Assembly (NCBI RefSeq): GCF_017873555.1
Contig: NZ_JAGGKE010000001.1
Coordinates: 186,001 to 250,000, forward strand
Direction of reading: 5' to 3'
Length of the DNA stretch: 64,000 nt
Source of the DNA: Halorubrum trapanicum
GTDB taxonomy: Archaea > Halobacteriota > Halobacteria > Halobacteriales > Haloferacaceae
Shown here: positions 1 through 64,000 of the stretch, in pieces
Numbering within the stretch: the first letter of the stretch is position 1
How the letters are laid out: every line of letters starts with the position of its first letter
The notes under the pieces: model-generated
Database searches by the model: none
Seen by the model: only the letters and a program-made list of their open reading frames with translations
Told to the model about the DNA's origin: nothing
Position numbers and translations under genes: made by a program

Positions 1-1
1 C

Positions 2-343
2 GAAGAGCCGTTCGACGAGGGAGTCGACGTACTCTCGTCGTCCGCGGAGCCGTCCGAGCGGGGCGCGGTACCCGAGACGGACGCCGCACCGGACGTGAGC
101 GAGGGGTTCAGCGCCGCCGACCCCGTCGCGGGCGACGGTCCCGACGGAACCGTTGACGGGGAGCCAGGCGAGACCGACGAGGAGGGGACGGCGGCCGGCG
201 GCGACGCGGCGACCGACGGCGTTGAAACGGCCGAGAGCGCCGACGCCGACGCCGACGACGCCGCTGAATCCGACGACATCGACCCCGACGACGACATCGA
301 CGACTGGGGGTTCGACGCCGTCGAGTCCGCGGAGGAGGGGTGA
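2..343 (+). CDS. C-terminal tail of a probable type II/IV secretion ATPase (partial)
   Basis: The reading frame is open from the window edge to the TGA at 341-343, so only the last 113 codons of a longer protein are visible. What is seen is a very acidic, low-complexity tail (Asp, Glu, Ala, Gly, Thr) with no domain. It stops 27 bases before a GspF/TadC-type membrane protein and heads the same operon. In haloarchaeal Tad/pilus-like loci the gene before the platform protein is the hexameric secretion ATPase (TadA/GspE family), which often has such a tail in this group. The ATPase assignment is therefore from position only; no Walker motifs are in view. Confidence 0.55.
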   Translation, partial: EEPFDEGVDVLSSSAEPSERGAVPETDAAPDVSEGFSAADPVAGDGPDGTVDGEPGETDEEGTAAGGDAATDGVETAESADADADDAAESDDIDPDDDIDDWGFDAVESAEEG

Positions 344-370
344 CACGATGTCCGTCGTGAGGGCCGAGCA

Positions 371-2407
371 GTGAGCATCGACGTGGACGCGGGCGACGGG
401 GGTCTCGACGCGAACGTCCTCGCGGAGCTGTGCTATCCGGTGTTCGAGCTGCTGTTCGACTCGGATGGCGACTTCGTGGACGACGTCGAGCGCAAGCTCG
501 TCGAGGCGCGGATGCCGGACCAGGTCGAGATGTACATCTCGCTGGCGCTCGCCGTCGGGCTGCTGGTCGGCGGGGCGCTCTGGGCGCTCGGGACGCTCGT
601 CGGCTACGGCGTGTTCTCGCTCGGACTGATCGACCCCGAGGCGCTCTCGCTCGGGATCCCCGCGCCGACGCCCGGCGTTCAGGCGGTGCTTCGGTCGCTC
701 GTCGTCCCGACCGCGGTGCTCGTCAGCGGTCTCGTCTTCGGCTCGATCGGGTTCGCGATCGGGTTCGGCGGTCTCATCGCGGTCCCGTACTCGCGGGCCT
801 CCTCGCGGAAGCGCGAGATCAACCTCCTGCTCGCGGACTCCGTCTCGTTCATGTACGCGCTGTCGGTCGGCGGACTCAACCAACTGGAGATCCTCCGCGC
901 GATGGCGACCGCCGAGGACACCTACGGCGAGGTGTCCCGCGAGTTCCAGAGCATCGTCAACGAGACGGAGTACTTCGGCACCGACTACCGCAACGCGATC
1001 CGCCAGCAGTCGATGGAGACGCCCTCCGACGAGCTCTCGCAGTTCCTCGCCGACATGCTCTCTATCGTCAACTCCGGCGGCGACATGGAGGGCTTCCTGA
1101 AGGACAAAAAGGAGAAACACCTCCGCACGTCGAAACAGGAGCGCGAGATGACGCTGGAGACGCTGGAGCTGTTCGGCGAGATGTACATGACGCTCTCGCT
1201 GTTCCCCCTCCTACTCATCATCATCCTCGTCATCATGGGGATGATGGGCGAGGCCGACGACCGCCTGCTGTACGTCACGGTGTACCTGCTCATTCCGCTG
1301 GTCGGCGTCGGCTTCCTCGTGCTCGTCTCGACGGTGAAACAGGACGACCCGGGCGACGGCTTCCTCCAGCCCGACGGCGGCAGCGAACGGCTCCGACAGA
1401 CCAGCCGGGAGGGCCTGTTCCACTTCGGGCTGGTGGAGGCGTTCGTCGGCAACTTCCGCGTCTTCGACCGCATCCGCGACCGCGAGGGGACTCACAAGAC
1501 GATGGAGATCCTCTCCGCGCCGCACCTCTTCTTGCGCGAGAACCCCCTATACACGCTCGCGCTGACCGTTCCCGCGGCGCTCGCCTTGGTCGGCGTCGCG
1601 GCCGCGGCCGGCTCGGCGCCGACGACGCTCGACGGCTGGATCGCCCGCCCGGTCTGGTCGGCGTTCGTGTGGGTGTACGTCCCCCTCTACGTCGTGTTGC
1701 TCCCGCTCGGGGTCTTCTACGAGTGGCACCAGCGCTCGCGGCGGGCGGTGACGGGGAAGCTCTCCGAGACGCTCCGGAAGCTCTCCTCCGCGAACGACAC
1801 CGGGCAGACGCTGCTCGAGTCCGTGCGCACGGTCTCGGAGACGTCGACCGGGAAGCTCGCGGAGGAGTTCGAGGTGGTTCACGCGAAGGTGAACTACGGG
1901 ATGAGCCTGCGCGACGCCCTCGTGGAGTTCAACAACGCCTACGCGGTGCCCCGGCTCGCGCGGACGGTGAAGCTCATTACGGAGGCGCAGGAGGCCTCCT
2001 CGCAGATCACGGACGTGTTGACGACGGCCGCGCAGGCCTCGGAGAACCAGGACGACATCGAGCGCGAGCGCAAGTCCCGGACCCGGATGCAGGTGGCGAT
2101 CATCGTGATGACGTACATCACGCTGCTCGGCGTGATGGCCATCCTCCAGACGCAGTTCATCGCCGTGATGGGCGACCTGGTCTCCCAGAGCGACGGCGGC
2201 GCCAGCACCGGCGGGGCGGGGTTCGGCGGCGGCGGCAGCATCGACCCCGACGTGCTCTCGATGCTGTTCTTCCACGCGGTGACGATCCAGGCGATCCTCT
2301 CGGGGTTCATCAGCGGCTACATCCGCGACGCGGAGCTCACCTCGGGCGTCAAGTTCGCCGTGATCCTGATGACCCTGGCGCTGGGGGTGTGGATCTATGT
2401 CGGGTGA
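371..2407 (+). CDS. TadC/GspF-type secretion platform membrane protein (two T2SSF domains)
   Basis: A 678-aa polytopic membrane protein with two GspF-like cytoplasmic helical domains, roughly residues 150-250 (LLLADSVSFMYALSVGG) and 460-555 (KLSETLRKLSSANDTG). Each is followed by hydrophobic segments, including one very strong helix near residues 270-295 and a C-terminal pair after about 575. A Gly/Ser-rich linker lies near 610. This is the inner-membrane platform on which pilins or pseudopilins are assembled. The GTG at 371 is the only start after the in-frame stop of the preceding gene. The gene overlaps the next by 11 bp. The archaellum FlaJ is a close relative, but the following genes point to a pilus or secretion system. 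Confidence 0.85.
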   Translation: MSIDVDAGDGGLDANVLAELCYPVFELLFDSDGDFVDDVERKLVEARMPDQVEMYISLALAVGLLVGGALWALGTLVGYGVFSLGLIDPEALSLGIPAPTPGVQAVLRSLVVPTAVLVSGLVFGSIGFAIGFGGLIAVPYSRASSRKREINLLLADSVSFMYALSVGGLNQLEILRAMATAEDTYGEVSREFQSIVNETEYFGTDYRNAIRQQSMETPSDELSQFLADMLSIVNSGGDMEGFLKDKKEKHLRTSKQEREMTLETLELFGEMYMTLSLFPLLLIIILVIMGMMGEADDRLLYVTVYLLIPLVGVGFLVLVSTVKQDDPGDGFLQPDGGSERLRQTSREGLFHFGLVEAFVGNFRVFDRIRDREGTHKTMEILSAPHLFLRENPLYTLALTVPAALALVGVAAAAGSAPTTLDGWIARPVWSAFVWVYVPLYVVLLPLGVFYEWHQRSRRAVTGKLSETLRKLSSANDTGQTLLESVRTVSETSTGKLAEEFEVVHAKVNYGMSLRDALVEFNNAYAVPRLARTVKLITEAQEASSQITDVLTTAAQASENQDDIERERKSRTRMQVAIIVMTYITLLGVMAILQTQFIAVMGDLVSQSDGGASTGGAGFGGGGSIDPDVLSMLFFHAVTIQAILSGFISGYIRDAELTSGVKFAVILMTLALGVWIYVG

Positions 2408-2918
2408 CCGCGCGCAGACCGTCCTCGACTTCGTCGTCGGGATGTCGGTGTTCCTCGTCGCGGTCGGGTTCACGTTCGCGTTCGTCCCGTCGCTGCTGGA
2501 GCCGTACGCCGTGGGCGAGGGCGCGACCGTCATCGTCGCGGAGCGCGGCGCCGCGCGGCTCGCCGAGTCGTCGCTCGCCGCCACCGGGTCGACCGCGACG
2601 CTCTCGCACGCCTGTACGCTCGCCTTCTTCGACGGGACGGACGCGGCGGCCGTCGAGTCGGACTGTGCGTGGACGGCGAACGCCAGCGACCTCCACGACG
2701 AGCTCGGTGTCGACGACTTCCGCGGACTCAATCTGACCGTTACCCAGCGCGGGACCGTCGGCAAGCTCGACCCGGACGGCGCGGCCGTCGAGATGCGCGC
2801 CGGTCCCGCGCCGCCGCGGACGGAGAGCGTCTCGGCCGCGAGCCGTCTCGTCACGATCGTCGACCCCGAGGACCCGCGGGGTCCCGAGACCTACCGGCTC
2901 ACGCTGCGGGTGTGGTGA
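2397..2918 (+). CDS. Pilin-like membrane protein 1 of the secretion operon
   Basis: A 173-aa protein starting MSGDRAQTVLDFVVGMSVFL: a short charged N-terminus, a RAQT motif and one hydrophobic helix to about residue 37, then an extracellular beta-type domain with two Cys (near residues 70 and 84) that could form a disulphide. This matches a haloarchaeal family of unknown function (I believe DUF7287) found beside TadC-like proteins. It starts inside the end of the platform gene (overlap 11 bp), so translation is probably coupled. No enzymatic motif. A minor pilin or pseudopilin role is inferred from context. Confidence 0.7.
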   Translation: MSGDRAQTVLDFVVGMSVFLVAVGFTFAFVPSLLEPYAVGEGATVIVAERGAARLAESSLAATGSTATLSHACTLAFFDGTDAAAVESDCAWTANASDLHDELGVDDFRGLNLTVTQRGTVGKLDPDGAAVEMRAGPAPPRTESVSAASRLVTIVDPEDPRGPETYRLTLRVW

Positions 2919-2919
2919 G

Positions 2920-3534
2920 ATGTTCGTCGAACACCTCCCCGACGACCGGGGGCAGGCGCACACGTTGGAGGCGTTCACGGCAGCGCTGCTTCTGGTCGCC
3001 GGTCTCATCTTCGCGACGCAGGCGACCGCCGTGACGCCGCTTTCCGCCAGCACGTCGAACCAACACGTCGAGAACCAGGCGGCGATCGCCGCACAGGACG
3101 TGTTGACGACGGCGGGCGAAAGCGGAAACCTGACCGCAGCGCTGCTGTACTACGACGGAGAGGGGTTCGTCAACGCGAGCGAAGACGGCGCTTACGTCGG
3201 CGTTCCCCCGGGGCAGCACCCGCTTCACGACCCGCTTGCGGAGGCGTTCGGCGACCGCCAGATCGCGTTCGACATCGAGGTGTATTATCCCGAGAACGGT
3301 AGCGACGGGCTGGAAAGCGTCACGATGGTCAACATGGGGGAGCCGAGCGACAACGCGGCGACCGCGAGCACGCGCGTGACGCTGTACGGCGACGACCGGT
3401 TCGGCGATGACGGCGACAGGGACGCCCTCGCGGAGAACGGTACGGAGTCGTACTTCGCGCCCCCGGTCGACGGAGACCGGCCGGCGGTCCTGTACACGGT
3501 CGTGGAGGTGCGAATCACCGCATGGCAGATGTGA
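2920..3534 (+). CDS. Pilin-like membrane protein 2 of the secretion operon
   Basis: A 204-aa protein with a short N-terminus, the motif DRGQAHTLEAFTAALLLVAG and one hydrophobic helix (about residues 15-35), then a secreted domain. It fits a second haloarchaeal pilin-like family (I believe DUF7288), defined by the RGQAHTLEA block. It starts one base after the preceding stop and its end overlaps the next gene by 13 bp. Function unknown; probably a minor subunit of the same surface structure. Confidence 0.7.
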   Translation: MFVEHLPDDRGQAHTLEAFTAALLLVAGLIFATQATAVTPLSASTSNQHVENQAAIAAQDVLTTAGESGNLTAALLYYDGEGFVNASEDGAYVGVPPGQHPLHDPLAEAFGDRQIAFDIEVYYPENGSDGLESVTMVNMGEPSDNAATASTRVTLYGDDRFGDDGDRDALAENGTESYFAPPVDGDRPAVLYTVVEVRITAWQM

Positions 3535-4583
3535 CACTCCCCCGTATCCGTGGCCGCGGACGCGACGACGCCGATGCCGACCGCGAACGCGGTCGCCCGG
3601 GCCGCCACGGTGCGGACCGCGACGGAACCGACGGCGACGAGGACCGCGCGCAGATCATCCTCATAACCGGACTGACGCTCGCGGTCCTCTTCGTCGCGGT
3701 CGTCCTCCTGTTGAACACCGTCATCTACACCGAGAACCTCGCGACCCGCGGCACCGATGCGGGCGGGGCGGAGGCGATCGAGTTCCGCGATAGCGCCGTC
3801 GAGGACCTCGGCGGAATCCTGTACCGCGAACACCGGAACGGCTCCGAGAACGTGACCCGGACGTTCGCGGTGAGCGCGGAGACCTACGGCCGGACGATCG
3901 CGGACTTCCGGACGCGGGACAAGACGATAGCCGACGTGCGCGTGAACCTCTCCACCGCCGAGAGGGGCTACTTCATCGCGCAGAACGAGACCGACGGCGG
4001 GGTCCGGAACATGACGGCCCCCGACGACTCGACCGCGAACTGGACCCTGGTGAACGACGTCTCACGCGCCCGGAACTACCGGCTGACCGTGAACTCGACG
4101 TCCCTCTCGAACGACGAGGGCGGAGCGTTCGCGGTCGTGGCCGACGGCGCGGACGAGGACTGGTCGGTGACGCTGTCGAACAACTCGACTGACGCGATCA
4201 CCGTGCGGGTGAGAAACGCGACGATCGACGATTCGAGGACCTTCACCCACGGGCCAGACGGGAACGTCACTATCGACCTGACCGCCGGTACGGTCGGCGG
4301 CCAGCGGTTCCCCAAGCTCGTCTGGGCCGGGGGCGTCCAGAACGGAACCGACCCGAACGAGTCGTATGACATCACCTACGAGAACGGCGACGAGGCTCGG
4401 GGGACCTACCACCTCGTCGTCGACGACTGCGACGGCTGCGGCGCCGACCCGCCTCCGGCTCGGTTCTCGGGGCTATCCGTCGTCGAGGGGATCTACAGCG
4501 TCGACGTCGAGCTCAGCCACCGGACGCCGGAGCTGACCTACGGCGACGTGGTTCGGATCGCACCGGGTGAGCGCGATGCGTGA
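3522..4583 (+). CDS. Pilin-like membrane protein 3 of the secretion operon
   Basis: A 353-aa protein with an unusually long charged N-terminal extension (about 40 residues of Arg/Asp repeats), then EDRAQIILITGLTLAVLFVA and a single transmembrane helix. A large secreted domain follows, with many N-x-S/T sequons (for example NGSE, NNST, NATI) that could be N-glycosylated. Two Cys in CDGCG near the C-terminus may form a disulphide. The block DRAQIIL..NTVIYTENLATR is typical of a haloarchaeal pilin-like family (I believe DUF7261). Start ATG at 3522 lies inside the preceding gene. The exact subunit role is unknown. Confidence 0.68.
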   Translation: MADVTLPRIRGRGRDDADADRERGRPGRHGADRDGTDGDEDRAQIILITGLTLAVLFVAVVLLLNTVIYTENLATRGTDAGGAEAIEFRDSAVEDLGGILYREHRNGSENVTRTFAVSAETYGRTIADFRTRDKTIADVRVNLSTAERGYFIAQNETDGGVRNMTAPDDSTANWTLVNDVSRARNYRLTVNSTSLSNDEGGAFAVVADGADEDWSVTLSNNSTDAITVRVRNATIDDSRTFTHGPDGNVTIDLTAGTVGGQRFPKLVWAGGVQNGTDPNESYDITYENGDEARGTYHLVVDDCDGCGADPPPARFSGLSVVEGIYSVDVELSHRTPELTYGDVVRIAPGERDA

Positions 4584-5070
4584 GACGCCCGGGGGGACGG
4601 ACCGCGCCGTGTCGGTCACCGTCGGCTACGTCATGACGCTCGCAATCTCGACGCTTCTGCTCTCGGGGCTGTTCGTCGCCGGCGGCTCGTTCGTCGAGAC
4701 GCAGCGCGAGCGAGCGGCGCAGGGGGAACTCACCGTCGTCGGCGAGCGGATCGCGGCGGACATCGGCACCGTCGACCGGCTCGCGGCGAACGCGGCGTCG
4801 CGGGAGGATCTCACGGTCGACCGACCGGTGACCCTCCCCGAAAGGGTGTCCGGAACCGGGTATCGGGTACGCGTGACCGCCGACGACACTCGGGGGACGA
4901 TCGCGCTCGAAAGCGATCGGACCGACGCGACCGTCGAGGTACCGTTCCGCACGAGCGAGAGCGTCGCGGTCGAGAACACGACCGTCGACGGCGGCGACCT
5001 TCGGATCCGGTGGGACCCCCCTGACGAAGGCGCCGGGACGAACGGCGCCGTGGTGGTGAGCGAGCGATGA
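4567..5070 (+). CDS. Pilin-like membrane protein 4 of the secretion operon
   Basis: A 167-aa protein with DRAVSVTVGYVMTLAISTLL, a pilin-like N-terminal helix preceded by a short charged leader, then a beta-rich external domain. The family is found in the same order in other haloarchaeal Tad-like loci (I believe DUF7266). Two starts are possible: GTG at 4567 and ATG at 4576; both lie inside the end of the preceding gene. The stop overlaps the next start (ATGA). No catalytic motif. Confidence 0.68.
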   Translation: MSAMRETPGGTDRAVSVTVGYVMTLAISTLLLSGLFVAGGSFVETQRERAAQGELTVVGERIAADIGTVDRLAANAASREDLTVDRPVTLPERVSGTGYRVRVTADDTRGTIALESDRTDATVEVPFRTSESVAVENTTVDGGDLRIRWDPPDEGAGTNGAVVVSER

Positions 5071-5846
5071 GGGGTGCCGACCGCGGCGCCGGCTTCCGGA
5101 GCGCCGACCGCGGCGTCAGCGAGACCGTCGGGTTCGTGCTGGTGTTCGCGCTGATCGCGACGACGATCGCGGTCACGTTCACCGTCGGACTCGGCGGGTT
5201 GGAGGACGCCCAGCTCGCGGAGCGCGACAACAACGTCGAGCGCGCGTTCGACGTCCTCCACGACAACTTCAACGACCTCAGCCGGGACGGCGCGCCGAGC
5301 CGGGCCACCGAGCTCCGGCTCGGCGGGGGCGAGCTGGCGTTCGCGGACGACTCGACCTACAGGATATACAACGAGTCCAACGATTCGGTCGAAGGCTCGA
5401 CGACGGCGATCGTGTACCGCGGCGCGGGCGAGACGGAGATCCGCTACGAACACGGTGCGGTGATCCGGAGCGACGGAGGGGGCAGCGTCATGCTTCAGGA
5501 GCCGGACGTCCTGTTCGGCGAGACGACGCTGATCGGACTCGTCGCCCTCGGTCCGAGGGGGACCGAGAGCGTCGGCGGCGACCGGACGGTGCTCGTTCGG
5601 GGCGCCCACCCCGACGACGGCACCGTGACGGCGGTGAGCGAAAACGTCACGATCCGGATCCGAGGCCCGACCGCCGACGCTTGGTACCGGTACTTCGACG
5701 ACGAGAGAGACGGCGCCGGCGACGGGACGATCACCGACGTCACCCACACCCCGGCCGACGACGAGACGAGGGTGAACCTGAGCGTCGGCGGTGACGACCG
5801 GCTCGTGGTCCACCGGACGCTGGTCGACGTCCGATTCACCGACTGA
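5067..5846 (+). CDS. Pilin-like membrane protein 5 (last gene of the secretion operon)
   Basis: A 259-aa protein with DRGVSETVGFVLVFALIATT, a single N-terminal helix, then an ERDNNVERAFDVLHDNFNDL segment and a beta-rich domain. Its body (LGGGELAF, TTAIVYRGAGETEIRYEHGA, VIRSDGG, DVLFGETTLIGLVAL) can be aligned by eye with residues about 70-160 of the 631-aa protein at 5885-7780, so the two are paralogues (I believe DUF7289). ATG overlaps the preceding TGA. It ends the operon; the next gene is convergent, 38 bp away. Confidence 0.68.
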   Translation: MRGADRGAGFRSADRGVSETVGFVLVFALIATTIAVTFTVGLGGLEDAQLAERDNNVERAFDVLHDNFNDLSRDGAPSRATELRLGGGELAFADDSTYRIYNESNDSVEGSTTAIVYRGAGETEIRYEHGAVIRSDGGGSVMLQEPDVLFGETTLIGLVALGPRGTESVGGDRTVLVRGAHPDDGTVTAVSENVTIRIRGPTADAWYRYFDDERDGAGDGTITDVTHTPADDETRVNLSVGGDDRLVVHRTLVDVRFTD

Positions 5847-5884
5847 GCGGGCCGCCTCCGTGCCGGAGAGCGGAGGGAACCGGG

Positions 5885-7780
5885 TCAGTCGTCTTCGATT
5901 CGGATCTCCTGGGTGGAGACGTGGAGGTAGTTGATCGTCGGAACGTCCTCGACCTCGTCGAACACCTCGGCGGTTTCGAGCGCCTCGTCGTACCGCATCG
6001 TGAACCGAGCGTCGTCGATGTCGTCGAACCCGTCGACGGTGAGCGCCCCGCGGATCGTGATATCGCCCTCGGCGTCGTCTACGTTCGCGTTCGGGGCGTA
6101 CACCACGCCGGTGATGTCGACCGGCGCGTCCTCGCCGTCAAACTCCAAGTCGTCAGCGTTCGAGAACAGCCAGAACGAGCTTGCGGGCTCGTTCGGACCG
6201 GTGGAGACGGTCACGCCCTCGCCGCCGTCTTCACCGCCGATCTGGATGTCTCCGTCCGGGTCGTCGTGGAACAGTCGAAGCTCCGCGCCCTCTGAGACGC
6301 TCACCTCCGAGTGGTCTTCGATCGAGAGGTCGTCGCTCGCGTAGATCCGGACGTTTCCGTCGCCGACGACGGTGAGCTTTGCGGGGTTGGAGCCGCTCCC
6401 GCTCATCGCGAAGTCGTCGTCGACGCGGAGGTCCAGGTCTCCCTCCGTGACATCGAGCACAAGTTCGCCGCCGGACAGGTCGAGGTCGTCGAACCGGAAC
6501 CCGGCGTGGTCGCCGCCCGCCTCGAGGGTGACGGTCCCGCCGTCGACGGAGAGTCCGCCGTCGCCCGAGGTGGTGACCTCGGCGTCTTCGACGCGGTACG
6601 TCTCGCTGCCGCCGGAGACGTCAAGTCCGTCTTCCACGGCCGAGCGATCCGTGATCGGCGCGTCGTCACCGAGTTCACTCCAAGATTCGTAGGTCGTCGC
6701 CGTGGCGTTGCCGTAGCGGGCGTCGTACTTGTCGAACGCGCTCACGAGGTATCCGTCGACCGGCTCCGGATCGTCGATCGTCGCCCGCTGTGTCACGTTA
6801 CCCGTGACGTTGATCGGGTGGTCCCCGTTCTGGATCCCGTTGGGGTTCGGATGGATGTCGTATCGCGCCAGGAGGTCGCCCCGGATCGTCACGTACTCGG
6901 ATTTTCCCCCTCGCGGGGAGTCGATCTCGCCGCCCGCTGCGATCACCGCGTTGTCGCGGCTCTTGAACGGATCCGTCTCGTTGGCTGAGTCGTAGCTGTC
7001 GGCCGTCAGCGACCCGATCGACCGCAGGTCGAACGTGCTACTGCCGAGCGTTCCCATCGAGTACGAGACCCCGGTTCCCACGAGGTCGCTCCGCAACAGG
7101 ACGGTCACCGAGCCGTTGTTACGGTCGACGATCTGGGTGTCAGTCCGAGTCTCGAAGAACGACGCCCACCCCTCGTGGTAGTCGCCGGTCACCGTCACCC
7201 GGATGTCGTCGACGACCGGGTTCTCGGCGACGTGTCCCACCGGTGACCCCTCGCTCGTGAGAGTCACGTCACCGCCGTCGGCCGTCGCGTTCTCGGCGAT
7301 CGTCACCAGCGGTACGGTGAGCGTCTCGCCGCGGTAGTGGAACTCCGGCGCGGAGACCATTCGGCTCCTGTTCCCGTCGCTTCGCCACACCCCCCCGCCC
7401 TGATATGCGATCCGCGTTCCGTCTCGCTCGTACACCAGCGCGCCGAGGCTCGCGTTGACGATCTCGTCGCCCGTCTCGTTCTCGGCGATCACCATCCGTC
7501 CCGCGTCGTGATCGACGGAGAGGTCGCCGCCGCCGCTGCCGAACGAGACGCGCTGCGACGGCGACCCGCCGTGCGCGACGAGGCTCGCCTTGGAGTCCAT
7601 CTGCGTCATCGCCCCCTCGGCGCGCTGGAGGTCCGCGGTCCGCTGGGAGTCGTCGAGCGCGGCGCCGCCGAGCGCAACCGTGGTGCCGACGACCGCGACC
7701 GTCAGCCCCAACAGCAGCACGGTGCCGAGCACCTCGCTCTGCGCGCGCTCGGCCGCGGCTCCGCGGTCTCTCCCGCTCAT
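5885..7780 (-). CDS. Secreted pilin-like protein with a beta-repeat C-terminal domain
   Basis: A 631-aa protein beginning MSGRDRGAAAERAQSEVLGT, with a pilin-type N-terminal helix (LLLGLTVAVVGTTVALGG), then the module shared with the protein at 5067-5846. The C-terminal half (about residues 410-600) is a run of short beta repeats (LSVDGGTVTLEAGGD, LSGGELVLDVTEGDLDLRVD, GDGNVRIYASDDLSIEDHSE), as in polymer-forming or beta-helix domains. I chose the ATG at 7780 because the pilin signal starts there; the frame stays open further upstream only across the alaX promoter and antisense gene. It is convergent with the pilin operon. Likely a surface adhesin or structural subunit; role inferred. Confidence 0.68.
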   Translation of the reverse strand: MSGRDRGAAAERAQSEVLGTVLLLGLTVAVVGTTVALGGAALDDSQRTADLQRAEGAMTQMDSKASLVAHGGSPSQRVSFGSGGGDLSVDHDAGRMVIAENETGDEIVNASLGALVYERDGTRIAYQGGGVWRSDGNRSRMVSAPEFHYRGETLTVPLVTIAENATADGGDVTLTSEGSPVGHVAENPVVDDIRVTVTGDYHEGWASFFETRTDTQIVDRNNGSVTVLLRSDLVGTGVSYSMGTLGSSTFDLRSIGSLTADSYDSANETDPFKSRDNAVIAAGGEIDSPRGGKSEYVTIRGDLLARYDIHPNPNGIQNGDHPINVTGNVTQRATIDDPEPVDGYLVSAFDKYDARYGNATATTYESWSELGDDAPITDRSAVEDGLDVSGGSETYRVEDAEVTTSGDGGLSVDGGTVTLEAGGDHAGFRFDDLDLSGGELVLDVTEGDLDLRVDDDFAMSGSGSNPAKLTVVGDGNVRIYASDDLSIEDHSEVSVSEGAELRLFHDDPDGDIQIGGEDGGEGVTVSTGPNEPASSFWLFSNADDLEFDGEDAPVDITGVVYAPNANVDDAEGDITIRGALTVDGFDDIDDARFTMRYDEALETAEVFDEVEDVPTINYLHVSTQEIRIEDD

Positions 7781-7900
7781 GTCCTGTCGAACGCTCCGGC
7801 CGCTGATAAACGTGGACACCCGCCTATCAGTCGCGATAGCCGTGGAGCGGGGACGAACTCCCGCCGACGGCTCGGTTCGACGAGGCGCCAGAGAACAGGG

Positions 7901-7907
7901 GATATAT
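7901..7907 (+). promoter_or_regulatory. TATA box of alaX
   Basis: GATATAT lies 26-32 nt before the GTG at 7933, the spacing of a leaderless haloarchaeal transcript, and supports that start. Confidence 0.55.
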
Positions 7908-7932
7908 CTCGTCGGCGCCCCTTCCGGCACCC

Positions 7933-8766
7933 GTGACCGAGCGACTCTACCTCGCGGACGACGCGGTGACGACGTTCGAGGCGACCGTCGAGCGCGTCCT
8001 CTCTGCCCCGGACCGACTCGTCCTCGACCGGACCCACTTCTACCCGACCGGGGGCGGCCAGCCGCACGACACCGGGACGATCCGCGCGGCCGACGGCGAC
8101 GACGCGGGAGACGGGACCGCCGGGGACGGCGGCGCGCAGTGGCGCGTCGTCGACGTCGAGATGGCGGACACGGTTCACCACGAGATCGAGCCGAGCGACG
8201 GGACGGCCGACTCGACCGGCGGTTCCGACGACGCGCCTGCGCTCCCGGAGCCGGGAACCGACGTGGTCTGCGAGGTCGACGCCGACCGGCGCGCGGCGCA
8301 CTCGCGGTACCACACCGCACAGCACCTGCTGTCGGCGCTGCTGCTCGCGGAGTACGGCGCGCAGACGACCGGGAACCAGCTGTACCGCGACCGCGCGCGC
8401 CTCGACGCCGCCTACGACCGGTTCACGGACGACGACCTCGACCGGATCGAGGCGCGGCTCAACGAGCTGGTCGCCGACGCGCGACCGGTGTCGAGCTACA
8501 CGATGGACCGCGAGACCGCGGAGGCGACGCTCGACACCGACCGGACGCGGATCGACCTCCTCCCCGACTCGATCGAGGAGCTCCGGATCGTCGAGATCGC
8601 GGGCGCGAACGAGGGCGACGAGCCGTACGACCGCACCGCCTGCGCCGGGACCCACGTCGCGAACACCGCGGACATCGGCGAGGTCGTCGTCACGGGTCGA
8701 GAGACGAAAGGTCCCGAGGAGGAGCGCGTCCGGTTCGCGCTCGCCGAGCACGTCGACGCGGACTGA
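7933..8766 (+). CDS. alaX: Alanyl-tRNA editing protein AlaX
   Basis: A 277-aa free-standing editing domain that removes Ser or Gly mischarged on tRNA(Ala). The zinc-site motifs are present: HTAQH (residues 127-131) and C237..H241 in CAGTH. The N-terminal part has the Gly-rich FYPTGGGQPHDTG typical of the longer AlaX-M/AlaRS-like class. An acidic, low-complexity insert (about residues 50-110) is a halophilic expansion. GTG start fits the TATA box. Stands alone between divergent and downstream genes. Confidence 0.88.
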   Translation: MTERLYLADDAVTTFEATVERVLSAPDRLVLDRTHFYPTGGGQPHDTGTIRAADGDDAGDGTAGDGGAQWRVVDVEMADTVHHEIEPSDGTADSTGGSDDAPALPEPGTDVVCEVDADRRAAHSRYHTAQHLLSALLLAEYGAQTTGNQLYRDRARLDAAYDRFTDDDLDRIEARLNELVADARPVSSYTMDRETAEATLDTDRTRIDLLPDSIEELRIVEIAGANEGDEPYDRTACAGTHVANTADIGEVVVTGRETKGPEEERVRFALAEHVDAD

Positions 8767-8820
8767 TAGGGGCGTCAACGCCCCGAGAGCGCGCCCGGCC
8801 CTCGCCCGCGATCCCGCCGC

Positions 8821-8827
8821 TTATATA
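8821..8827 (+). promoter_or_regulatory. TATA box of tfs
   Basis: TTATATA 22-28 nt before the ATG at 8849; leaderless spacing. Confidence 0.5.
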
Positions 8828-8848
8828 CGATCCGCGGTAGGTTCGGGC

Positions 8849-9169
8849 ATGAAGTTCTGCGACGAGTGCGGATCCATGATGAAATCCGGCGAGGGGGAAG
8901 ACCACTGGGTGTGCGACTCCTGCGGCTACGAGATCGGGCGCGACGACGGCGACGACGAGTGGACGACCCAGTCACAGGTCGAGTCCGAGATCGTCGACGT
9001 GAGCGACGCCGAGGACAAGGGACTGCCGACGACGACCGCGCAGTGTCCCGAGTGCGACAACGACAAGGCGTACTGGTACATGCAACAGATCCGCGCGGCC
9101 GACGAGTCCGAGACCCGATTCTTCGTCTGTACCGAGTGCGAACACAAGTGGCGCGAAGACGACCACTGA
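8849..9169 (+). CDS. tfs: Transcription factor S (TFIIS/RPB9-like RNA polymerase cleavage factor)
   Basis: A 106-aa protein with two zinc ribbons: N-terminal CDEC..CDSC (residues 4-25) and C-terminal CPEC..CTEC. The C-terminal ribbon carries the acidic DE hairpin (ADESETRFF) that enters the polymerase funnel and stimulates cleavage of backtracked RNA. Length and motifs are canonical for archaeal TFS. Own TATA box; monocistronic or with the next gene, which has its own TATA-like box. Confidence 0.93.
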   Translation: MKFCDECGSMMKSGEGEDHWVCDSCGYEIGRDDGDDEWTTQSQVESEIVDVSDAEDKGLPTTTAQCPECDNDKAYWYMQQIRAADESETRFFVCTECEHKWREDDH

Positions 9170-9245
9170 CCGGTTCGTCTCCCGTCCGCACACGATTCTC
9201 CCGGCGCCCCGCCCGTTTTATTTCCGTTCGGAGAGACGCGGGTCC

Positions 9246-9794
9246 ATGGAGCCGCCTGTCGTCCCCCGCGACCGCCTCGACGGCTGGACGCTCGTCGCGG
9301 AGACGACGGAGCGACCCTTCGCCGCGGGACCGGTCTCGGTCACGGCGGGAACGACGCGCTACGAGCGAGAGACCCCGCCGCCGCGGCCGTTCTTCTTCGC
9401 GAGCCGGCTCCGCATCTCGCCGGAGGCCGGACCGAACCCCGCCCTGACCCGACTCGTCGAGTCGCGGGCCCGAGAGGGGTTCCGCGACCGGCTCGCCGAC
9501 CGGGACATCGCTGGTCTCGAACGCCGCGACGACCGGTCCCTCGACGTCGACGACCCCGGCGCGTCGCCCGCGACGCTGTCGGTGTTTCACGGGCGCTGTA
9601 CCGTCGAGGGCGAGCGCGTCCCGGTGGAGGCGTTGCTCGCGGTGTGGGAGTCCGGCGAGTATCTGATCGCGGGCGGCGCCTACCCGACCGCGGAGGGGTT
9701 CGAGGCGACCAGACGAGGGGTGTTGGCGCTGGTCCGCGGGGTCCGTCCGCCCGACGCGGCCGCCGACGCCGTCGGCTCCGGGCGTCCGGAATGA
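9246..9794 (+). CDS. Uncharacterised haloarchaeal protein
   Basis: A 182-aa soluble protein without signal peptide, membrane segment or Cys pair that I can link to a family. It has a Pro/Phe-rich block (PPPRPFFFASRLRISP) near residue 45 and HGRCTVEGERVPVEALLAVW near the middle, and ends with a short Asp/Ala-rich tail. TTTTATTT at 9216-9223 is 23-30 nt before the ATG and supports the start. Neighbouring tfs may be only positional. No function proposed. Confidence 0.6.
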   Translation: MEPPVVPRDRLDGWTLVAETTERPFAAGPVSVTAGTTRYERETPPPRPFFFASRLRISPEAGPNPALTRLVESRAREGFRDRLADRDIAGLERRDDRSLDVDDPGASPATLSVFHGRCTVEGERVPVEALLAVWESGEYLIAGGAYPTAEGFEATRRGVLALVRGVRPPDAAADAVGSGRPE

Positions 9795-9798
9795 CCGG

Positions 9799-10392
9799 TC
9801 AGCAGGCGACCGCGCCGGCGGTCGAGTCGATCGGCGACCCGTCGTCCTCGTAGTCGGCGTCCCCGACCGCGCCGTCGAACATCGGGAGCCGTAGCTCGTA
9901 GGTGTACAACACGTCGAAGGCCGCGAACGGGTCGACGCCGTCCGCGAGCGCCTCCCGGGCGGTCAGCCTGACGCCCGCCGCGAGCGTGACGATCGGTTCG
10001 CCGTCGAGCCGCCCGGCGGTTTCGAGACCGAACTCGTTGCCCGCGCCGGGGTCGGTCAACACGGAGAGGTGGATCACCGTCTCCATCGCCGCGCCGCTTC
10101 CGCCGTCGCCGATCGAGATCGGGTACCCCTCGCCGGTGAAACACTTCGTGATGGGGGCGACTCGGCTCCCGTTCGCCCCGACGCCCGGTCCGGTCGTCGC
10201 GGGACCGTCCGCGGGACCGGCGGCTGGGAGATCGACGGCCGCGGGACCGTCTCCGGGATCGACGGCCGACGCGTGGGAAGGCGGTCCCGACGCCGCGGCC
10301 TGTCCCGCGACCGCTCCGGCGCCGACGCTCGCGGCGACGAGCAACAGCGCGAGCGCGAGGGCGCCGACGCGGGTCCGTTGCGGACGGGTCAT
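9799..10392 (-). CDS. Secreted protein of unknown function
   Basis: A 197-aa protein with a clear signal peptide (MTRPQRTRVGALALALLLVA, hydrophobic to about residue 25, Ala-rich cleavage region), then a Pro/Gly/Ala-rich linker to about residue 75 and a conserved-looking domain starting ITKCFTGEGYPISIGDGGSG. Two Cys (C83 region and the C-terminal residue) could pair. It ends 5 bp from the convergent gene. CTTAAATC 22-29 nt upstream of the ATG is a TATA-like box. No known catalytic motif. Confidence 0.6.
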   Translation of the reverse strand: MTRPQRTRVGALALALLLVAASVGAGAVAGQAAASGPPSHASAVDPGDGPAAVDLPAAGPADGPATTGPGVGANGSRVAPITKCFTGEGYPISIGDGGSGAAMETVIHLSVLTDPGAGNEFGLETAGRLDGEPIVTLAAGVRLTAREALADGVDPFAAFDVLYTYELRLPMFDGAVGDADYEDDGSPIDSTAGAVAC

Positions 10393-10439
10393 CGGCCGTC
10401 CCTTCGAGCGGCTCGCTTAAATCACCGCGGTCGACGGTA

Positions 10440-10820
10440 TCAGTCGAGAGAATCGCCGCCGAGGAGCCCCTCGACGAGCAGCTCCGCGGACGCGACGTTC
10501 GTCGCCAGCGGCACGTCCTTCACGTCGCAGACGCGCAACAGCGCCGAGATGTCCGGCTCGTGCGCCTGCGCCGTCAGCGGGTCCCGGAGGAAGACGACGC
10601 CGTCGATCCGGTCGCTCGCGATCATCGCGCCGATCTGGAGGTCGCCGCCGAGCGGCCCGGACGACTGTCGGTCCACCGCCAGCCCCGTCTCCTCCGCGAT
10701 GCGTTTGCCCGTCGTTCCGGTCGTCACCAGTTCGCAGTCGTCGAGGACGGCTGCGTGCGTCTCGACGAACGCGACCATCTCGTCTTTCAGCTCGTCGTGT
10801 GCGATGAGCGCGATGCGCAT
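10440..10820 (-). CDS. mgsA: Methylglyoxal synthase
   Basis: A 126-aa enzyme converting dihydroxyacetone phosphate to methylglyoxal plus phosphate. Family motifs are all there: TTGTTGKR (phosphate binding, residues 33-40), GPLGGD with the catalytic Asp60, and [14 protein letters not shown] with Asp80 and His87. Length is normal for the family. CTTAAGTAC about 27 nt upstream on the minus strand fits leaderless start at 10820. In haloarchaea the methylglyoxal bypass is linked to glycerol/DHA metabolism. Confidence 0.93.
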
Positions 10821-10878
10821 ACGTGGCGGTCGCCGCGGCGTCGCTTAAGTACTGCCCTCGCCGCGGTCCTCGCCCCGA

Positions 10879-11313
10879 TCACCCGTCGTCGGTCGACGGT
10901 CCCGCACACCGGTCTTCGAGCCAGTCGAACTGCGCGGACAGCTCCGTCCGGCGCTGTCGCTCGATGACGGTGGCGTCGAGGAGGTCGCCGACGAGCGCCA
11001 CGTCGAGCGCGAACTCCGTCGTCGCGGTCACCTCGCTCCCCGCCCCGGTCGGCGTCACGACGTACGCCGTCCGCATCGCCTCGAAGATCCCCTCGCGCTG
11101 CTCGTAGGCGAGGTCGGCGTCGGGGTCGTCGACGACCTCCAGCGTCAGCTCGATGGCGGCGAGACCGACGTCGTTCGCCACGCGCACCGTCTCGCCGTCG
11201 ACCGAGACGTCGTCGAACCCCGAGGACCGAACGAACGGTCCGAGGTCGTCCATCGCGTCGCGGACGGTCTCCGGCGGTGCGTCGATCGTTCGCGAGAGGG
11301 TGACAGAGTTCAT
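10879..11313 (-). CDS. SRPBCC (START/Bet v1-like) family protein
   Basis: A 144-aa protein beginning MNSVTLSRTIDAPPETVRDA, the usual N-terminus of SRPBCC lipid/ligand-binding folds (polyketide cyclase/CoxG group), with the expected alternation of beta strands and a C-terminal helix. No catalytic residues can be named. It lies 49 bp downstream of, and on the same strand as, the heme-copper-like gene and may be cotranscribed with it. Confidence 0.75.
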   Translation of the reverse strand: MNSVTLSRTIDAPPETVRDAMDDLGPFVRSSGFDDVSVDGETVRVANDVGLAAIELTLEVVDDPDADLAYEQREGIFEAMRTAYVVTPTGAGSEVTATTEFALDVALVGDLLDATVIERQRRTELSAQFDWLEDRCAGPSTDDG

Positions 11314-11362
11314 GGGTGCGTGTCGGACCGTCTCGGTTTCCGGTTTGAAGTCGTTCCGTCGC

Positions 11363-12796
11363 TCACTCGGCCGGTGCGGTCTCGTCGCGGGTGCCGTCGC
11401 TGCTCGCGTCGCCCGTGTCGCCCGCGTTGTCGCCGCCGACCGCTCGGCGCGGGGCGAACCGGCCGAGGGCGACGCGCGCCAGCGTGCCGGGACCGTGCCG
11501 ACGGATTACCAGGAGCGCGTTCGCCGCGAAGACGGCGACGCCGAGCGTCACCAGCGAGGTCCCGGCGAGCGCAATCTCGGGCGATCCGCCCGCGAGCGTC
11601 GCGCCCGACGCGCCGGCGGCGAGGTCGGCGCCGACGAGCAGCGCCGTTCCGAGGAACAGAAGCGCCCCGTCGGCGGCCGCGAGCCGGTCGTCGTAGAGGT
11701 CGTCGACCATCGGGACCGCCTCGAAGCCGACCCGGTCGCTGTACCGGTGGACCCAGACGATGAAGGGAACGATGTGGTACAGCGTCCCGAGGATGACGAA
11801 CCCGATCACGCCGAGGAGCAGCAGCGGTGCGCTGCCGGGACCGCCGAGGACGTGGTCGGGGGCGGTCGGCGACCGGAGCCACGCGGGCGCGGCGGTCGCG
11901 ACCCACGCCGGGAGCGCGAGCGCGACGACCGCGTACCGCGTGTGCATCGGCGTGCGCTCGACGCGCATCTCGGAGAGCCGGCGGGCGAGAACCACCGCGA
12001 ACGCCAGCGCGGCGAGCAGGATCAGGACCGCACCGCCGCGCGCGAGCGCCGCGGACTCGACCAGTCTCCCGGCCGCGAGCGCGACGGCGCCGACGGGGTG
12101 GCCGACCTCCTCGACCGCGCGGAGCCGGTGGTCGACCCCGCGAAGCTCCGTCTGCGTGAACATCGTTCCGAGCTGGTACAGCGCGCCGTAGACGGTGGTC
12201 AGCACCGCGCCGAAGACGGCGAGGGTGACGTGGGCGCCGCGAACGCCCGTGTGCGAGACGCCGAGACCCGCGAGGAACCCGGAGCCGAGGTCCGCGGCGA
12301 GCAGGACGCCGAGTCCGGTCAAGACGACGAAGAAGGCGAGCGCGACGGCGAAGTGTCGCTCGGTCACGTCGAACTCCTCGACCGTCGCGAGCGTTCGCCC
12401 GACGTTGTAGACAAACGTCCAGAAGCCGGCGAGCATCAGGGCGCCGAACCCCGCCAGCCACGAGAGCCGGCCCAGCGCGAGCGCGGCCGCGAACCCGACC
12501 AGCCCGCCGCCGACCAGCGCGAGCTGGACGCTCGCGAGCCGCCGCGAGTGAAGCGTCGTCCCCGACCACACCGGGACGAACTGCGTCATCGCGCCCATGA
12601 TCGTCACGCACACCCACCCGACCAGGAACAGGTGGACGTGGACGAGACCGCCGAGTCCCGGCACCCCATCGACGACCAGTCCGATCCCGACGAGTAAGGC
12701 GGCGCCGAGGAGGGTCAGTCCGACGAGGAAATGCCGAAGCGGGACCGTCATCGCCGGTCCCCGCGACGCGTCGATACCGCCCGGAACTGCTCCCAT
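11363..12796 (-). CDS. Heme-copper oxidase subunit I-like multi-pass membrane protein
   Basis: About 477 aa with 11-12 hydrophobic segments. Three blocks resemble the His-containing helices of cytochrome oxidase/NO reductase subunit I relatives: VHVHLFLVGWVCVTIMGAM (H53, H55), GAHVTLAVFGAVLTTVYGAL, and LGTLYHIVPFIVWVHRYSD. It lacks the full catalytic set I would expect of a true oxidase, so it may be a heme- or NO-handling relative. Start ATG at 12796 (alternative ATG 12751); a longer frame to 13045 runs antisense through the cupin gene and is unlikely. A perfect CGAAGATGTTCG site lies 38 nt upstream. A C-terminal Asp/Gly-rich tail is cytoplasmic. Confidence 0.7.
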   Translation of the reverse strand: MGAVPGGIDASRGPAMTVPLRHFLVGLTLLGAALLVGIGLVVDGVPGLGGLVHVHLFLVGWVCVTIMGAMTQFVPVWSGTTLHSRRLASVQLALVGGGLVGFAAALALGRLSWLAGFGALMLAGFWTFVYNVGRTLATVEEFDVTERHFAVALAFFVVLTGLGVLLAADLGSGFLAGLGVSHTGVRGAHVTLAVFGAVLTTVYGALYQLGTMFTQTELRGVDHRLRAVEEVGHPVGAVALAAGRLVESAALARGGAVLILLAALAFAVVLARRLSEMRVERTPMHTRYAVVALALPAWVATAAPAWLRSPTAPDHVLGGPGSAPLLLLGVIGFVILGTLYHIVPFIVWVHRYSDRVGFEAVPMVDDLYDDRLAAADGALLFLGTALLVGADLAAGASGATLAGGSPEIALAGTSLVTLGVAVFAANALLVIRRHGPGTLARVALGRFAPRRAVGGDNAGDTGDASSDGTRDETAPAE

Positions 12797-12834
12797 GTCC
12801 GGAACACGGAACGCGTCCGCCCTCCGCCTGTTCC

Positions 12835-12846
12835 CGAAGATGTTCG
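12835..12846 (-). promoter_or_regulatory. CGAA-N4-TTCG operator upstream of the heme-copper-like gene
   Basis: CGAAGATGTTCG: inverted half-sites CGAA and TTCG around GATG. Exactly 38 bases separate it from the ATG at 12796. The form resembles the semi-palindrome I recall for the haloarchaeal NarO/DmsR-type anaerobic regulators (CGAA-N4-TTCG). Confidence 0.5.
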
Positions 12847-12921
12847 CGGGATCGTCGGCACGCGGGAGTCGCCGTCGCGGTCCCGCGCCCCCGGACCCCC
12901 GCCGTCCGTCCCTTACCGACG

Positions 12922-12933
12922 GGAAGATGTTCG
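12922..12933 (+). promoter_or_regulatory. CGAA-N4-TTCG-like operator upstream of the cupin gene
   Basis: GGAAGATGTTCG: one mismatch from the site at 12835-12846, same GATG core, and again exactly 38 bases from its start codon (ATG 12972). Confidence 0.45.
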
Positions 12934-12971
12934 GCACAACGGGCGTGACGATGCGGCGTGAACCGTCGGCC

Positions 12972-13346
12972 ATGACGGCAACCAGCGTCGACGCCGAACG
13001 CGAGTACGACGACCGTCGCTTCACCGCCCGCGAGGTCTCCCGCACGGACCGGTCGAAGACGGTCTGCGGCTACTTCGAGCCGGACCAGTTCATCCCCGTC
13101 CACGCGCCCGACAGCGACGTGACGATCGTCGTCCAGTCCGGGGAGGGTGTCGTCCGCGACGGCGACGAGGACCGCGCGGTCTCGCCCGGCTCGGTGGTCA
13201 CGATCCCAGCGGGCCAAGACCGGGGCGTGCGTGCCGACGGGACCCGGCTGGAGGCGGTCCTCGTCACCGCGCCGCCCCCGACCGACGCGGAACACGAGCC
13301 GGTCCGACGGGGACTGAAGACGGGGACGTTCGACCCCGACGAGTGA
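12972..13346 (+). CDS. Small cupin-domain protein
   Basis: A 124-aa single-domain cupin: FEPDQFIPVHAPDSDVTIVV (first cupin box), SGEGVVRDGDEDRAVSPGS and VVTIPAGQDRGVRADG (second box). Only some of the usual metal-binding His are present (H80 region), so metal binding is uncertain. Start ATG at 12972 (alternative ATG 12951) is set by the operator spacing. Divergent from the heme-copper-like gene, with the two operators back to back in the 175-bp gap. It may have a stress or redox-linked role. Confidence 0.75.
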   Translation: MTATSVDAEREYDDRRFTAREVSRTDRSKTVCGYFEPDQFIPVHAPDSDVTIVVQSGEGVVRDGDEDRAVSPGSVVTIPAGQDRGVRADGTRLEAVLVTAPPPTDAEHEPVRRGLKTGTFDPDE

Positions 13347-13410
13347 GATTCGGCGCGACCTCGCCGACGGAGATTCGGCGCGACCTCGCCGACGGAGATT
13401 CGGCGCGACC
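13345..13410 (+). repeat. 25-bp tandem repeat, 2.6 copies
   Basis: Unit starts GAGATTCGGCGCGACC; two exact 25-bp copies at 13345-13369 and 13370-13394, then 16 bases of a third. It begins on the last two bases of the cupin stop codon and ends just before the third operator site. Confidence 0.85.
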
Positions 13411-13417
13411 GCGCGGG

Positions 13418-13429
13418 CGAAGATGTTCG
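13418..13429 (+). promoter_or_regulatory. CGAA-N4-TTCG operator upstream of the DtxR-like regulator
   Basis: CGAAGATGTTCG, identical to the site at 12835-12846, 42 bases before the ATG at 13472. Confidence 0.5.
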
Positions 13430-13471
13430 CCCTCACCGATACCCCGGTCGGCGCCCCTGTTTCCCCCACGA

Positions 13472-13951
13472 ATGGCCGCAACGACCTCACCGGCCCCGCG
13501 CTGCCGGTGCCGCCGTCCGCACGCCCGCGTCGACCGCGACCGCGCCAGATACCTCGCCGCGATCGACCGCCTCGCGGCCGACCCCGACGATCGGGTTCGA
13601 ACGGGCGCCGTCAGCGACCGTCTCGGAGTTAGTCCAGCGAGCGTGACCGAGATGTTCGGGCGCCTCGACGCCGCGGGCCTCGTCGATCACGAGAAGCGGG
13701 CCGGAGCGCGGCTCACCGAGCGCGGCGAGCGGATCGCCGCGGAACTGGCGTGGCGGCGCTGCGTCGTTCGGACGTTCTTCAGCGCGGAGCTCGACTTCGG
13801 ACTCCCCGAGGGGACCGGGTTCCGAATCGGGTTCGCGCTCCCCCGCGAGGGGGTCGAGCGCCTGTCCGCGATCACCGACGCGTCCCCGGGCGACCCCTGT
13901 CGGTCGAGCGGCGACGCGGCGGCGGGCTGTCCGTGGGCGAGCGGCGACTGA
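13472..13951 (+). CDS. DtxR-like winged-helix regulator with an altered metal site
   Basis: A 159-aa protein whose N-terminal half matches DtxR/MntR regulators: RARYLAAIDRL, then helix-turn-helix TGAVSDRLGVSPASVTEMFG and wing AGLVDHEKRAGARLTERGE. The segment that normally holds the metal ligands differs: the usual HRLLE is CVVRT, and the usual C-x-x-E-H block reads FALPREG. Extra Cys pairs occur at the N-terminus (CRC, residues 13-15) and C-terminus (DPC..GCPW), so it may bind another ligand. Start ATG at 13472 is preferred because the longer frame would run through the tandem repeat and operator. Confidence 0.72.
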   Translation: MAATTSPAPRCRCRRPHARVDRDRARYLAAIDRLAADPDDRVRTGAVSDRLGVSPASVTEMFGRLDAAGLVDHEKRAGARLTERGERIAAELAWRRCVVRTFFSAELDFGLPEGTGFRIGFALPREGVERLSAITDASPGDPCRSSGDAAAGCPWASGD

Positions 13952-14023
13952 TCGGGAGCCGGTCGTGCTCGCCGGACTCACTCGCGACGAGGAATCGACC
14001 GTGTCGCTCCCCGACGGCACGGC

Positions 14024-14030
14024 CTTAAGT
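14024..14030 (+). promoter_or_regulatory. TATA-like box of the hyuA leader
   Basis: CTTAAGT at 14024-14030 lies about 27 nt before the ATG at 14054, not before the hyuA ATG at 14123, so a leaderless transcript would start at the small ORF. Confidence 0.4.
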
Positions 14031-14053
14031 CCGTCCGGTGACGAAAGCGCTCC

Positions 14054-14122
14054 ATGCCACGCGACCGAGACACCGCGTCCCTCGGCGTCCGCACCGCCCG
14101 CGACGCCGCGGAGGTGTCGTAG
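14054..14122 (+). CDS. 22-codon leader ORF before hyuA
   Basis: ATG to TAG encoding a 22-aa Arg/Asp-rich peptide (MPRDRDTASLGV...). Its stop codon TAG directly abuts the hyuA ATG (TAG-ATG), and a TATA-like box is positioned for it. Translation of hyuA would then depend on termination-reinitiation. It could instead be an upstream start region with no function. No similarity recognised. Confidence 0.4.
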   Translation: MPRDRDTASLGVRTARDAAEVS

Positions 14123-16210
14123 ATGGGCGGGGGAACGCCGGAGGACCGAACGCCGGGCGAGCGAGTGACGGAGGACCGAACGCCGGGCGAGCGAACGCCG
14201 GACGGTCGAGCGATCGGCGTCGACGTGGGCGGGACGTTCACCGACGTGGCGCTCTCGCTCGAGGGCGACCTCGTCACCGCGAAGGTGCCGAGCACCGACG
14301 ACCAGAGCGAGGGCGTCGCGGCCGGCATCGAGAAGGCCTGCGAGGCGGCCGGTGTCGACCCCGAGAGCGTGACCGAGTTCTCACACGCGATGACCGTCTC
14401 CGTCAACGCGCTGCTGGAGGGCGACGGCGCGCGGACCGCCCTCGTGACGACCGAGGGGTTCCGGGACGTACTGGAGATCGGCCGACAGACCCGGCCGTCG
14501 CTGTACGACCTCGACGCCGAGAAGCCGGCGCCGCTCGTCCCCAGACGCCGTCGGTTCGAGGTGGCCGAGCGCGCGACCCCCGACGGAGTCGAGCGCGCCG
14601 TCGACGACGGGGAGATCGATTCGCTCGTCGCGGACCTCCGCGACGCGGACGTCGAGTCCGTCGCGGTCTGTCTCCTCCACGCCTACGCGCACCCCGAGAA
14701 CGAGCAGCACGTCGCCGAAGCGCTGCGAGAGGCCCTCGACGCTCCGGTGTCGGCCTCCGGCGAGGTGCTCCCGGAGTTCCGCGAGTACGAGCGCACCTCG
14801 ACGACGGTCGTCGACGCGTACGTGCGCCCGGCGATCGACGGCTACGTCGGTCGCCTCACCGAGCGGGCGCGGGACCTCGGGCTGCCGCAGCCGCGGATCA
14901 TGCAGGCCAACGGCGGCGTCACCGACGCCGAGACGGTCAGGCGAAACGCGGTGACGACCGTCCTCTCGGGACCCGCGGCGGGGGTCGTCGGGGCGAGCGC
15001 GACGGCGGCGACCGACGCGACCGACGCCGACCGCGCCGGGCTGATCACCTTCGACATGGGCGGGACCTCCAGCGACGTGAGCCTCGTCCGCGACGGCGAG
15101 GTCGCGCGGACCACGGAGTCGACGGTCGCCGACCGGCCGATCGGGACACCGATGGTCGACGTCGAGACCGTGGGCGCGGGCGGGGGGTCGATCGCGTGGG
15201 TCGACGCCGGCGGCGCGCTCCGGATCGGGCCGCGCTCGGCCGGCGCCGACCCGGGTCCCGCCTGTTACGGGAAGGGCGGCACGGAGCCGACCGTCACGGA
15301 CGCGAACCTCGTGTTGGGGTACGTCGGCGCGGACACGGACCTCGGCGGCGACCTGTCGCTCGACGCCGCGGCGGCCCGCGACGCGCTCGCCGACCTCGCG
15401 GAGGAGGCCGGGATGGACGGTCCGGTCGCGGCCGCGCTCGGCGTCCACCGCGTCGCGAACGCCGACATGACCCGCGCCATCCGCTCCGTCACCGTCGAGC
15501 GCGGCCACGACCCGCGGGCGTTCGGTCTCGTCGCGTTCGGCGGCGCGGGACCGATGCACGCGGTCCAGATCGCGGACGGACTCGATATCGAGCGCGTCGT
15601 CGTCCCGCACGCGTCGGGCGTCCTGTCGGCGTACGGGCTGCTCGCGGCCGACGAGACCCGGGACGCGGTCCGGACGCGTCAGGGACCGCTCGCCGAGGTC
15701 GACGCCGACGCGGTCGACGCGCTCTACGAGGAGTTGGCCGACGACCTGCTGGACGAGGTCAGCGACCCGGACGCGGCGCGGGTGGAGTACGCCGCGGACC
15801 TGCGGTACGCCGGACAGAGCTTCGAACTCGCCGTCGACGTCGAGCGCCCGTTCGACCCCGCTGCGGCCGGCGAGCGGTTCGCGACGGCTCACGAGTCGGC
15901 GTACGGCTACCGGGCGGACGAGCCGGTCGAACTGGTGAACTGCCGCGCGACGGCGACCGTCCCACGCAGCGCGCCGGCGATCGAATCCGTCGGCGGGAGC
16001 GACGCCGAACCCCGGACGACTCGCGAGGCGGTGTTCCCCGACGGAACTCACGAGACCCCCGTCTACGACCGGGAGCGGTTCCCGGCGGACGAGGACGTCG
16101 AGGGCCCCGTCGTGGTCGAGGGCGCGGAGAGCACGGTCGTCGTCCCGCCCGCGTGGCGCGTCCGGCTCCGCGCCGACGGCGCGCTGATCGCGGAGGTGAG
16201 CGACGCGTGA
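14123..16210 (+). CDS. hyuA: Hydantoinase/oxoprolinase subunit A (HyuA family)
   Basis: A 695-aa ATP-dependent amidohydrolase subunit of the hydantoinase/5-oxoprolinase/acetone carboxylase superfamily, which hydrolyses cyclic amides such as hydantoins or 5-oxoproline. The nucleotide-binding fold is evident: IGVDVGGTFTDVALS near residue 32, FDMGGTSSDVSLV near 310, and AFGGAGPMHAVQIADGL near 475. The N-terminus has an in-frame duplication (EDRTPGER twice). It overlaps hyuB by four bases (GTGA). Substrate cannot be fixed from sequence. Confidence 0.88.
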   Translation: MGGGTPEDRTPGERVTEDRTPGERTPDGRAIGVDVGGTFTDVALSLEGDLVTAKVPSTDDQSEGVAAGIEKACEAAGVDPESVTEFSHAMTVSVNALLEGDGARTALVTTEGFRDVLEIGRQTRPSLYDLDAEKPAPLVPRRRRFEVAERATPDGVERAVDDGEIDSLVADLRDADVESVAVCLLHAYAHPENEQHVAEALREALDAPVSASGEVLPEFREYERTSTTVVDAYVRPAIDGYVGRLTERARDLGLPQPRIMQANGGVTDAETVRRNAVTTVLSGPAAGVVGASATAATDATDADRAGLITFDMGGTSSDVSLVRDGEVARTTESTVADRPIGTPMVDVETVGAGGGSIAWVDAGGALRIGPRSAGADPGPACYGKGGTEPTVTDANLVLGYVGADTDLGGDLSLDAAAARDALADLAEEAGMDGPVAAALGVHRVANADMTRAIRSVTVERGHDPRAFGLVAFGGAGPMHAVQIADGLDIERVVVPHASGVLSAYGLLAADETRDAVRTRQGPLAEVDADAVDALYEELADDLLDEVSDPDAARVEYAADLRYAGQSFELAVDVERPFDPAAAGERFATAHESAYGYRADEPVELVNCRATATVPRSAPAIESVGGSDAEPRTTREAVFPDGTHETPVYDRERFPADEDVEGPVVVEGAESTVVVPPAWRVRLRADGALIAEVSDA
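14139..14194 (+). repeat. 30-bp-spaced direct repeat at the hyuA 5' end
   Basis: A 26-bp sequence (starting CGGAGGACCGAACGCC) occurs at 14139-14164 and again at 14169-14194, spacing 30 bp, so the reading frame is kept and EDRTPGER is duplicated. It lies before the conserved domain. Confidence 0.8.
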
Positions 16211-17817
16211 GCGACCCGGCGACCGAGGGTGAGATCGACCCGGTCACGCTGGAGATCCTCCGGAACCAGCTGGAGAGCGTCGCGAGCGAGATGGGTCACG
16301 TGCTGATCCGCGGCGCGTACTCGCCGAACATCAAGGAGCGGCAGGACTGTTCGACGGCGATCTTCGACGCGGACGGCCGGATGGTCGCGCAGGCCGAACA
16401 CATTCCGGTCCACCTCGGTGCGATGCCCGACGCGGTCGCGGTCGTCCTCGACGAGGACCCGAAGCCGGGCGACGTGTTCGTCGTCAACGACCCGTTCGCC
16501 GGGGGGACGCACCTGCCGGACGTGACGCTTGTCTCGCCGATCGCGCCGAACGGAGAGATCGTCGGCTTCGCGGTGTCGCGCGCGCACCACGCCGACGTGG
16601 GCGGGAGCGCGCCGGGGAGCATGCCGCCGGGCGCCCGGGAGATATACGAGGAGGGACTCCGGCTCCCGGCGGTCCGGCTCGTCGACGGCGGCGAGCCGAA
16701 CGAGGCCGTCCGCGACCTGATCCTCGCCAACGTCCGGACGCCGGACGAGCGCGAGGCGGACCTCCGGGCGCAGCGCGCCGCGAACGCGCGCGCCGAGGAG
16801 CGCGTCGGCGAACTGCTCGACGAGCACGGCGACACGCTCCTCGACGCGTTCGACGCCGTCGTCGACTACTCCCGCGAGCGCGTCGAAAGCGAGATTCGCG
16901 ACCTCCCGGACGGAACCTACCGCGCGGCCGACGCCCTCGAAGGCGACGGCGTGACGGACGCGGACATCCCGGTCGCGGTGACGGTCACCGTCGACGGCGC
17001 GGCGATCGGCGTCGACTTCGCCGGCACCGCCGACCAAGTGGACGGCAACCTGAACGCCCCGTTCTCGGTGGCGAAGAGCGCGGTCTACTTCGTCGTTCGC
17101 GCGGTCACGGACCCGGAGATCCCGCCGAACCACGGCTGTTACGAGCCGGTGTCTATCTCCGCGCCCGAGGGGTCCCTGCTCGACCCCCGGCCGCCGGCCG
17201 CGGTCGTCGGGGGGAACGTCGAGACGAGCCAGCGCGTCACGGACGTCACGCTGGCCGCGCTCGCCGAGGCGGTGCCCGACGCGATCCCCGCCGGCGGCCA
17301 GGGGACGATGAACAACGTGATCGTCGGCGACCGCGCGGGCGAGTTCACCTACTACGAGACGATCGCCGGCGGGTTCGGCGCCCGCCCGAGCAGGGACGGG
17401 ATGGACGGCGTCCAGGTCGGCATGACCAACACGCTCAACACGCCCGTCGAGGCGCTAGAGACGGCGTACCCGCTCCGCGTCGAGCGGTACGCGCTGCGTC
17501 CGGGAAGCGGCGGCGACGGCCGCCACCGCGGCGGTCTCGGTCTCGAACGGACCGTCACCGTCGAGACCGACGCGACCGTCTCGCTACTGACCGAGCGCCG
17601 GAGAACCGCGCCGCGCGGCCTCGACGGCGGCGAGGACGGGGCGCTCGGCGAGAATCTGATCGACGGCGAGGCGGTCCCGGCGAAGACGTCCGTCGACGTC
17701 GCGGCCGGAACGACGGTCTCGATCCGCACGCCGGGCGGCGGCGGGCACGGCGACCCCGCCGAGCGCGACCCGGACGCGCGGGAGCGAGACCGTCGGGACG
17801 GGAAGATAGCGGACTGA
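16207..17817 (+). CDS. hyuB: Hydantoinase/oxoprolinase subunit B (HyuB family)
   Basis: A 536-aa partner of HyuA. Characteristic blocks: DPVTLEILRNQLESVASEMG, SPNIKERQDCSTAIFD, HIPVHLGAMP, VNDPFAGGTHLPDVTL, and the C-terminal GGGGHGDPAERDP. The GTG start at 16207 overlaps the hyuA stop. The two subunits normally form an alpha-beta complex. Convergent with fttA, 81 bp away. Confidence 0.9.
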   Translation: MSDPATEGEIDPVTLEILRNQLESVASEMGHVLIRGAYSPNIKERQDCSTAIFDADGRMVAQAEHIPVHLGAMPDAVAVVLDEDPKPGDVFVVNDPFAGGTHLPDVTLVSPIAPNGEIVGFAVSRAHHADVGGSAPGSMPPGAREIYEEGLRLPAVRLVDGGEPNEAVRDLILANVRTPDEREADLRAQRAANARAEERVGELLDEHGDTLLDAFDAVVDYSRERVESEIRDLPDGTYRAADALEGDGVTDADIPVAVTVTVDGAAIGVDFAGTADQVDGNLNAPFSVAKSAVYFVVRAVTDPEIPPNHGCYEPVSISAPEGSLLDPRPPAAVVGGNVETSQRVTDVTLAALAEAVPDAIPAGGQGTMNNVIVGDRAGEFTYYETIAGGFGARPSRDGMDGVQVGMTNTLNTPVEALETAYPLRVERYALRPGSGGDGRHRGGLGLERTVTVETDATVSLLTERRRTAPRGLDGGEDGALGENLIDGEAVPAKTSVDVAAGTTVSIRTPGGGGHGDPAERDPDARERDRRDGKIAD

Positions 17818-17898
17818 CGGGACAGAAAGGACGACGACGGCCGAGAAGAGGAGTCAGCGATCAACGGGACGGAGGACCCGGTCGAGTCACCGATCCGA

Positions 17899-19824
17899 TC
17901 ACTTGAACCGGAACGTCTCCAGATTCTTCGGCGCGAACGTCCGCATGTTGTAATCGTGGTACAGCGCCGAGGAGAGGTCCTGAACGGAGCCCTCGTCGCC
18001 GTGGACACACAGGACTTTCTCCGGGCGCGGGTTCATCGTCTTCACGAAGTTCTCCAGCCCCTGTCGGTCGGCGTGGCCGGAGAAGCCGTCGACGACCTCC
18101 GTCCCCATCTGGAGGGTGAGCGTGTCGCCGCGGCTCCCGCCGCCCCAGCCGTCGACCGGGATCTCGTCCCAGCCGTTCTGGATCCGGCGGCCGAGGGTTC
18201 CCTGCGCCTGGTAGCCGACGAACACGAGGTTCGAGTCCGGCTCGGGACCGATGTGGCGGAGCCACGACATGATCGGGCCGCCCTCGATCATCCCCGAGGT
18301 GGAGACGATGATACACTCGTCGCCGTCGGCGACCTCCTGTCGCTCCTCCTCGCCGCCGTCGATGTGGTTGAACTGGTCGGCGAGGAACGGGTTCTCGTCC
18401 TCGTGGAAGATGCGGTCGCGGAGGTCGTCGCGGAGGTACTCGGGGTAGGTGGTGTGGATCGCGGTCGCCTCCCAGATCATCCCGTCGAGGTGGACGGGCA
18501 TCTCCGGGATCTCCCCCTCGCGCATCGCCTCCTCTAAGACGAGCATGATCTCCTGGGAGCGCCCCACGGCGAACGCGGGGATGACGACCTTCCCGCCCTG
18601 CTCGTACGTCTCGTTGATGACCTCCTTGAGCGCCTCCTCGGAGTCCTCCTGGTCGGTCTGGTAGTCGTTGCGGCCGCCGTAGGTGGACTCCAGCACGAGC
18701 GTCTCGACGCGCGGGAAGTCGTTGACCGCGCCGTTGAACAGCCGGGTGTCCTCGTAGTGAATGTCGCCCGAGAACGCGACGTTGTAGAGACCGTCGCCGA
18801 TGTGGAAGTGGGTGACCGCGCTGCCGAGGATGTGGCCCGCGTTGTGGAACGTGAGCTTCACGTCGGGGGCCACGTCGGTCACGTCGCCGTACTCCAGCGG
18901 GATGGTGTGTTTGATCGCGTCGCGGACCTGCGCGGACTCGTACGGCGGCGTCCGCCCGTCCTTCGCCGCGACGTCGAGGTAGTCGAGCGTGAGGAGTCCC
19001 ATCAGGTCGCGGGTCGGCTCCGTCGTGTAGATGGGACCGTCGTAGCCGTACTTGTAGAGGAGCGGGACCAGCGCCGAGTGGTCGAGGTGGGCGTGGGTCA
19101 ACACGACCGCGTCGAGGGTCGCCGCGCCCGCGCCGAGCGCCTCGGGCACCTGGAGGTACGGCACCTCGCCCTCCGCGCCGGGCTTGTCGCCGCAGTCGAT
19201 GAGGATCCGGGTCTCGGGCGTCGAGAGGATGAACGCCGCACGGCCGACCTCGCGGCAGCAGCCGAGCGTCGTGATCCGGACCCACTCGTCGTCGGACATC
19301 TCCTCGCGGTGGATCTGGCGGCCGACGCGTTCGAGGATGTCGCGTCGCTCCTCGCGCTCGTTTTTCAGGAAGCCCCGGACGTTCGAGACGGTGGAGGACT
19401 CTATCGGCGGCGTCCGAACGACCTCGGGGGTCCAGCCGACCTCCTGCGTGATCTCGCGGAGCGTCGAGCCGCGGCGGCCGATCACCATCCCGGGCTTCTC
19501 GGCCTCGATGACGACCTCGCCGGTGTCCTCGTGGAAGTCGAGGTCGGTCACGCCGGCCTCCTCCGGGATCACGTCGCGGACCTCGTCCTCGGCCCGCGCC
19601 GGCGGCGAGAGGGCGCTCGGATCCGGTCGGACCGTGATCCGCTTGCGGAGCTTCGAGGCGAGCCGTCGGATCAGGTCGCCGTCGCCGGCGAACTGCTTCG
19701 GGTCGCGCGTGTAGACGACCAGCTCCGGTCCCTCGTATTTGACATCGGTGACCGTGATGTCGTTCGGTATTTCCTGCTCGATCTCTGATTTCAACGTATC
19801 GAGTTGCTTATCGACTTGACTCAT
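17899..19824 (-). CDS. fttA: aCPSF1/FttA, beta-CASP nuclease and transcription termination factor
   Basis: A 641-aa archaeal homologue of CPSF73. Residues 1-150 hold two KH-like RNA-binding domains (second with VIGRRGS at 114-120). Then a metallo-beta-lactamase fold with HAHLDH (244-249), NAGHILGSA and FSGDIHYED, a beta-CASP insert, and the C-terminal GFSGHADR and VHGDEGS motifs. The enzyme cuts U-rich 3' ends and releases RNA polymerase. Length is exactly that of the family. Transcribed alone; a possible promoter lies 70-100 bp upstream. Confidence 0.94.
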   Translation of the reverse strand: MSQVDKQLDTLKSEIEQEIPNDITVTDVKYEGPELVVYTRDPKQFAGDGDLIRRLASKLRKRITVRPDPSALSPPARAEDEVRDVIPEEAGVTDLDFHEDTGEVVIEAEKPGMVIGRRGSTLREITQEVGWTPEVVRTPPIESSTVSNVRGFLKNEREERRDILERVGRQIHREEMSDDEWVRITTLGCCREVGRAAFILSTPETRILIDCGDKPGAEGEVPYLQVPEALGAGAATLDAVVLTHAHLDHSALVPLLYKYGYDGPIYTTEPTRDLMGLLTLDYLDVAAKDGRTPPYESAQVRDAIKHTIPLEYGDVTDVAPDVKLTFHNAGHILGSAVTHFHIGDGLYNVAFSGDIHYEDTRLFNGAVNDFPRVETLVLESTYGGRNDYQTDQEDSEEALKEVINETYEQGGKVVIPAFAVGRSQEIMLVLEEAMREGEIPEMPVHLDGMIWEATAIHTTYPEYLRDDLRDRIFHEDENPFLADQFNHIDGGEEERQEVADGDECIIVSTSGMIEGGPIMSWLRHIGPEPDSNLVFVGYQAQGTLGRRIQNGWDEIPVDGWGGGSRGDTLTLQMGTEVVDGFSGHADRQGLENFVKTMNPRPEKVLCVHGDEGSVQDLSSALYHDYNMRTFAPKNLETFRFK

Positions 19825-20000
19825 ATCTCACTGCGGGTCGTCGAGGCCGCCGTCGTCGAATCGCGGCGCGCGTCGCGCGGCGACTCGCCGCCGATCGGTC
19901 GACCGTGACGGGGTAGGCATAGTGGAAGTACTGTCCGTAGTGGTTCCGTACGCGGGAACAGCCAGCGAAAACCCGCTTGGTTCACGCTACTGCCCCGCCG

Positions 20001-20008
20001 TTATAAAA
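20001..20008 (+). promoter_or_regulatory. TATA box of the 20050 gene
   Basis: TTATAAAA, 42-49 nt upstream of the ATG, predicting a transcript start near 20028 and a short 5' leader of about 20 nt. Confidence 0.5.
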
Positions 20009-20049
20009 GCCTTCGCAAAGGGCAAGCCGACGGCGATCGAACCCCGTCT

Positions 20050-20583
20050 ATGCGCGTCACGCCGCAGACGGTCCGCGACGAGCGCGACTGGGTCCGCGAC
20101 CGCGCCGACGTCGTCGTCCCGATCCTCAACGACACCCGCGACCGGCTCGGCCGGCTCTTCGAGACGGAGGTGGACGCGGTCGCGCCCGAGGCGTACCGCC
20201 GCGAGGTCGACGCCGTCTTCGCCGACGGCGAGGTCGCGGTCAACGTCGCGGCCTGCGTCGCGCTCCTCCGCGACCTCGACGTGGCGGGGGACTACCCCGG
20301 GTTCGTCGTCGACGAGGTCCTCGGCCGGGAGCTGGCGGCGACGGTCGCCGGCGGCCGTCCGCTCTCGCTGCTCGCGCAGGCGACGTTCCACGTCGCCGAC
20401 CTCCACGTGGACCGGGACGCCGCGGCCGATTCGGACGAGTCCGGCGCCGGGACGGCCGGCGCCGACGACCTCGACGCCGCGCTCGCCGCGGGGTTTCAGA
20501 CGCGGCTTCCGGGCTGGGACTGGCGCGAGGGAGAGAGTCCGTTCGCGGTCGCCGCGGACGGCGACGCCGGCGATTCCGATTAG
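20050..20583 (+). CDS. Uncharacterised haloarchaeal protein
   Basis: A 177-aa soluble acidic protein starting MRVTPQTVRDERDWVRDRAD. The first 120 residues look like a helical domain (ILNDTRDRLGRLFETEVDAV, AACVALLRDLDVAGDYPGF); the rest is an Asp/Ala-rich low-complexity stretch with a conserved-looking end (LPGWDWREGESPFAVAAD). No cofactor motif. Divergent from fttA; convergent with the SDR gene, 10 bp apart. Function not assigned. Confidence 0.6.
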   Translation: MRVTPQTVRDERDWVRDRADVVVPILNDTRDRLGRLFETEVDAVAPEAYRREVDAVFADGEVAVNVAACVALLRDLDVAGDYPGFVVDEVLGRELAATVAGGRPLSLLAQATFHVADLHVDRDAAADSDESGAGTAGADDLDAALAAGFQTRLPGWDWREGESPFAVAADGDAGDSD

Positions 20584-20593
20584 AACGGTCCGA

Positions 20594-21460
20594 CTACGAA
20601 GTGAAGTTTTTCACCAGCCCGTACGCCTTGTCGAGCAGCGCGTCGGGGAGGAACCGCGCGAGGACGCCGACGCGAGCAACGGTCCCGGGCTGGACCCGTG
20701 CGGGGGGCCGGGTCGCGCTCGCGGCGTCGTAGATCGCGTTCGCGACCAGTTCCGGCTCGACCGCGCCGGGACCGTCGCCGCCGATCAGCTGCGCGTCCTC
20801 GAACATCGCGTAGAACTCCTCGTACGCCTCGGTCCGCTCGATCCCCTCGCGCTCCTCGGGGTCGGCCGCCGCTTCCGCGCGCTTCGAGAAGTTCGTCTTC
20901 ACGGGACCGGGTTCGACGACGACGACGTCGATCCCGAGGTCCGCGACCTCGTTCCGCAGCGCGTCCGACATCGCTTCCAGGGCGAACTTCGACCCGCTGT
21001 ACACGCCGCCGCCGGGCATCGACACGCGCCCCGCGACCGACGAGACGTTGACGATGGTCCCGTCGCGCTCGCGGCGCATCGCCGGGAGGACCGCCCGGAT
21101 CAGCCGGTGCGGGCCGTACACGTTCACGTCGAACTGGTCGTGGACTCGCTCCGTGGTGACGTCCTCGACCGGTCCGAACTGTCCGTAGCCGGCGTTGTTG
21201 ATCAGGGCGTCGATCGCGCCCTCCTCGTCGAGGATTCGGCCGACGACGCGGTCGACGTCGTCCTGGTCGGTGACGTCGAGCGTGGCGAGCTCACAGCCCG
21301 CCTCGCCGAGCGTTTCGACGTCCGCCGGGTTCCGCGCGGTGGCGTACACGGTCCATCCCTCGTCGAGGAAGGCGTGCGCCGCGGCGCGGCCGATGCCCGA
21401 GGAACAGCCGGTGATGAGTGCCGTCTTCTGCACGCGTTTTCGGTCAGTCTCCGACGGCAT
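20594..21460 (-). CDS. Short-chain dehydrogenase/reductase
   Basis: A 288-aa classical SDR: TGCSSGIG cofactor motif (17-24), NNAG (88-91), catalytic Ser near 140, and YSGSK (Tyr154, Lys158). The absence of an acidic residue at the end of strand 2 (YATARN) suggests NADP(H) preference. The PGPVKTNF block is typical of retinol-dehydrogenase/ketoreductase-like members. Substrate unknown. The gene stands alone. Confidence 0.88.
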   Translation of the reverse strand: MPSETDRKRVQKTALITGCSSGIGRAAAHAFLDEGWTVYATARNPADVETLGEAGCELATLDVTDQDDVDRVVGRILDEEGAIDALINNAGYGQFGPVEDVTTERVHDQFDVNVYGPHRLIRAVLPAMRRERDGTIVNVSSVAGRVSMPGGGVYSGSKFALEAMSDALRNEVADLGIDVVVVEPGPVKTNFSKRAEAAADPEEREGIERTEAYEEFYAMFEDAQLIGGDGPGAVEPELVANAIYDAASATRPPARVQPGTVARVGVLARFLPDALLDKAYGLVKNFTS

Positions 21461-21520
21461 AACTCTCCCGACCGGTCGCGCCCGACCCGTCCCGTCTCGA
21501 CTCGGGCCACTGCTCCCCCG

Positions 21521-21598
21521 TTCGGATTTTCGTCACAGCTCCTCGATTCGGATTTTCGTCACAGCTCCTCGATTCGGATTTTCGTCACAGCTCCTCGG
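21521..21598. repeat. 26-bp tandem repeat (three copies) at the 3' end of the GNAT gene
   Basis: Units begin TTCGGATTTTCGTCACAG at 21521, 21547 and 21573. The innermost copy carries the last codons and stop of the GNAT gene; the two outer copies lie just beyond it. On the minus strand each copy ends GAGGAGCTGTGA or nearly so. Confidence 0.9.
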
Positions 21599-22061
21599 TC
21601 CGGATCCCCAACGCCTTCGACGCGGGCGCGGTCCGCTCGAACCCCCACCGCTCGTAGAAGCCGTCGACGTCGGCGAGGAGGTCCACGTACGCGCCCTCGG
21701 GCGCGTTCTCGCGCAGCCACGCGACGAGCGCGTCCACCATCGCCGTCCCGATCCCCCGACCCTGCTGTGGCGGCGCGACTGCCGTGTCCGTGAGATGGAA
21801 GATGGAGCCGCCGTCGCCGACGATCCGCGCCATCCCGACCGCCGACTCGGTCTCCGTCTCGACGACGTGGACGCCGTACGTCGTGTTCGGTAGCCCGCGC
21901 TCGCCGGCCTCGCGCGACCGATCGGTCATGCCGGCGTCTCGCCTGAGCCGGCGGAACGCCGCGACGGACGGCGTCGTCTCTCGGAGCTCGTAGCCCGCCG
22001 GGAGCGCGGTCTCGCCGAGTCGCCGCTCGGAAGCGTCGGACCCGGCCGCGTCGTCGCTCAT
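21585..22061 (-). CDS. GNAT family N-acetyltransferase
   Basis: A 158-aa GNAT. The acetyl-CoA pyrophosphate-binding motif is PQQGRGIGTAMVDAL, preceded by the strand VGMARIVGDGG and followed by VDLLADVDGFYERWGFERT, which is typical of the family. Start ATG at 22061 is supported by a TATA-like box (ACTTTTGC) about 26 nt upstream on the minus strand. Acceptor unknown. Its last six codons are inside a 26-bp triplication. Confidence 0.85.
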   Translation of the reverse strand: MSDDAAGSDASERRLGETALPAGYELRETTPSVAAFRRLRRDAGMTDRSREAGERGLPNTTYGVHVVETETESAVGMARIVGDGGSIFHLTDTAVAPPQQGRGIGTAMVDALVAWLRENAPEGAYVDLLADVDGFYERWGFERTAPASKALGIRTEEL

Positions 22062-22114
22062 GCGCGGTCGTTCGCGGCCGCAAAAGTAGTCGCTTCGGTC
22101 GCGGGCGAGCCGAC

Positions 22115-22885
22115 TTACTCCTCGTCGCTCTCGCCGTCGGTCTCGTCCTCGTCGGCCGGGAGCAGGTCGCGCTCGTCGAGGATCTCCTCGATCTCGTCGG
22201 TCGGTCGCTCGGCGTACTCGGGGTCGTCGACGGTGATCGTCGCGACGCCGACGCCGTCGGGGGTCAGCTCGCCGTCGTTCGACTGCGCGAGGGTGTCGAG
22301 CGCCAGCCCGACCGCCTCGTCCGTCGAGATACCCTCCTCGTACTCCGCTTCGAGGTAGTCGCGGAGGTCGCTGCGGTCCGAGCCGATAGAGAGCGCCTGC
22401 CACTCGTAGGGGGTGCCGGAGGGGTCCGTCTCGAACAGGCGCGGCTCGCCGTTCTCGATACCGCCGACGATCAGCGCGACGCCGAACGGGCGCGCGCCGC
22501 CGACCTGCGTGTACTGCTGGATGTGGTCGGTGATGTTCTTCGTCAGCGTCTCGATGCCGACCGGCTCGCCGTAGCGGAGCCGGTTCACCTGCGCCTGCCG
22601 GCGCGCGAAGTCGATGAGCTGACGCGCGTCGGCGACGTGGCCCGCGCTCGCGACGCCGACGTGGTCGTCGGCCTTGTGGAGCTTCTCGATGCTCTCCGGC
22701 TCCATCAGCGGGGAGCGGGCGCGCTTGTCGGCCGCGAGGACGACCCCGTCCTCGGCGCGGATCCCGACGCTCGCCGTCCCTCGCTTCACCGCCTCCCGGG
22801 CGTACTCGACCTGGTAGAGTCGGCCGTCCGGAGAGAAGATTGTGATGCCGCGGTCGTACGCCTGCTGTTGGGATTGGCCCTGCAT
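22115..22885 (-). CDS. psmA: Proteasome alpha subunit
   Basis: A 256-aa 20S proteasome alpha subunit. It starts MQGQSQQQAYDRGITIFSPD with the alpha-specific N-terminal helix and the YQVEYAREAVKRGTASVGI signature, and keeps the conserved GSD..LRDYLE and an acidic C-terminal tail (DEDETDGESDEE). Start ATG 22885 is the canonical N-terminus; the upstream extension overlaps pop5. It is last in a run with rpp30, a methyltransferase and pop5, an arrangement (RNase P with proteasome/exosome genes) seen in many archaea. Confidence 0.95.
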   Translation of the reverse strand: MQGQSQQQAYDRGITIFSPDGRLYQVEYAREAVKRGTASVGIRAEDGVVLAADKRARSPLMEPESIEKLHKADDHVGVASAGHVADARQLIDFARRQAQVNRLRYGEPVGIETLTKNITDHIQQYTQVGGARPFGVALIVGGIENGEPRLFETDPSGTPYEWQALSIGSDRSDLRDYLEAEYEEGISTDEAVGLALDTLAQSNDGELTPDGVGVATITVDDPEYAERPTDEIEEILDERDLLPADEDETDGESDEE

Positions 22886-22889
22886 GATA

Positions 22890-23369
22890 TCACTCGGTGT
22901 CGAACGTCGTCGCGCCGACGCGACCCGACTCGACCCGCACGTCGCACGCGTCTCCGCGCGCGACAGCGGGCCGCTCGGCGCCCTCGAACGCGACGTCTCG
23001 CTGTGTCGAACTGGGGGTCGCGCGACCCATATATCTTTCCTCACAGGCACGCACCGTCCCCGAAATCCCCCTGACGAGGATTCCGACCGGCTCGCCGTCG
23101 ACCTCGCTCACGCAGGCGATCGCGGCGCGCGCGTCGTCGACGTGGCCGTGTCTGACGCGGACGACGGCCTCGCCGGTCCCGTCCGCGTGCGAGAACGACA
23201 GCAGCGTGAGGTCGGCGTCGGCGCTGCCGGCGTCGCCGAGGAGGTTGCCGGCGCTGTACCACAGCGCGCGCTGGAACGCCCGCCGCCCGACCTCGGCGTC
23301 CGACCACGACTCGACCCCGACCGCGATGTACCGCCACCGCGGCCGGAGGTGTTTCGGGAGGTGTTTCAC
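22890..23369 (-). CDS. rnp2: RNase P protein component 2 (Pop5)
   Basis: A 159-aa RNase P protein starting MKHLPKHLRPRWRYIAVGVE, the archaeal Pop5 signature, with the RRM-like fold (LTLLSFSHADGTGEAVVRVR). It helps the RNase P RNA cleave 5' leaders from pre-tRNA, in a pair with Rpp30. A divergent, haloarchaeal C-terminal extension follows residue 115. The stop is 4 bp from the psmA start and the start 7 bp from the methyltransferase stop: a tight operon. Confidence 0.92.
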   Translation of the reverse strand: MKHLPKHLRPRWRYIAVGVESWSDAEVGRRAFQRALWYSAGNLLGDAGSADADLTLLSFSHADGTGEAVVRVRHGHVDDARAAIACVSEVDGEPVGILVRGISGTVRACEERYMGRATPSSTQRDVAFEGAERPAVARGDACDVRVESGRVGATTFDTE

Positions 23370-23376
23370 GGGGAGA

Positions 23377-24009
23377 TCACGCCGGCAGCTCGCGGACCCG
23401 CTCCGCGACGATCACCGCCACCTGGTCGTGGACGCGCTCGACGGCGGTCACCGCGAACCCCTCCTCGGTGAACGCCTCGACCAGCGTGCCGACCGTCGCG
23501 GGGTCGTCGACCTCGGGGCTGTAGAACGGCGCGTCGGGGTCCGGGTCCTCGAAGAAGGCCACGTCGCCGAGGACGATCCGCCGCGCGCCCGTCTCCGACA
23601 TGACGCGGATCGCCTCGCGCTTCTCGTCGTCCGCGAGGTGGTGGAGCGCGAAGTTCGAGGTGACGACGTCGACCCGCTGGTCCGGGTCGAGTCCGGGGTC
23701 GCGGAACTCCCCGTACGCGAACTCGACGTTGTCGAGGCCGCGGTCCGCGGCCTTCCGCCGACCCTCGTCCATCATCCCTTCGCTGATATCGCGCGCGAGG
23801 ACGCGCTCCGCGTCCTCGGCGAGCGCGAGCGCGATGGCGCCGGTCCCGGCCCCCAGATCGAGGACGATATCGTCCGCTTCCGGCGCCGCGCGGTCGATCA
23901 CGAGGCCCGCGCAGGCGTGGTACTCCTCGCTCTTCGAGTCGTCGTACTCGGTCGCCTTCTCGGAGAACCGCTCGGCGTGTTCAGCAACCGTCTTCTTCAT
24001 ACCTGCCAC
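23377..24009 (-). CDS. Class I SAM-dependent methyltransferase inside the RNase P operon
   Basis: A 210-aa Rossmann methyltransferase: motif I VLDLGAGTGAIALALA, acidic residue at the end of strand 2 (ARDIS), and TSNFALHHLADDEKREAI. The start overlaps the rpp30 end by 29 bp; a second ATG (24000) gives MKKTVAEHAERFSEKA and would overlap by 20 bp. It is not a known RNase P subunit; its place between rpp30 and pop5 suggests a link to tRNA or RNA, but the substrate is unknown. Confidence 0.85.
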   Translation of the reverse strand: MAGMKKTVAEHAERFSEKATEYDDSKSEEYHACAGLVIDRAAPEADDIVLDLGAGTGAIALALAEDAERVLARDISEGMMDEGRRKAADRGLDNVEFAYGEFRDPGLDPDQRVDVVTSNFALHHLADDEKREAIRVMSETGARRIVLGDVAFFEDPDPDAPFYSPEVDDPATVGTLVEAFTEEGFAVTAVERVHDQVAVIVAERVRELPA

Positions 24010-24766
24010 GTCGGACCCCCGGCTCTATGAAGCCCTCGGAGCGACGCTCCCGGTTCCGCTCGACGAGGTCGCCCCACGCCCGAAGCCCCTCGCGGACGGT
24101 CTCCGCGTCGAACCCGATCGCCTCGCCGACCGCGATCAGCTCCCGCGGCGCTCGCAGCTGGAGGTGCGAGCGGGCGTTCGCGCTCACGACGTACGGCGCG
24201 TCGTAGTGGTCGACTATCTCGCGGAGCTTCCGGAGGTCCGCGAGCGCCCGGACGCGTTTCCCGCCGGTCGCGCGCAGCGCCGGCCCGAAGTCGAACTCGA
24301 CGCGGACGCCGTTGTCGCGCGCCGCCTTCGCGAGGACGTGGTTGAAGTCGCCGCCGTCCGCCATCGGGCGGACCAGCACGTCGACGCGGGACTGCTCGAC
24401 CGCGAACCGGTTCACGGCGTCGTCCCCGCCGACGACGCAGACCACGGTCCGGTCGGAGCGGTAGTTCCCGACCGCGCCGGAGGCGCTCGTGGGGTCGTCG
24501 GCGTCTATCTCGACGGCGTCGACGGCGTCGATCCCGTACTCCTCGCGGAGGGCGTCCGGGTCGGTGACGGGACTCCCGTCGCGGTCCGTCGCGGCCGATC
24601 CCCCTCCGCCGTCGCCGTCCGCCGCGACCGATTCGCCCCCGCCGGTCGGCTCCAGCGCGTCGCGCGTCCGCACCACGATCCCGTCGTACCCGTGCCGGGC
24701 CGCGGTGGCGGCGTGGCGCGCGACGGTCGTCTCCCCGTCGGGGTGGGCGTGAACGGCCTCGTACAT
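23981..24766 (-). CDS. rnp3: RNase P protein component 3 (Rpp30)
   Basis: A 261-aa TIM-barrel RNase P protein: MYEAVHAHPDGETTVARHA, VRVEFDFGPALRATGGKRVR, VVSANARSHLQLRAPREL. A halophilic Gly/Asp insert (about residues 46-70) is present between strands. It is first in the operon rpp30-methyltransferase-pop5-psmA. A TATA-like CGATACG lies about 25 nt upstream on the minus strand. Confidence 0.92.
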   Translation of the reverse strand: MYEAVHAHPDGETTVARHAATAARHGYDGIVVRTRDALEPTGGGESVAADGDGGGGSAATDRDGSPVTDPDALREEYGIDAVDAVEIDADDPTSASGAVGNYRSDRTVVCVVGGDDAVNRFAVEQSRVDVLVRPMADGGDFNHVLAKAARDNGVRVEFDFGPALRATGGKRVRALADLRKLREIVDHYDAPYVVSANARSHLQLRAPRELIAVGEAIGFDAETVREGLRAWGDLVERNRERRSEGFIEPGVRRGRYEEDGC

Positions 24767-24836
24767 GGCCCGTCGTTTCGCGGCCGGGCGTATCGGCGTT
24801 GCGCTTTCGACGTCGACCCCGCCCCGGTCTCCCGCC

Positions 24837-25673
24837 TCACTCGTCTCCGGTGGTCTCCTCTCGCTTTTTCCACTCCCGCCGCGGGTCCTCGCCGGTGAAC
24901 CACGTCGCGATCCCCTCGGGGTCGTCCTCGCGGAAGGCCCGCCGCCGGCTCCACTCGACGACCGTCTTCGCGAGCGTGATCGGGACGAGGAAAGGGAGGA
25001 GGACCGCTGCCGGCCCGAGCGCCCCCGCGACCGCGTCGAGCGTCCCGGATCCGAAGACGGCTTCGACCGAGATCAGCGCCACCGCGACCGCGGGGACGGC
25101 CAGCATCCCGATGGTGAGGTAAAAGGAGACGACGCGCTGGGCGGCCTCGACGACCATGTACGGCGACCGATCCTCGTAGGCCCGCTCCGCGAAGAACTCC
25201 CGGCGCACCTCCGCGACCTGCGCGAAGCAGACCCCGGCGGCCGCGAGTCCGACGGTCGGGGTGGCGTACGAGAGGGCGTCGCCGCCGACCCACGCGAGCG
25301 GGAACGCGAGGAAGAGAAAAATGCCGAGCGAGCGGACGACGACCCCGACGTTCCGGCGGTAGATCGGCGGGAGCCACGAGACGAGGTGAATCGGCTCCGG
25401 TTCCGTTCCCCACCGCTCCTCGTCGAGTTCGGTGTTCTCGGAGTAGCCGACGATGTAGAACGAGCGGTCCTCCAGATCGATCGGCCGCTCCGCGAACAGG
25501 GCGGCGACGCTGTGCGCGAGGACCAGCAAGACGACCTCGATCCAGTACACCGCGAGCAGTTCGCCGACGCGCCAGCCGAACGCGACGACGCCGACGAGCG
25601 GGAGGAGGTTGGTCGCGACCACGAGCGCGAGGGCCGACCGACTCCCGGCGGGAGGGCGAGCGCGGGGCATCAT
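24837..25673 (-). CDS. DUF6498-like multi-pass membrane protein
   Basis: A 278-aa membrane protein with about six hydrophobic segments. The N-terminus has FGWRVGELLAVYWIEVVLLV, the block I associate with DUF6498 proteins, then a cytosolic loop and further helices; the C-terminus is charged (EDPRREWKKREETTGDE). Function unknown. CTTTTATTC about 30 nt upstream on the minus strand supports the start at 25673. Confidence 0.68.
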   Translation of the reverse strand: MMPRARPPAGSRSALALVVATNLLPLVGVVAFGWRVGELLAVYWIEVVLLVLAHSVAALFAERPIDLEDRSFYIVGYSENTELDEERWGTEPEPIHLVSWLPPIYRRNVGVVVRSLGIFLFLAFPLAWVGGDALSYATPTVGLAAAGVCFAQVAEVRREFFAERAYEDRSPYMVVEAAQRVVSFYLTIGMLAVPAVAVALISVEAVFGSGTLDAVAGALGPAAVLLPFLVPITLAKTVVEWSRRRAFREDDPEGIATWFTGEDPRREWKKREETTGDE

Positions 25674-25804
25674 CTACCGGAGTCCAGATGTCGGCGAGAA
25701 TAAAAGTTCCCGGTTCCGTCGGGGTCGACGCGGAGCCGCCTCGCCCTGTACGCGACGCCTCGCCCGACCCGACCGCTTTTGTCCGCCCGTCGGAACACTC
25801 GCGT

Positions 25805-26089
25805 ATGCCCGCCGATCTGGAGGAGAAGACGGACCGGTACGAGCGGATGCTCGCGGACGCGCTGGCGGCCGCGGAGCCGCGACCGCCGGCCGACACGCCG
25901 CTCGGCGAGGCCGCCGCCGACGTGACCGAGATGGCCGAGTCGTACCTCGACGACGGCCGGCACTTCCGCGACGACGGCGACCCGGTGAACGCGCTCGCCT
26001 CGTACTCGTACGGCTACGGCTGGCTGGACGCCGGGGTCCGGCTCGGATTGTTCGCCGTGCCCGACGACACCGAACTGTTCACGACCTGA
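25805..26089 (+). CDS. DUF357 family small helical protein
   Basis: A 94-aa protein: LEEKTDRYERMLADALAAAE, then a conserved-looking AESYLDDGRHFRDDGDPVNALASYSYGYGW segment (TPR-like helical hairpin). This is the DUF357 family of archaea, of unknown role. Start ATG 25805 is chosen because the upstream extension crosses the divergent promoter region; a TATA-like GCTTTTG lies about 25 nt before it. Confidence 0.75.
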   Translation: MPADLEEKTDRYERMLADALAAAEPRPPADTPLGEAAADVTEMAESYLDDGRHFRDDGDPVNALASYSYGYGWLDAGVRLGLFAVPDDTELFTT

Positions 26090-26162
26090 GTGAGGGTGAC
26101 CAACGGGTCGCGCGACCTCCGCCGAGGGACGCGCTTAAGCGGCGACGCCCGCCACTGACGGC

Positions 26163-27281
26163 ATGGACGAACTCGCGGACCTGACCGAGCGGCTCGTCTC
26201 GATCCCGTCCCACGAGGACGAGACGGCCGCGGGCGACGCGATCGAGGAGTGGCTGCGCGCGGAGACGGACGCGACGGTCGAGCGCGACGACGCCGGCAAC
26301 GTCCTCGCGTTCGCGGGCGCGACCGACGACCCCGACGCCGACTCGCTCGCCCTCGTCGGCCACCACGACGTCGTGCCGCCGGCGCCCGAGCAGACGACGG
26401 GCGAGGGGACGGACGGCGAGTACGTGGTCGAGCGCCGCGACGGCCGGATCTACGGGCGCGGAACTGCCGACATGAAGGGGTCGGTCGCGGCCGCGATGTG
26501 CGCCTTCCGCGACGCGGCGCCGCCCGCGGGCCGCGAGCTGATCTTCGCGTCGTTCGTCGGCGAGGAGGTCGGCGGCGATGGCGCGCGACACGCGATCGAC
26601 GCCGGGTTCGCGCCGGACCGGGCGGTCGTCGCCGAGGGGTCGACGAACTACTCGAAGCCGGGCGTCACGGACGTGGTCGTCGCCCACCGCGGGCGCCGGG
26701 GGTCGCGGCTCGTCGCGCGCGGCGAGGCAGCCCACGCCTCGGAGCCGGAGGCGGGCGAGAACGCGATCTACCGCGCCTGCGACGCCATCGACGGGGTCCG
26801 CGACCTCGACACGCCGCGGGCGACGGTCCTTGGGAACGACGTGTCGGGGTCGCTCGCGGTCACGATCGTCGACGGCGGCGAGACGTGGAATGTGATCCCC
26901 GAGCGCTGCGAGGCGACCGTCGACGAGCGGACGGTCCCGGGCGGCTACGCCGACTTGGAGGGCGTCGCAGACGCGGTGCCGGGCGTCGAGCTCGTCGTCG
27001 ATCAGGACCTCCCGCCGATGGCCTGCGGCGACGCCGCGTTCGCGGACGCCGCGCTCGACGTCGCCCGCGCGGTCCACGACGAGCGCGGCCTCGACGCGCC
27101 GGAGCAAGTCACCAAGCCCCACGCGACCGACGCGGGGTGGCTCGCGCAGGCGGGAACCGACTGCCTCGTCTGCGGCGCCTCCGAGCCGGGGGAGGCGCAC
27201 ACCGACACGGAGAGCGCGAGCGTCGACGTCCTCGACCGCTGCTACCGGATTTACACCGGTATCGCCGAGCGGGAGTTGTAG
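26163..27281 (+). CDS. M20 family metallopeptidase (ArgE/DapE-like)
   Basis: A 372-aa zinc deacylase/peptidase: metal ligands in [10 protein letters not shown] (His, Asp), [10 protein letters not shown] (bridging Asp) and [11 protein letters not shown] (catalytic Glu with metal Glu), plus the lid domain around [18 protein letters not shown] and the C-terminal EAHTDTES His ligand. The family removes N-acyl groups from amino acids; whether this one works in lysine or arginine synthesis cannot be told, and no pathway neighbours are present. Confidence 0.85.
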
Positions 27282-27365
27282 CAGTTCAGCGGGGATCACG
27301 GCTCGGGCCGATCGGGCCCCGTGGGCCGATCCACTCGGCTCGCGCCCGACCCCGTATGGAAGGGG

Positions 27366-27373
27366 TTTTATGC
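27366..27373 (+). promoter_or_regulatory. TATA box of the L39e-L31e-aIF6 operon
   Basis: TTTTATGC 25-32 nt before the L39e ATG. Confidence 0.5.
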
Positions 27374-27397
27374 GCCCCGCGGAAAGTGTGCGCCACT

Positions 27398-27550
27398 ATG
27401 GGAGACAAGTCGAAGGCTCAAAAGAAGCGTCTGGCGAAGACGGAGCGCCAGAACACCCGCGTCCCCGCGTGGGTCATGATGAAGACGGACATGAACGTGA
27501 CGCGAAACCCCAAGCGGCGCAACTGGCGCCGGAACGACCTGGACGAGTAA
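27398..27550 (+). CDS. rpl39e: 50S ribosomal protein L39e
   Basis: A 50-aa basic protein ([20 protein letters not shown] ... [12 protein letters not shown]) lining the ribosomal exit tunnel. Full length for the family. Its stop is directly followed by the L31e ATG. Confidence 0.96.
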
Positions 27551-27829
27551 ATGTCGACGAACGACTTCGAGGAGCGCGTCGTCACCGTCCCGCTCCGCGA
27601 CGCCAAGGACAAGCCCGTCCAGCAGCGCGCCGACTACGCCATGAAGATCACGCGCCAGCACCTCGCCAAGCACTTCTCCGTCGACGAGGACGACGTGATC
27701 ATCGACGGCTCCGTCAACGAGGCCGTCTGGACGAACGGGCGGCAGAACCCGCCCAGCACGGTGCGGGTCCGCGCGGCTCGGTTCGTCGAGGACGGCGAGC
27801 CGGTCGTCGAGGCCGAGCACGCCGAGTAA
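27551..27829 (+). CDS. rpl31e: 50S ribosomal protein L31e
   Basis: A 92-aa protein: [33 protein letters not shown], and [19 protein letters not shown], the family signature. Located between L39e (0 bp) and aIF6 (1 bp). Confidence 0.96.
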
Positions 27830-27830
27830 C

Positions 27831-28496
27831 GTGTTACGGGCGACCTTCACCGGCTCGTCGTACGTGGGCGTGTTCGCCCGCGCCGTCGACGACATCCTCC
27901 TGATCCGGCCGGACGTCGACGAGGCGCTCGCCGAGGACCTCGGGGCGGAACTCGGCGCCGAGCCGCTGCCCACGACCGTCGGGCGGTCCAACACGGTCGG
28001 GGCCCTCGCGACGGGCAACGAGAGCGGCGTCCTCGTCTCTGCGCGCGCGAGCGAACGCGAGAAAGAGCGGATCGCGGACGTCGCCGGCGTCCCGGTGCGC
28101 GAACTCCCGGGCGAGATCAACGCCGCCGGCAACGTCGTCCTCGCGAACGACTACGGCGCGTACGTCCACCCGGACCTCTCGCGCGAGGCGGTCCAGACGA
28201 TCAAAGACGCCCTCGACGTCCCCGTGACTCGCGGCGACCTCGGCGGCGTCCGGACCGTCGGCACCGCGGCGGTCGCCAACAACACGGGCGTGCTCTGTCA
28301 CCCCCAATCGACCGAGTCGGAGCTTCAGGCCGTCGAGGAGGCGCTCGACGTCCGCGCCGACCTCGGCACCGTCAACTACGGCGCGCCGCTCGTCGGCTCC
28401 GGTCTCGTCGCCACCGACGAGGGGTACGTCGTCGGCGAGGACACGACCGGTCCCGAGCTGGGCCGGATCGAGGAGACGCTCGGCTTCATCGACTGA
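27831..28496 (+). CDS. eif6: Translation initiation factor aIF-6
   Basis: A 221-aa pentein-fold factor that binds the large subunit and stops premature joining. Repeated pseudo-symmetric blocks: [54 protein letters not shown] start one base after the L31e stop. In most archaea LX, prefoldin alpha and FtsY follow at once; here the operon ends and these lie inverted at 35544-37306. Confidence 0.94.
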
Positions 28497-28716
28497 GCTT
28501 CCGACCTCTCTCGGAGCCTATCATCGCGATCTCGCGGAGCTGGCCAAAGTGATGTTTCGTCAGTCCCAGTCCGGAGAGCCGCTACGGAACCGCGTGGTTT
28601 GACCAGATTAACTTTATGACATGAATCTCCGGACCTTTCCGGAGGACTGGTGTGGTGTAGTAGCCCCATCATTCGAGCAGCTTCCGTGAAGCGGTCGAAC
28701 GCCCACGAGTGTAACC
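28497..28716. other. Gene-free 220-bp junction after aIF-6
   Basis: No gene seen. It holds a perfect hairpin, CTCCGG at 28627-28632 and CCGGAG at 28639-28644 around a 6-base loop, and a longer inverted match of GTCCGGAGA (28569-28577) with TCTCCGGAC (28626-28634). AACTTTATGAC near 28610 is TATA-like. It is the boundary of the accessory block and may be a scar of rearrangement. Confidence 0.4.
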
Positions 28717-29388
28717 TCACAAGCGTCTCTGCCGTTTGACGGCCTTCACCTCGAAGAGGGAGTCGTCGGACAGGACGGCCTGGACGCGGCCGTGCCAGAC
28801 TTCTGCGAACAGTTCACGGTCCGCCTCGCTCGCCGTCCCTTCGACGATCCGTCGGAGGTTGTCGACTGCCGGCCCGCCGTCCGGAACGTCGCCGACGTGG
28901 TAGGTAACCTCGACGGCGTCGCCGGTGTCACTCCGGCGGAACCTGAACGTGGGGTCGGCACTATCGGGGTCGAACGCGTCGAACGTCAGCGTGTTCCGGC
29001 GATCACCGTAGCCCCCGGCGAGCCCGCGAAAGCCGTCTTCCTGTGCGGCGCCGGTCACGAACGAGATGAGACGCCCCATCACCCCGTAGGCGGCGTCGTC
29101 TCGCGGTCCGCCAGCGAGTACTTCGATCTCGCTGCGGATAGGGAGTTCGTCGGGATACAGCGCGGCGAGACCCAACTGGGCGACGCGGTAGGCGCCCGAG
29201 GCGGTCGGACAGGAGTGACCCGCCGCCTTCACCACGTCCTCGTAGGTGACGACGAAGGGGTCGCCGGGGTCGAGGACGGCGAGCGCTTCCGCGACGGGGT
29301 CGCGGACGCGGATCGGTTCGACGTCGTATTCGACGGCCCAGCTCTCCTCGGTTCGGTTCGTATCAGTCGGATTCGTGTTTCCTGACAT
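28717..29388 (-). CDS. FmdE-like Cys/His protein next to the metal ATPase
   Basis: A 223-aa protein whose central part matches the FmdE family: AAGHSCPTASGAYRVAQLGL (GHSCP metal-ligand motif), IRSEIEVLAGGPRDDAAYGV, and GFRGLAGGYGDRRNTLTFD. FmdE was named from formylmethanofuran dehydrogenase operons, but free relatives occur in non-methanogens; here it sits on the same strand 29 bp after the P1B ATPase and may be a metal-binding or redox accessory. The C-terminus ends in basic KAVKRQRRL. Role inferred. Confidence 0.7.
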   Translation of the reverse strand: MSGNTNPTDTNRTEESWAVEYDVEPIRVRDPVAEALAVLDPGDPFVVTYEDVVKAAGHSCPTASGAYRVAQLGLAALYPDELPIRSEIEVLAGGPRDDAAYGVMGRLISFVTGAAQEDGFRGLAGGYGDRRNTLTFDAFDPDSADPTFRFRRSDTGDAVEVTYHVGDVPDGGPAVDNLRRIVEGTASEADRELFAEVWHGRVQAVLSDDSLFEVKAVKRQRRL

Positions 29389-29417
29389 CGTGAGTCGTCC
29401 GTTTGTATTCGGTCTGC

Positions 29418-31343
29418 TCAGTACCGCAGTAGGCGCATGCCGTTACCGATCACGGCGAGGACGCTGGCCTCGTGGACGAGCATCCCGAGCGCGAGGGTGA
29501 CGTAGCTCGTCAACACGCCGGCCAGCAGCAGCGTTACCACGACGAGGGCCAGCCCGACGTTCTCGTAGATGTTCCGCCGCGCGGCCTTGCTCAGTTTCAC
29601 CGCGTAGGGGATCCGATCGAGGTCGTCGGCCATCAGCGCGATGTCGGCGGTTTCGATGGCGGTGTCGGTGCCGGCGGCGCCCATCGCGATACCGACGTCG
29701 GCGGTCGCCAGCGCCGGCGCGTCGTTGATGCCGTCCCCGACCATCGCCACGACGTGGTCCGCCTCGCGGTACTCCGTGATGATGTCCTGTTTGTCCTCGG
29801 GCAGGAGCGCCGCGCGGTAGTCGTCGATGCCGACTTCCTCGGCGACCGCCCTGGCCGTCCCCTCGTTGTCGCCGGTGAGCATCACCGTCTCGATGCCCGC
29901 CTCCTGAAGCTCTCGGACAACGCCGGGCGCGGCCTCCCGCAGTCCGTCCCGCAGGGCGATCGCACCGACGACGCCGCCGTCTCGAACGACGTGGACGACG
30001 GTCTCTCCGCTCTCCTCGCACTCGCGGACGTACTCGGCGATTTCGTCGGAAACGTCGATCCCGCGCTCGTCGAGCAACGCGCGGTTCCCGACGACGATGT
30101 CGCGGCCGTCGTGGCCGGCGACGACGCCCTTCCCGGCGACCACGTCGAAGTCGTCCGGCTCGGGGAGCGAGCGCGCGTCCGGGGACGCCGATTCGGCGTC
30201 AGTCCGGGAAACCGTCGTTCCGCCATCGGTCGCGGGCGTCAGGCGGTCCCGTGCCGCGCTACGAATAGCGTCGCCCAGGTGGTGCTCGCTCCGCTTCTCG
30301 GCGATGGCCGCGAGCTCCAGCACCTCGTCGGGGTCGGTGTCGAACCCCTCGACGGCAGCGACTGCCGTCTCGCCTTTCGTGAGCGTCCCGGTCTTGTCGA
30401 AGGCGACCAAGTCGATCCGGCCGGCCCGTTCGAGGTGCTCGCCGCCCTTCATGAGAACGCCCGACCGGGCGGCGTTGCCGACGGCCGAGACGATGCTGAC
30501 CGGGGGACCGATGACCAGGGCGCCCGGACACCCGATGACCAACAGCGTCAGCGACAGGATCGCGTTCTGTGTGACCGCATACGCTCCGACGGCGAGCACG
30601 ATGATGGCCGGCGTGTAGTACCGCGCGAACCGGTCGATAAGGCTCTCAGTGGGCGACTGTGCCTCCTGCGCCTCCTCGACCCGTCGAATGATCCGTTGGA
30701 GCGTCGTGTCCGTGCCGGCACCGGTGGTCCTGACTTCCAGCGCCCCTTCCTGATTGATCGTGCCGGCGTACACCTCGTCGCCGTCGGCCTTGTGAACGGG
30801 CGCGCTCTCGCCGGTGACCGGCGCCTGATTGACGGCGGTCTCCCCGTCGATCACGTCGCCGTCCACGGGGATCTTCTCGCCGGGTCTGACGATGACGACC
30901 TCGCCCGCTTCGACCTCGCGGGCGGGCACCTCCCTCTGTTCGCCGTCACGGCGCACGGTGGCCGTGTCGGGCGTCATCTCGAGGAGTTCTTCGAGCGCGT
31001 TGCGCGTCTTCCGCATCGTCCGCCCTTCGAGGTACGACCCCAGCGCGAACAGGAAGACCACCGCGGCGGCCTCCCAGTAGGAGCCGATGGCGATGGCACC
31101 GATCGCCGCGAGCGTCACGAGCGTCTTGACGCCGAGCGTTCGGCTCTTCACCTCGTGGTAAGCGGCCTTTGCGATGTCGTAACCGCCGACGATCGCCGCG
31201 AGAATCAGGGTCGCGGTGCTCACGGTGTCGAGGGCGGGGACGTAGCCGAGGCTCCAGCCGCCGGCGTAGAGGAGGCCGCTCACCGCGACGATGACGGCCT
31301 TCCGGTGTTTGCGGTAGTACCGTTTGACTGATCGGGGATCCAT
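29418..31343 (-). CDS. P1B-type heavy-metal translocating ATPase (unusual CPG)
   Basis: A 641-aa metal pump. Seen: actuator PVTGES (175-180), transmembrane metal motif VIGCPGALVIGPP (CPG at 272-274, where most family members have CPC or SPC), phosphorylation motif DKTGT (316-320), nucleotide-domain SEHHLG in place of the usual SEHPLA, hinge MVGDGINDAPALA, and C-terminal HEASVLAVIGNGMRLLR. No fused metal-binding domain; a separate HMA protein is encoded 13 bp upstream. ATG at 31343 is the natural start (MDPRSVKRYYRK). The metal is not certain; the Asp-Cys pair of the HMA partner favours Zn/Cd over Cu. Confidence 0.87.
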   Translation of the reverse strand: MDPRSVKRYYRKHRKAVIVAVSGLLYAGGWSLGYVPALDTVSTATLILAAIVGGYDIAKAAYHEVKSRTLGVKTLVTLAAIGAIAIGSYWEAAAVVFLFALGSYLEGRTMRKTRNALEELLEMTPDTATVRRDGEQREVPAREVEAGEVVIVRPGEKIPVDGDVIDGETAVNQAPVTGESAPVHKADGDEVYAGTINQEGALEVRTTGAGTDTTLQRIIRRVEEAQEAQSPTESLIDRFARYYTPAIIVLAVGAYAVTQNAILSLTLLVIGCPGALVIGPPVSIVSAVGNAARSGVLMKGGEHLERAGRIDLVAFDKTGTLTKGETAVAAVEGFDTDPDEVLELAAIAEKRSEHHLGDAIRSAARDRLTPATDGGTTVSRTDAESASPDARSLPEPDDFDVVAGKGVVAGHDGRDIVVGNRALLDERGIDVSDEIAEYVRECEESGETVVHVVRDGGVVGAIALRDGLREAAPGVVRELQEAGIETVMLTGDNEGTARAVAEEVGIDDYRAALLPEDKQDIITEYREADHVVAMVGDGINDAPALATADVGIAMGAAGTDTAIETADIALMADDLDRIPYAVKLSKAARRNIYENVGLALVVVTLLLAGVLTSYVTLALGMLVHEASVLAVIGNGMRLLRY

Positions 31344-31356
31344 ACCGGACACCTCG

Positions 31357-31569
31357 TTAGGCGGGCTTGGGCGTGTAGCCCTGGGTTTCGATGATCTGTT
31401 CGAACGCGTCCGGGCCGGTGACGGCGGCGTCGTAGCGGATCTCGACGCGACCGGTCGAGTAGTGAACCGCAACGCTCTCGACGCCCTCGACGTTCGCGAG
31501 AGCGCGTTCGACGGTGCTCGCACAGCTCGGACAGTCGAAGTCCATCACGCGGAATTGGGTTTCGCTCAT
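31357..31569 (-). CDS. Free-standing HMA metal-binding protein (metallochaperone)
   Basis: A 70-aa ferredoxin-like heavy-metal-associated domain, MDFDCPSCASTVERALANVE with Cys13 and Cys16. The residue before the first Cys is Asp, as in ZntA-type Zn/Cd domains (GMDCxxC), rather than Thr as in Cu chaperones. First gene of the ATPase operon; probably delivers metal to the ATPase, which lacks its own domain. Confidence 0.88.
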   Translation of the reverse strand: MSETQFRVMDFDCPSCASTVERALANVEGVESVAVHYSTGRVEIRYDAAVTGPDAFEQIIETQGYTPKPA

Positions 31570-31598
31570 TACAGTTCGACGTAGCGCCCGTACCCACT

Positions 31599-31613
31599 AA
31601 TATATTTTTTAAA
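31599..31613 (-). promoter_or_regulatory. Promoter of the HMA-ATPase operon
   Basis: An AT-only run (TTTAAAAAATATATTA on the minus strand) 30-44 nt before the HMA ATG. The 186-bp divergent gap is the likely operator region for the adjacent ArsR-like regulator. Confidence 0.5.
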
Positions 31614-31720
31614 TGATATGTTTGAATTTCGATACGGAGCGTTTGAGCGGACAAACGGGTCGTCTCGGGCTTCGGCGAGTCGCCGGAAGCGGGCGTCAGA
31701 CGGGGTTGAGACACCGGTCG

Positions 31721-31730
31721 TTACTACTTA
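31721..31730 (+). promoter_or_regulatory. Promoter of the ArsR-like regulator
   Basis: TTACTACTTA lies 26-35 nt before the ATG at 31756. Confidence 0.4.
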
Positions 31731-31755
31731 GCGTGTCCACGGCGTCGACTCACGC

Positions 31756-32298
31756 ATGAGCACGTCCAACGGGACAGAACTCGAGGACATCGCCGTTCGA
31801 GACACTCGGGTGTCCGATGCCATCGACGAACCGATGCGGGCGATGATTCTCGATATCCTCGCTGACGAGACGCTACCGGCAAGCGGGGTCCATCGCCGCC
31901 TCGCTGACAGGGGTGTCGACCGGACGGAGAACACTGTTCGCCATCACATCAACGAACTCCGGGACGCGGGGCTGGTCGACGTCGTCCGCTTCGAGGAGGG
32001 GCGCGGCGGGACGACAAAACACTACGGGGCGAACACGACCGTCCTCTCGTACTCGCTCCCGGACTCGGCCGACCCCGATATCGAGGAACTGATCGAAGCC
32101 GTCCGACCGGAGGTCGAGACGGCGCTCGCCGCGCTGACCGACGAATACGGCGACGTAATCGACGACATCACCGGAGCGATGGAGCCCTGTGAGCACTGTC
32201 GAACGCAGAAATACGAGACGTACGTCCTGTTGACCGTCTTACGACGAGCGTTCGTCGAGGCGTATCACGACGGACACGTTCAGTCCGATCGGCACTGA
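31756..32298 (+). CDS. ArsR-like winged-helix metal-responsive regulator
   Basis: A 180-aa regulator: winged helix at about residues 20-90 (EPMRAMILDILADETLPASG, RTENTVRHHINELRDAGLVD) and a C-terminal domain with CEHC at about 154-157 and terminal His residues (YHDGHVQSDRH), a plausible metal site. It is divergent from the HMA-ATPase operon across a shared 186-bp region and probably controls it. Metal specificity unknown. Confidence 0.8.
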   Translation: MSTSNGTELEDIAVRDTRVSDAIDEPMRAMILDILADETLPASGVHRRLADRGVDRTENTVRHHINELRDAGLVDVVRFEEGRGGTTKHYGANTTVLSYSLPDSADPDIEELIEAVRPEVETALAALTDEYGDVIDDITGAMEPCEHCRTQKYETYVLLTVLRRAFVEAYHDGHVQSDRH

Positions 32299-32405
32299 AC
32301 CCCGGTCCGGCGGGACGGTTCCTGCTGCCCCCCGTGGTCGATTCGACGATCGGACGCGAACGACACGACGCTGAGAGGAGGCGGGCGGCGAGACACCGTG
32401 TCACT

Positions 32406-32412
32406 CATATAT
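32406..32412 (+). promoter_or_regulatory. TATA box of the PAP2 gene
   Basis: CATATAT 25-31 nt before the ATG at 32437; this spacing selects 32437 over the GTG at 32398, which would precede the box. Confidence 0.55.
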
Positions 32413-32436
32413 CGCGACGACAGTGTGAAAACGACG

Positions 32437-33300
32437 ATGGCGCTCCTCGAAGTGACCGCTGCCACCGGCATTTCCGTCGTCGCCGGGACGGCGGTCACAG
32501 CCCTCCTCTGTATCGGGCCTCGACAGGTGTCCCGGGCGATGACCGACGTCGACGACCGCCTCCGCGAGATAGCCCCCTACCTCGGAGCGGCGCTCGCGCT
32601 GCTCGCTGTCAAACAGATCACGCAGGGGTATCGGCTGCGGCTCTCGCGCGCGCTCGATTGGAACATCACCGACGAGCTGTACGCGCTGGAAGGCGAATTC
32701 GTAGCGAGCCTTCAGAGCCTGACGCCGGACGCGACGCTGGAGTTCTTCACGGTGAGCTACATGGTCGGGTTCGCGTTCCTCCTCGTCGCGGCGCCGGTGA
32801 CGTACTTCCTCTCGGAGGGGCACGGACGGCGACACCTGAAGGAGCTGCTCGTCGCGTACATGCTGAACTACGCGGTCGGCACCGTCTGTTACACGCTGTT
32901 CATCTCGTACGGGCCGCGGAACCACCTGGAGACGGTGTCCGGGCTGATGTATCGGGTCTACCCGCAGACGCAGGACCTCACGGCGGCGGTCGCGTCGAAC
33001 ACGAACGTGTTCCCGTCGCTCCACACCTCGCTGTCGGTGGCCGTCCTCGCCGTCGCGTGGCGCTCGCGGCGGACCCACCCCCGGTGGACGCCCGCCGCCG
33101 CCGCGGTCGCGGCCGCCGTTGTGTTCTCCACGATGTACCTCGGTATCCACTGGCTCACCGACGTCGTCGTCGGCGCCGCGCTCGGCGTCGGATCTGTGTC
33201 CGCCGCGGCGCGGATCGTCGATCGCGCCGAGTCGGGGTCGGCCGCTTCTCGCCCCGGCGGCGAACGCGAGAAGCCGACCGGGCGGCCCGGCGACGACTGA
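32437..33300 (+). CDS. PAP2-superfamily membrane phosphatase/transferase
   Basis: A 287-aa multi-pass protein. PAP2 catalytic motifs: NVFPSLHTSLSVAVLAVAWR (SLHTS) and YLGIHWLTDVVVGAALG with the general-base His. The architecture (long N-terminal half with about four helices, late PAP2 motifs) is like the inositol-phosphoceramide synthase/AUR1 branch, which works on lipid phosphates. Start at 32437 from the TATA box. A charged tail of about 30 residues ends the protein. Confidence 0.8.
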   Translation: MALLEVTAATGISVVAGTAVTALLCIGPRQVSRAMTDVDDRLREIAPYLGAALALLAVKQITQGYRLRLSRALDWNITDELYALEGEFVASLQSLTPDATLEFFTVSYMVGFAFLLVAAPVTYFLSEGHGRRHLKELLVAYMLNYAVGTVCYTLFISYGPRNHLETVSGLMYRVYPQTQDLTAAVASNTNVFPSLHTSLSVAVLAVAWRSRRTHPRWTPAAAAVAAAVVFSTMYLGIHWLTDVVVGAALGVGSVSAAARIVDRAESGSAASRPGGEREKPTGRPGDD

Positions 33301-33375
33301 CGAGGCGCGCGGACGAGGGGAACGCCGCTCTCGTCAGCGGACACACTCAAGTGCCGACGTTCGGCATGGATTCGT

Positions 33376-34245
33376 ATGGCTCGAACCGAACGCGTCGCCG
33401 ACGCGCGGGCGCACACCGGCGAGGGACCGCTGTGGCACCCCGCGGAGCGCCGACTCTACTGGGTCGACATCCCGGCGGGCGCGCTGTACCGGTACGACCC
33501 CGAAACGGGCGAGAACGCGGTCGCGTACGAGACGGACGGCGTCCCCCTCGGCGGGTACACGATCGAGGCCGACGGGGCGCTACTGTTGTTCACCCGCGGG
33601 GCGGTCGAGCGCTTCGTGCCGGGGGATGCCGACGCCGAGACCGTCCTCACGGTCGACGCGGACACGCGGTTCAACGACGTCGTCGCGGACCCGGAGGGAC
33701 GGGTGTTCGCCGGAACGATGCCGGGTGAGGACGCGCTCGGCGACCTCTACCGGATCGACACGGACGGCTCGGCGCGCGTCGTCGTCGAGGGGCTGGACAT
33801 CCCGAACGGGATGGGGTTCTCCGGGGACGGGACGACCTTTTACCTCACCGAGTCCGAGGCGCGTCGGATCGACGCGTTCGACTACGACTACGTCACGGGT
33901 GAGATAGCGAACCGCTGCGCCTTCGTCGAGACGCCGCCCGGAGACGGTGTCCCCGACGGCCTGACCGTCGACGCCGAGGACCACCTCTGGTCGGCCCGGT
34001 GGGACGGCGGACGGGCCGTCCGCTACGACTCGACGGGCAGGGCGGTCGCGGCGATCGAACTCCCCGCGCGGAAGGTCGCGTCCGTCGCGTTCGCCGGTCC
34101 CTCGTGTGACGCGCTGTACCTGACCACCGCGCTCGCGGGCGGCGACAGGGAACGCGAGGGCGACGGCGCGGGCGCGCTGTTCCGGGCGACCGGCCTTCCG
34201 GCGAGCGGGCGACCGGCGTTTCGGTCCCGGATCGCGGTGGCGTAG
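33376..34245 (+). CDS. SMP-30/gluconolactonase/LRE family protein
   Basis: A 289-aa six-bladed beta-propeller hydrolase: HTGEGPLWHPAERRLYWVDI (first metal ligand Glu), RFNDVVADPEGRVFAGTM (ligand Asn), and VPDGLTVDAEDHLWSARWDG (ligand Asp with catalytic Asp). The family opens sugar lactones, for example xylono- or gluconolactone. The next gene, an AGE epimerase 37 bp downstream, supports a sugar role. Confidence 0.85.
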   Translation: MARTERVADARAHTGEGPLWHPAERRLYWVDIPAGALYRYDPETGENAVAYETDGVPLGGYTIEADGALLLFTRGAVERFVPGDADAETVLTVDADTRFNDVVADPEGRVFAGTMPGEDALGDLYRIDTDGSARVVVEGLDIPNGMGFSGDGTTFYLTESEARRIDAFDYDYVTGEIANRCAFVETPPGDGVPDGLTVDAEDHLWSARWDGGRAVRYDSTGRAVAAIELPARKVASVAFAGPSCDALYLTTALAGGDREREGDGAGALFRATGLPASGRPAFRSRIAVA

Positions 34246-34282
34246 CGCTGGGGTTTTCTCGTGGGACGCGCCACGGGAACGC

Positions 34283-35515
34283 ATGGCGCGCTACGACCCG
34301 TACTCGTTCCGCGGCCGCCTCCTCGCGACGCTGCGGCTCCAGTTCCCGGACGCGCTCGACCCGGCGGGCGGCTTCCGGCTGCTTGACCCGGAGCGCGGGG
34401 AGCCGGACGCGGGCGACCGGCGACACCTCGTCGCGACCTGCCGGTCGATAGCGAACTTCGCGGCCGGCGCCGTCGCGGGCGGTCCCGACTGGTGTATCGA
34501 GGCGACCGAACACGGGATCGCATTCCTGGAGTCCGCACACCGCGCGGACGCGACCGACCGGAGCGAGGGGTACCGCCTCGTCGTCGAGTCCGACGGCTCG
34601 CCCGTCGACCGCACGCGCTCGGCGTACGGCCACGCGTTCGTCCTGCTCGCGTACGCGCGGGCGACCGCCGCCGGCGTCGACGGCGCGGCCAGGGGACTGG
34701 ACGCGACGGTCGACCTCCTCGACGCGCGGTTCCGCGACGGGACGGGCTGTCTCCGAAGCGACTGCGGTCCCGACTGGGTCGAGCGTGAGGCGTACCGCGG
34801 ACAGAACGCCAACATGCACGCCTGTGAGGCGTTCCTCGCCGCCTACGAGGCGACCGGCGAGAACGCCCACCTCGACCGCGCGCGGCGGATCGCGGAGCGG
34901 CTGACGGTCGAACTCGCGGCCGAGACCGACGGCCTGCTCTGGGAACACTACGGCGCGGACTGGACCCACGACTTCGGGTACAACGCCGACGAGCCGCGCC
35001 ACCGGTTCCGCCCACCGGGGTACCAGCCGGGCCACCATGTCGAGTGGGCGAAGCTCTGCGCACTGCTGGACCGGTACGACGCGACGGCACCGGCGGAGCG
35101 CGAGTCGGTCCCCGGCTCGGGCGACTGGTACGACCGCGCGGTCGCGCTGTTCGACGCGGGCGTCGACCTCGGCTGGACCGACGGCGGATTCGCCTACACC
35201 GTCGAGCGCGACGGGAGGGTTATCGTCGGCGACCGCTACGGCTGGGCGCTCGCGGAGGGGATCGGCGCGGCCGCGGCGCTCGCGGAGCGAGCGACCCGGC
35301 GAGGCGACGGTGAGGCGGCCGGCCGCTTCCGCGAGTGGCGCGAGCGGTTCGTCGACCGCGCCGACGCGTACCGCGGGCCGGCCGGACTCTGGTACGAGAA
35401 GCGACCGCTCGCGGGGACCGGCGGCGACCCCGTTCCGCCGGAGCCGCCGGGCGTCGAACCCGACTACCACCCCGCGAGCGCCTACTTCGAGAGCTGGCGC
35501 TCCGGGGTGCGATGA
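34283..35515 (+). CDS. AGE family epimerase/isomerase
   Basis: A 410-aa (alpha/alpha)6-barrel sugar isomerase of the N-acylglucosamine 2-epimerase family: YRGQNANMHACEAFLAAYEA, WTHDFGYNADEPRHRFRPPG, PGHHVEWAKLCALLDRY with the conserved active-site His residues, and KLWYE-like GLWYEKRPLAG. Related enzymes interconvert mannose/fructose, cellobiose or sulfoquinovose; the exact substrate cannot be read. Convergent with ftsY, 28 bp away. Confidence 0.82.
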   Translation: MARYDPYSFRGRLLATLRLQFPDALDPAGGFRLLDPERGEPDAGDRRHLVATCRSIANFAAGAVAGGPDWCIEATEHGIAFLESAHRADATDRSEGYRLVVESDGSPVDRTRSAYGHAFVLLAYARATAAGVDGAARGLDATVDLLDARFRDGTGCLRSDCGPDWVEREAYRGQNANMHACEAFLAAYEATGENAHLDRARRIAERLTVELAAETDGLLWEHYGADWTHDFGYNADEPRHRFRPPGYQPGHHVEWAKLCALLDRYDATAPAERESVPGSGDWYDRAVALFDAGVDLGWTDGGFAYTVERDGRVIVGDRYGWALAEGIGAAAALAERATRRGDGEAAGRFREWRERFVDRADAYRGPAGLWYEKRPLAGTGGDPVPPEPPGVEPDYHPASAYFESWRSGVR

Positions 35516-35543
35516 GGGCGGGCAACGAAAACCGAGGTCGCCG

Positions 35544-36659
35544 TCACTCCTCGTCGAGCAGGCTCTCGACGAGCTCCTCGGGGTCGAACAGGGTGATGTC
35601 GTCGTACCCCTGTCCGGTGCCGAGGAAGAGGATCGGCTTGCCCGTGACGTACGCGACCGAGATGGCCGCGCCGCCCGAGGAGTCGGCGTCGGCCTTCGTC
35701 AGGATGGCGCCGTCGATCGCGGCGGCGTCGTCGAACTCCTTCGCGCGGTTGACCGCGTCCTGCCCCGCGACCGCCTCGTCGACGAAGAGGGTCATGTCGG
35801 GGTCGACGACGCGGTCGATCTTCTCCAGTTGCGCCATCAGGTCGTCGCTCGTGTGGAGCCGGCCCGCGGTGTCGCCGAGGACGACGTCGACGTCGTTCGC
35901 CTCGGCGTACTCGACGCCGTCGTAGATGACCGCCGCGGGGTCGCCGCCCTGATCGTGGCTTATCAGGTCGCGGCCGAGCCGGTCGGCGTGCTCGCGGATC
36001 TGCTCGTTCGCGCCCGCGCGGTACGTGTCGCCGTTCGCGAGGACCGAGGAGTAGCCGCGGTCGGCGAGCCACTCCGAGAGCTTCGCGATGCTCGTCGTCT
36101 TCCCGACGCCGTTGACGCCGGTGAAGACGATGGTGACCGGCTTCTCGGCCTCCGCGATCCGCCCTTCGAAGTCGAACTGGCCGACCGCGATGACGTCGAC
36201 GAGGGCGTCGTGAAGCGCCGACTCGACGAGTTCGCCGGTCGTCTCGACCTGCTTGCGCGACTCGCCGAGCATGCTCTCGCGGACGCTGTCGAGGATCTGC
36301 TCGGCGACGCTCATCTCCACGTCGCTTTCGAGCAGCGCCATCTCGAGGTTCCACAGCGGCTCCTCGAGGTCCTCCTCCTCGATGATTATCCGACCGGTCG
36401 CGAACGCCTTCGCGCGCTGGAAGGTGCTCGGCTCGTCGTCCGATCCCGTCTCGTCGGGGTCGGCGGCCGCGGTCTCCTCGACCTCAGCGGTCTCGGCGGT
36501 CTCAGCCGCAGCGGCGTCGGCCGTCGCGGCGTCGTCCTCGACGACCGCGCCGCTCTCGGCGTTCGCTTCCGCCTCGGGAGGGGCTTCTTCCTCGACCTCG
36601 GTCGACTCCTCGACGTCCTCGCGGAAGCCGGAGAGCTTGTCTTTCAGTCCGTCGAACAC
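35544..36659 (-). CDS. ftsY: Signal recognition particle receptor FtsY
   Basis: A 371-aa SRP GTPase. The acidic N-terminal region (about residues 15-90, Glu/Ala-rich) is the haloarchaeal A domain; then N domain, and G domain with GVNGVGKTTSIAKL, DTYRAGA, DTAGRLH and TKADADSSGG. It docks the SRP-ribosome at the membrane. Last gene of the LX-pfdA-ftsY run. Confidence 0.94.
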   Translation of the reverse strand: MFDGLKDKLSGFREDVEESTEVEEEAPPEAEANAESGAVVEDDAATADAAAAETAETAEVEETAAADPDETGSDDEPSTFQRAKAFATGRIIIEEEDLEEPLWNLEMALLESDVEMSVAEQILDSVRESMLGESRKQVETTGELVESALHDALVDVIAVGQFDFEGRIAEAEKPVTIVFTGVNGVGKTTSIAKLSEWLADRGYSSVLANGDTYRAGANEQIREHADRLGRDLISHDQGGDPAAVIYDGVEYAEANDVDVVLGDTAGRLHTSDDLMAQLEKIDRVVDPDMTLFVDEAVAGQDAVNRAKEFDDAAAIDGAILTKADADSSGGAAISVAYVTGKPILFLGTGQGYDDITLFDPEELVESLLDEE

Positions 36660-36674
36660 GGTCGAGTCCTCGTC

Positions 36675-37133
36675 TTACTCCTCGTCGTCCTGGGCCTGTC
36701 CCATCTGCTGCATCTGCTGTTGCTGCATCTGCTGTTGCATCTGCTGGGCCTGCTGTTCCAGCTCGTCGCTCTCGGACTCCAGCTCCTCGACCTCTTCTTC
36801 GGTCTCCTCGATGCGGTCGTCGAGCGCCTCCTGCTTGCTCCGGAGCACGTCGATGGCGTCGTCCTGCTCCTGCTCGGCGGAGTAGTTGCCGCCGAGCGAG
36901 ACGATGACCTCGTCGATGTCCTGGACCTCCGCGCGGAGGTACGCGCCGCCGCCGAGCGGGACCTGGACGGTCGCGCCCGTGTCGAGCGTCTCGATGGCCT
37001 CGACCGCGTCGTCGATGTCGGCCTTCTCCTCGCGGTAGTCGGCGATCTCGTCTTCGAGCGCCTCGATCTCCTCGTCGAGCGCCTGCAGCTCCTGGGAGAG
37101 CTGCTGGAGCTGCTGTTGTCCGCCGCCCATCAT
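36675..37133 (-). CDS. pfdA: Prefoldin alpha subunit
   Basis: A 152-aa chaperone subunit: coiled coil LQQLSQELQALDEEIEALED, central beta hairpin VPLGGGAYLRAEVQDIDEVI, second coiled coil, then a Gln/Met-rich tail of MQQQ repeats. Two adjacent ATGs (37133, 37130) can start it; both overlap the LX stop. Confidence 0.93.
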   Translation of the reverse strand: MMGGGQQQLQQLSQELQALDEEIEALEDEIADYREEKADIDDAVEAIETLDTGATVQVPLGGGAYLRAEVQDIDEVIVSLGGNYSAEQEQDDAIDVLRSKQEALDDRIEETEEEVEELESESDELEQQAQQMQQQMQQQQMQQMGQAQDDEE

Positions 37134-37306
37134 GCCGCGGACACCTCCTCGATCTCGATCTGAGTGCGCTTCCGGTTGTGCTGGCTCCCGATATTGGTGT
37201 AGATCCGCTCGCGGGCGAGATCCTCGTTTTCCGCCTCGACGTCCTTCGTGAACGGCTGGTCGCCGTCTCGGCTCTGGAACCGTCCACTCACCGTGTATGT
37301 ACTCAT
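37130..37306 (-). CDS. rpl18a: 50S ribosomal protein LX (L18a/L20a family)
   Basis: A 58-aa protein, MSTYTVSGRFQSRDGDQPFT ... SQHNRKRTQIEIEEVSAA, matching archaeal LX (RplX, L18Ae). The stop TGA is inside the ATGATG start region of prefoldin alpha, so the two are coupled. First gene of this operon, which in many archaea directly follows aIF6. AT-rich sequence (CTTCCTAAAAAG on the plus strand, 37337-37348) about 30 nt upstream may hold the TATA box. Confidence 0.9.
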   Translation of the reverse strand: MSTYTVSGRFQSRDGDQPFTKDVEAENEDLARERIYTNIGSQHNRKRTQIEIEEVSAA

Positions 37307-37430
37307 GTTCCCCGATCCGGCAGGGACAGGGAAGTATCTTCCTAAAAAGGGACAGGCGTCGGCCGCACAGCGGACGCGACGGAGGGGACGCGAGGGGTGC
37401 CAGAGAGGCGGTATGGTGCCAGTCAGGGCG

Positions 37431-38246
37431 CTATCCCGAGAGGTCCGCGCGCCGGAACCGAACGACCGCGAGCGCGACGAGGACGACCGCCGCCGCGAGC
37501 AGGATCGCCGCGCCCGTCAGGTCGTACTCGCCCAACACGAGTACCGCGGAGGGGTCGTAGTGCGCCGTCGGGCTGAGGTCCCCGAACTCCGCGTAGTCGG
37601 TGCTCGCGACGACGGACTCGAACATGAACAGGGCGAACAGCGCGCCGAGGGCGACCCGCTGGGCGATCCCCGGCCGCGAGACGAGCGTCGACACGGCGAT
37701 CCCGACCGCGACGCACGTCAGGTGGTACGGGACCGCGAGCGCGTGGACCGCGCCGAGCCGCTCGACCGCGATCGTCTCGCCGACCGCGAGGACGCCGACG
37801 TACGCGACGACCGGCAGGACGAGGTTCAGCAGGGCGACGAGCGGAACCAGCCCGAGGAACCGCCCGATGACCACGTCGCGGCGCGCGACCGGCGCCGACA
37901 GCGTGAGGTCCATCCGCCCGGAGGCGACGTCGCCGGCGATCGTTCCCCCCGCGAGGTACGCGAGGTAAAGCCCGACCAGGAGCAGCCACGCGAACTGGTA
38001 GAACTCCACCGCCAGGAACCCCTCGATGGAGGAGATGGCGATGATCCCGAACGCCTCCTGAAACGCCGGCGGGAACGCCTCGACGTACGCGTCGAGGTCT
38101 ATCCCGGCGGTCGACAGCGACGGGAAGAAGGCTAAGAAGAGGAGGAGGAACGCGGAGAGCAGCCCGGTCACCACGAGCGAGCCGCGGGCGCGCCCGGCCG
38201 CGTCGTACCGCGCGATAGCGAGCCACGGCGCCGGGCGGTCGCTCAT
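37431..38246 (-). CDS. ABC transporter permease (ABC-2 type)
   Basis: A 271-aa membrane protein with six hydrophobic segments (LVVTGLLSAFLLLFLAFFP, FAWLLLVGLYLAYLAGGTIA, ...) and the SGRMDLTLSAPVARRDVVIG loop typical of ABC-2 permeases, ending FRRADLSG. It overlaps the ATPase gene by 4 bp (ATGA) and is its membrane half. Substrate unknown. Confidence 0.85.
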   Translation of the reverse strand: MSDRPAPWLAIARYDAAGRARGSLVVTGLLSAFLLLFLAFFPSLSTAGIDLDAYVEAFPPAFQEAFGIIAISSIEGFLAVEFYQFAWLLLVGLYLAYLAGGTIAGDVASGRMDLTLSAPVARRDVVIGRFLGLVPLVALLNLVLPVVAYVGVLAVGETIAVERLGAVHALAVPYHLTCVAVGIAVSTLVSRPGIAQRVALGALFALFMFESVVASTDYAEFGDLSPTAHYDPSAVLVLGEYDLTGAAILLAAAVVLVALAVVRFRRADLSG

Positions 38247-39211
38247 CGGGCGTCACCCCCGGCGTCTGCGGCCGCGCCCCTCGACGCGCCACCGCCGCGC
38301 GTCGCGCCGCCTCCCCCGTCTCCGGTCGGTCCCGGCACGTCGCCGTCGTAGAACGTCATGAACGCCTCTTCGAGCGGCGCGTCGACGACGTCGAGGTCCA
38401 TGACGGTGTAGTTCGAGAGGAGATCGATCAGCGCGTCGTACCCGCCGGTCCACGTGAACGAGACTGTCTCGCCGACGCGGAGGTTCATGGTGCCGCGAAC
38501 CTCGAAGTCGGCGCGTTCGACATCTTCGGCCACCCGAACGCGTACCTGTTTCCCGCCCCGCGACCGGAGGTCAGAGACGGACTCGACCGCGACGAGGCGG
38601 CCCTCCCGGAGGACGCCGACGCGGTCGCAGAGCGCGGCCACCTCGCCGAGGACGTGCGACGAGAGGAGCACGCTCGCCCCGTCGTCGACGCGCTCGCGTA
38701 CGAGGCTCGCGAACTCCTCTTGAAGTAGCGGGTCGAGTCCGGAGGTCGGCTCATCGAGCAGCAACAGGTCCGGGTCGTGCATGAACGCCGCCACGAGGGC
38801 AACCTTCTGTCGGTTCCCCCGCGAGAGGTCGGCGATCCGGCGCGACTCGTCGAGTCCGAACCGGTCGACGAGCTGCTCGCGGCTCGCTTCGCCGCGGAGC
38901 GCCGCCTGGTGGTCGAGGAACGCCTCCGCGGTGCGGTCGCGGTCGAGTCCCGGATCCCCGGGGAGAAAGCCGATCCGCTCGCGGGCGCGACGCGAAGCGA
39001 CCGGATCGGTCGCGTCGTGACCGAGCAGCGTTCCGCCGCCGCTCGTCGGCGAGAGGAACCCCAACAGCGTGCGGATCGCGGTGGTCTTCCCCGCGCCGTT
39101 CGGTCCGAGGAACCCGAAGACCTCGCCGTCCCCGACGGTGAACGAGACGTCTTCGACCCCTCTGACGTCGCCGTAGTACTTGGTCAGGTTCCGGCACTCG
39201 ATAGCGGGCAT
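38243..39211 (-). CDS. ABC transporter ATP-binding protein
   Basis: A 322-aa ATPase: Walker A GPNGAGKTT, signature LSRGNRQKVALVAA (LSRGN in place of LSGGQ), Walker B LLLLDEPTSGLDP, and switch His in SSHVLGE. A C-terminal extension of about 70 residues ends Gly/Ala-rich. Start ATG 39211 is supported by TTTAAG 25-30 nt upstream on the minus strand. Typical of drug or lipid exporters of the ABC-2 class. Confidence 0.9.
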   Translation of the reverse strand: MPAIECRNLTKYYGDVRGVEDVSFTVGDGEVFGFLGPNGAGKTTAIRTLLGFLSPTSGGGTLLGHDATDPVASRRARERIGFLPGDPGLDRDRTAEAFLDHQAALRGEASREQLVDRFGLDESRRIADLSRGNRQKVALVAAFMHDPDLLLLDEPTSGLDPLLQEEFASLVRERVDDGASVLLSSHVLGEVAALCDRVGVLREGRLVAVESVSDLRSRGGKQVRVRVAEDVERADFEVRGTMNLRVGETVSFTWTGGYDALIDLLSNYTVMDLDVVDAPLEEAFMTFYDGDVPGPTGDGGGGATRGGGASRGAAADAGGDAR

Positions 39212-39510
39212 ACCGTACGCAACTCCGCTACGGCTCTTAAATGTGGGAGTGCGTCGGAAAACGGAGAGGAGGCTCGACGAACGAATTCGTCGCGGTGTCA
39301 CCCGGCGGAAGGTGTCGAAACCCGAAAGCCCGGAATCGCACCTTAGTCGATCCCGTGACGTTTCCTGAAGCAATCGCAACGGGGAGAGATTAGATATAGC
39401 GATATAGAATGTATGTGTTTCCTCCTGGGCTGATCGAGTTGTTCACTAAGCAACACAATCTGGTCGTCAGCGACCAACTGATAGGAAACGACGTTCCGAG
39501 AGGGATCTGC
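39212..39510. other. Gene-free 299-bp gap, AT-rich in the middle
   Basis: Holds the promoter of the ABC operon (39236-39241) and an AT-rich run around 39385-39415 (TTAGATATAGCGATATAGAA). No gene seen; marks the edge of the integrase region. Confidence 0.4.
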
Positions 39511-40542
39511 TCACGAGAGGAGCCGATAGACGTTCGCCTCGTAGGTCTCCCGCACTTGGTCGCCCCAGTTGTGGGTGTACGTGTCGATCACGTCGTCGGC
39601 GACGTCGCCACGGAGGTACTTCACCACGCCGCGGTCTCCGGTTCGGTCCCGGAGGTGCGTCGTGAAGAAGTGCCGGAAGTAGTGGGGCGTGACGTTCTCG
39701 TCGGCGCCGCCGCCCGTGCGATACCATCCCTCCTCGCGGGCGTACCGCTCGACGACGTGCCTGACCGCCTGCGGCTCCAGCCGTTCGCCCCACCCCTCCG
39801 CGGTACCGACGAACAGCGGTTCTGCCGGCGACGGCGAGTCCGGCCGAACCGCGAGCCAGCGCTTCAGCGTCCGACTGAGTTCGTCGTCGACCGGGATCAC
39901 CGTCCCGCGTTTACGCTTGTTCGCGGCCGTTCGAATCTCCCCGTTCAGCTCCTCGCCGACGGTCGCCTCGGCGGTCACGAAGATCGAATCCGGCCGTCCG
40001 GACAGCGCCGGGCGGTCCCCGAGCGAGTACGCCGCATTGAGGTCCGAGTCGGTGACGGACAGGTCCCGTAAATCGAGGTTACACAGTTCGCCGACCCGCA
40101 TCCCGGTCTTCAGCAGCGTCACCACGAGCGCGCGGTGGAGCGGGTGTCGGATCTCGGCGACGAACGACCGCATCGACGGAATCGAGACGTCGCGGCGAGC
40201 GGGGTCTTTGTCGACGGTCTCGTCCATCTCCTCCATCACCAGCGTCATCGGATTCCCGTCGAAGGCGCCCACCTCCGTCATGTACCCGTAAAACCGGTGT
40301 AGGTACGCCGCGTACGTGGCGACGGTGCTGTCGGCGACGTCGCCCCGCAGCGAGTGGACGAACGACATACAGTCGCGGTGGGTCGCAGAACCCGGGTTCG
40401 CGTCGTCGAGGAACGACTCGAATCGCCGGAGGACACGCTCGTACGCCGCTCTGGTCCGATCCGTCTTCCCGTGGTACGTGAGGTCTTCGAGGAAGTAGCC
40501 GATTGGGTCGTCGGGGTCGGGGGTCGTGCGCGTGCTACTCAT
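39511..40542 (-). CDS. Tyrosine recombinase (XerC/D-like integrase)
   Basis: A 343-aa integrase. N-terminal SAM-like core-binding domain (residues 10-100, TRAAYERVLRRFESFLDD) and catalytic domain with Arg149 (TGMRVGEL), a Lys near 210, H287-x-x-R290 (HYFRH), and Tyr322 (DTYTH). The second His of the usual HxxR..H/W set is in LRGDV, as common in haloarchaeal members. It overlaps the small partner gene by 8 bp. Complete and apparently intact. No tRNA or att repeat was found nearby. Confidence 0.88.
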   Translation of the reverse strand: MSSTRTTPDPDDPIGYFLEDLTYHGKTDRTRAAYERVLRRFESFLDDANPGSATHRDCMSFVHSLRGDVADSTVATYAAYLHRFYGYMTEVGAFDGNPMTLVMEEMDETVDKDPARRDVSIPSMRSFVAEIRHPLHRALVVTLLKTGMRVGELCNLDLRDLSVTDSDLNAAYSLGDRPALSGRPDSIFVTAEATVGEELNGEIRTAANKRKRGTVIPVDDELSRTLKRWLAVRPDSPSPAEPLFVGTAEGWGERLEPQAVRHVVERYAREEGWYRTGGGADENVTPHYFRHFFTTHLRDRTGDRGVVKYLRGDVADDVIDTYTHNWGDQVRETYEANVYRLLS

Positions 40543-40915
40543 CGGTCAACACGTACCCTCCGTCCCGGCCGCTGTACCGGACGCGGTTGCGATCCTGTAG
40601 GTCGTCGAGCGTCGCCTCCAACTCGTCTTCCACGTCGCCGACGACCGCCTGAACGAGATCGTCCCACGAACAGGGGCCCGATTCGAGAACCGTGTGGACG
40701 CGCTTTTCGAGGTCGTGACCCCCAGGGTCAGACCCCTCGGAAGCGGGTTCCTCGCGACCCGCCGCGTCAGTCGGCGCGAACCCCTTTCGTCCGGCCTGAA
40801 CCATCGTCCTGACGAACTCGCTCAACGACATGTCGAGTTCGTCGGCGTGGTCGCGCCACGCGTCTTTCTGCTTCGCCGGCACGTACGTCTTCACCGACTG
40901 TCGATCCCCTGCCAT
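40535..40915 (-). CDS. Integrase-associated small protein (DUF5805-like)
   Basis: A 126-aa protein. N-terminal ribbon-helix-helix-like segment (VKTYVPAKQKDAWRDHADEL, MSLSEFVRTMVQAGRKG) suggests DNA binding; the C-terminal part (WDDLVQAVVGDVEDELEATL DDLQ) looks like a small winged helix. I associate it with the DUF5805 family paired with tyrosine recombinases in haloarchaea. First in a two-gene operon with the integrase; possibly its regulator or excision factor. Confidence 0.72.
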   Translation of the reverse strand: MAGDRQSVKTYVPAKQKDAWRDHADELDMSLSEFVRTMVQAGRKGFAPTDAAGREEPASEGSDPGGHDLEKRVHTVLESGPCSWDDLVQAVVGDVEDELEATLDDLQDRNRVRYSGRDGGYVLTDE

Positions 40916-41342
40916 CGTTCTCGGACGACGATACTCGATGGCGTAACTTCAATCTATCCCAGATTTCCGGATAAGGTCACTTATCTTCGTACGTAGAACC
41001 CTAATTCGACCGCAATGTTTGGTATATCCCGATACCCAGTACCCTACTCTCGGAAGTCTCGAACCAGATTTTAGGATATACAATTAGTGTGAGTGAGATG
41101 GTGGAATCGGAGCGATCCGGGTTGAGTCGGTTCACGGGTTCGGAACGACTCGCCCCGTCGTGCCCGCCGAGGTCCTCGGACGAGTACGACTCTGTTCGGC
41201 GTCACGCTTGGGGTTCGAAGCTCGGAGGGATCGAAACTACACCGTCTCCGGATCCGGACATACGGACTCGGCGAGCGTATCGAGACCCGACCCCATCTCA
41301 GCGCGAACGCGTATATCCCATACTGCTATATCGTCTGCGAGG
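40916..41342. other. Gene-free 427-bp AT-rich stretch
   Basis: Less GC-rich than the surroundings (for example GGTATATCCCGATACCC, ATATACAATTAGTG). Contains the promoter of the 40535 gene (GAAGTTACG on the minus strand near 40943). I see no gene; a plus-strand open frame starting at 41089 is mainly antisense to the next gene. Confidence 0.4.
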
Positions 41343-42248
41343 TCAGACGCGAATCTCCGAGTCGGCGACCTCGCGTTCGAGCGCTCGGAGAACGCGGGAC
41401 ACCGATTCGTCCGTCTCGGCCGCGTTACGCATGAGGACCGTCTCGCTGGGGAAGAGGTGTTCACCGACGGAAAGCCCGTGTTCGCGCGCGGTAGAGCCGG
41501 TGACGGTGAGGTACACGCCGAGACCGACCCGGGCGATGGCGGCCTCCTCCTCCTCGTCCGCGTCGGGATACACGAACTCGACGCCGTCGAGCGCGTCGGT
41601 TCCCAACACCGCGGTGACGAGTCGTTCGTACCGCGGCGAGATACACAGCGGTCCCTCGTACTCGGCGAGATACGCGCGGTCGAACGTTGCGCCCGGCGAT
41701 CTCCCCTCTTTGCGCCCCATAAGGGTGTGATACACCGTGTCGCCGAGTCCGGTCACGACTCGAACGTCGGTGTCGACCGGGTCGATGCGGTCGTTGATGT
41801 CGGAGATATTTCCGAGACCCGTCCCCCTAATCCCGACCACTTCCTCCAAGACGAGGTCCGCGGAGTCGAACCCGAGCGCGAACTCGTGGGTTCGCAGCGC
41901 CCGGAACGGCTCCTCGCGACCGACGAGTTTGACCGTCACGTCGCCCAGATCGACCGTGGCGGCGTCGAACACGATTCGGCGCGGCTTCCCGTTCCGGTCG
42001 TCTCGCAGCAGCGTGAACTCCGGCTCCGCCGGCGTCGCGGGGTCGGAGTACTCGGCCAGCCGTTCGTACGGTCCCCCGTCGGCGTCGACCGAGCCCTTGG
42101 TGACGGCCTTCTCGTACCGGAGCGTGTTACTGACGCTGTCCGCGAGCCGGTCGAGGCGGTCGTCGTCCGAAACGGCCGCAATCCGCTCTAAGACCGCTTC
42201 GAGCGGGCGTCCCTTGCGGGGGACGGCGACCGGAACCGGATCTGTCAT
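41343..42248 (-). CDS. Uncharacterised protein with HisG-like features
   Basis: A 301-aa protein. The N-terminus VPVAVPRKGRPLEAVLERIA resembles the AVPNKGRL start of ATP phosphoribosyltransferase (HisG), and the middle part (VKLVGREEPFRALRTHEFAL, DSADLVLEEVVGIRG) recalls its periplasmic-binding-like fold, but the PRPP-site residues of HisG are not clear to me. An acidic insert (DADEEEE) lies near residue 230. Could be a haloarchaeal relative with another nucleotide-linked role. Low confidence in any function. Confidence 0.55.
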   Translation of the reverse strand: MTDPVPVAVPRKGRPLEAVLERIAAVSDDDRLDRLADSVSNTLRYEKAVTKGSVDADGGPYERLAEYSDPATPAEPEFTLLRDDRNGKPRRIVFDAATVDLGDVTVKLVGREEPFRALRTHEFALGFDSADLVLEEVVGIRGTGLGNISDINDRIDPVDTDVRVVTGLGDTVYHTLMGRKEGRSPGATFDRAYLAEYEGPLCISPRYERLVTAVLGTDALDGVEFVYPDADEEEEAAIARVGLGVYLTVTGSTAREHGLSVGEHLFPSETVLMRNAAETDESVSRVLRALEREVADSEIRV

Positions 42249-42355
42249 TGACGTATCTGCGGCCGCTCGCGTAAAACGGGTTGCGTTTTTCGACTGGTCG
42301 AACGGGAGCGGCGGACGAAAATTTTGATCTGTCGATTATCGTCGTTAACGCCGCT

Positions 42356-44137
42356 TTACGGACCAAACGCCTCGTTGAGGCGACTACGGAACTCGTCGAG
42401 TTCGTCGAGGTGGTCGTTGATGTCGTCCAGCTCGGCGGCCACGTCGTCGAGGTCCTCGCCGAGGCGGTCCTCGATGTCGGTGAGCCGCGTGTCGACCTCC
42501 GCGAGGTCGTCCCACAGGTCGTCGAACTCCTCGTCGAAGCGGTCGAGATCGGACTCGACATCGTCTACACGCTCCGCCGCGTCGTCGGCACGTCCCTCGG
42601 CATCGTCGGCGCGCTCCTCGGCGTTCTCGGCGCGCTCTGCCGCTCTGTCGACCTCCTCGTACAGCGTCTCGACATCGTCGCCCAGGTCGTCGACCGTCTC
42701 CGCAACCGACTCGGTCTCGCCTTCGACCCGGTCTACATCTGCGCTGAGGTCGTCGACGTCGGTCTCGACGGTCGAGACGGCGTCTCGGACCGATTCGACC
42801 GTTTCGTCGACGGACGCGACCTCGTCTTCGACCGCGCGCACGTCACCTTCCACGTCCCGAACGTCCTCCTCGACGCTGTGAACGTCGCTTTCGACTGCCT
42901 CGACGCCCTCCTCGACGTCGTCGACTCGCTCCTCGACCGCGCCGACCGCGTCCGAGGCGGAGGCGACCGCGGAGTCGACGCGGGCGACGTCCGACTCGAT
43001 CGCCTCGCGCTCGTCGGCAGCGTCGTCGAAGCGGTCGTCGAGCGCGGAGACATCGGACTCGACGGCGTCGACCCGGTCGTCGATCCCGTCGAGGATCTCC
43101 CGGGCGGTCCCCTCGCCGTCGATGAACTCCGCGAGCGCGTCGGCGTACGCCTCGATGTCGGCCACGCTCGACTGGAGGCGGGCGATCCGCACGTCGACGC
43201 TTCGCGGCACGCTCGCGTCGAACGCCTCCTCGATGGTCGCGATGTCCTCCTCGTCGGCCGCGCCCGTACGGATCTCGGCCGCCAGCGCGGCCGCGAGACC
43301 GCCTTCGCCGGGGAGACCCGCGCGCTCGTCGCTCTCCTCGTCGTCCGCTCCTTCGTCGGCGGTGCTCTCCGGGTCCGCTTCGACCGACACCTCCGCGTCT
43401 CCGTCGTCGATTTCGGGCGGCTCCCGGGACTCGTCGTCTGCCGGTTCGGATTCGGTCTCCGGTTCGGCCGCGGCACCGAGCGACGCTCCCTCGTGCGGGG
43501 TTACGGCGGCCGTGCCGTCGTCGGCGACCGCGCGAGGTTCCGGAGCGTCGACCTCCGGTTCTGCGTCGGCTTCCGGCTCCGCGTCGGCTTCGGATGTCTC
43601 GATGGATTCGACGTCCGTGTCCTCACCTCGAGACGCCTCTACTGGCTCTTCGGCCGGGTCTTCGGGCAGCAGCTCGTCGTCTTCCGCCATGCCGGGGAGC
43701 GTCGCGCGGTCGCCCGAGAGAACTTCCCTGACCGCGTCCGTGTCACCGGTGCCGAGGACGTCCTCGATCTCCTCGCCGACGGGCACGTGTTCGATCACCG
43801 GCGTGCCGAGGAACCCGTCGAGGTCGGGGTCGTCGTCGCGGATCCCGAACACCGTTTCGACGGTCTCGTCGGGGTCTATCACCCGTTCGAACTCTACGCG
43901 GTGGTCCTTGTACGCCGTCCAGTTCTCGCTTTCGTACTCCGGGTGGAAGCCCACTCGGTCCATCGGGAACGACTCCGGGATCCGGTCGACGATACGCACC
44001 CGTACGGGGTCCTCGCGGTGCGAGGAGAGAGTGTACATCACCGCGGGCACGGGGAACGCGTCGTCCGTGAAGGACTTCTCGACGCGGATGCCGTCCTCGT
44101 CGACGGTCGTGGCCGCCTCCGCCGTCCGTTCGCTCAT
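42356..44137 (-). CDS. Long coiled-coil protein with a conserved N-terminal domain
   Basis: A 593-aa protein. Residues about 15-125 form a beta-type domain (IRVEKSFTDDAFPVPAVMYT, RVRIVDRIPESFPMDRVGFH) without a signal peptide; about 130-290 are acidic low complexity; about 295-593 are heptad repeats of V/I-D/E (DDRFDDAADEREAIESDVAR, VDDVEEGVEAVESDVHSVEE) predicting a long parallel coiled coil. SMC-like or scaffold proteins look like this, but there is no ATPase. Cytosolic. Function unknown. Confidence 0.6.
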   Translation of the reverse strand: MSERTAEAATTVDEDGIRVEKSFTDDAFPVPAVMYTLSSHREDPVRVRIVDRIPESFPMDRVGFHPEYESENWTAYKDHRVEFERVIDPDETVETVFGIRDDDPDLDGFLGTPVIEHVPVGEEIEDVLGTGDTDAVREVLSGDRATLPGMAEDDELLPEDPAEEPVEASRGEDTDVESIETSEADAEPEADAEPEVDAPEPRAVADDGTAAVTPHEGASLGAAAEPETESEPADDESREPPEIDDGDAEVSVEADPESTADEGADDEESDERAGLPGEGGLAAALAAEIRTGAADEEDIATIEEAFDASVPRSVDVRIARLQSSVADIEAYADALAEFIDGEGTAREILDGIDDRVDAVESDVSALDDRFDDAADEREAIESDVARVDSAVASASDAVGAVEERVDDVEEGVEAVESDVHSVEEDVRDVEGDVRAVEDEVASVDETVESVRDAVSTVETDVDDLSADVDRVEGETESVAETVDDLGDDVETLYEEVDRAAERAENAEERADDAEGRADDAAERVDDVESDLDRFDEEFDDLWDDLAEVDTRLTDIEDRLGEDLDDVAAELDDINDHLDELDEFRSRLNEAFGP

Positions 44138-44230
44138 ACACTACGGTCCCGGAGCAGGGGCTTAAATTCCACGGGCCGGGTTTCGTGGTTGATAACCGAA
44201 ACGCGGCGAAAACGGCCGCTCAGCTCCGGT

Positions 44231-45064
44231 CTACAGGTCTATCCGGTCGCCGATCTCGACTACCTCCAACCGATTCGGCGACTCGTAGCTCCGCACGTGG
44301 TCGTGGAGCGCGGTCGGGTCGGCGGTCAGCCCCTTCCACATGTCCCAGTGGGTCGGGACCAGCCGGTCGAGCCCGAGGTCGGCGGCGGCCGTCGCGATCT
44401 CGTTTTCGTCGCTGTACCACTTCGTCCGGACCGATTCGCCCGTCTCTTTGTCGGGAATCGTCCCCTCGGAGCCGAACGCGAGGATACCGAGGTCGATGTC
44501 GAACCGTTCTGCGAGGCCCGTGAACGACGGGGAGGGCTTGCTGTCGCCGGCGTGGAACACCGTGCCAGCCTCGTGTTCGATCACGAAGCCGACGGGGTGG
44601 GTGGCGTCCGCGTCGCGCGTCTCGACGACGTGGACGGTGAACTCGCCGATCCGCAGCTCGTCGCCCTCCCGCACCTCCGTGAACGCGGCCTCGCTCACCG
44701 CGTACTCGTCGGTCCACCGCTCCTCGTCGCGCGCGACCGCGAGCGAGTCGTCGGGCGCGACGAGGTCGGCGTCCGTGTTCTCGAGAATTGGCGCCTGCGA
44801 GGGACCGTGGACGTGGTCCGTGTGTTCGTGGGTGGCCAACACCGCGTCCGCGACGTCGACGTCCGCGGGATCGAACGGGATCGGGATCATCCGGATCGTC
44901 CGCGGCGGGTCGCCCGTGCCGACGTACGGGTCGATCCAGAGGACGGTCCCCTCGCTCCCCTTGACCGCGAAGCCGTTACAGCCCAGGTACCACAGCGCCA
45001 CCGTGTCGGGGTCGGCGTCCGCGACCGCGCGCGGCAGCCAGTCGCCCCAGTCGGAGTCGACCAT
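44231..45064 (-). CDS. MBL-fold metal-dependent hydrolase (UlaG-like)
   Basis: A 277-aa metallo-beta-lactamase fold: LATHEHTDHVHGPS (metal motif HxHxDH form HEHTDH), VFHAGDSKPS (third ligand region), and LVPTHWDMWKG with a C-terminal His. Related to UlaG-type lactonases. Start ATG 45064 fits TAATTATT at 45091-45098 (27-34 nt upstream on the minus strand). Confidence 0.82.
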   Translation of the reverse strand: MVDSDWGDWLPRAVADADPDTVALWYLGCNGFAVKGSEGTVLWIDPYVGTGDPPRTIRMIPIPFDPADVDVADAVLATHEHTDHVHGPSQAPILENTDADLVAPDDSLAVARDEERWTDEYAVSEAAFTEVREGDELRIGEFTVHVVETRDADATHPVGFVIEHEAGTVFHAGDSKPSPSFTGLAERFDIDLGILAFGSEGTIPDKETGESVRTKWYSDENEIATAAADLGLDRLVPTHWDMWKGLTADPTALHDHVRSYESPNRLEVVEIGDRIDL

Positions 45065-45311
45065 GGGCGTCGCTGCGGGAGCGGCCGGGGTAATTATTCC
45101 GGAGTTCGCCGGAACGCGACGAATTACGTCGGTCACTCACCGACGAATTTTTTCTGTCTCTACCGCCACAAATAAACTGTATTTCGCTATACTAAAATCC
45201 GTCCGCCGCGCTCGGTCCGAGCCGAACCCCGAACTCGCGAAAATCGAACCGAGACTGCGTCTACGGAAACGATGAGTCTGAGCGAAAACTCGGACCGCGC
45301 GGACCGCGACG

Positions 45312-46676
45312 CTACTCGGTCAAGAGCCGACCGGGCGTCCACTCGACGCCGTCGAGCTCGCGGTGGGTGAACGGGAGGGCGTCCTCGCCGCTGTAGCTCG
45401 CGACGAGGTGGCCGTCGCCTTCGAGGTAGTACTTGTACGTCGTCAGCCCCTCCAGCCCGACCGGGCCGCGGGCGTGGATCTTCCCGGTGGAGATGCCGAC
45501 CTCCGCCCCCAGCCCGTAGCGGTAGCCGTCCGCGAACCGCGTCGAGGCGTTGTGGAAGACGCTCGCGGCGTCGACGCCGGTCATGAACGCCTCGGCCGTC
45601 TCGGGGTCCTCGGTGAGGATCGACTCGGTGTGTTTCGAGCCGTGTTCGTTGACGTGCTCGATCGCGTCGTACGCGTCGTCGACTACCCTGATCGACAGTT
45701 CGAGGTCGCCGTACTCGGTGTCCCAGTCGTCGTCGGTCGCGGGCGCGACGTCGACGACCTCGCGGGTCCGCTCGTCGCCGCGGAGTTCGACGCCGGCGTC
45801 CTCGTAGCGCGCGCCGAGGCCGGGAAGGAACGCGTCGGCGACGGACTCGTGGACGAGCAGCGTCTCGACGGCGTTGCACACCGCCGGGTACTGGACCTTC
45901 GCGTCGAAGGCCACGTCTTCCGCCATCGACAGGTCGGCGTCCGCGTCGACGTAGACGTGACAGATCCCCTCGGTGTGGCCCAACACCGGGATCTGCGTGT
46001 TCTCCTGGATGTAGGAGACGAACTCCGAGGAGCCGCGCGGCATCACGAGGTCCACGCTGTCGTCCAGTTCGAGCAGTCGGTCGACCGCCTCGTGCGCCTC
46101 GATGAGCGCGGCCCAGCCGTCGGGGAGGTCCGCGGTCGCGTCGATTATCGCCTCGTGGAGGATCCGGTTCGACTCGCTCGCCTCGCTGCCGCCCTTGAGG
46201 ACGACGGCGTTGCCGGACTTCAGCGCGAGCGCCGCGATCTGGACGAGGGCGTCCGGCCGCGACTCGAACACGGTCGCGACGACGCCGATCGGCACCGCGA
46301 CGCGGTACAGCTCTAAGTCCTCGTCGAGCTCGCGCGCCGCCAGCGTCTCGCCGAGCGGGTCGTCCTGTGCGGCGACCGACTCGACCATCGACGCGATATC
46401 CTCGACCTTCGTCGCGTCGAGCTTCAGCCGGTCGACCAGGGCCTGCGTGTACTCGCCGTCCGCGAGCATCGCCTCCGCCTCCTCGACGTCGGCCGCGTTC
46501 GCCTCGAGGATCTCCGACTCGCGCTCGCGGATCACGTCGGCGATAGACCGGAGCGCCTCGTCGCGGGTCGCTTCGTCGGCGTTCGCGAGCCGCAGGGCGG
46601 CGCGCTCCGCCCGGCGGGCCAGTTCGTCCGTGTCCGCTTCCAGGTCGGTGTCCGGTTCGGTGTGGCTCTCACTCAT
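45312..46676 (-). CDS. proA: Gamma-glutamyl phosphate reductase
   Basis: About 454 aa, second step of proline synthesis (glutamyl-5-phosphate to glutamate semialdehyde, NADPH). Motifs: [53 protein letters not shown] with the catalytic Cys, and VYHN-like [15 protein letters not shown]. Start: ATG 46676 overlaps the proB stop; a GTG at 46685 is possible. Operon proC-proB-proA. Confidence 0.93.
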
Positions 46677-47544
46677 CGTCGTCACCCGTCTTGGGGACGA
46701 ATAGCGTGCCCGTCGGCTTACCCGCTGCGATCCGCGCTAACACGTCGCGCTCGGCCGAGCCGGCGATGATCGCCGGGATCCCGTGGCGGCTCACGTCGTG
46801 GGCGCCCTCCACCTTCGTGCGGATCCCGCCGAAGTCGGTCTCTGTGCCGCCGCCGACGATCTCGCGGAGCCGCTCGTAGCCGTCGTCGACCGCCTCGATC
46901 AGCGCCGCGTCCGGGTCGCGCTTCGGGTTCCCGGTGTAGACGCCGTCGACGTCCGTGAGCGTCACGAGGAGGTCGGCGTCGAGTCCGAGCGCGACCGACG
47001 CCGACAGCATGTCGTTGTCGCCGATCCGCAGCTCGTCGGTCGCCACCGCGTCGTTCTCGTTGACGACCGGGACGACCCCCCACGACAGCAGCGTCTCGAC
47101 GGTGTTGGTGAAGTTGTCGAACCGCTCGGGCGCGTCGAGGTCGGTCCCCGTCACGAGAATCTGCGCGACGTCCTGGTCGAACCGCTCGAAGCTCTGGGTG
47201 TAGTGGCGCATCAGCAGCCCCTGCCCCACCGTCGAGAGCGCCTGGCTCTCCGCGATGGAGTCGACGCCCTCGCGCGACTCCGGTCCCACGTCGAGCCGGC
47301 CCGTCCCGGCGCCGACCGCCCCCGACGAGACCAGCACGACCTCCGTGCCGCGCTCGCGGAGGTCCATCACGTCGGCGACGAGCTTGTCGAGCTTCACGCG
47401 GTCGAGCCGGGAGTCCTCGTCCGTCAACGAGTTCGTTCCGGCCTTGACGATCACGCGGTCGGCGGCGGCCGCCCGCTCGCGAGCGGCCGCGACGCGCTCG
47501 GCGTCGGCCGCGCCGACCCGCTCGACGCCCGCGTCCTCAGGCAT
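46669..47544 (-). CDS. proB: Glutamate 5-kinase
   Basis: A 291-aa amino-acid kinase: [54 protein letters not shown] (active site), [17 protein letters not shown], and [18 protein letters not shown]. It has no C-terminal PUA domain, as in archaea. Overlaps proC by 8 bp and proA by about 8 bp. Confidence 0.93.
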
Positions 47545-48313
47545 CGTCGAACTCCGCGGCGAGCTCTCGGGACCGGCGCTCGGCCGCCGCGACGGCGTCC
47601 CCGACCGCCGCGTCCGCGTCGCTGTCCCACAGCACCTCCATCCCCTCGATGGTCGTTCCGTTCGGCGAACAGACCGCGTCGATCAGCTCGTCGACGCTGC
47701 GCTCGTCGCGCAGTACGGTCTCGGCAGCGCCCTTGAACGTCTGCGCGGCCAGCGTCTCCGCCTGCTCGGGGTCGAGTCCGCCCTCGACCCCGCCCTGTTT
47801 CATCGCGTCGATGAGGTAGAAGGCGAACGCGGGACCGCTGCCGTTGACGGCCGTCGAGACGTGCATCAGCGACTCGTCGACCTCGACGAACTCGCCGACC
47901 GCGTCGAGCATGGCCCGGACCTCGTCGGTGAGTCCCTCGTTGGTCGCGGCCGCGGCCATATCTCCGGTCTCCGCCGCGAGGTTTGGCATGATCCGGACGA
48001 CCGGCGCGTCGGTGCGCTCGGCGACGAACTCGCGGGGCAGCCCCGCGGCCAGCGTCACGAGCTGCTGGTCCGCGCGGAGGTCGAGTTCGTCGAGCACCGC
48101 GGGCGCCACGTCCGGCTTCACCGCGAGGACGACGATGTCGGCGTCGCGCGCCGCCGCCACGTCGTCGGTCGTCTCGTCGACGGCGTCTTCGATCGCGGCG
48201 AGCGCCTCGGAGTCGAGGTCGATCGCCGTGAGGTGGTACCCCTCCGCGCGGGCGAGCCCCCTGAGCAGGGCGCCCCCCATGTTCCCGCAGCCGATAACGC
48301 TCACTCGAGTCAT
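47537..48313 (-). CDS. proC: Pyrroline-5-carboxylate reductase
   Basis: A 258-aa enzyme for the last step of proline synthesis: Rossmann [50 protein letters not shown], and [20 protein letters not shown] with the conserved active-site segment and [20 protein letters not shown]. First in the proline operon; a TATA-like GGTATGTCC lies about 27 nt upstream on the minus strand. Confidence 0.92.
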
Positions 48314-48401
48314 TTGGCTCTACGGAGTCGGTCGGCGGACATACCAACTGCGGTTTTCGCAAGTTTCCGCGAACCGGCGATACCCAGCGTCTCGGAGGGT
48401 G

Positions 48402-49439
48402 CTAAACCAGATCCGCGTACAGCGACCGGTACCGGTCGGCGATCGCGTCGAGCGAGAACGCCTCGCTGCGTTCGGCGGCGTTCGCGCCGAGTTCCGCCCG
48501 CCGGTCGGCGTCGCGAAGTTCGTCTATCGCGTCGACGAACCCCGTCACGTTGTCGCCGCGAGCGCGGTCGTCGTCGTCCCTCTCCGCGGCCTCTTCCCCG
48601 CTTCGCTCGTCACCCACCTTCAGGCAGTCCTCGCCGTCCGCCAGCCACGAGAACGTCTCGATGTCGCGGACGACGACCGGCTTTCCGGCCGCCATCGCCT
48701 CCAAGAGCGCGATCCCCTCGTTCTCCTCGTGGGTCGGGAAACAGAAGACGTCGCCCGCGGCGTACGCGCCGCGGATGTCGTCGACGAAGCCGGTGAACGT
48801 ACAGTTCGCGGGCGCCTCGTCGATGAGTCTCGTCGTCTCGCGCCCCTTCAGCGACCGGTCGATCGGGCCGAACCAGACGAAGTCGACGTCGGGGGTCCGG
48901 TGGGCCGTCTCCACGAACGTCTCCAGCCCCTTCCGCTTGATCACGTGCCCGACGAGGAACACCGTCGGCGGGTCCAGGTCGTAGCGCTCGCGGTACTCGG
49001 TCTCCAGCGACTCGAACCCCGCCAGCTTCTCGCGGTCGACGCCGTTCGAGACGACGGTCGTGGGCACGTCCGCGTACCCTTCGATGAGGTCGCGGTTGTA
49101 CTCGGAGGGGCAGATCAGGCGGTCGGCGAGCCCGTACGCGCGCCGGAGGTACGGCTTGAGCGGCCGCGCGAGCGCGTTGGTGAAGCGGAAGCTGTCGCCG
49201 AAGTCCTCGGCGGTGACGTGGGTGTGCGCGACGACCGGAACGCCCGCCTTCCGCGCGCGGCGCGCGTGCCAGACCGAGCGCGGTCCCATCACGTTGAGGT
49301 GGAGCACGTCGGCGTCGAGCGTCGGCTCCGTCGTGTACTCGATGCCGACCCGGTCGAACATCTTCCGCTGGTGGTCGACTGAGGCGGCGATGCCGCCGGT
49401 GACCTGGTCTTCGAACTCGAAGTAGTGGCTGACTTTCAT
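48402..49439 (-). CDS. GT4 family glycosyltransferase
   Basis: A 345-aa GT-B glycosyltransferase: N-terminal MKVSHYFEFEDQVTGGIAAS, donor domain VFLVGHVIKRKGLETFVETA, and FPTHEENEGIALLEAMAAGK PVV with the EX7E-type Glu pair. An acidic insert (ERSGEEAAERDDDDRARGD) is near residue 290. Acceptor unknown; next to a sulfatase-like gene on the same strand (58 bp upstream), so probably cell-surface or lipid glycosylation. Confidence 0.85.
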   Translation of the reverse strand: MKVSHYFEFEDQVTGGIAASVDHQRKMFDRVGIEYTTEPTLDADVLHLNVMGPRSVWHARRARKAGVPVVAHTHVTAEDFGDSFRFTNALARPLKPYLRRAYGLADRLICPSEYNRDLIEGYADVPTTVVSNGVDREKLAGFESLETEYRERYDLDPPTVFLVGHVIKRKGLETFVETAHRTPDVDFVWFGPIDRSLKGRETTRLIDEAPANCTFTGFVDDIRGAYAAGDVFCFPTHEENEGIALLEAMAAGKPVVVRDIETFSWLADGEDCLKVGDERSGEEAAERDDDDRARGDNVTGFVDAIDELRDADRRAELGANAAERSEAFSLDAIADRYRSLYADLV

Positions 49440-49497
49440 CGGTGGGTACCGGGAGCCGGTCGCGCGGCGGTCGCGTCGGCCGGCGGGGTCGGGTCGG

Positions 49498-50364
49498 CTA
49501 CTCGACTTCGAGCCACGGGACCTCCATCAGCGCGGGGATGTGCGTCTCGATGTGGTGTTCCCAGACGCCCTCCTCGCCGAACGCCTCGCCGTGGTCGGCG
49601 GTGACGACCACGTCGCCGTCGAGCTCCTCGACGAGTTCCGAGACGCTCTCTAAGGCGATCCGGAGGTTCTCCTCGTACATCGACAGCGCGGTCACGCGCG
49701 TGCCGTCCGTCACGAGGTCCTTCGGGTCGAGTTCGAGCCACAGGCCGGCCTTCTGGGCGAACTCGCTGTCGTCCAGTCGGCTCTCGATCTTCGGCCGGAC
49801 CGAGTCGCTGAGCGAGGAGAGCAGCCCGCCGTCGTCGTCGCTGTCTCCCTCCGCCTCCTCTTCCTCCTGCCGTTTGATCCCCTTCTGGATCTGCTTGAGC
49901 TTCTGCCCCTTGCCCCGCGAGAGGTAGGGGGCGTGCGGTTGCATGTAGTGGAGGACGGTGCGGTCTGCGCGCTCGATCGCGTCGCGGTTGTTGCGGTACG
50001 CCGCCGCGATCCCCTCCGGCGGGACGGTGCCGAGGTCGTCGTCCCACTGGGTCTTCCAGACGTCGTGAATGTCGCTGATGTGGTCGGAGGCGGTCCACTC
50101 GTAGTCGCAGCTGGCGCCCCACTTCAGCTCGTTCAGCGGGATCCCCAGGTCGTTGATGAAGGGGTTTCCGGAGAAGTACGCGATGTCGTGGTCGCCGGTG
50201 AACGTGCGGTAGGCCCACTCCGGCGTCGACGAGCCGATACTCCGGCGCTTCTCGAGCGTCCCGTCGAGGTACTCGTCGTACACGTCCGCGAACACGTCGT
50301 ACCGGCACGCGTCGAGCACCAGACAGTAGTCCCACTCCGACTCGAGGAACCGCTGATCTTCCAT
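49498..50364 (-). CDS. Alkaline phosphatase/sulfatase superfamily protein
   Basis: A 288-aa soluble protein. EWDYCLVLDACRYDVFADVY (metal Asp and nucleophile-position region), HYMQPHAPYLSRGKG and VVVTADHGEAFGEEGVWEHH (metal ligands DHG..H) define the fold. A charged insert (QEEEEAEGDSDDDGG) is typical of halophiles. No signal peptide. Nearby glycosyltransferases suggest sulfate or phosphate transfer on surface glycans. Confidence 0.78.
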   Translation of the reverse strand: MEDQRFLESEWDYCLVLDACRYDVFADVYDEYLDGTLEKRRSIGSSTPEWAYRTFTGDHDIAYFSGNPFINDLGIPLNELKWGASCDYEWTASDHISDIHDVWKTQWDDDLGTVPPEGIAAAYRNNRDAIERADRTVLHYMQPHAPYLSRGKGQKLKQIQKGIKRQEEEEAEGDSDDDGGLLSSLSDSVRPKIESRLDDSEFAQKAGLWLELDPKDLVTDGTRVTALSMYEENLRIALESVSELVEELDGDVVVTADHGEAFGEEGVWEHHIETHIPALMEVPWLEVE

Positions 50365-50514
50365 TGGGTGGTCCGTCGGCCCGCCGGTACGTATGTATTC
50401 TCATTCGCTCGCACCGAAACGGCGGCTCCCGCCGGGGTCAGGTCGCCGCTGAGGGACCGCCGCCCGGCGGACGCGAAGCAGACGTTTCAAGTTCGCTACG
50501 GCGTCACCTCGTCT

Positions 50515-51528
50515 ATGGAAGGCCCACAACGACGCGCGCTGATCCTCGGGGCGGCCGGCGCGGTCGTCCTCCTCGCGCTGCTTTTCGTCGTCGTCGGGGT
50601 CGAGCGCGTCGTCGACGCGCTCGCGGCCGCGGACCCGGTCCTCGTCGCCGCGACCGCCGGACTCGGTCTCTGCTGGCTCGTCGCGTGGAGCCTCATGTTA
50701 CGCGCCGTGCTGGGCGCGCTCGACGTCGAGCTGTCCGTCTGGACCGCGTTCCTCGTGTACAGCGGCGCCGCCTTCGCGAACAACGTCACGCCGTTCGGGC
50801 AGGCGGGCGGCGAGCCGGTCGCCGCGGCGCTCATCTCGAAGGTCGGCGAAGCCAGATACGAGACGGGACTCGTCGGTATCGCGAGCGTCGACGTGCTCAA
50901 CGTCGTCCCCTCCGTGTCGCTCGTGTTCCTCGGCGTGGGTTCGTACGCGGCCACCACCGCGGTCGGCGACCGGGTCGGGTTCGCCGTCGCGAGCGCGGTC
51001 GCGCTGATCGCCGGGATCGTCACGGCGATCGCGTTCGTCTGGCGCTACCGCGTGGCGGTCGTCGACCGCGTCCCGGGGGCGATCGGCCCGTTCCTCGGGC
51101 GTCTCGACCGGTTCGACGCCGAGACGATCGAGGCCGGGCTCGCCGACCGGCTGGGGAACTTCTTCGCCGACATCGAGCGCGTCGGCACCGACCGGCCGCG
51201 ACTCCTCGGGATCGTCGCGCTCTCGCTCGTCGGCTGGCTCTTTCAGGCGGCCGCGCTCACCGCCGCGTTCGCCGCGGTCGGTCACCCGATCTCCCCTTTG
51301 ATCCCCGTCTTCGTCGTCCCGCTGTCGTACGTGGCGGGCGCGACGCCGCTCCCCGGCGGCCTCGGCGGTATCGAGGCCGCCCTCGTCGGCCTGCTCGTGC
51401 CCACGACCGGCGTCGCCGCGTCGGCGATCACCGCCGCGGTCCTCGTCTTCCGCGGCGCCGTCTACTGGCTCCCGATGGTGGTCGGCGGCGCGTCGGCCTC
51501 CGCGCTGGGCGTCAGGGCGTTCGAGTGA
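50515..51528 (+). CDS. Flippase-like integral membrane protein (UPF0104/LPG synthase TM-like)
   Basis: A 337-aa protein with about eight hydrophobic helices and the family block FLVYSGAAFANNVTPFGQAG GEPV plus VPLSYVAGATPLPGGLGGIE. These proteins share the membrane part of lysylphosphatidylglycerol synthase (flippase domain) without the soluble enzyme domain. ATG 50515 is preferred to the much longer frame, which crosses the antisense sulfatase-like gene. Lipid or polyprenyl-sugar flipping is inferred. Confidence 0.78.
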   Translation: MEGPQRRALILGAAGAVVLLALLFVVVGVERVVDALAAADPVLVAATAGLGLCWLVAWSLMLRAVLGALDVELSVWTAFLVYSGAAFANNVTPFGQAGGEPVAAALISKVGEARYETGLVGIASVDVLNVVPSVSLVFLGVGSYAATTAVGDRVGFAVASAVALIAGIVTAIAFVWRYRVAVVDRVPGAIGPFLGRLDRFDAETIEAGLADRLGNFFADIERVGTDRPRLLGIVALSLVGWLFQAAALTAAFAAVGHPISPLIPVFVVPLSYVAGATPLPGGLGGIEAALVGLLVPTTGVAASAITAAVLVFRGAVYWLPMVVGGASASALGVRAFE

Positions 51529-51553
51529 GTCGGGGGCTCCGCGACCCGTCGGG

Positions 51554-52018
51554 CTACCGCACCGAGCGCCGACGCAGCGCCACGCCGAGCGCGAACGCCG
51601 CGCTCCCGAGCGTGAGCGCGAGCACGAGCGCGACGACTGGGCCGATCCGCAGTCCGGTCAGGAGTTCTGCGCGCGGGTCGAGTCCGACGACGGACGGGCG
51701 CGGCACCGCGTAGCCGCCGGCACCGGTCGCGTCGCCGCGGACGAGCGCCGCGAGCGGCGGCACCACATAGATCCAGACCGCGGCGAGGAACACCGACACC
51801 CAGCCGACGAGGAGACCGCCCCGGTACCGGCCGACGTACCCCGCTGCGCCGAGCGCGACGGCGACGAGACCTGCCCAGAGCGCGTATCGTCCGGCGGTCC
51901 GCATCGGTTCCCACGGCAGGACGACGAGGAGCGATGCGGCGGCGAGGGCGACCGCGACCGCCCCGAGAGCGCGGGTAGCGGTCCGGCCCGTGCCGGGAAG
52001 GAGGGCGTTCGAGGACAC
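51554..52018 (-). CDS. Small multi-pass membrane protein, unknown
   Basis: A 154-aa protein with four hydrophobic segments (about residues 17-35, 43-62, 68-95, 123-148) and a basic C-terminus (LRRRSVR). No motif. 74 bp downstream of the DUF2070 gene on the same strand, perhaps cotranscribed. Confidence 0.6.
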   Translation of the reverse strand: MSSNALLPGTGRTATRALGAVAVALAAASLLVVLPWEPMRTAGRYALWAGLVAVALGAAGYVGRYRGGLLVGWVSVFLAAVWIYVVPPLAALVRGDATGAGGYAVPRPSVVGLDPRAELLTGLRIGPVVALVLALTLGSAAFALGVALRRRSVR

Positions 52019-52092
52019 GTCTCGCGATCACGGGGGGAGGACAAAAACGCTCGGGCGACTGCCGCCGGTCCGCGGTCGCGAGCGGCGGCCCC

Positions 52093-53817
52093 TCAGAAGA
52101 ACAGCCACAACACGAGCAGCGCGTACAGCGTCACGAGCGAGATGATCGTCAGCCGGATGAGGATGTTGACACTGAACACGAGCCCGTTGTAGTCGTTCTT
52201 CAGGAGCTTCACCGGCTCCGTCCGGCGGCTGGCGAGTCCGACGGTCGCGGGCGAGAGGTCGTCGACGGCGCGGTCGACCGCGCGCTCGATGGCGTCGATG
52301 TCGGACTCGCGGGCGTTCGCCAGCTCGTGGATCGACGCGTGCGTGTCAGTCGAGAAGGGGATCACTTCGTCGAACTCCTCGCGGTACTCGTCGGCGGTCG
52401 TCCGCACGTCCGGGGTGAGTCCGTTCGTGTCGACGCCGATCCAGAGCACCTCCTCGCCGTCGACCGACTCGACCAGCGCCAGCGCGTTCTGCCCGGTCCG
52501 CGTCACCTCGAAGCCGGCGGCGTAGCCGGCGGCGAGTTCGGCCTCCGCGAGACGGTCGCGGAAGTCGTCGAACGCGCGCTTCAGTCGGTCGGCCGCGGCG
52601 GAGCCGTACTGGATCTCGGCGTCGGGACCATTCTGGATGTCGTGTCTGTGCTGGTCGATCAGCAGCACCTCGTCGTGGTCGACGTCGCGCATGAACACGC
52701 CGGTGTCGTAGTCGTCGATCCCCTCGCCGTGGAGGACTATCACCTCCTTGTCACCGATCCGGCGGCCGTGGAACCGCACGTCCGCGTACCCCTCACGGTC
52801 GCCGTACGACTCCGTGACGAGCCGCGAGGCGCGCTCGGTCAGGTCCGGCTCCGCGACCGCGTCGAGGATCCGCTCCGCGTCCTCGGGGTTCGAGAGGTCC
52901 TCCTTATGCGTACACGGGACGTGGAAGAAGAACCCGGCCGAGCCGTCGGCGGTGCCCTCGGAGCCGCCGTCGGCCGCGGCGCCCTCGCTCGCTTCGCCGT
53001 CGCCGTTGAGCGCGTCGATGAGGTTCCCGCTCAGCTGCCCGCCGCCGAACCCGCCGAGCGGACCGGGGTGGACCCACGGGGCCGCGACCGTGAGCCGGCT
53101 CCCGTTGTCGACCGCGAACGTCTCCACGGCGGGGCGGGCCTCGACGCCCAGGTCGAGCGACTCCCGATCGTTCCGGAGGAGGCCCGAGGTGAGCGCGAAC
53201 GCGGAGACGTCGGTGTTGCTCTTGATCAGGTAGTCGACCACGAGGAGGATCAACACCAGGAAGCCGGCCGCGATGAGCAGCGAGGCGAACGCGAACACGT
53301 GTCGGTACGTCGAGAAGCCGAAGTCGCTGCCGCCAAGCGCGTAGAAGGCCGCGATGAGCAGTCCCGGTTCGGTCAGCGAGACGAGGAGGATCCGGTCGGA
53401 GCGGTCGATACCCGTCGAGACGACGAGCACCAAGATGTTGATCAGGTACAGCGTGATGAAGCTCAGCCAGATGATACTCCAGGCGTTCCCGACGTTGTCC
53501 GCGCCGGAGAGGACCAGCGCGTACACGAACAGGGCGAACTGCGAGGTGAGCGCGAGGAAGTAGCTCCACGACCGCGGGTAGCCGTCGAGGACGCGGGGGA
53601 ACAGTTCGGCGGCGACGAGGAACGGGACGAGGAAGATGAGGGCCGCCACCGGAACGATCCGAGACGGGTCCGGATCGAACGGCGTGAAAAGCCAGATTCC
53701 CGAGAACGCGGCGATCCCGTAGACCGCGCTGAGGAGGACGAGCGCCGCCGCCTGAACCCGGAGCCGGGGCACGGAGAAGACGAGCCGCTGGAACGCGTCG
53801 ACGTTGTCCGCGCCCAT
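52093..53817 (-). CDS. DUF2070 family membrane protein
   Basis: A 574-aa protein: about six N-terminal helices (to about residue 205), then a soluble domain with VAAPWVHPGPLGGFGGGQLS, HVPCTHKEDLSNPEDAERIL, VIVLHGEGIDDYD and DEVLLIDQHRHDIQNGP, and a final C-terminal helix (IISLVTLYALLVLWLFF). Conserved His/Asp/Glu suggest metal binding, but the function is not known. Starts directly after the GT4 stop (adjacent bases 53817/53818), so they are one operon. Confidence 0.82.
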   Translation of the reverse strand: MGADNVDAFQRLVFSVPRLRVQAAALVLLSAVYGIAAFSGIWLFTPFDPDPSRIVPVAALIFLVPFLVAAELFPRVLDGYPRSWSYFLALTSQFALFVYALVLSGADNVGNAWSIIWLSFITLYLINILVLVVSTGIDRSDRILLVSLTEPGLLIAAFYALGGSDFGFSTYRHVFAFASLLIAAGFLVLILLVVDYLIKSNTDVSAFALTSGLLRNDRESLDLGVEARPAVETFAVDNGSRLTVAAPWVHPGPLGGFGGGQLSGNLIDALNGDGEASEGAAADGGSEGTADGSAGFFFHVPCTHKEDLSNPEDAERILDAVAEPDLTERASRLVTESYGDREGYADVRFHGRRIGDKEVIVLHGEGIDDYDTGVFMRDVDHDEVLLIDQHRHDIQNGPDAEIQYGSAAADRLKRAFDDFRDRLAEAELAAGYAAGFEVTRTGQNALALVESVDGEEVLWIGVDTNGLTPDVRTTADEYREEFDEVIPFSTDTHASIHELANARESDIDAIERAVDRAVDDLSPATVGLASRRTEPVKLLKNDYNGLVFSVNILIRLTIISLVTLYALLVLWLFF

Positions 53818-54882
53818 CTACGCGGGCACCCCGTAGATGGACTCGAGCTCGTCTATCGTCTCGGACACCGAGAACCGCTCGACCGCCCCGCGGGTGTCCC
53901 TGTCGCCCTCGAGGCAGTCGCGGACAGCCCACTCCATGTCGTCGAGGTCGCTCAGCGCGAACCGCGCGCCGTTCTCCGGACCGATCGTCTCGTCGAACGG
54001 CGCCACGTCCGCGGCGGCGACCGGGGTGCCGCAGGCGTTCGCCTCCAGCGTCGAGAGGCCCAGCGTGTCGCAGGTCGACGCGGTGACGAAGACGTCGATC
54101 GCCGCGTAGAAGTCGGGGAGGTCATCCCGCGGCAGGAAGTCGTGGAACCGGACGTTCGCTGGCGCGTCGGACTCCAGCTTCGCGCGGACCGGTCCCTCGC
54201 CGACCAGTTCGAACCGCACCTCCGGCAGCCGCTCCGCGAGCCGGAGGATCTCGTCGACGTTCTTCTTGTGGGTCATCCGCCCGCTGTACCCGACCACCGG
54301 GGCGTCGGCCGCGGTCGGGCCGCCGTCGGTGGCGAGCGCGGCCACCCGAGCGTTCTCCCGAGGCCGGAACCGGTCCATCTCGATCCCGACCGGCAGTCGA
54401 TACGACTCAACGTCGCGCCGGATCCGCGAGGTCGAGGCCGTGACGCAGTCGAACGCGTTCAGGAAGCGGTTCTCGTAGGCGACGTACGCCTTCCCGACGA
54501 GACCGGCGAGGCGCTCGGATTTGAGCCCCTGAACGAAGTAGTCCTCGACCGGCGTGTGGTGGGTGTACACCGACCGCGCGCCGTACCGCTTCGCGTATCG
54601 GAGTCCCATCAGTCCGGTCGACGCGGGACCGTGACAGTGGACGACGTCGAGTTCGGGGAGCGTCGACAGGCGGCGGTAGGTCGGGAAGCGGTACTGCCGG
54701 TAGAACGGGTTCGGCAGCGACCGGACGGGGATCTCGTGGTCGTCGGGTTCGTGGCTGCTCGCGGGGTAGACGACGTACACGTCGTGGCCCCGCGCTTCGA
54801 GGCGGTCGCGCCACGCCTGAATGGTGTACGTGACGCCGTCGATGCCGGGAAAGTAGCTGTCGGTGAAAAATCCGATGTTCAT
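53818..54882 (-). CDS. GT4 family glycosyltransferase (lipid-type)
   Basis: A 354-aa GT-B enzyme: MNIGFFTDSYFPGIDGVTYT, YTHHTPVEDYFVQGLK, VGYSGRMTHKKNVDEILRLA, and ASTCDTLGLSTLEANACGTP. Sequence features fit glucosyl/mannosyl transferases acting on diacylglycerol-like or archaeol lipids. ATG 54882 is the classical start; upstream sequence is non-coding in character. Adjacent to DUF2070. Confidence 0.87.
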   Translation of the reverse strand: MNIGFFTDSYFPGIDGVTYTIQAWRDRLEARGHDVYVVYPASSHEPDDHEIPVRSLPNPFYRQYRFPTYRRLSTLPELDVVHCHGPASTGLMGLRYAKRYGARSVYTHHTPVEDYFVQGLKSERLAGLVGKAYVAYENRFLNAFDCVTASTSRIRRDVESYRLPVGIEMDRFRPRENARVAALATDGGPTAADAPVVGYSGRMTHKKNVDEILRLAERLPEVRFELVGEGPVRAKLESDAPANVRFHDFLPRDDLPDFYAAIDVFVTASTCDTLGLSTLEANACGTPVAAADVAPFDETIGPENGARFALSDLDDMEWAVRDCLEGDRDTRGAVERFSVSETIDELESIYGVPA

Positions 54883-55233
54883 GGTGGCGTCTGACGGTCG
54901 AGCGGTCGCGGTCGCCCGCGGTCGCCGCGGCGGACGCGGAGTGGAGGAGCCGAACCGGGTGCGTCGGGTGCCGAACCGGGTGCGTCGGCCGCGGGGGGCG
55001 TTACCGAGGCGGTCGCGCCGACGGGTAGTGCCGATACCACAGTTATTTGCGGAGTTCACCACCTGACCGCTTCAACATTTTCATTTCGCGAAGCGGTGCG
55101 GGCGTTGGGAGAGGCGCCGGGAGGCCGGGCGGATCCGGGCCTCGCCGGCGCAGTCCTCGGCAGTCGGACCCCGCCTGAGTCCTCGGCGATCGGACCCCGC
55201 CCGCTTAATCCCCGGGCGCCCGAACTGTCGGGC
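54883..55233. other. Divergent intergenic region, 351 bp, with small direct repeats
   Basis: Contains two 21-bp-spaced copies of GCCGAACCGGGTGCGTCGG (from 54949 and 54970) and two imperfect 26-bp-spaced copies of AGTCCTCGGC..TCGGACCCCGCC (from 55152 and 55178). TATA-like CTTAAT at 55204-55209 is 25-30 nt before the nnr ATG; ACAGTTATTTGCGG near 55040 may serve the minus-strand gene. No gene seen. Confidence 0.6.
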
Positions 55234-56724
55234 ATGATCACGACCGACCGCATGGCGGCCGTCGACGCCAACGCGGCCGCGCTCGGCGTGCCCCGAAAGC
55301 AGCTGATGGAGTCGTCCGGTAACGCGGTCGCCCGCGAGGTGCGAGCCGTCGCGGACCCGGGCGCGACCGTCGCGCTCGTCTGCGGCCGCGGGAACAACGG
55401 CGGCGACGCCCTCGTCGCGGCGCGGTTCCTCGCCGAGTACGAGACACCGGTCAAGCTGCTCGGCCGCCCCGAGACGATCCGGACCGACATCGCCCGAGAG
55501 AACTGGGCGGCGCTCGGAAACGCCGCGATCCCGGCAGCCACCGTCACCGACTCGCGCGACTTCGATCTCACCGGTCCAGAGGGCGCCGCCGGCGACGACC
55601 CCGACGTGATCGTCGACGCGATGCTCGGCTCCGGTATTTCGGGCGACCTCCGCGAGCCGGAGCGGACTGCGGCCGCCGCGATCAACGCGAGCGACGCGAC
55701 GGTGATCGCGGTCGACGTTCCGTCGGGAATCGACGCGGACACGGGGGAACCGACGGGAAACGGGGACGGCGACGCGGACACGGCGAGCGGCCCCGTCGCC
55801 GTCGACGCCGACCGCGTGGTGACGTTCCACGATGAGAAGCCCGGGCTGACCGCGCTGGACGCCGCGGTCACGGTCGCCGACATCGGGATCCCGGCCGCCG
55901 CGGAGCGGTTCACCGGTCCCGGCGACCTCCTCGGACTCGACCGCGACCCGGACTCCCACAAGGGGGAGAACGGCGAGGTCCTCGTGGTCGGCGGGGGACC
56001 GTACACGGGGGCGCCGACGCTGTCCGCGCTCGCCGCGCTCCGGGCGGGCGCCGACCTCGTCCGCGTGGCCTGTCCGGAGTCGGTCGCGAGCGAGGTCCAG
56101 GGGTTCTCTCCGAACCTCATCGTCCGCGCGCTCCCCGGCGACCGCGTCGGCCCGTCGCACGCGGAGCGGGTCGCGTCGCTCGCGGCCGGGACCGACACCG
56201 TGGTCCTCGGTCCGGGTCTCGGAGATGGCGACGGGACCCGGGAGTTCGTCCGCGAGTTCCTGACGACCTACGAGGGACGCGCCGTCGTCGACGCCGACGC
56301 GCTCCGGGTCGTCCCCGAGGTCGACACCGACGCCGACCTGATCTGTACGCCGCATCAGGGCGAGCTCGTCGGAATGGGCGGCGAGACGGCCGACGATCCC
56401 GACGAGCGCTCCGAATTGGTCCGTGAGTTCGCGGCCGACTTGGACCACACGCTGCTCGTGAAGGGCGCGGTCGACGTGATCGCCGACGGCGACGAGACCC
56501 GGCTGAACCGCACCGGCAACCCCGGGATGACCGTCGGCGGGACCGGGGACGTGTTGGCGGGAGCCGTCGGCGCGCTGGCGGCCGTGACCGATCCCTTCCG
56601 CGCGGCCGCGGTCGGCGCGTACGCCGTCGGGCGCGCGGGCGACGCCGCCGCGGACGCGAACGGCGCCGGACTGGTGGCGACGGACTTACCCGACCGGCTG
56701 CCGGAGGCGATGCGTAATGAGTGA
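55234..56724 (+). CDS. nnr: Bifunctional NAD(P)HX epimerase/dehydratase
   Basis: A 496-aa repair enzyme. N-terminal YjeF-type epimerase (residues 1-210: GRGNNGGDALVAARFL, VIVDAMLGSGISGDLREPE, IAVDVPSGIDADTGEP) and C-terminal ADP-dependent dehydratase of the ribokinase fold (HKGENGEVLVVGGGPYTGAP, LICTPHQGELVGM, NPGMTVGGTGDVLAGAVGAL). It restores hydrated NAD(P)H. ATG 55234 fits the TATA box; overlaps moaC by 8 bp. Confidence 0.93.
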   Translation: MITTDRMAAVDANAAALGVPRKQLMESSGNAVAREVRAVADPGATVALVCGRGNNGGDALVAARFLAEYETPVKLLGRPETIRTDIARENWAALGNAAIPAATVTDSRDFDLTGPEGAAGDDPDVIVDAMLGSGISGDLREPERTAAAAINASDATVIAVDVPSGIDADTGEPTGNGDGDADTASGPVAVDADRVVTFHDEKPGLTALDAAVTVADIGIPAAAERFTGPGDLLGLDRDPDSHKGENGEVLVVGGGPYTGAPTLSALAALRAGADLVRVACPESVASEVQGFSPNLIVRALPGDRVGPSHAERVASLAAGTDTVVLGPGLGDGDGTREFVREFLTTYEGRAVVDADALRVVPEVDTDADLICTPHQGELVGMGGETADDPDERSELVREFAADLDHTLLVKGAVDVIADGDETRLNRTGNPGMTVGGTGDVLAGAVGALAAVTDPFRAAAVGAYAVGRAGDAAADANGAGLVATDLPDRLPEAMRNE

Positions 56725-57277
56725 CGAGGGACGCGGGGGCGACGCCGGGGGGAGCGCCGAGTCCGACGGAGCGAGCGCGGCGTCCGCCGACGGGAGCGCG
56801 GACGCGCTGACCCACACCGACGACTCCGGCGACGTCCAGATGGTCGACGTCGGCGCGAAGCCCGACAGCAGCCGGCGCGCCGTCGCCCGCGGCGAGATCC
56901 GACTGACCCCCGAAACGATCGCCGCGGTCGAGACCGACGCGGTCGAGAAGGGCGACGTGCTCGCGACGGCCCGGATCGGCGCTGTTCAGGCCGTGAAACA
57001 CACGTGGGAGACGATCCCGATGTGCCACCAGATCCCGATCACGAACGTCGACACCGAGTTCGCGGTCGGCGACGGCCGGATCGAGCTGACCGTCGCGGTC
57101 GAGACCACCGGGAAGACCGGCTGTGAGATGGAGGCGCTGGAGGGCGTGACGACCGGACTCAACACCGTCTGGGACATGGTGAAGGCGGCCGAGAAGGACG
57201 CCGACGGCGGGTACCCGGACACGCGGATTTCGGACGTCGAAGTGGTCGAAAAGCGGAAGGAGACGGTCGGGGAGTAG
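56717..57277 (+). CDS. moaC: Cyclic pyranopterin monophosphate synthase
   Basis: A 186-aa molybdopterin-pathway enzyme: QMVDVGAKPDSSRRAVARGE, VKHTWETIPMCHQIPI (catalytic region), and GKTGCEMEALEGVTTGLNTV, TRISDVEVVEKRKE. A 30-residue Ser/Asp-rich N-terminus is a halophilic extension. Translation probably coupled to nnr. Confidence 0.94.
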   Translation: MSDEGRGGDAGGSAESDGASAASADGSADALTHTDDSGDVQMVDVGAKPDSSRRAVARGEIRLTPETIAAVETDAVEKGDVLATARIGAVQAVKHTWETIPMCHQIPITNVDTEFAVGDGRIELTVAVETTGKTGCEMEALEGVTTGLNTVWDMVKAAEKDADGGYPDTRISDVEVVEKRKETVGE

Positions 57278-57455
57278 GTCCGGGGAATCGCGGAGCGAGT
57301 CGGGCCGGCGGTCGCCGGCGTCCGACTCGGCCCCTCGCCGGTCAATACACCCTGGTCAGAACACCCCGGTCGCGTCGCTCGCGGGATCGGTCGGCGCCAT
57401 ACCGGCGCTTCTCAGGCCGGTCCCATGAAGGGTATTCGGGACTTGGTGACGGATC

Positions 57456-58640
<1,185 letters not shown>

Positions 58641-58781
58641 ACTCGCACCTCATCGGGACGAGCCTAAGGTGTTGTGCCATCGGCGGTCCCCACGGCCGCG
58701 GCCCGATGCGGTCGAGGTCGGCTGCGACCGACGACCGACTCGGGCGACAGCCTCAAGCGGGCGCCGTCCCCTCCATCGGGC

Positions 58782-59444
58782 GTGAGCAGTCCCCGTCCCG
58801 ATCGCACCGGCGCGGTCGCCCCCGCGGTCGCGGTCCTCCTGATCGCGGTCCTGCTCGGCGCGCTCGTCGGGACGTGGCCGCCGTTCGTCGCGGTCGAGAG
58901 CGGCAGCATGACCCCCGGCGTCGAGCGCGGCGACCTCGTCGTCGTCACCGCGACCGACCGGGCGCCGTGGGGCGACCTCTCGACCGCCGCGGACCCGGAC
59001 GCGCCGACGCGGCTCGGCGGGACCGGCGACGTGGTCGTCTACACCGTTCCGGGCGCCGGGGGGAGACCGGTGTTCCACCGCTTGGCGTTCCCCGTCGACG
59101 CGGGCGAGGACTGGACGGAGCGCGCCGACCCGGACCTCCTCGCGGCCGACTGCGCGGAGCTTTCGACCTGTCCCGCGCCGTACGACGGGTACGTCACGCA
59201 CGGCGACGCGAACGAGCTGTACGACCAGAGCGCGGGCATCGCGCCGGTGGTCCCCGAGGAGTGGATCGCCGGCAAGGCGCTGTTCGCGGTGCCGAACCTC
59301 GGCTGGATCCGGGTGGGGGTCGACGCGGCGGCCGCACGCTACGGCGGGATCGCGACCGGGGTCGTTCTCGTCGGCGTCGCGGGACTCGCGGGGGGAGTCG
59401 GTGCGCTGCTTGTAGGACGGATCCGGCGGGGCAAAGGGCGGTGA
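58782..59444 (+). CDS. Archaeal-type signal peptidase I (S26)
   Basis: A 220-aa membrane protease. N-terminal helix (VAVLLIAVLLGALVG), catalytic Ser42 in AVESGSMTPGVERGDLV, GGRPVFHRL with His in place of the bacterial Lys (archaeal/Sec11 type), and THGDANELYD for the conserved Asp. A C-terminal membrane helix follows (VVLVGVAGLAGGVGALLVG). GTG start at 58782, about 27 nt after a TATA-like CTCAAG. Confidence 0.85.
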   Translation: MSSPRPDRTGAVAPAVAVLLIAVLLGALVGTWPPFVAVESGSMTPGVERGDLVVVTATDRAPWGDLSTAADPDAPTRLGGTGDVVVYTVPGAGGRPVFHRLAFPVDAGEDWTERADPDLLAADCAELSTCPAPYDGYVTHGDANELYDQSAGIAPVVPEEWIAGKALFAVPNLGWIRVGVDAAAARYGGIATGVVLVGVAGLAGGVGALLVGRIRRGKGR

Positions 59445-59465
59445 GTCTGCCTGTCGGCAGCGACT

Positions 59466-59725
59466 ATTTAAACGGCTGATGGGGTCGGCGCGCGCCTCCG
59501 AGCGGTCGCCACTGGCGACCGCGAAGAGCGCGTGCGAGGGAGTCGCGAGCGAAGCGAGCGACGAGGCTGGGGAGGCGTGAGGTGCGGTTGCTGTGCGGGG
59601 CGGGACTCAAAGGGGCAGCCGCGGGGAGGCCGCAGGCGACGTAAGCACCGCAGGGAGCGAACGAAGTGAGCGACCGAGGAGCGCAGCGAGTGTGCGGCCT
59701 CCCCGCGGCTGGGGCTTTGGAGGTG
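59466..59725 (-). ncRNA. Structured RNA element, copy 1
   Basis: Read on the minus strand it starts CACCTCCAAAGCCCCAG, 29 nt after a TTATAA box. A perfect 19-bp stem follows (arms at 59693-59711 and 59616-59634) around a 58-nt loop, then a core nearly identical to copy 2 (59560-59615, including CTGCCCCTTTGAGTCCCGCC), a further hairpin, and TTTAAA at the end (59467-59472). No persuasive coding frame; it opposes the 3' end of the signal peptidase gene. RNA status is inferred. Confidence 0.55.
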
Positions 59726-59748
59726 TTCGACGCCGACTCGCCATTCAC

Positions 59749-59754
59749 TTATAA
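59749..59754 (-). promoter_or_regulatory. TATA box of RNA element copy 1
   Basis: TTATAA within an AT-rich run (ACTTATAAAATACT on the plus strand), 24-29 nt before the first base of the element. Confidence 0.5.
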
Positions 59755-59784
59755 AATACTACCGCGGACACCGTGTTCCGATCC

Positions 59785-60393
59785 TTATCGCGTCGAGGCC
59801 GATTCGGCACCCGCATCACCGTCATCGCTTTCGGCCGCCTCGTTCTCGTCGCCGTCGAGCGTCACGGAGCCGTTGGCGGCGTTGCGGAGCGCGTCCGAGC
59901 GCCCGAACTCGCCGGGCGCGATGGCGAGCGTCCGGATCCCGTAGCCGTTCGCGGTCTCGACGACCGGCTTGAAGTCCGTGTCGCGGGAGGCGATAGCGAG
60001 CGTGTCCATCCGGCCCTCGGCCGCGAACCGCGCGGCGTCGACCGCGAGCTTCACGTCCACGTCGCCGCTCGTGACCACGACCTCGAAGCCCCGGGCTTCG
60101 GCCGCCTGAATCAGCCCCGGCGTCGCGTGCTCGTCGAGGTAGAGCCGGGTCGTCACCAGCGGTCCCTCCGCCTCGGCGGCCCGGCGCACGTCGTCGAGGT
60201 CGACGTCGAACTCCTCGCGCAACACGTTCGGACCGTCGACGAACAGCGCCACGCCGCCGGCGTCCGCGTCCGTCTCGCCGTCCGCGTCTTCCGCGACGTT
60301 CACGTCCGTCTCGCCGTTCGCGTCCGTCACGCTGTCCGGCCCGATCTCGCCGTCAGCGATCGTCTCGCCGTCCAGCCCGTCGCCTCGGTCCAT
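59785..60393 (-). CDS. NYN-domain (LabA-like) protein, putative RNase
   Basis: A 202-aa protein. An acidic N-terminal 45 residues precede a PIN-like NYN domain: VALFVDGPNVLREEFDVDLD (first catalytic Asp), VVVTSGDVDVKLAVDAARFA, LAIASRDTDFKPVVETANGY (SRDTDF, second acidic pair) and GIRTLAIAPGEFGRSDALRN. This is the archaeal TIGR00288-like group. Such proteins are thought to be metal-dependent RNases. It sits between the two RNA elements, which may be coincidence. Confidence 0.8.
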   Translation of the reverse strand: MDRGDGLDGETIADGEIGPDSVTDANGETDVNVAEDADGETDADAGGVALFVDGPNVLREEFDVDLDDVRRAAEAEGPLVTTRLYLDEHATPGLIQAAEARGFEVVVTSGDVDVKLAVDAARFAAEGRMDTLAIASRDTDFKPVVETANGYGIRTLAIAPGEFGRSDALRNAANGSVTLDGDENEAAESDDGDAGAESASTR

Positions 60394-60567
60394 GGTCGGC
60401 CTTCGCCGCCGCCGGAAATAGGTATGGTGATTCTGCCGAACGACAGTCCCCGACTCCGCCCGATAGTTTCAGAACTTCAAGACCTTATATTCGTATTACG
60501 ACTTCGATTACGTCCGTAGTGGATATACGGAGAATTGAAGTAGGGTGTCCAAGAATAACGAGATAAG

Positions 60568-60822
60568 ATGTCACAATCGAACGCGTACACCGTCATTTCA
60601 GCACAGAACGATCATGATTGTACCACGGTACGTGCCCATCCGCGCAACGAGACGTACCACGTCGTCGAGTACGCCGACGAGGACGCACGCGAGCGCGTCG
60701 CGGACCTACCGGTCGGGTCGGTGGTCAAGATGGAACTGTCGCGTGCGGGTCGCCGGAGCAACGTCTGGTGCGCCGAGTCGGTCAAGACCGCACAGACCGA
60801 CGGCGGGACGAACGAGGCGTAA
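60568..60822 (+). CDS. Small uncharacterised haloarchaeal protein
   Basis: An 84-aa soluble protein: HPRNETYHVVEYADEDARER, VGSVVKMELSRAGRRSNVWC. Beta-rich, with two Cys (residues 18 and 68). GGATATACGG near 60525 may be the promoter, giving a short leader. Family unknown to me. Confidence 0.6.
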   Translation: MSQSNAYTVISAQNDHDCTTVRAHPRNETYHVVEYADEDARERVADLPVGSVVKMELSRAGRRSNVWCAESVKTAQTDGGTNEA

Positions 60823-60898
60823 TCCGAGTGGCTCTCGGCGTAGAACCTCGGATTTATTGATATCCTCTTTGGTACGTGATCGACTGTACTACGGAGAA

Positions 60899-61012
60899 CA
60901 CCGCCAAATCTCTCGACTCTCATTTATAAGTGATTGACCGGCGATCGACGACAAACGCCTCCAAACCCCCAGTCGATCGCTTATAAACCTACACTGACGG
61001 ATCGGCAGCAGA
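60899..61012 (+). repeat. 57-bp tandem units, each with a TTATAA box, leading into RNA element copy 2
   Basis: Unit 1 (60899-60955) and unit 2 (60956-61012) are each 57 bp and begin CACCGCCAAA and CGCCTCCAAA; the RNA element itself starts in phase at 61013 with CACCTCCAAA. TTATAA boxes lie at 60924-60929 and 60981-60986, at nearly the same place in each unit. The copies are diverged but keep the start block, TATA box and spacing. Confidence 0.6.
60981..60986 (+). promoter_or_regulatory. TATA box of RNA element copy 2
   Basis: TTATAA 27-32 nt before the CACCTCC start at 61013. A second TTATAA in the preceding 57-bp unit (60924-60929) is 27-32 nt before the degenerate start at 60956. Confidence 0.5.
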
Positions 61013-61318
61013 CACCTCCAAAGCCCCAGTCGCGAGGACGGCGCACACTCGTTGCGCTCCTCGTCACTCGCTTCGCTCGTTCCTGCGGTGCTTACGTCGT
61101 CTGCGCCGTCCTCGCGACTGCCCCTTTGAGTCCCGCCCCGCACAGCAACCGCACCTCACACCTCCCCAACCTCGTCAGTCGCCTCCGCTTCGCTCCGCCG
61201 ACTGACTCCAGCGAGAATCGAAGATTCTCTGGCAGCCGACGCGTAGCGCCGGCGACCTCGCGCGTGCTGCTCGGCCGCAAGGCGGCCTCGCAGGCACGCG
61301 CCACAGCATATTTTAAAT
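61013..61318 (+). ncRNA. Structured RNA element, copy 2
   Basis: Starts CACCTCCAAAGCCCCAG. A perfect 19-bp stem (61027-61045 with 61102-61120) encloses a 56-nt loop; its sequence differs from copy 1 at four positions and every change is matched on the other arm. Then the shared core to 61176, hairpin GTCAGTCG..CGACTGAC, hairpin GAGAATC-GAA-GATTCTC, hairpin GGCCGC-AAG-GCGGCC, and TTTAAA at 61312-61317. It faces the ilvD 3' end. Function unknown. Confidence 0.55.
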
Positions 61319-61345
61319 TCGAAGCAAGACAGCTGCTCGTCTCCT

Positions 61346-63133
61346 TTATAAGTCGCGCGTGAGCCGCGGGTTCGTCACCGCGCCGTCGGCCGCGGAGGCG
61401 AAGTCGCGGCCGTACTTCGCGAGAATGCCGCCCTCGTAGGGCGGTTCGGGCGCCTCCCACGCCTCGCGGCGCTCGTCGAGTTCCTCGTCGGAGAGGTCCA
61501 CCGACAGGTCGCGTTCGGGGATGTCGACGGTGACGTGGTCGCCGTCCTCGATGAGTCCGATCGGGCCGCCGACAGCGGCCTCGGGCGCGACGTGGCCGAT
61601 CATCGGACCGCGGGTAGCGCCCGAGAAGCGGCCGTCGGTGAGCAGCGCCACGTCGTCCTCGTGGCCCGCGCCGACGACGGCGGCGGTGACGCCGAGCATC
61701 TCGCGCATCCCGGGACCGCCCCGGGGGCCCTCGTTCCGGATGACGATCACGTCACCGGACTCGATACCGCCCGACTGGACGTACTCCATCGCGTCCTCCT
61801 CGCTCTCGAACACGCGGGCGGGCCCCTCGTGGTAGAACTCGTCGTCGCCGGTCACCTTCAGCACCGAGCCGTCCGGCGCGAGGTTCCCGTCGAGGATCTT
61901 GATGGCGCCCTCCTCTTCCTTCGGGTCGTCGACGGTGTAGAGGAAGTCCGCCTCGATCTCGTCGTCGTCGGGCAGTTCGCCTCGTTCCTCCAACGCCGCG
62001 ATCTCCTCGGCGAGGGTGCGGCCGGTGACGGTCATCGCGTCGCCGTGGAGCAGGTCGGCCTCCAGCAGGCGTCGGAGCACGACCGGCACGCCGCCGACCT
62101 CGTGGAGGTCGTTCATCACGCGGCTCCCGCCGGGCTGGAGGTTCGCGATCTTCGGCGTGCGCCGCGAGATCTCGTCGAAGTCCTCGATCGAGAGGTCGAC
62201 GTCGGCCTCGCCCGCGAGCGCGAGCAGGTGGAGGACCGCGTTGGTCGACCCGCCCATCGCGGTCTGGACCGCGATCGCGTTCTCGAACGACTCCCGCGAG
62301 AGGATGTCCGAGGGGCGGCGGTCGTTCTCGATGCAGTCCATCGCGAGCTCGCCCGCGCGCTCGGCGACCGCGTAGCGCGCCTCGTCCTCGGCGGGCGGCG
62401 AGGCCGATCCGAGCGGCGCCATCCCGAGCGCCTCGGAGATAGAGGCCATCGTGTTGGCGGTGAACATCCCGCCGCAGGAGCCGGCGCCGGGACAGGCGTT
62501 GCGCTCTAAATCGTCGAGCTCGTCGGCGCCCATGTCCCCTTGCGCGTACGTGCCGACCCCCTCGAACACCTGCTCGATGGTCACGTCGCGGCCCTCGTGT
62601 TGGCCGGGCATGATCGAGCCGCCGTAGAGGAAGACGCTCGGGAGGTCCGTCCGAATCGCGGCCATCATCATCCCGGGGAGGTTCTTGTCGCAGCCCGCGA
62701 CAGTCACGAGGGCGTCCATGCGCTCGCCGAAGGAGACGAGCTCGACGGAGTCGGCGATGACCTCCCGCGAGATGAGGCTCGCCTTCATCCCCTCGGTCCC
62801 CATCGAGATGGCGTCGCTAATGGTGATCGTCCCGAACTCGATGGGCATCCCGCCCGCGGCGTCGATGCCGTCGAGCGCGGCGTCCGCCACGTCGTCGAGG
62901 TGGACGTTACACGGCGTGATGTCGGCCGCGGGGTTCGGCACGCCGACGATGGGCGAGGAGAGGTCCTCGTCGTCGAACCCCATCGCGCGGAACATCGCGC
63001 GGTGCGGCGCCTTATCCGGTCCCTCGGTCACGTCGCGGCTCCGCAGGCTCTCGTCTTTTTCGCCGGCGAATCGGTCCGCGTCCTCCCGGCGGCGACGTCG
63101 ATCGTCGTCGGATCTCGGCTGCTGTTCGCTCAT
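61346..63133 (-). CDS. ilvD: Dihydroxy-acid dehydratase
   Basis: A 595-aa Fe-S dehydratase for valine/isoleucine synthesis. Cluster ligands and signatures: [56 protein letters not shown], and [20 protein letters not shown]. About 45 charged N-terminal residues precede the conserved part, a halophilic extension. Monocistronic here; other ilv genes are not in the window. Confidence 0.94.
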
Positions 63134-63245
63134 ATTCGACCCTGTCGCTCGGGGGTCTTAAACGGCCGCGTCGGGGCGAGGGTTGCTCGGCGAGGCGAAC
63201 TGGTTCGGGGGAAGTCGGTCGGGAGCCGGCAGCACGTTTCCGCCC

Positions 63246-63638
63246 TCACACCCGCGCCTTCAGCTCCACACGGTAACCGAACGGATCGCGGACGTACACC
63301 GCGCCCGCCTCGCCGGTCGCGCCGAGCGGCGAGTCCAGCGTCTTTTCGATCTCGACGCCGGCGTCCGCCAGTTCGCTCTCGATTTCGTCGACCGACTCCT
63401 CGACGACGACCGCGACGTGGTCGTAGTTCGTCTTCGTCGGCCGCTCGAACTCGTCGGTCGGCCACAGGTGTATCACCGCGGTCGCCGAGAGCCGCACGTC
63501 GAAGAAGGGCTTCTCGCCGGCCGCGTACAGCGCGTCCTCGATCCCGAACCCGAGCTTCTCGCCGTAGAACTCGCGGGCCTCGTTGGCGCCGTCCTCGGGA
63601 ATCCGGAGGTTGACGTGGTCGATGTGGCGTGCGTTCAC
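63246..63638 (-). CDS. VOC family (glyoxalase/dioxygenase-like) protein
   Basis: A 130-aa single vicinal-oxygen-chelate domain pair: IDHVNLRIPEDGANEAREFY GEKLGF (first His ligand), FFDVRLSATAVIHLWP, YDHVAVVVEESVDEIESELA (second His) and YVRDPFGYRVELKARV (Glu ligand). GTG start at 63638 is chosen from the TATA-like TTTTTGC about 27 nt upstream on the minus strand; a TTG at 63665 would place the box inside the gene. Substrate unknown. Confidence 0.8.
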   Translation of the reverse strand: MNARHIDHVNLRIPEDGANEAREFYGEKLGFGIEDALYAAGEKPFFDVRLSATAVIHLWPTDEFERPTKTNYDHVAVVVEESVDEIESELADAGVEIEKTLDSPLGATGEAGAVYVRDPFGYRVELKARV

Positions 63639-63755
63639 TCCCGTCGATTCGGCGGCCGGGCGCAAAAATCGTTGGGGCGGAGCGGTTTCTCGGACGTGTT
63701 CGGGATGTCGATCCGAGACGGGACGCGGTCTCGCGACCCGCGAACGCCCGCGGAG

Positions 63756-63763
63756 TATTTATT
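63756..63763 (+). promoter_or_regulatory. TATA box of the last gene
   Basis: TATTTATT 23-30 nt before the ATG at 63786. Confidence 0.5.
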
Positions 63764-63785
63764 CATAGACGTGTGACTATCGCAC

Positions 63786-64000
63786 ATGATCGTTCTCGAA
63801 ACCGCAGCTGTGGCGCCGCTGATGGGCGGTATGGCCGGTTCGGGGATGGCGGGCGGGATGGGCGGTGCGATGGTCGTGTTCCCCCTCGTCGCGCTGCTCA
63901 CCGTCGCGGCGCTGCTCGTCGTGGGCGTCGTCGGAATTCGGGCCCTCGAGGATGAGACCGGCGGCGGAGCGCGCCCGACCGAGACCGACGAGGATCCGGT
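63786..64000 (+). CDS. Gly/Met-rich small membrane protein (partial, runs off the window)
   Basis: At least 71 codons remain open to the window end. MIVLETAAVAPLMGGMAGSG, then repeated Gly-Met (GMAGGMGGAMVV), one strong helix (FPLVALLTVAALLVVGVVGI) and a charged, acidic C-terminal part. It resembles short SHOCT-type membrane proteins, whose domain would lie beyond the edge. Function unknown. Confidence 0.55.
   Translation, partial: MIVLETAAVAPLMGGMAGSGMAGGMGGAMVVFPLVALLTVAALLVVGVVGIRALEDETGGGARPTETDEDP

Follow-up and report, generated by a model that had tools for sequence, protein, structure and literature searches.

A conserved CGAA-N4-TTCG site at fixed spacing before three genes of a putative denitrification-linked module in Halorubrum trapanicum

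Three neighbouring genes of H. trapanicum, encoding a heme-copper-like membrane protein, a cupin and a DtxR-like regulator, are each preceded by a short inverted repeat of the form CGAA-N4-TTCG. They lie in the window, by which we mean the whole 64,000-nt stretch of DNA that was analysed. The genes and sites are the following.

11363..12796, minus strand: membrane protein with a predicted heme-copper-oxidase fold, 477 aa, 12 long predicted helices
12835-12846, minus strand: site 1, CGAAGATGTTCG, reading CGAACATCTTCG in the direction of the gene
12922-12933, plus strand: site 2, GGAAGATGTTCG, one mismatch, at the first base
12972..13346, plus strand: small cupin (Cupin_2), 124 aa; Pfam PF07883 at 31.9 bits, over the cut-off
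13418-13429, plus strand: site 3, CGAAGATGTTCG inside GGGCGAAGATGTTCGCCC (13415-13432)
13472..13951, plus strand: DtxR/MntR-like winged-helix protein, 159 aa; Pfam PF01325 at 44.5 bits

The gap between site 1 and the ATG of the heme-copper-like gene, whose first base on the minus strand is 12796, is 38 nt. Site 2 likewise stands 38 nt before the ATG of the cupin gene at 12972; this gene has an in-frame alternative ATG at 12951, and comparison with orthologues favours 12972. Site 3 precedes the ATG of the DtxR-like gene (13472) by 42 nt and widens to 18 bp with perfect inverted arms (GGGCGAA-GATG-TTCGCCC). The initial annotation had described identical or near-identical CGAA-GATG-TTCG 12-mers 38, 38 and 42 bases before the three starts, and both the positions and the distances are as it claimed. 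A tandem repeat of ~25 bp, GAGATTCGGCGCGACCTCGCCGACG, occupies 13345-13410 with almost three repeat units, downstream of the cupin stop and ahead of site 3.

Conservation and chance occurrence of the site

Relatives and named haloarchaeal genomes yielded 104 distinct orthologues of the heme-copper-like gene. A CGAA-N4-TTCG site with at most one arm mismatch ends 37-41 nt before the ATG in 95 of the 104, and the gap is exactly 38 nt in 75 of the 104 examined. Among the nine exceptions, two (L018 and L055) carry a two-mismatch version at the same place, in one (L095) an exact site precedes a GTG by 38 nt, and several others have upstream sequence that looks coding by inspection. When the promoters were reduced to a non-redundant set (<70% identical), the GAA and TTCG positions were invariant in 55 of 55, the first C of CGAA was kept in 40 of 55 and the four core bases varied. 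Downstream of the site, an A at about -27 and a TA at -11/-10 were also conserved in these 55 promoters. The site was found 38-43 nt before the ATG in nearly all of the closer DtxR-like orthologues, and 37-39 nt before the ATG in about half of the cupin orthologues, including cupins of other genera. Its position in orthologous promoters is thus conserved in three unrelated gene families, and the combination of fixed arms, fixed spacing and a drifting core is the mark of a protein-binding site. These comparisons suggest that CGAA-N4-TTCG is almost certainly a real conserved control element. They also uphold the earlier view of the three sites as a small regulon.

We also considered whether the sites could be random occurrences of a common 8-base pattern, as the whole genome contains 194 CGAAN4TTCG sites. 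Because the bare pattern is fairly common, rarity by itself proves nothing. The initial annotation had held that a 12-mer frequent at random would speak against its reading; the bare CGAAN4TTCG is indeed not rare, yet the spacing, clustering and conservation of the sites are non-random. The genome-wide statements made here are based on pattern counts and on chosen stretches of the genome. Within the window, eight CGAAN4TTCG sites were observed compared to 2.1 +/- 1.25 in shuffles, and GAAGATGTTC has 17 copies in the 3.08-Mb genome, three of them inside the 600 bp that contain these sites. When the three upstream regions, 100 nt each, were dinucleotide-shuffled, 1.07% of the shuffled regions contained a site with at most one mismatch at a gap of 36-43 nt. 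All three sites together arose in 0 of 3000 shuffle rounds, corresponding to a joint chance of ~1.2e-6. The non-random features of the sites are therefore their position, their clustering and their conservation. With a joint probability of ~1e-6 from the window alone, and with the spacing kept in 95/104 heme-copper-like orthologues, chance is left with a negligible probability; the conserved spacing among orthologues already refutes it.

Relation to denitrification

Denitrification promoters of Haloferax mediterranei contain a semi-palindromic motif, CGAAYATDKTYG (Miralles-Robledillo et al. 2023, PMC10062603). Motifs of this type are present in the nir, nor and nos promoters of that species, and mutation of the motif reduces the activity of its nos and nor promoters (PMC10062603), which makes it an activating site. 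A similar motif in the nar/nir/nor/nos promoters of other haloarchaea is credited to Hattori 2016, and the regulator acting on the haloarchaeal motif is described as not yet settled (PMC10062603). According to the H. mediterranei regulon list, the sites of that species are clustered within denitrification islands (PMC11218638). The sites described here are like CGAAYATDKTYG in being CGAA-N4-TTCG-type semi-palindromes before denitrification and accessory genes, and in this genome too they are grouped in a denitrification island. In contrast, the window core is CATC/GATG, one base off the consensus. None of the three window sites matches the exact CGAAYATDKTYG consensus by inspection, each departing by at least one base; orthologue sites with CATG or TATG cores do match it. 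The spacing is also different, with 38-42 nt in the window compared to 66-79 nt in the main promoters of H. mediterranei (PMC10062603), and the window sites stand before accessory genes at a satellite locus. The element belongs to a known class; its targets here are new and its geometry is unusually strict.

Around heme-copper-like orthologues, the annotated genes include nirK, halocyanin, DUF2249 and HTH_10 genes, as well as genes for a NOR-like oxidase and a metal-dependent regulator. nirK lies at most 8 kb from the orthologue in 28 of 66 neighbourhoods, and any marker of the denitrification regulon appears in 53 of 66, with 13 showing none; these are raw counts with no random-locus baseline. 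In H. trapanicum, an island on contig 13 (58000-80000; L149, L150) holds nirK, a truncated haemoglobin, HTH_10, peroxiredoxin and DUF2249, together with paralogues of the heme-copper-like, DtxR-like, cupin and SRPBCC genes and many CGAACATGTTCG sites. As the island carries paralogues of the module, what lies in the window is a satellite copy of this accessory set.

A scan of stretches of this genome for sites with at most one mismatch at gaps of 35-45 nt returned many plainly intragenic chance matches, and we therefore relied mostly on exact sites and on paralogues of known targets. At 37-43 nt, sites stand upstream of DUF2249 genes, of the paralogues of the heme-copper-like and DtxR-like genes, and of genes for a CGCGG RiPP, a peroxiredoxin and a radical SAM protein. 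The initial annotation had suggested a search before nar, nir, nor and dms genes, and the outcome was mixed. A site was found 97 nt upstream of nosZ (contig 1), where several DUF2249 genes have sites too, and another 190 nt upstream of nor (contig 7), in addition to those before accessory genes. In contrast, no site was detected within 150 nt of nirK or upstream of dmsA in this genome. The motif likeness and the gene context together make a low-oxygen, denitrification or NO module, as originally proposed, the best reading, and the context supports the low-oxygen/denitrification reading well. The tie between the heme-copper-like gene and denitrification also gains strength, as its orthologues often sit in denitrification clusters. 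The suggested DMSO link, with dmsA lacking a site, is unsupported.

Two other genes near such loci also carry the site. A small protein ending in FMFCC (L153:2255-2725) is encoded divergently from the NOR gene (2966-5254) and has a site 38 nt upstream, and this shared site is the one 190 nt from the NOR start. In several genomes (L133, L135), the heme-copper-like gene has a CGCGG rSAM-modified RiPP gene nearby, and the homologue of this RiPP gene in H. trapanicum (L149:2034-2375) has a site 38 nt upstream.

Candidate regulators and promoter arrangement

We consider it probable, at roughly 0.75, that the sites are bound by one activator of a low-oxygen/denitrification regulon, with an HTH_10 protein the likeliest. 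The foremost candidate would be a bacterio-opsin-activator-like HTH_10 protein of the type found at contig 1:379749 and contig 13:60527. This type, here called type A (contig 1:379749, with a paralogue on contig 13), has no Cys cluster. It occurs in 22 of 24 same-genus genomes that have the heme-copper-like gene compared to 4 of 10 that do not (Fisher p 0.003, kinship ignored), and it is often encoded within a few kb of that gene. The locus thereby singles out one HTH_10 type by co-occurrence, and on this comparative evidence type A is the likeliest candidate binder of the sites.

In the arrangement that we propose, the three sites would be bound by a single transcription activator, presumably dimeric. 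Counted from the start codon, each site extends over about -50 to -39, with a shift of four bases upstream at the DtxR-like gene. In H. volcanii, 72% of protein transcripts are leaderless (PMC4983044). As most haloarchaeal mRNAs begin at the start codon, the site would be placed directly upstream of the BRE/TATA region. The conserved A (about -27) and TA (-11/-10) fit an archaeal promoter from which transcription begins at the ATG. The TATA region of the three promoters is degenerate, and their transcription would therefore require the bound activator; a position just upstream of BRE/TATA suits an activator, and the published mutations point the same way. Induction would yield the heme-copper-fold membrane protein, the cupin and the Cys-rich DtxR-like regulator, which may provide accessory or NO-handling functions and secondary control. 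The sites, their spacing and conservation, the gene context and the co-occurrence are observed; from them we infer activation rather than repression, as well as the identity of the binder, the inducing signal, the leaderless start and the functions of the proteins. The rigid promoter geometry, conserved across many haloarchaeal genera, makes the locus suitable for testing candidate regulators.

Other explanations were weighed against this activator. The CGAA arm could be a basal element, as part of the haloarchaeal BRE, for which a consensus of CGAAA upstream of genes has been reported (PMC4983044). However, the TTCG arm is as conserved as CGAA while the core varies, a BRE would not stand as far upstream as -50 when transcripts are leaderless, and the sites are concentrated in denitrification islands. 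This makes a basal element very improbable. Binding by the DtxR-like protein itself, with the sites as an autoregulated local operator for the three genes, would fit the location of its gene inside the module and the site in its own promoter. Self-regulating repressors often carry an operator in their own promoter, and palindromic operators are usual for DtxR/MntR proteins. However, close Halorubrum species keep the heme-copper-like site at loci in which no close DtxR-like orthologue was found, and none was found in the sampled genomes G016, G027 and G028. The site is thus kept where the orthologue was not found, which argues against the DtxR-like protein as sole binder; in addition, the motif occurs genome-wide, and the published motif is activating (PMC10062603). 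We regard autoregulation of this kind as unlikely, and the comparisons indicate that the DtxR-like protein is a target of the site rather than its sole binder.

Binding by a Cys-type NarO/DmsR-like HTH_10 regulator, encoded in this genome at contig 7:45422 or, for the DmsR-like protein, on contig 12, is a more serious alternative that we nevertheless find doubtful. NarO has been described as regulating denitrification in H. volcanii, and a C-x2-C-x7-C motif is one of its features. This motif was present in 0 of the 17 HTH_10 proteins; by inspection, the nearest arrangement is C-x-C-x7-C in two of them. The motif reported by Hattori 2016, as cited by PMC10062603, favours a NarO-type binder. Against it, the Cys-type protein showed no association with the heme-copper-like gene in same-genus genomes (p 0.67, kinship ignored), H. 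mediterranei has the motif reportedly without a NarO homologue (PMC10062603), and dmsA of this genome has no site. The system therefore resembles NarO/DmsR regulation in the similar motif of nar/nir/nor/nos promoters and in a likely binder from the HTH_10 family, and differs from it in that the co-occurring HTH_10 type lacks the Cys cluster and dmsA lacks a site. Of the likeness to a NarO/DmsR motif that was first proposed, the resemblance to the haloarchaeal denitrification motif stands, whereas the expected regulator type does not co-occur. The type A HTH_10 protein remains our preferred activator.

The heme-copper-like and DtxR-like proteins

Pfam and NCBIfam alone gave no name for the heme-copper-like protein. 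The COX1 match of the window protein was below the Pfam cut-off, and 59 of 67 family members matched at E <= 0.1. No solved structure was matched by the family profile by sequence. For the structure work we used an alignment that left out plasmid-derived rows. The AF2 model had a pLDDT of 89, and Foldseek comparison to cbb3 oxidase and NOR gave TM-scores of about 0.6. The predicted structure is thus a 12-helix fold of the heme-copper oxidase type. Invariant His residues of the family are H55 (TM2), H189 (TM6), H341 (TM10) and H434, with H53 at 82%. The His residues in TM2, TM6 and TM10 are shared with the heme-copper oxidase superfamily. In contrast to these oxidases, the family has no conserved TM7 His pair and a single conserved TM10 His. 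The full heme and CuB set (TM2, TM6, two in TM7, two in TM10) was not found in the family, so that the usual catalytic centre is not conserved. HFX_2180 of H. mediterranei is a COX-type protein of 440 aa that is encoded near nirK and was found in denitrification-enzyme preparations (PMC7754194). Likened by description, it shares a similar size, the COX-type domain and nirK proximity with the window protein, and is likely its orthologue. A widely conserved "hypothetical" protein with a predicted heme-copper fold is now tied to denitrification.

The DtxR-like protein keeps the winged-helix fold and the N-terminal DNA-binding sequence family of the MntR/DtxR/IdeR repressors. Unlike them, it has Cys97 in place of MntR H77, has lost the other metal ligands and has extra C-terminal cysteines. 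C97, which aligns with MntR H77, is invariant in the family (the window protein and orthologues L156-L175), and the family also has a C-terminal Cys cluster; residues at the remaining MntR ligand positions vary, and the canonical DtxR/MntR metal ligands are not retained. The locus thus exposes a Cys-rich DtxR-like family without the usual metal ligands, whose members may bind a cluster or sense NO. Tentatively, and with less confidence than we place in the activator, the DtxR-like protein might be a new Cys-liganded (e.g. iron-sulfur) NO/oxygen sensor, with the heme-copper-fold protein as its partner or in NO handling, which together would form a second layer of control over the regulon.

Follow-up and report, generated by a model that had tools for sequence, protein, structure and literature searches.

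Modular intergenic repeats with optional hairpin inserts, such as BOX and Correia/NEMIS, are known from bacteria, and promoters occur at Correia ends. REP elements also belong among the repeats to be considered here; they are much shorter than the element described below. In haloarchaea, the PATEs of Haloquadratum walsbyi are palindrome-associated transposable elements (Dyall-Smith et al. 2011; PMC3119063). The 64,000-nucleotide stretch of Halorubrum trapanicum DNA analysed in this study (the window) carries two inverted copies of an element that resembles these repeats in several respects and differs from them in others.

A preliminary description of the window had presented the two copies as RNA-like. 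Direct reading confirmed their inverted arrangement and their starts, the perfect 19-bp stems with loops of the claimed lengths, the compensation of all four differences between the arms of the two copies (positions 4, 9, 13 and 15) and the presence of TTATAA about 30 nt ahead of each start (Table 1). The proposal that both copies end at TTTAAA had to be given up: the conserved ends are reached before this sequence, which is therefore flank and not element. In a repeat search, the inverted pair matched over 104 nt at 90% and over 69 nt at 83% complementarity. A covariance model of 44 copies, which left out the window copies and included five from the site orthologous to copy 2, was run over the whole 64-kb window at E values up to 0.01 and found exactly two places (E 4e-29 and 3e-28). 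The similarity of the two copies is far beyond chance. Their closeness is a matter of chance, since 8 neighbour pairs no more than 1.6 kb apart were observed among 123 places in the genome, against 7.6 expected. Copy 1 lies between convergent genes, a plus-strand ORF without a Pfam match and an NYN-domain gene, and copy 2 between a small plus-strand ORF, likewise without a Pfam match, and the 3′ end of a minus-strand dihydroxy-acid dehydratase gene. The extra-hairpin module of copy 2 recurs in another copy (G000:C1:357631).

Table 1 Features of the two element copies and their flanks, in window coordinates
Feature	Position	Strand	Remarks
Copy 1, whole element	59481..59725	-	start CACC at 59725; degenerate 3′ end at ~59481
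Copy 1, hairpin 1	59616..59711	-	19-bp arms 59711-59693 / 59634-59616; irregular 58-nt loop
Copy 1, conserved block GCCCCTTTGAGTCCCGC 3′ of hairpin 1	59600..59616	-	
Copy 1, hairpin 2 (GTCGC..GCGAC)	59542..59562	-	
Copy 1, hairpin 3	59488..59535	-	arms GCACGCGC / GCGCGCGC; single A.C mismatch
Copy 1, predicted TATA box TTATAA	59749..59754	-	29 nt ahead of start
TTTAAA next to copy 1 3′ end	59467..59472		flank
Copy 2, whole element (CACC .. CACAGC)	61013..61307	+	
Copy 2, hairpin 1	61027..61120	+	19-bp arms 61027-61045 / 61102-61120; irregular 56-nt loop
Copy 2, conserved block GCCCCTTTGAGTCCCGC 3′ of hairpin 1	61120..61136	+	
Copy 2, hairpin 2 (GTCAGTCG..CGACTGAC)	61174..61206	+	
Copy 2, optional extra hairpins	61208..61255	+	GAGAATC-GAA-GATTCTC plus GTA-capped hairpin
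Copy 2, hairpin 3 (GCGCGTGC..GCACGCGC)	61260..61301	+	
57-bp TATA-bearing unit ahead of copy 2	60956..61012	+	TTATAA at 60981-60986, 32 nt ahead of start
TTTAAA next to copy 2 3′ end	61312..61317		TATA-like sequence common there

Fifteen copies taken from contig C1 (450 kb) align on one plan, which reads, from 5′ to 3′, (GAA)CACCTCCAAAGCCCC, hairpin 1, GCCCCTTTGAGTCCCGCC, ACCTCAC.CCTCCCCAGCC, hairpin 2, hairpin 3 and CACCGC. The element is mostly 243–312 bp long, starts with (GAA)CACC, ends with CACCGC and has three hairpins around conserved blocks; optional extra hairpins are found between hairpins 2 and 3 and also within the hairpin 1 loop. For at least seven non-orthologous pairs of copies, the limits of homology fall within 5 nt of (GAA)CACC and within 15 nt of CACCGC. 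Other pairs have an additional 78 to 139 nt in common upstream, so the 5′ end of the unit is not uniform. Its two ends are not inverted copies of each other, and the element thus has no terminal inverted repeats. Palindromes lie near both ends, with CAAAG pairing from 6 nt and the 19-bp arm from 14 nt inside the 5′ end, and with hairpin 3 stopping 6 nt short of the 3′ end. A protein-coding gene was considered and rejected, as the best frame is open in only 83 of the 158 full elements, whose lengths modulo 3 are distributed 68/48/42. Six of the 158 contain an N and were dropped from the TC/TC and hairpin 3 analyses below, leaving 152.

The element is often preceded by a 57-bp unit that contains TTATAA and a repeat of the start motif. 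Of 156 copies, 107 have a TATA-like sequence between −45 and −15, which begins at −33 or −32 in 77 cases, and 96 have one at +3 to +14 past the element end; the background in random intergenic windows is 2.6% for the upstream and 1.1% for the downstream range. The promoter-like TATA at a set distance, noticed in the window copies, is thus a preferred distance across the family. In the 850 kb scanned (C1 and G051), an element was present no more than 300 nt from each of the 22 promoter-unit cores, and no core stood alone.

The preliminary description had suggested a covariance-model search of haloarchaeal genomes, and such searches revealed many genomes with covarying stems. Model R1 gave at least 131 matches in at least 123 places of the 3.08-Mb genome, 8 of these places on both strands, a lower bound because 150 of 7546 candidates were scored. 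Similar sequences are therefore widespread, and the window copies are no special pair: they make up two of at least 123 places. At about 0.27 kb each, the 123 places occupy about 1% of the genome, the closest two being no nearer than 537 nt. BLAST, with 40 of 211 candidates scored, found at least 57 matching pieces in the same genome; of 39 genomes, 28 gave matches, this one included and 22 of 22 relatives of the same genus among them. Scanning named genomes for a 22-nt core returned at least 114 stretches, and the 80 matches listed are all from Halorubrum except for an uncultured archaeon and Halobellus captivus. Under stricter filters, R1 matched 95 of 146 genomes and 41 of 56 genera across the order; in a sample of the phylum it matched 25 of 196 genomes, all 25 within the same order. 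Ten chosen genomes of other genera gave 12 to 94 matches per genome. At 30 loci from other genera, the outer pairs CAAAG/CTTTG are replaced by GAAAG/CTTTC or GGAAG/CTTCC, and the arms are unrelated while the loop motifs are kept. The complete plan, including the terminal GCCACCGC, is present at two of these loci at least (L281 and L313), and at several loci a pair of hairpin 1 units is arranged tail to tail. Parts of the element also occur on plasmids of Halobaculum, Halorussus, Natrinema, Haloarcula and others, mostly where no feature is annotated, with some of the 21 plasmid records matching the hairpin insert only. No Rfam family scored above its gathering score, and no description of the element was found in Rfam or in the literature searched, also by sequence string, which consisted mainly of open-access papers; the available portions of PMC3990103, PMC6011602 and PMC3733652 make no mention of it. 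A viral or phage origin was rejected, as there was no phage match and the 17 stretches with an exact 15-mer in viral contigs were taken as chance; four viral-contig stretches remain in the 199-copy GU/AC set and in the loop-inversion counts below, and none is among the 158 full elements.

Comparison of genomes showed how element sites are inherited. There are 17 sites in C1 (450 kb) and 20 in G051 (400 kb). Both flanks could be mapped for 14 C1 sites: at 12 of these G051 has an element in the same orientation, and 2 are not shared. Conversely, C1 has an element at 12 of the 19 mappable G051 sites, and the other 7 are not shared. Local alignment of empty sites between C1 and G051 yielded no target duplication, the divergence being too great for exact junctions. 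Directly downstream of ilvD, an element is present in 10 of 30 genomes (the present one included) and an eleventh, in G021, is cut by the contig end; matches lie elsewhere in the locus in two genomes, and there are none in 17. The flanks at this locus can be aligned between genomes, with the hairpins differing as whole modules. One orthologous pair has an identical hairpin 1 loop and two-sided differences at two adjacent arm pairs. G051 also contains three closely related copies, two of which are 99.7% identical within the element, with at least 100 flanking bases copied too, indicating that copying was recent. Of 194 copies, 10 carry the hairpin 1 loop in inverted orientation, and 3 are ambiguous. 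From the shared and unshared sites, the whole-module differences and the near-identical copies, it follows that the family is old at many places, varies in presence between species, whether by gain or by loss, and exchanges hairpins. Positions common to diverged species count against ongoing free movement.

Folding was assessed over 32 pairs in 44 diverse copies, in which 95.8% of pairs are standard. The covariation score was 0.409, compared with 0.128 ± 0.009 for shuffled and at most 0.072 for slid versions of the alignment, and changed pair cells were two-sided in 210 cases and one-sided in 5. The number of further pair types (41) did not exceed that in shuffles (mean 42.5), the sole exception among five covariation measures. 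Mutual information, which is free of any assumed structure, picked out many of the same pairs, reaching 1.1 against a shuffled maximum of 0.36. The earlier suggestion of selection on pairing is thus borne out by both the covariation score and the excess of two-sided changes. Covariation extends into the irregular loop of hairpin 1 as two-pair steps with TC/TC between them, which is kept between the varying pairs in 40 of 44 loops. In hairpin 3, TC/TC is present in 75 of 81 resolved stems with a 2x2 loop, 71 of 152 being unresolved. On the opposite strand, TC/TC is a tandem G.A step (GA/GA). The alignment of copies also contains conserved unpaired blocks. Perfect hairpins in the 158 elements have 3-nt loops in 232 of 291 cases (80%), compared with 405 of 1855 outside elements, and these loops are of the GNA or TNC type in 149 of 232 versus 40 of 405. 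GNA loops are described in PMC4686876 as giving DNA mini-hairpins of extraordinary stability. The orientation of the triloops is mixed (95 TNC, 54 GNA), which fits poorly with any single folded strand. Among tetraloops, only 2 of 34 are GNRA or its complement.

We then compared pair types with SRP RNA (RF01857), which was matched once in each of 29 genomes. RNAalifold counted 13 GU (0.9%) and 27 AC (1.9%) among the pair cells of alignment A1 on the strand first described, as against 86 GU (5.8%) and 17 AC (1.1%) in the 29 SRP RNAs of the same genus, alignment rows being counted regardless of kinship in this contrast. The idea that pairing is selected in RNA of the strand first described is not supported: GU is rarer than AC, and 3-nt loops of a DNA type occur in both orientations. 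The complement strand, when folded itself, gave 77 GU and 8 AC, near the SRP RNA control; since the wrong strand of SRP RNA still gives 57 and 24, the complement-strand test only leans. Further counts conflict or hang on one or two positions. For the first 12 arm positions of 199 copies, there were 20 GU and 46 AC, 27 of the 46 at two positions; another count gave 14 and 31 (12 and 24 unique contexts; p 0.016 and 0.065). With looser flanks, GU and AC were 39 and 23 in hairpin 1 and 3 and 48 in hairpins 2 and 3, beside 6 and 7 in an SRP control that was too small. A separate count showed the hairpin 3 signal to come mostly from one site (15 of 24). The strand argument therefore uses the contrast with SRP RNA alone. 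Folding energies carry no strand information: the complement has the more stable fold in every one of 155 elements, and shuffles of 20 elements reproduce about the same difference, with z-scores of about −1 to −7 on both strands. Taken together, we infer a probable fold of single-stranded DNA, with RNA of either strand as the less probable alternative.

None of the 37 sites in C1 and G051 overlaps a called gene. Nineteen lie between convergent and 8 between divergent genes; of the codirectional ones, 8 point the same way and 2 the opposite way, the gene contexts coming from a simple custom gene caller that missed the small ORF at 60568-60822 beside copy 2. Elements occupy 19 of 155 convergent gaps, compared with 10 of 466 codirectional (Fisher p 3e-6) and 8 of 153 divergent ones (p 0.04).

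Could the perfect stems come solely from correction of one arm by the other, through gene conversion or loop inversion, with folding itself unselected? The arms do recombine, as the inverted loops attest; the ratio of 5 one-sided to 210 two-sided cells fits fast correction, as does the orthologous pair in which only two adjacent arm pairs have changed. Yet correction would erase the TC/TC mismatches that split the covarying loop pairs, and these are kept, so it cannot be the sole force; moreover, the plan is kept in other genera with unrelated arms. For the irregular hairpin 1 loop this account is already contradicted, and as a full explanation it is very improbable. A family of multicopy structured RNA genes is a different matter. 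Each gene would start at the GAA before CACC under its TATA and give a trans-acting RNA of about 250–300 nt with three hairpins, which might for instance bind a protein; the copies would have spread by duplication. The preferred TATA distance fits such a gene at least as well as it fits a repeat, and the strong covariation, the conserved unpaired blocks, the want of a frame open in every copy and lengths spread over all three values modulo 3 are also as it would predict; the GU and AC counts of the complement strand would suit an RNA of that strand. The promoter unit, never found away from an element, is the best argument for this alternative, and to our knowledge it is a feature not known from PATE/REPIN-type repeats. 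On the strand first described, however, GU pairs are scarce in comparison with SRP RNA, the unpaired steps are pyrimidine-rich, and the loops are mostly of 3 nt, with GNRA or its complement rare among tetraloops. More than 100 diverged copies per genome, with whole hairpins swapped at orthologous sites, would be unusual for RNA genes, and Rfam has no match. We therefore regard RNA genes as rather unlikely, if by no means far-fetched.

The placement of the copies raises the further idea that the hairpins act, as DNA or RNA, as barriers between adjacent genes, mostly convergent ones, by stopping or insulating transcription. The avoidance of called genes and the enrichment in convergent gaps agree with it, and a hairpin is reported in PMC7237163 to terminate transcription in Haloferax volcanii. 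Insertion followed by purifying selection would leave the same enrichment at gene ends, however; 8 sites are in divergent gaps and another 8 stand ahead of a codirectional gene, a terminator would not be expected to have a promoter reading into it, and the 17 of 30 ilvD loci without any element show that it is dispensable there. A barrier as the main role thus appears doubtful, and more so than RNA genes. We favour, with a probability of roughly one half, a non-autonomous, promoter-bearing, palindrome-associated, PATE/REPIN-like repeat that is tolerated at gene ends and selected for the folding of one DNA strand. The strand in question would probably be the purine-rich complement of the one first described, folding as single-stranded DNA with GNA triloops and tandem G.A steps. 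A trans-acting factor may recognise the folded hairpins while the element is copied or moved, which would be why one strand is selected for folding. The predicted promoter of the 57-bp unit would transcribe the element, and copies would persist at gene ends because they do little harm there, perhaps also helping to separate neighbouring transcripts.

A repeat that makes up about 1% of a genome and extends to 41 of the 56 genera sampled was found neither in Rfam nor in the literature searched. Should it be transcribed, it would rank as a very abundant archaeal non-coding RNA gene; as a mobile repeat that folds as DNA, it would offer hundreds of natural covarying hairpins with which to find the protein that reads folded single-stranded DNA in haloarchaea. 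Some spurious hypothetical ORFs, and many of the long stretches that separate convergent genes, may also be accounted for by the element. On a bolder and rather unlikely reading, it would be an order-wide, apparently undescribed, promoter-driven element of a hundred copies, whose hairpins would be under selection as folded single strands, with GNA as their caps and tandem G.A steps in their stems and loops, and whose transcript or single-stranded DNA is read by a haloarchaeal protein, so that it would spread as a new type of non-autonomous element.

Links to known transposases were tested, and no mobilising enzyme was identified. Six of 23 genomes of the genus have no Y1 transposase (PF01797), and all six carry the family. 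No member was detected by covariance model (sole match E 0.56) or nhmmer at 17 TnpA/TnpB loci (12 TnpB, 4 TnpA and 1 plasmid TnpB), which span 1.5 kb from the domain, so that far ends may be missed; what these loci have in common with the element is limited to short BLAST matches, a common insert module and a similar style of hairpin. IS200/IS605 parentage was rejected; a strong BLAST match beside TnpB (L322) is mainly the common hairpin insert and not the element. Since the links to IS605 ends and to the Y1 transposase were not found, we call the element PATE/REPIN-like and not a member of either group.

Set side by side by description, BOX and Correia/NEMIS share with the element modular hairpins with optional inserts and an intergenic location, but they are bacterial and are not known to have an array of TATA units. 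SRP RNA has covarying helices in the same genomes, but is single in each genome and tolerates GU pairs. Like REP/REPIN sequences, described as extragenic palindromic repeats in high copy (PMC3116915), the element is extragenic, palindromic and numerous, and in several other genera (G076, G115, G163 and G171) hairpin 1 units form tail-to-tail inverted pairs 24–33 nt apart, although no two of the 123 places in the present genome are closer than 537 nt; unlike REPINs, it is not tied to a Y1 (RAYT) transposase and has a promoter unit in front. From PATEs, compared here by their description, it differs in having no detected link to IS605-type ends, in its three hairpins and 57-bp TATA-bearing unit and in its range of 41 of 56 genera. 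As described in PMC3119063, PATEs are likewise haloarchaeal, dispersed, too short to encode a transposase and devoid of a terminal inverted repeat, with palindromes near both ends, and the same account also describes a category of repeats that switch over at a fixed position.

Three genomes of the genus have a family match beginning 93-115 nt 3' of their SRP RNA gene and sharing its orientation. Elements are also overlain by ORFs: the annotated hypothetical protein Halar_0093 and the window ORFs over copies 1 and 2 are very likely spurious.

Coordinates of regions with family matches near SRP RNA genes and of ORFs over elements (G000, genome of the window; G008 and G013, genomes of the same genus; C, contig)
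Feature	Location	Orientation
Region with family match near SRP RNA gene	G000:C8:100316-100871	that of the SRP RNA gene
Region with family match near SRP RNA gene	G008:C1:368785-369389	that of the SRP RNA gene
Region with family match near SRP RNA gene	G013:C146:20214-20818	that of the SRP RNA gene
Annotated hypothetical protein Halar_0093 over element	CP002989.1 70808-71341	
Listable ORF over copy 1	window 59464-59748	-
Listable ORF over copy 2	window 60934-61362	+

At the places read in four genomes of other genera (G076, G115, G163 and G171), hairpin 1 units form tail-to-tail inverted pairs, 24-33 nt apart. A hairpin near the terminus of L321, a locus read around a TnpB gene, follows that gene (about 1809-1870) and is built in the GCGAAC..GTGAGC (tandem G.A) style of hairpin 1 of the element, a style that haloarchaeal hairpins may share more generally.

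The hairpin 1 loop of elements can hold a double-hairpin insert of ~60 nt, TCGTTCG-hairpin-TGATGACGA-hairpin-CGAACCACG, whose core occurs in 11 of the 158 full copies. The insert also lies within a hairpin 3' of a TnpB gene (G000:C6:77834 region; locus L322, about 1851-1960). SMR-A repeats target palindromes of PATEs, the palindrome-associated transposable elements of Haloquadratum walsbyi, and of IS605 elements (PMC3119063); the insert, shared by elements of the family and the TnpB-downstream hairpin, shows a similar behaviour.
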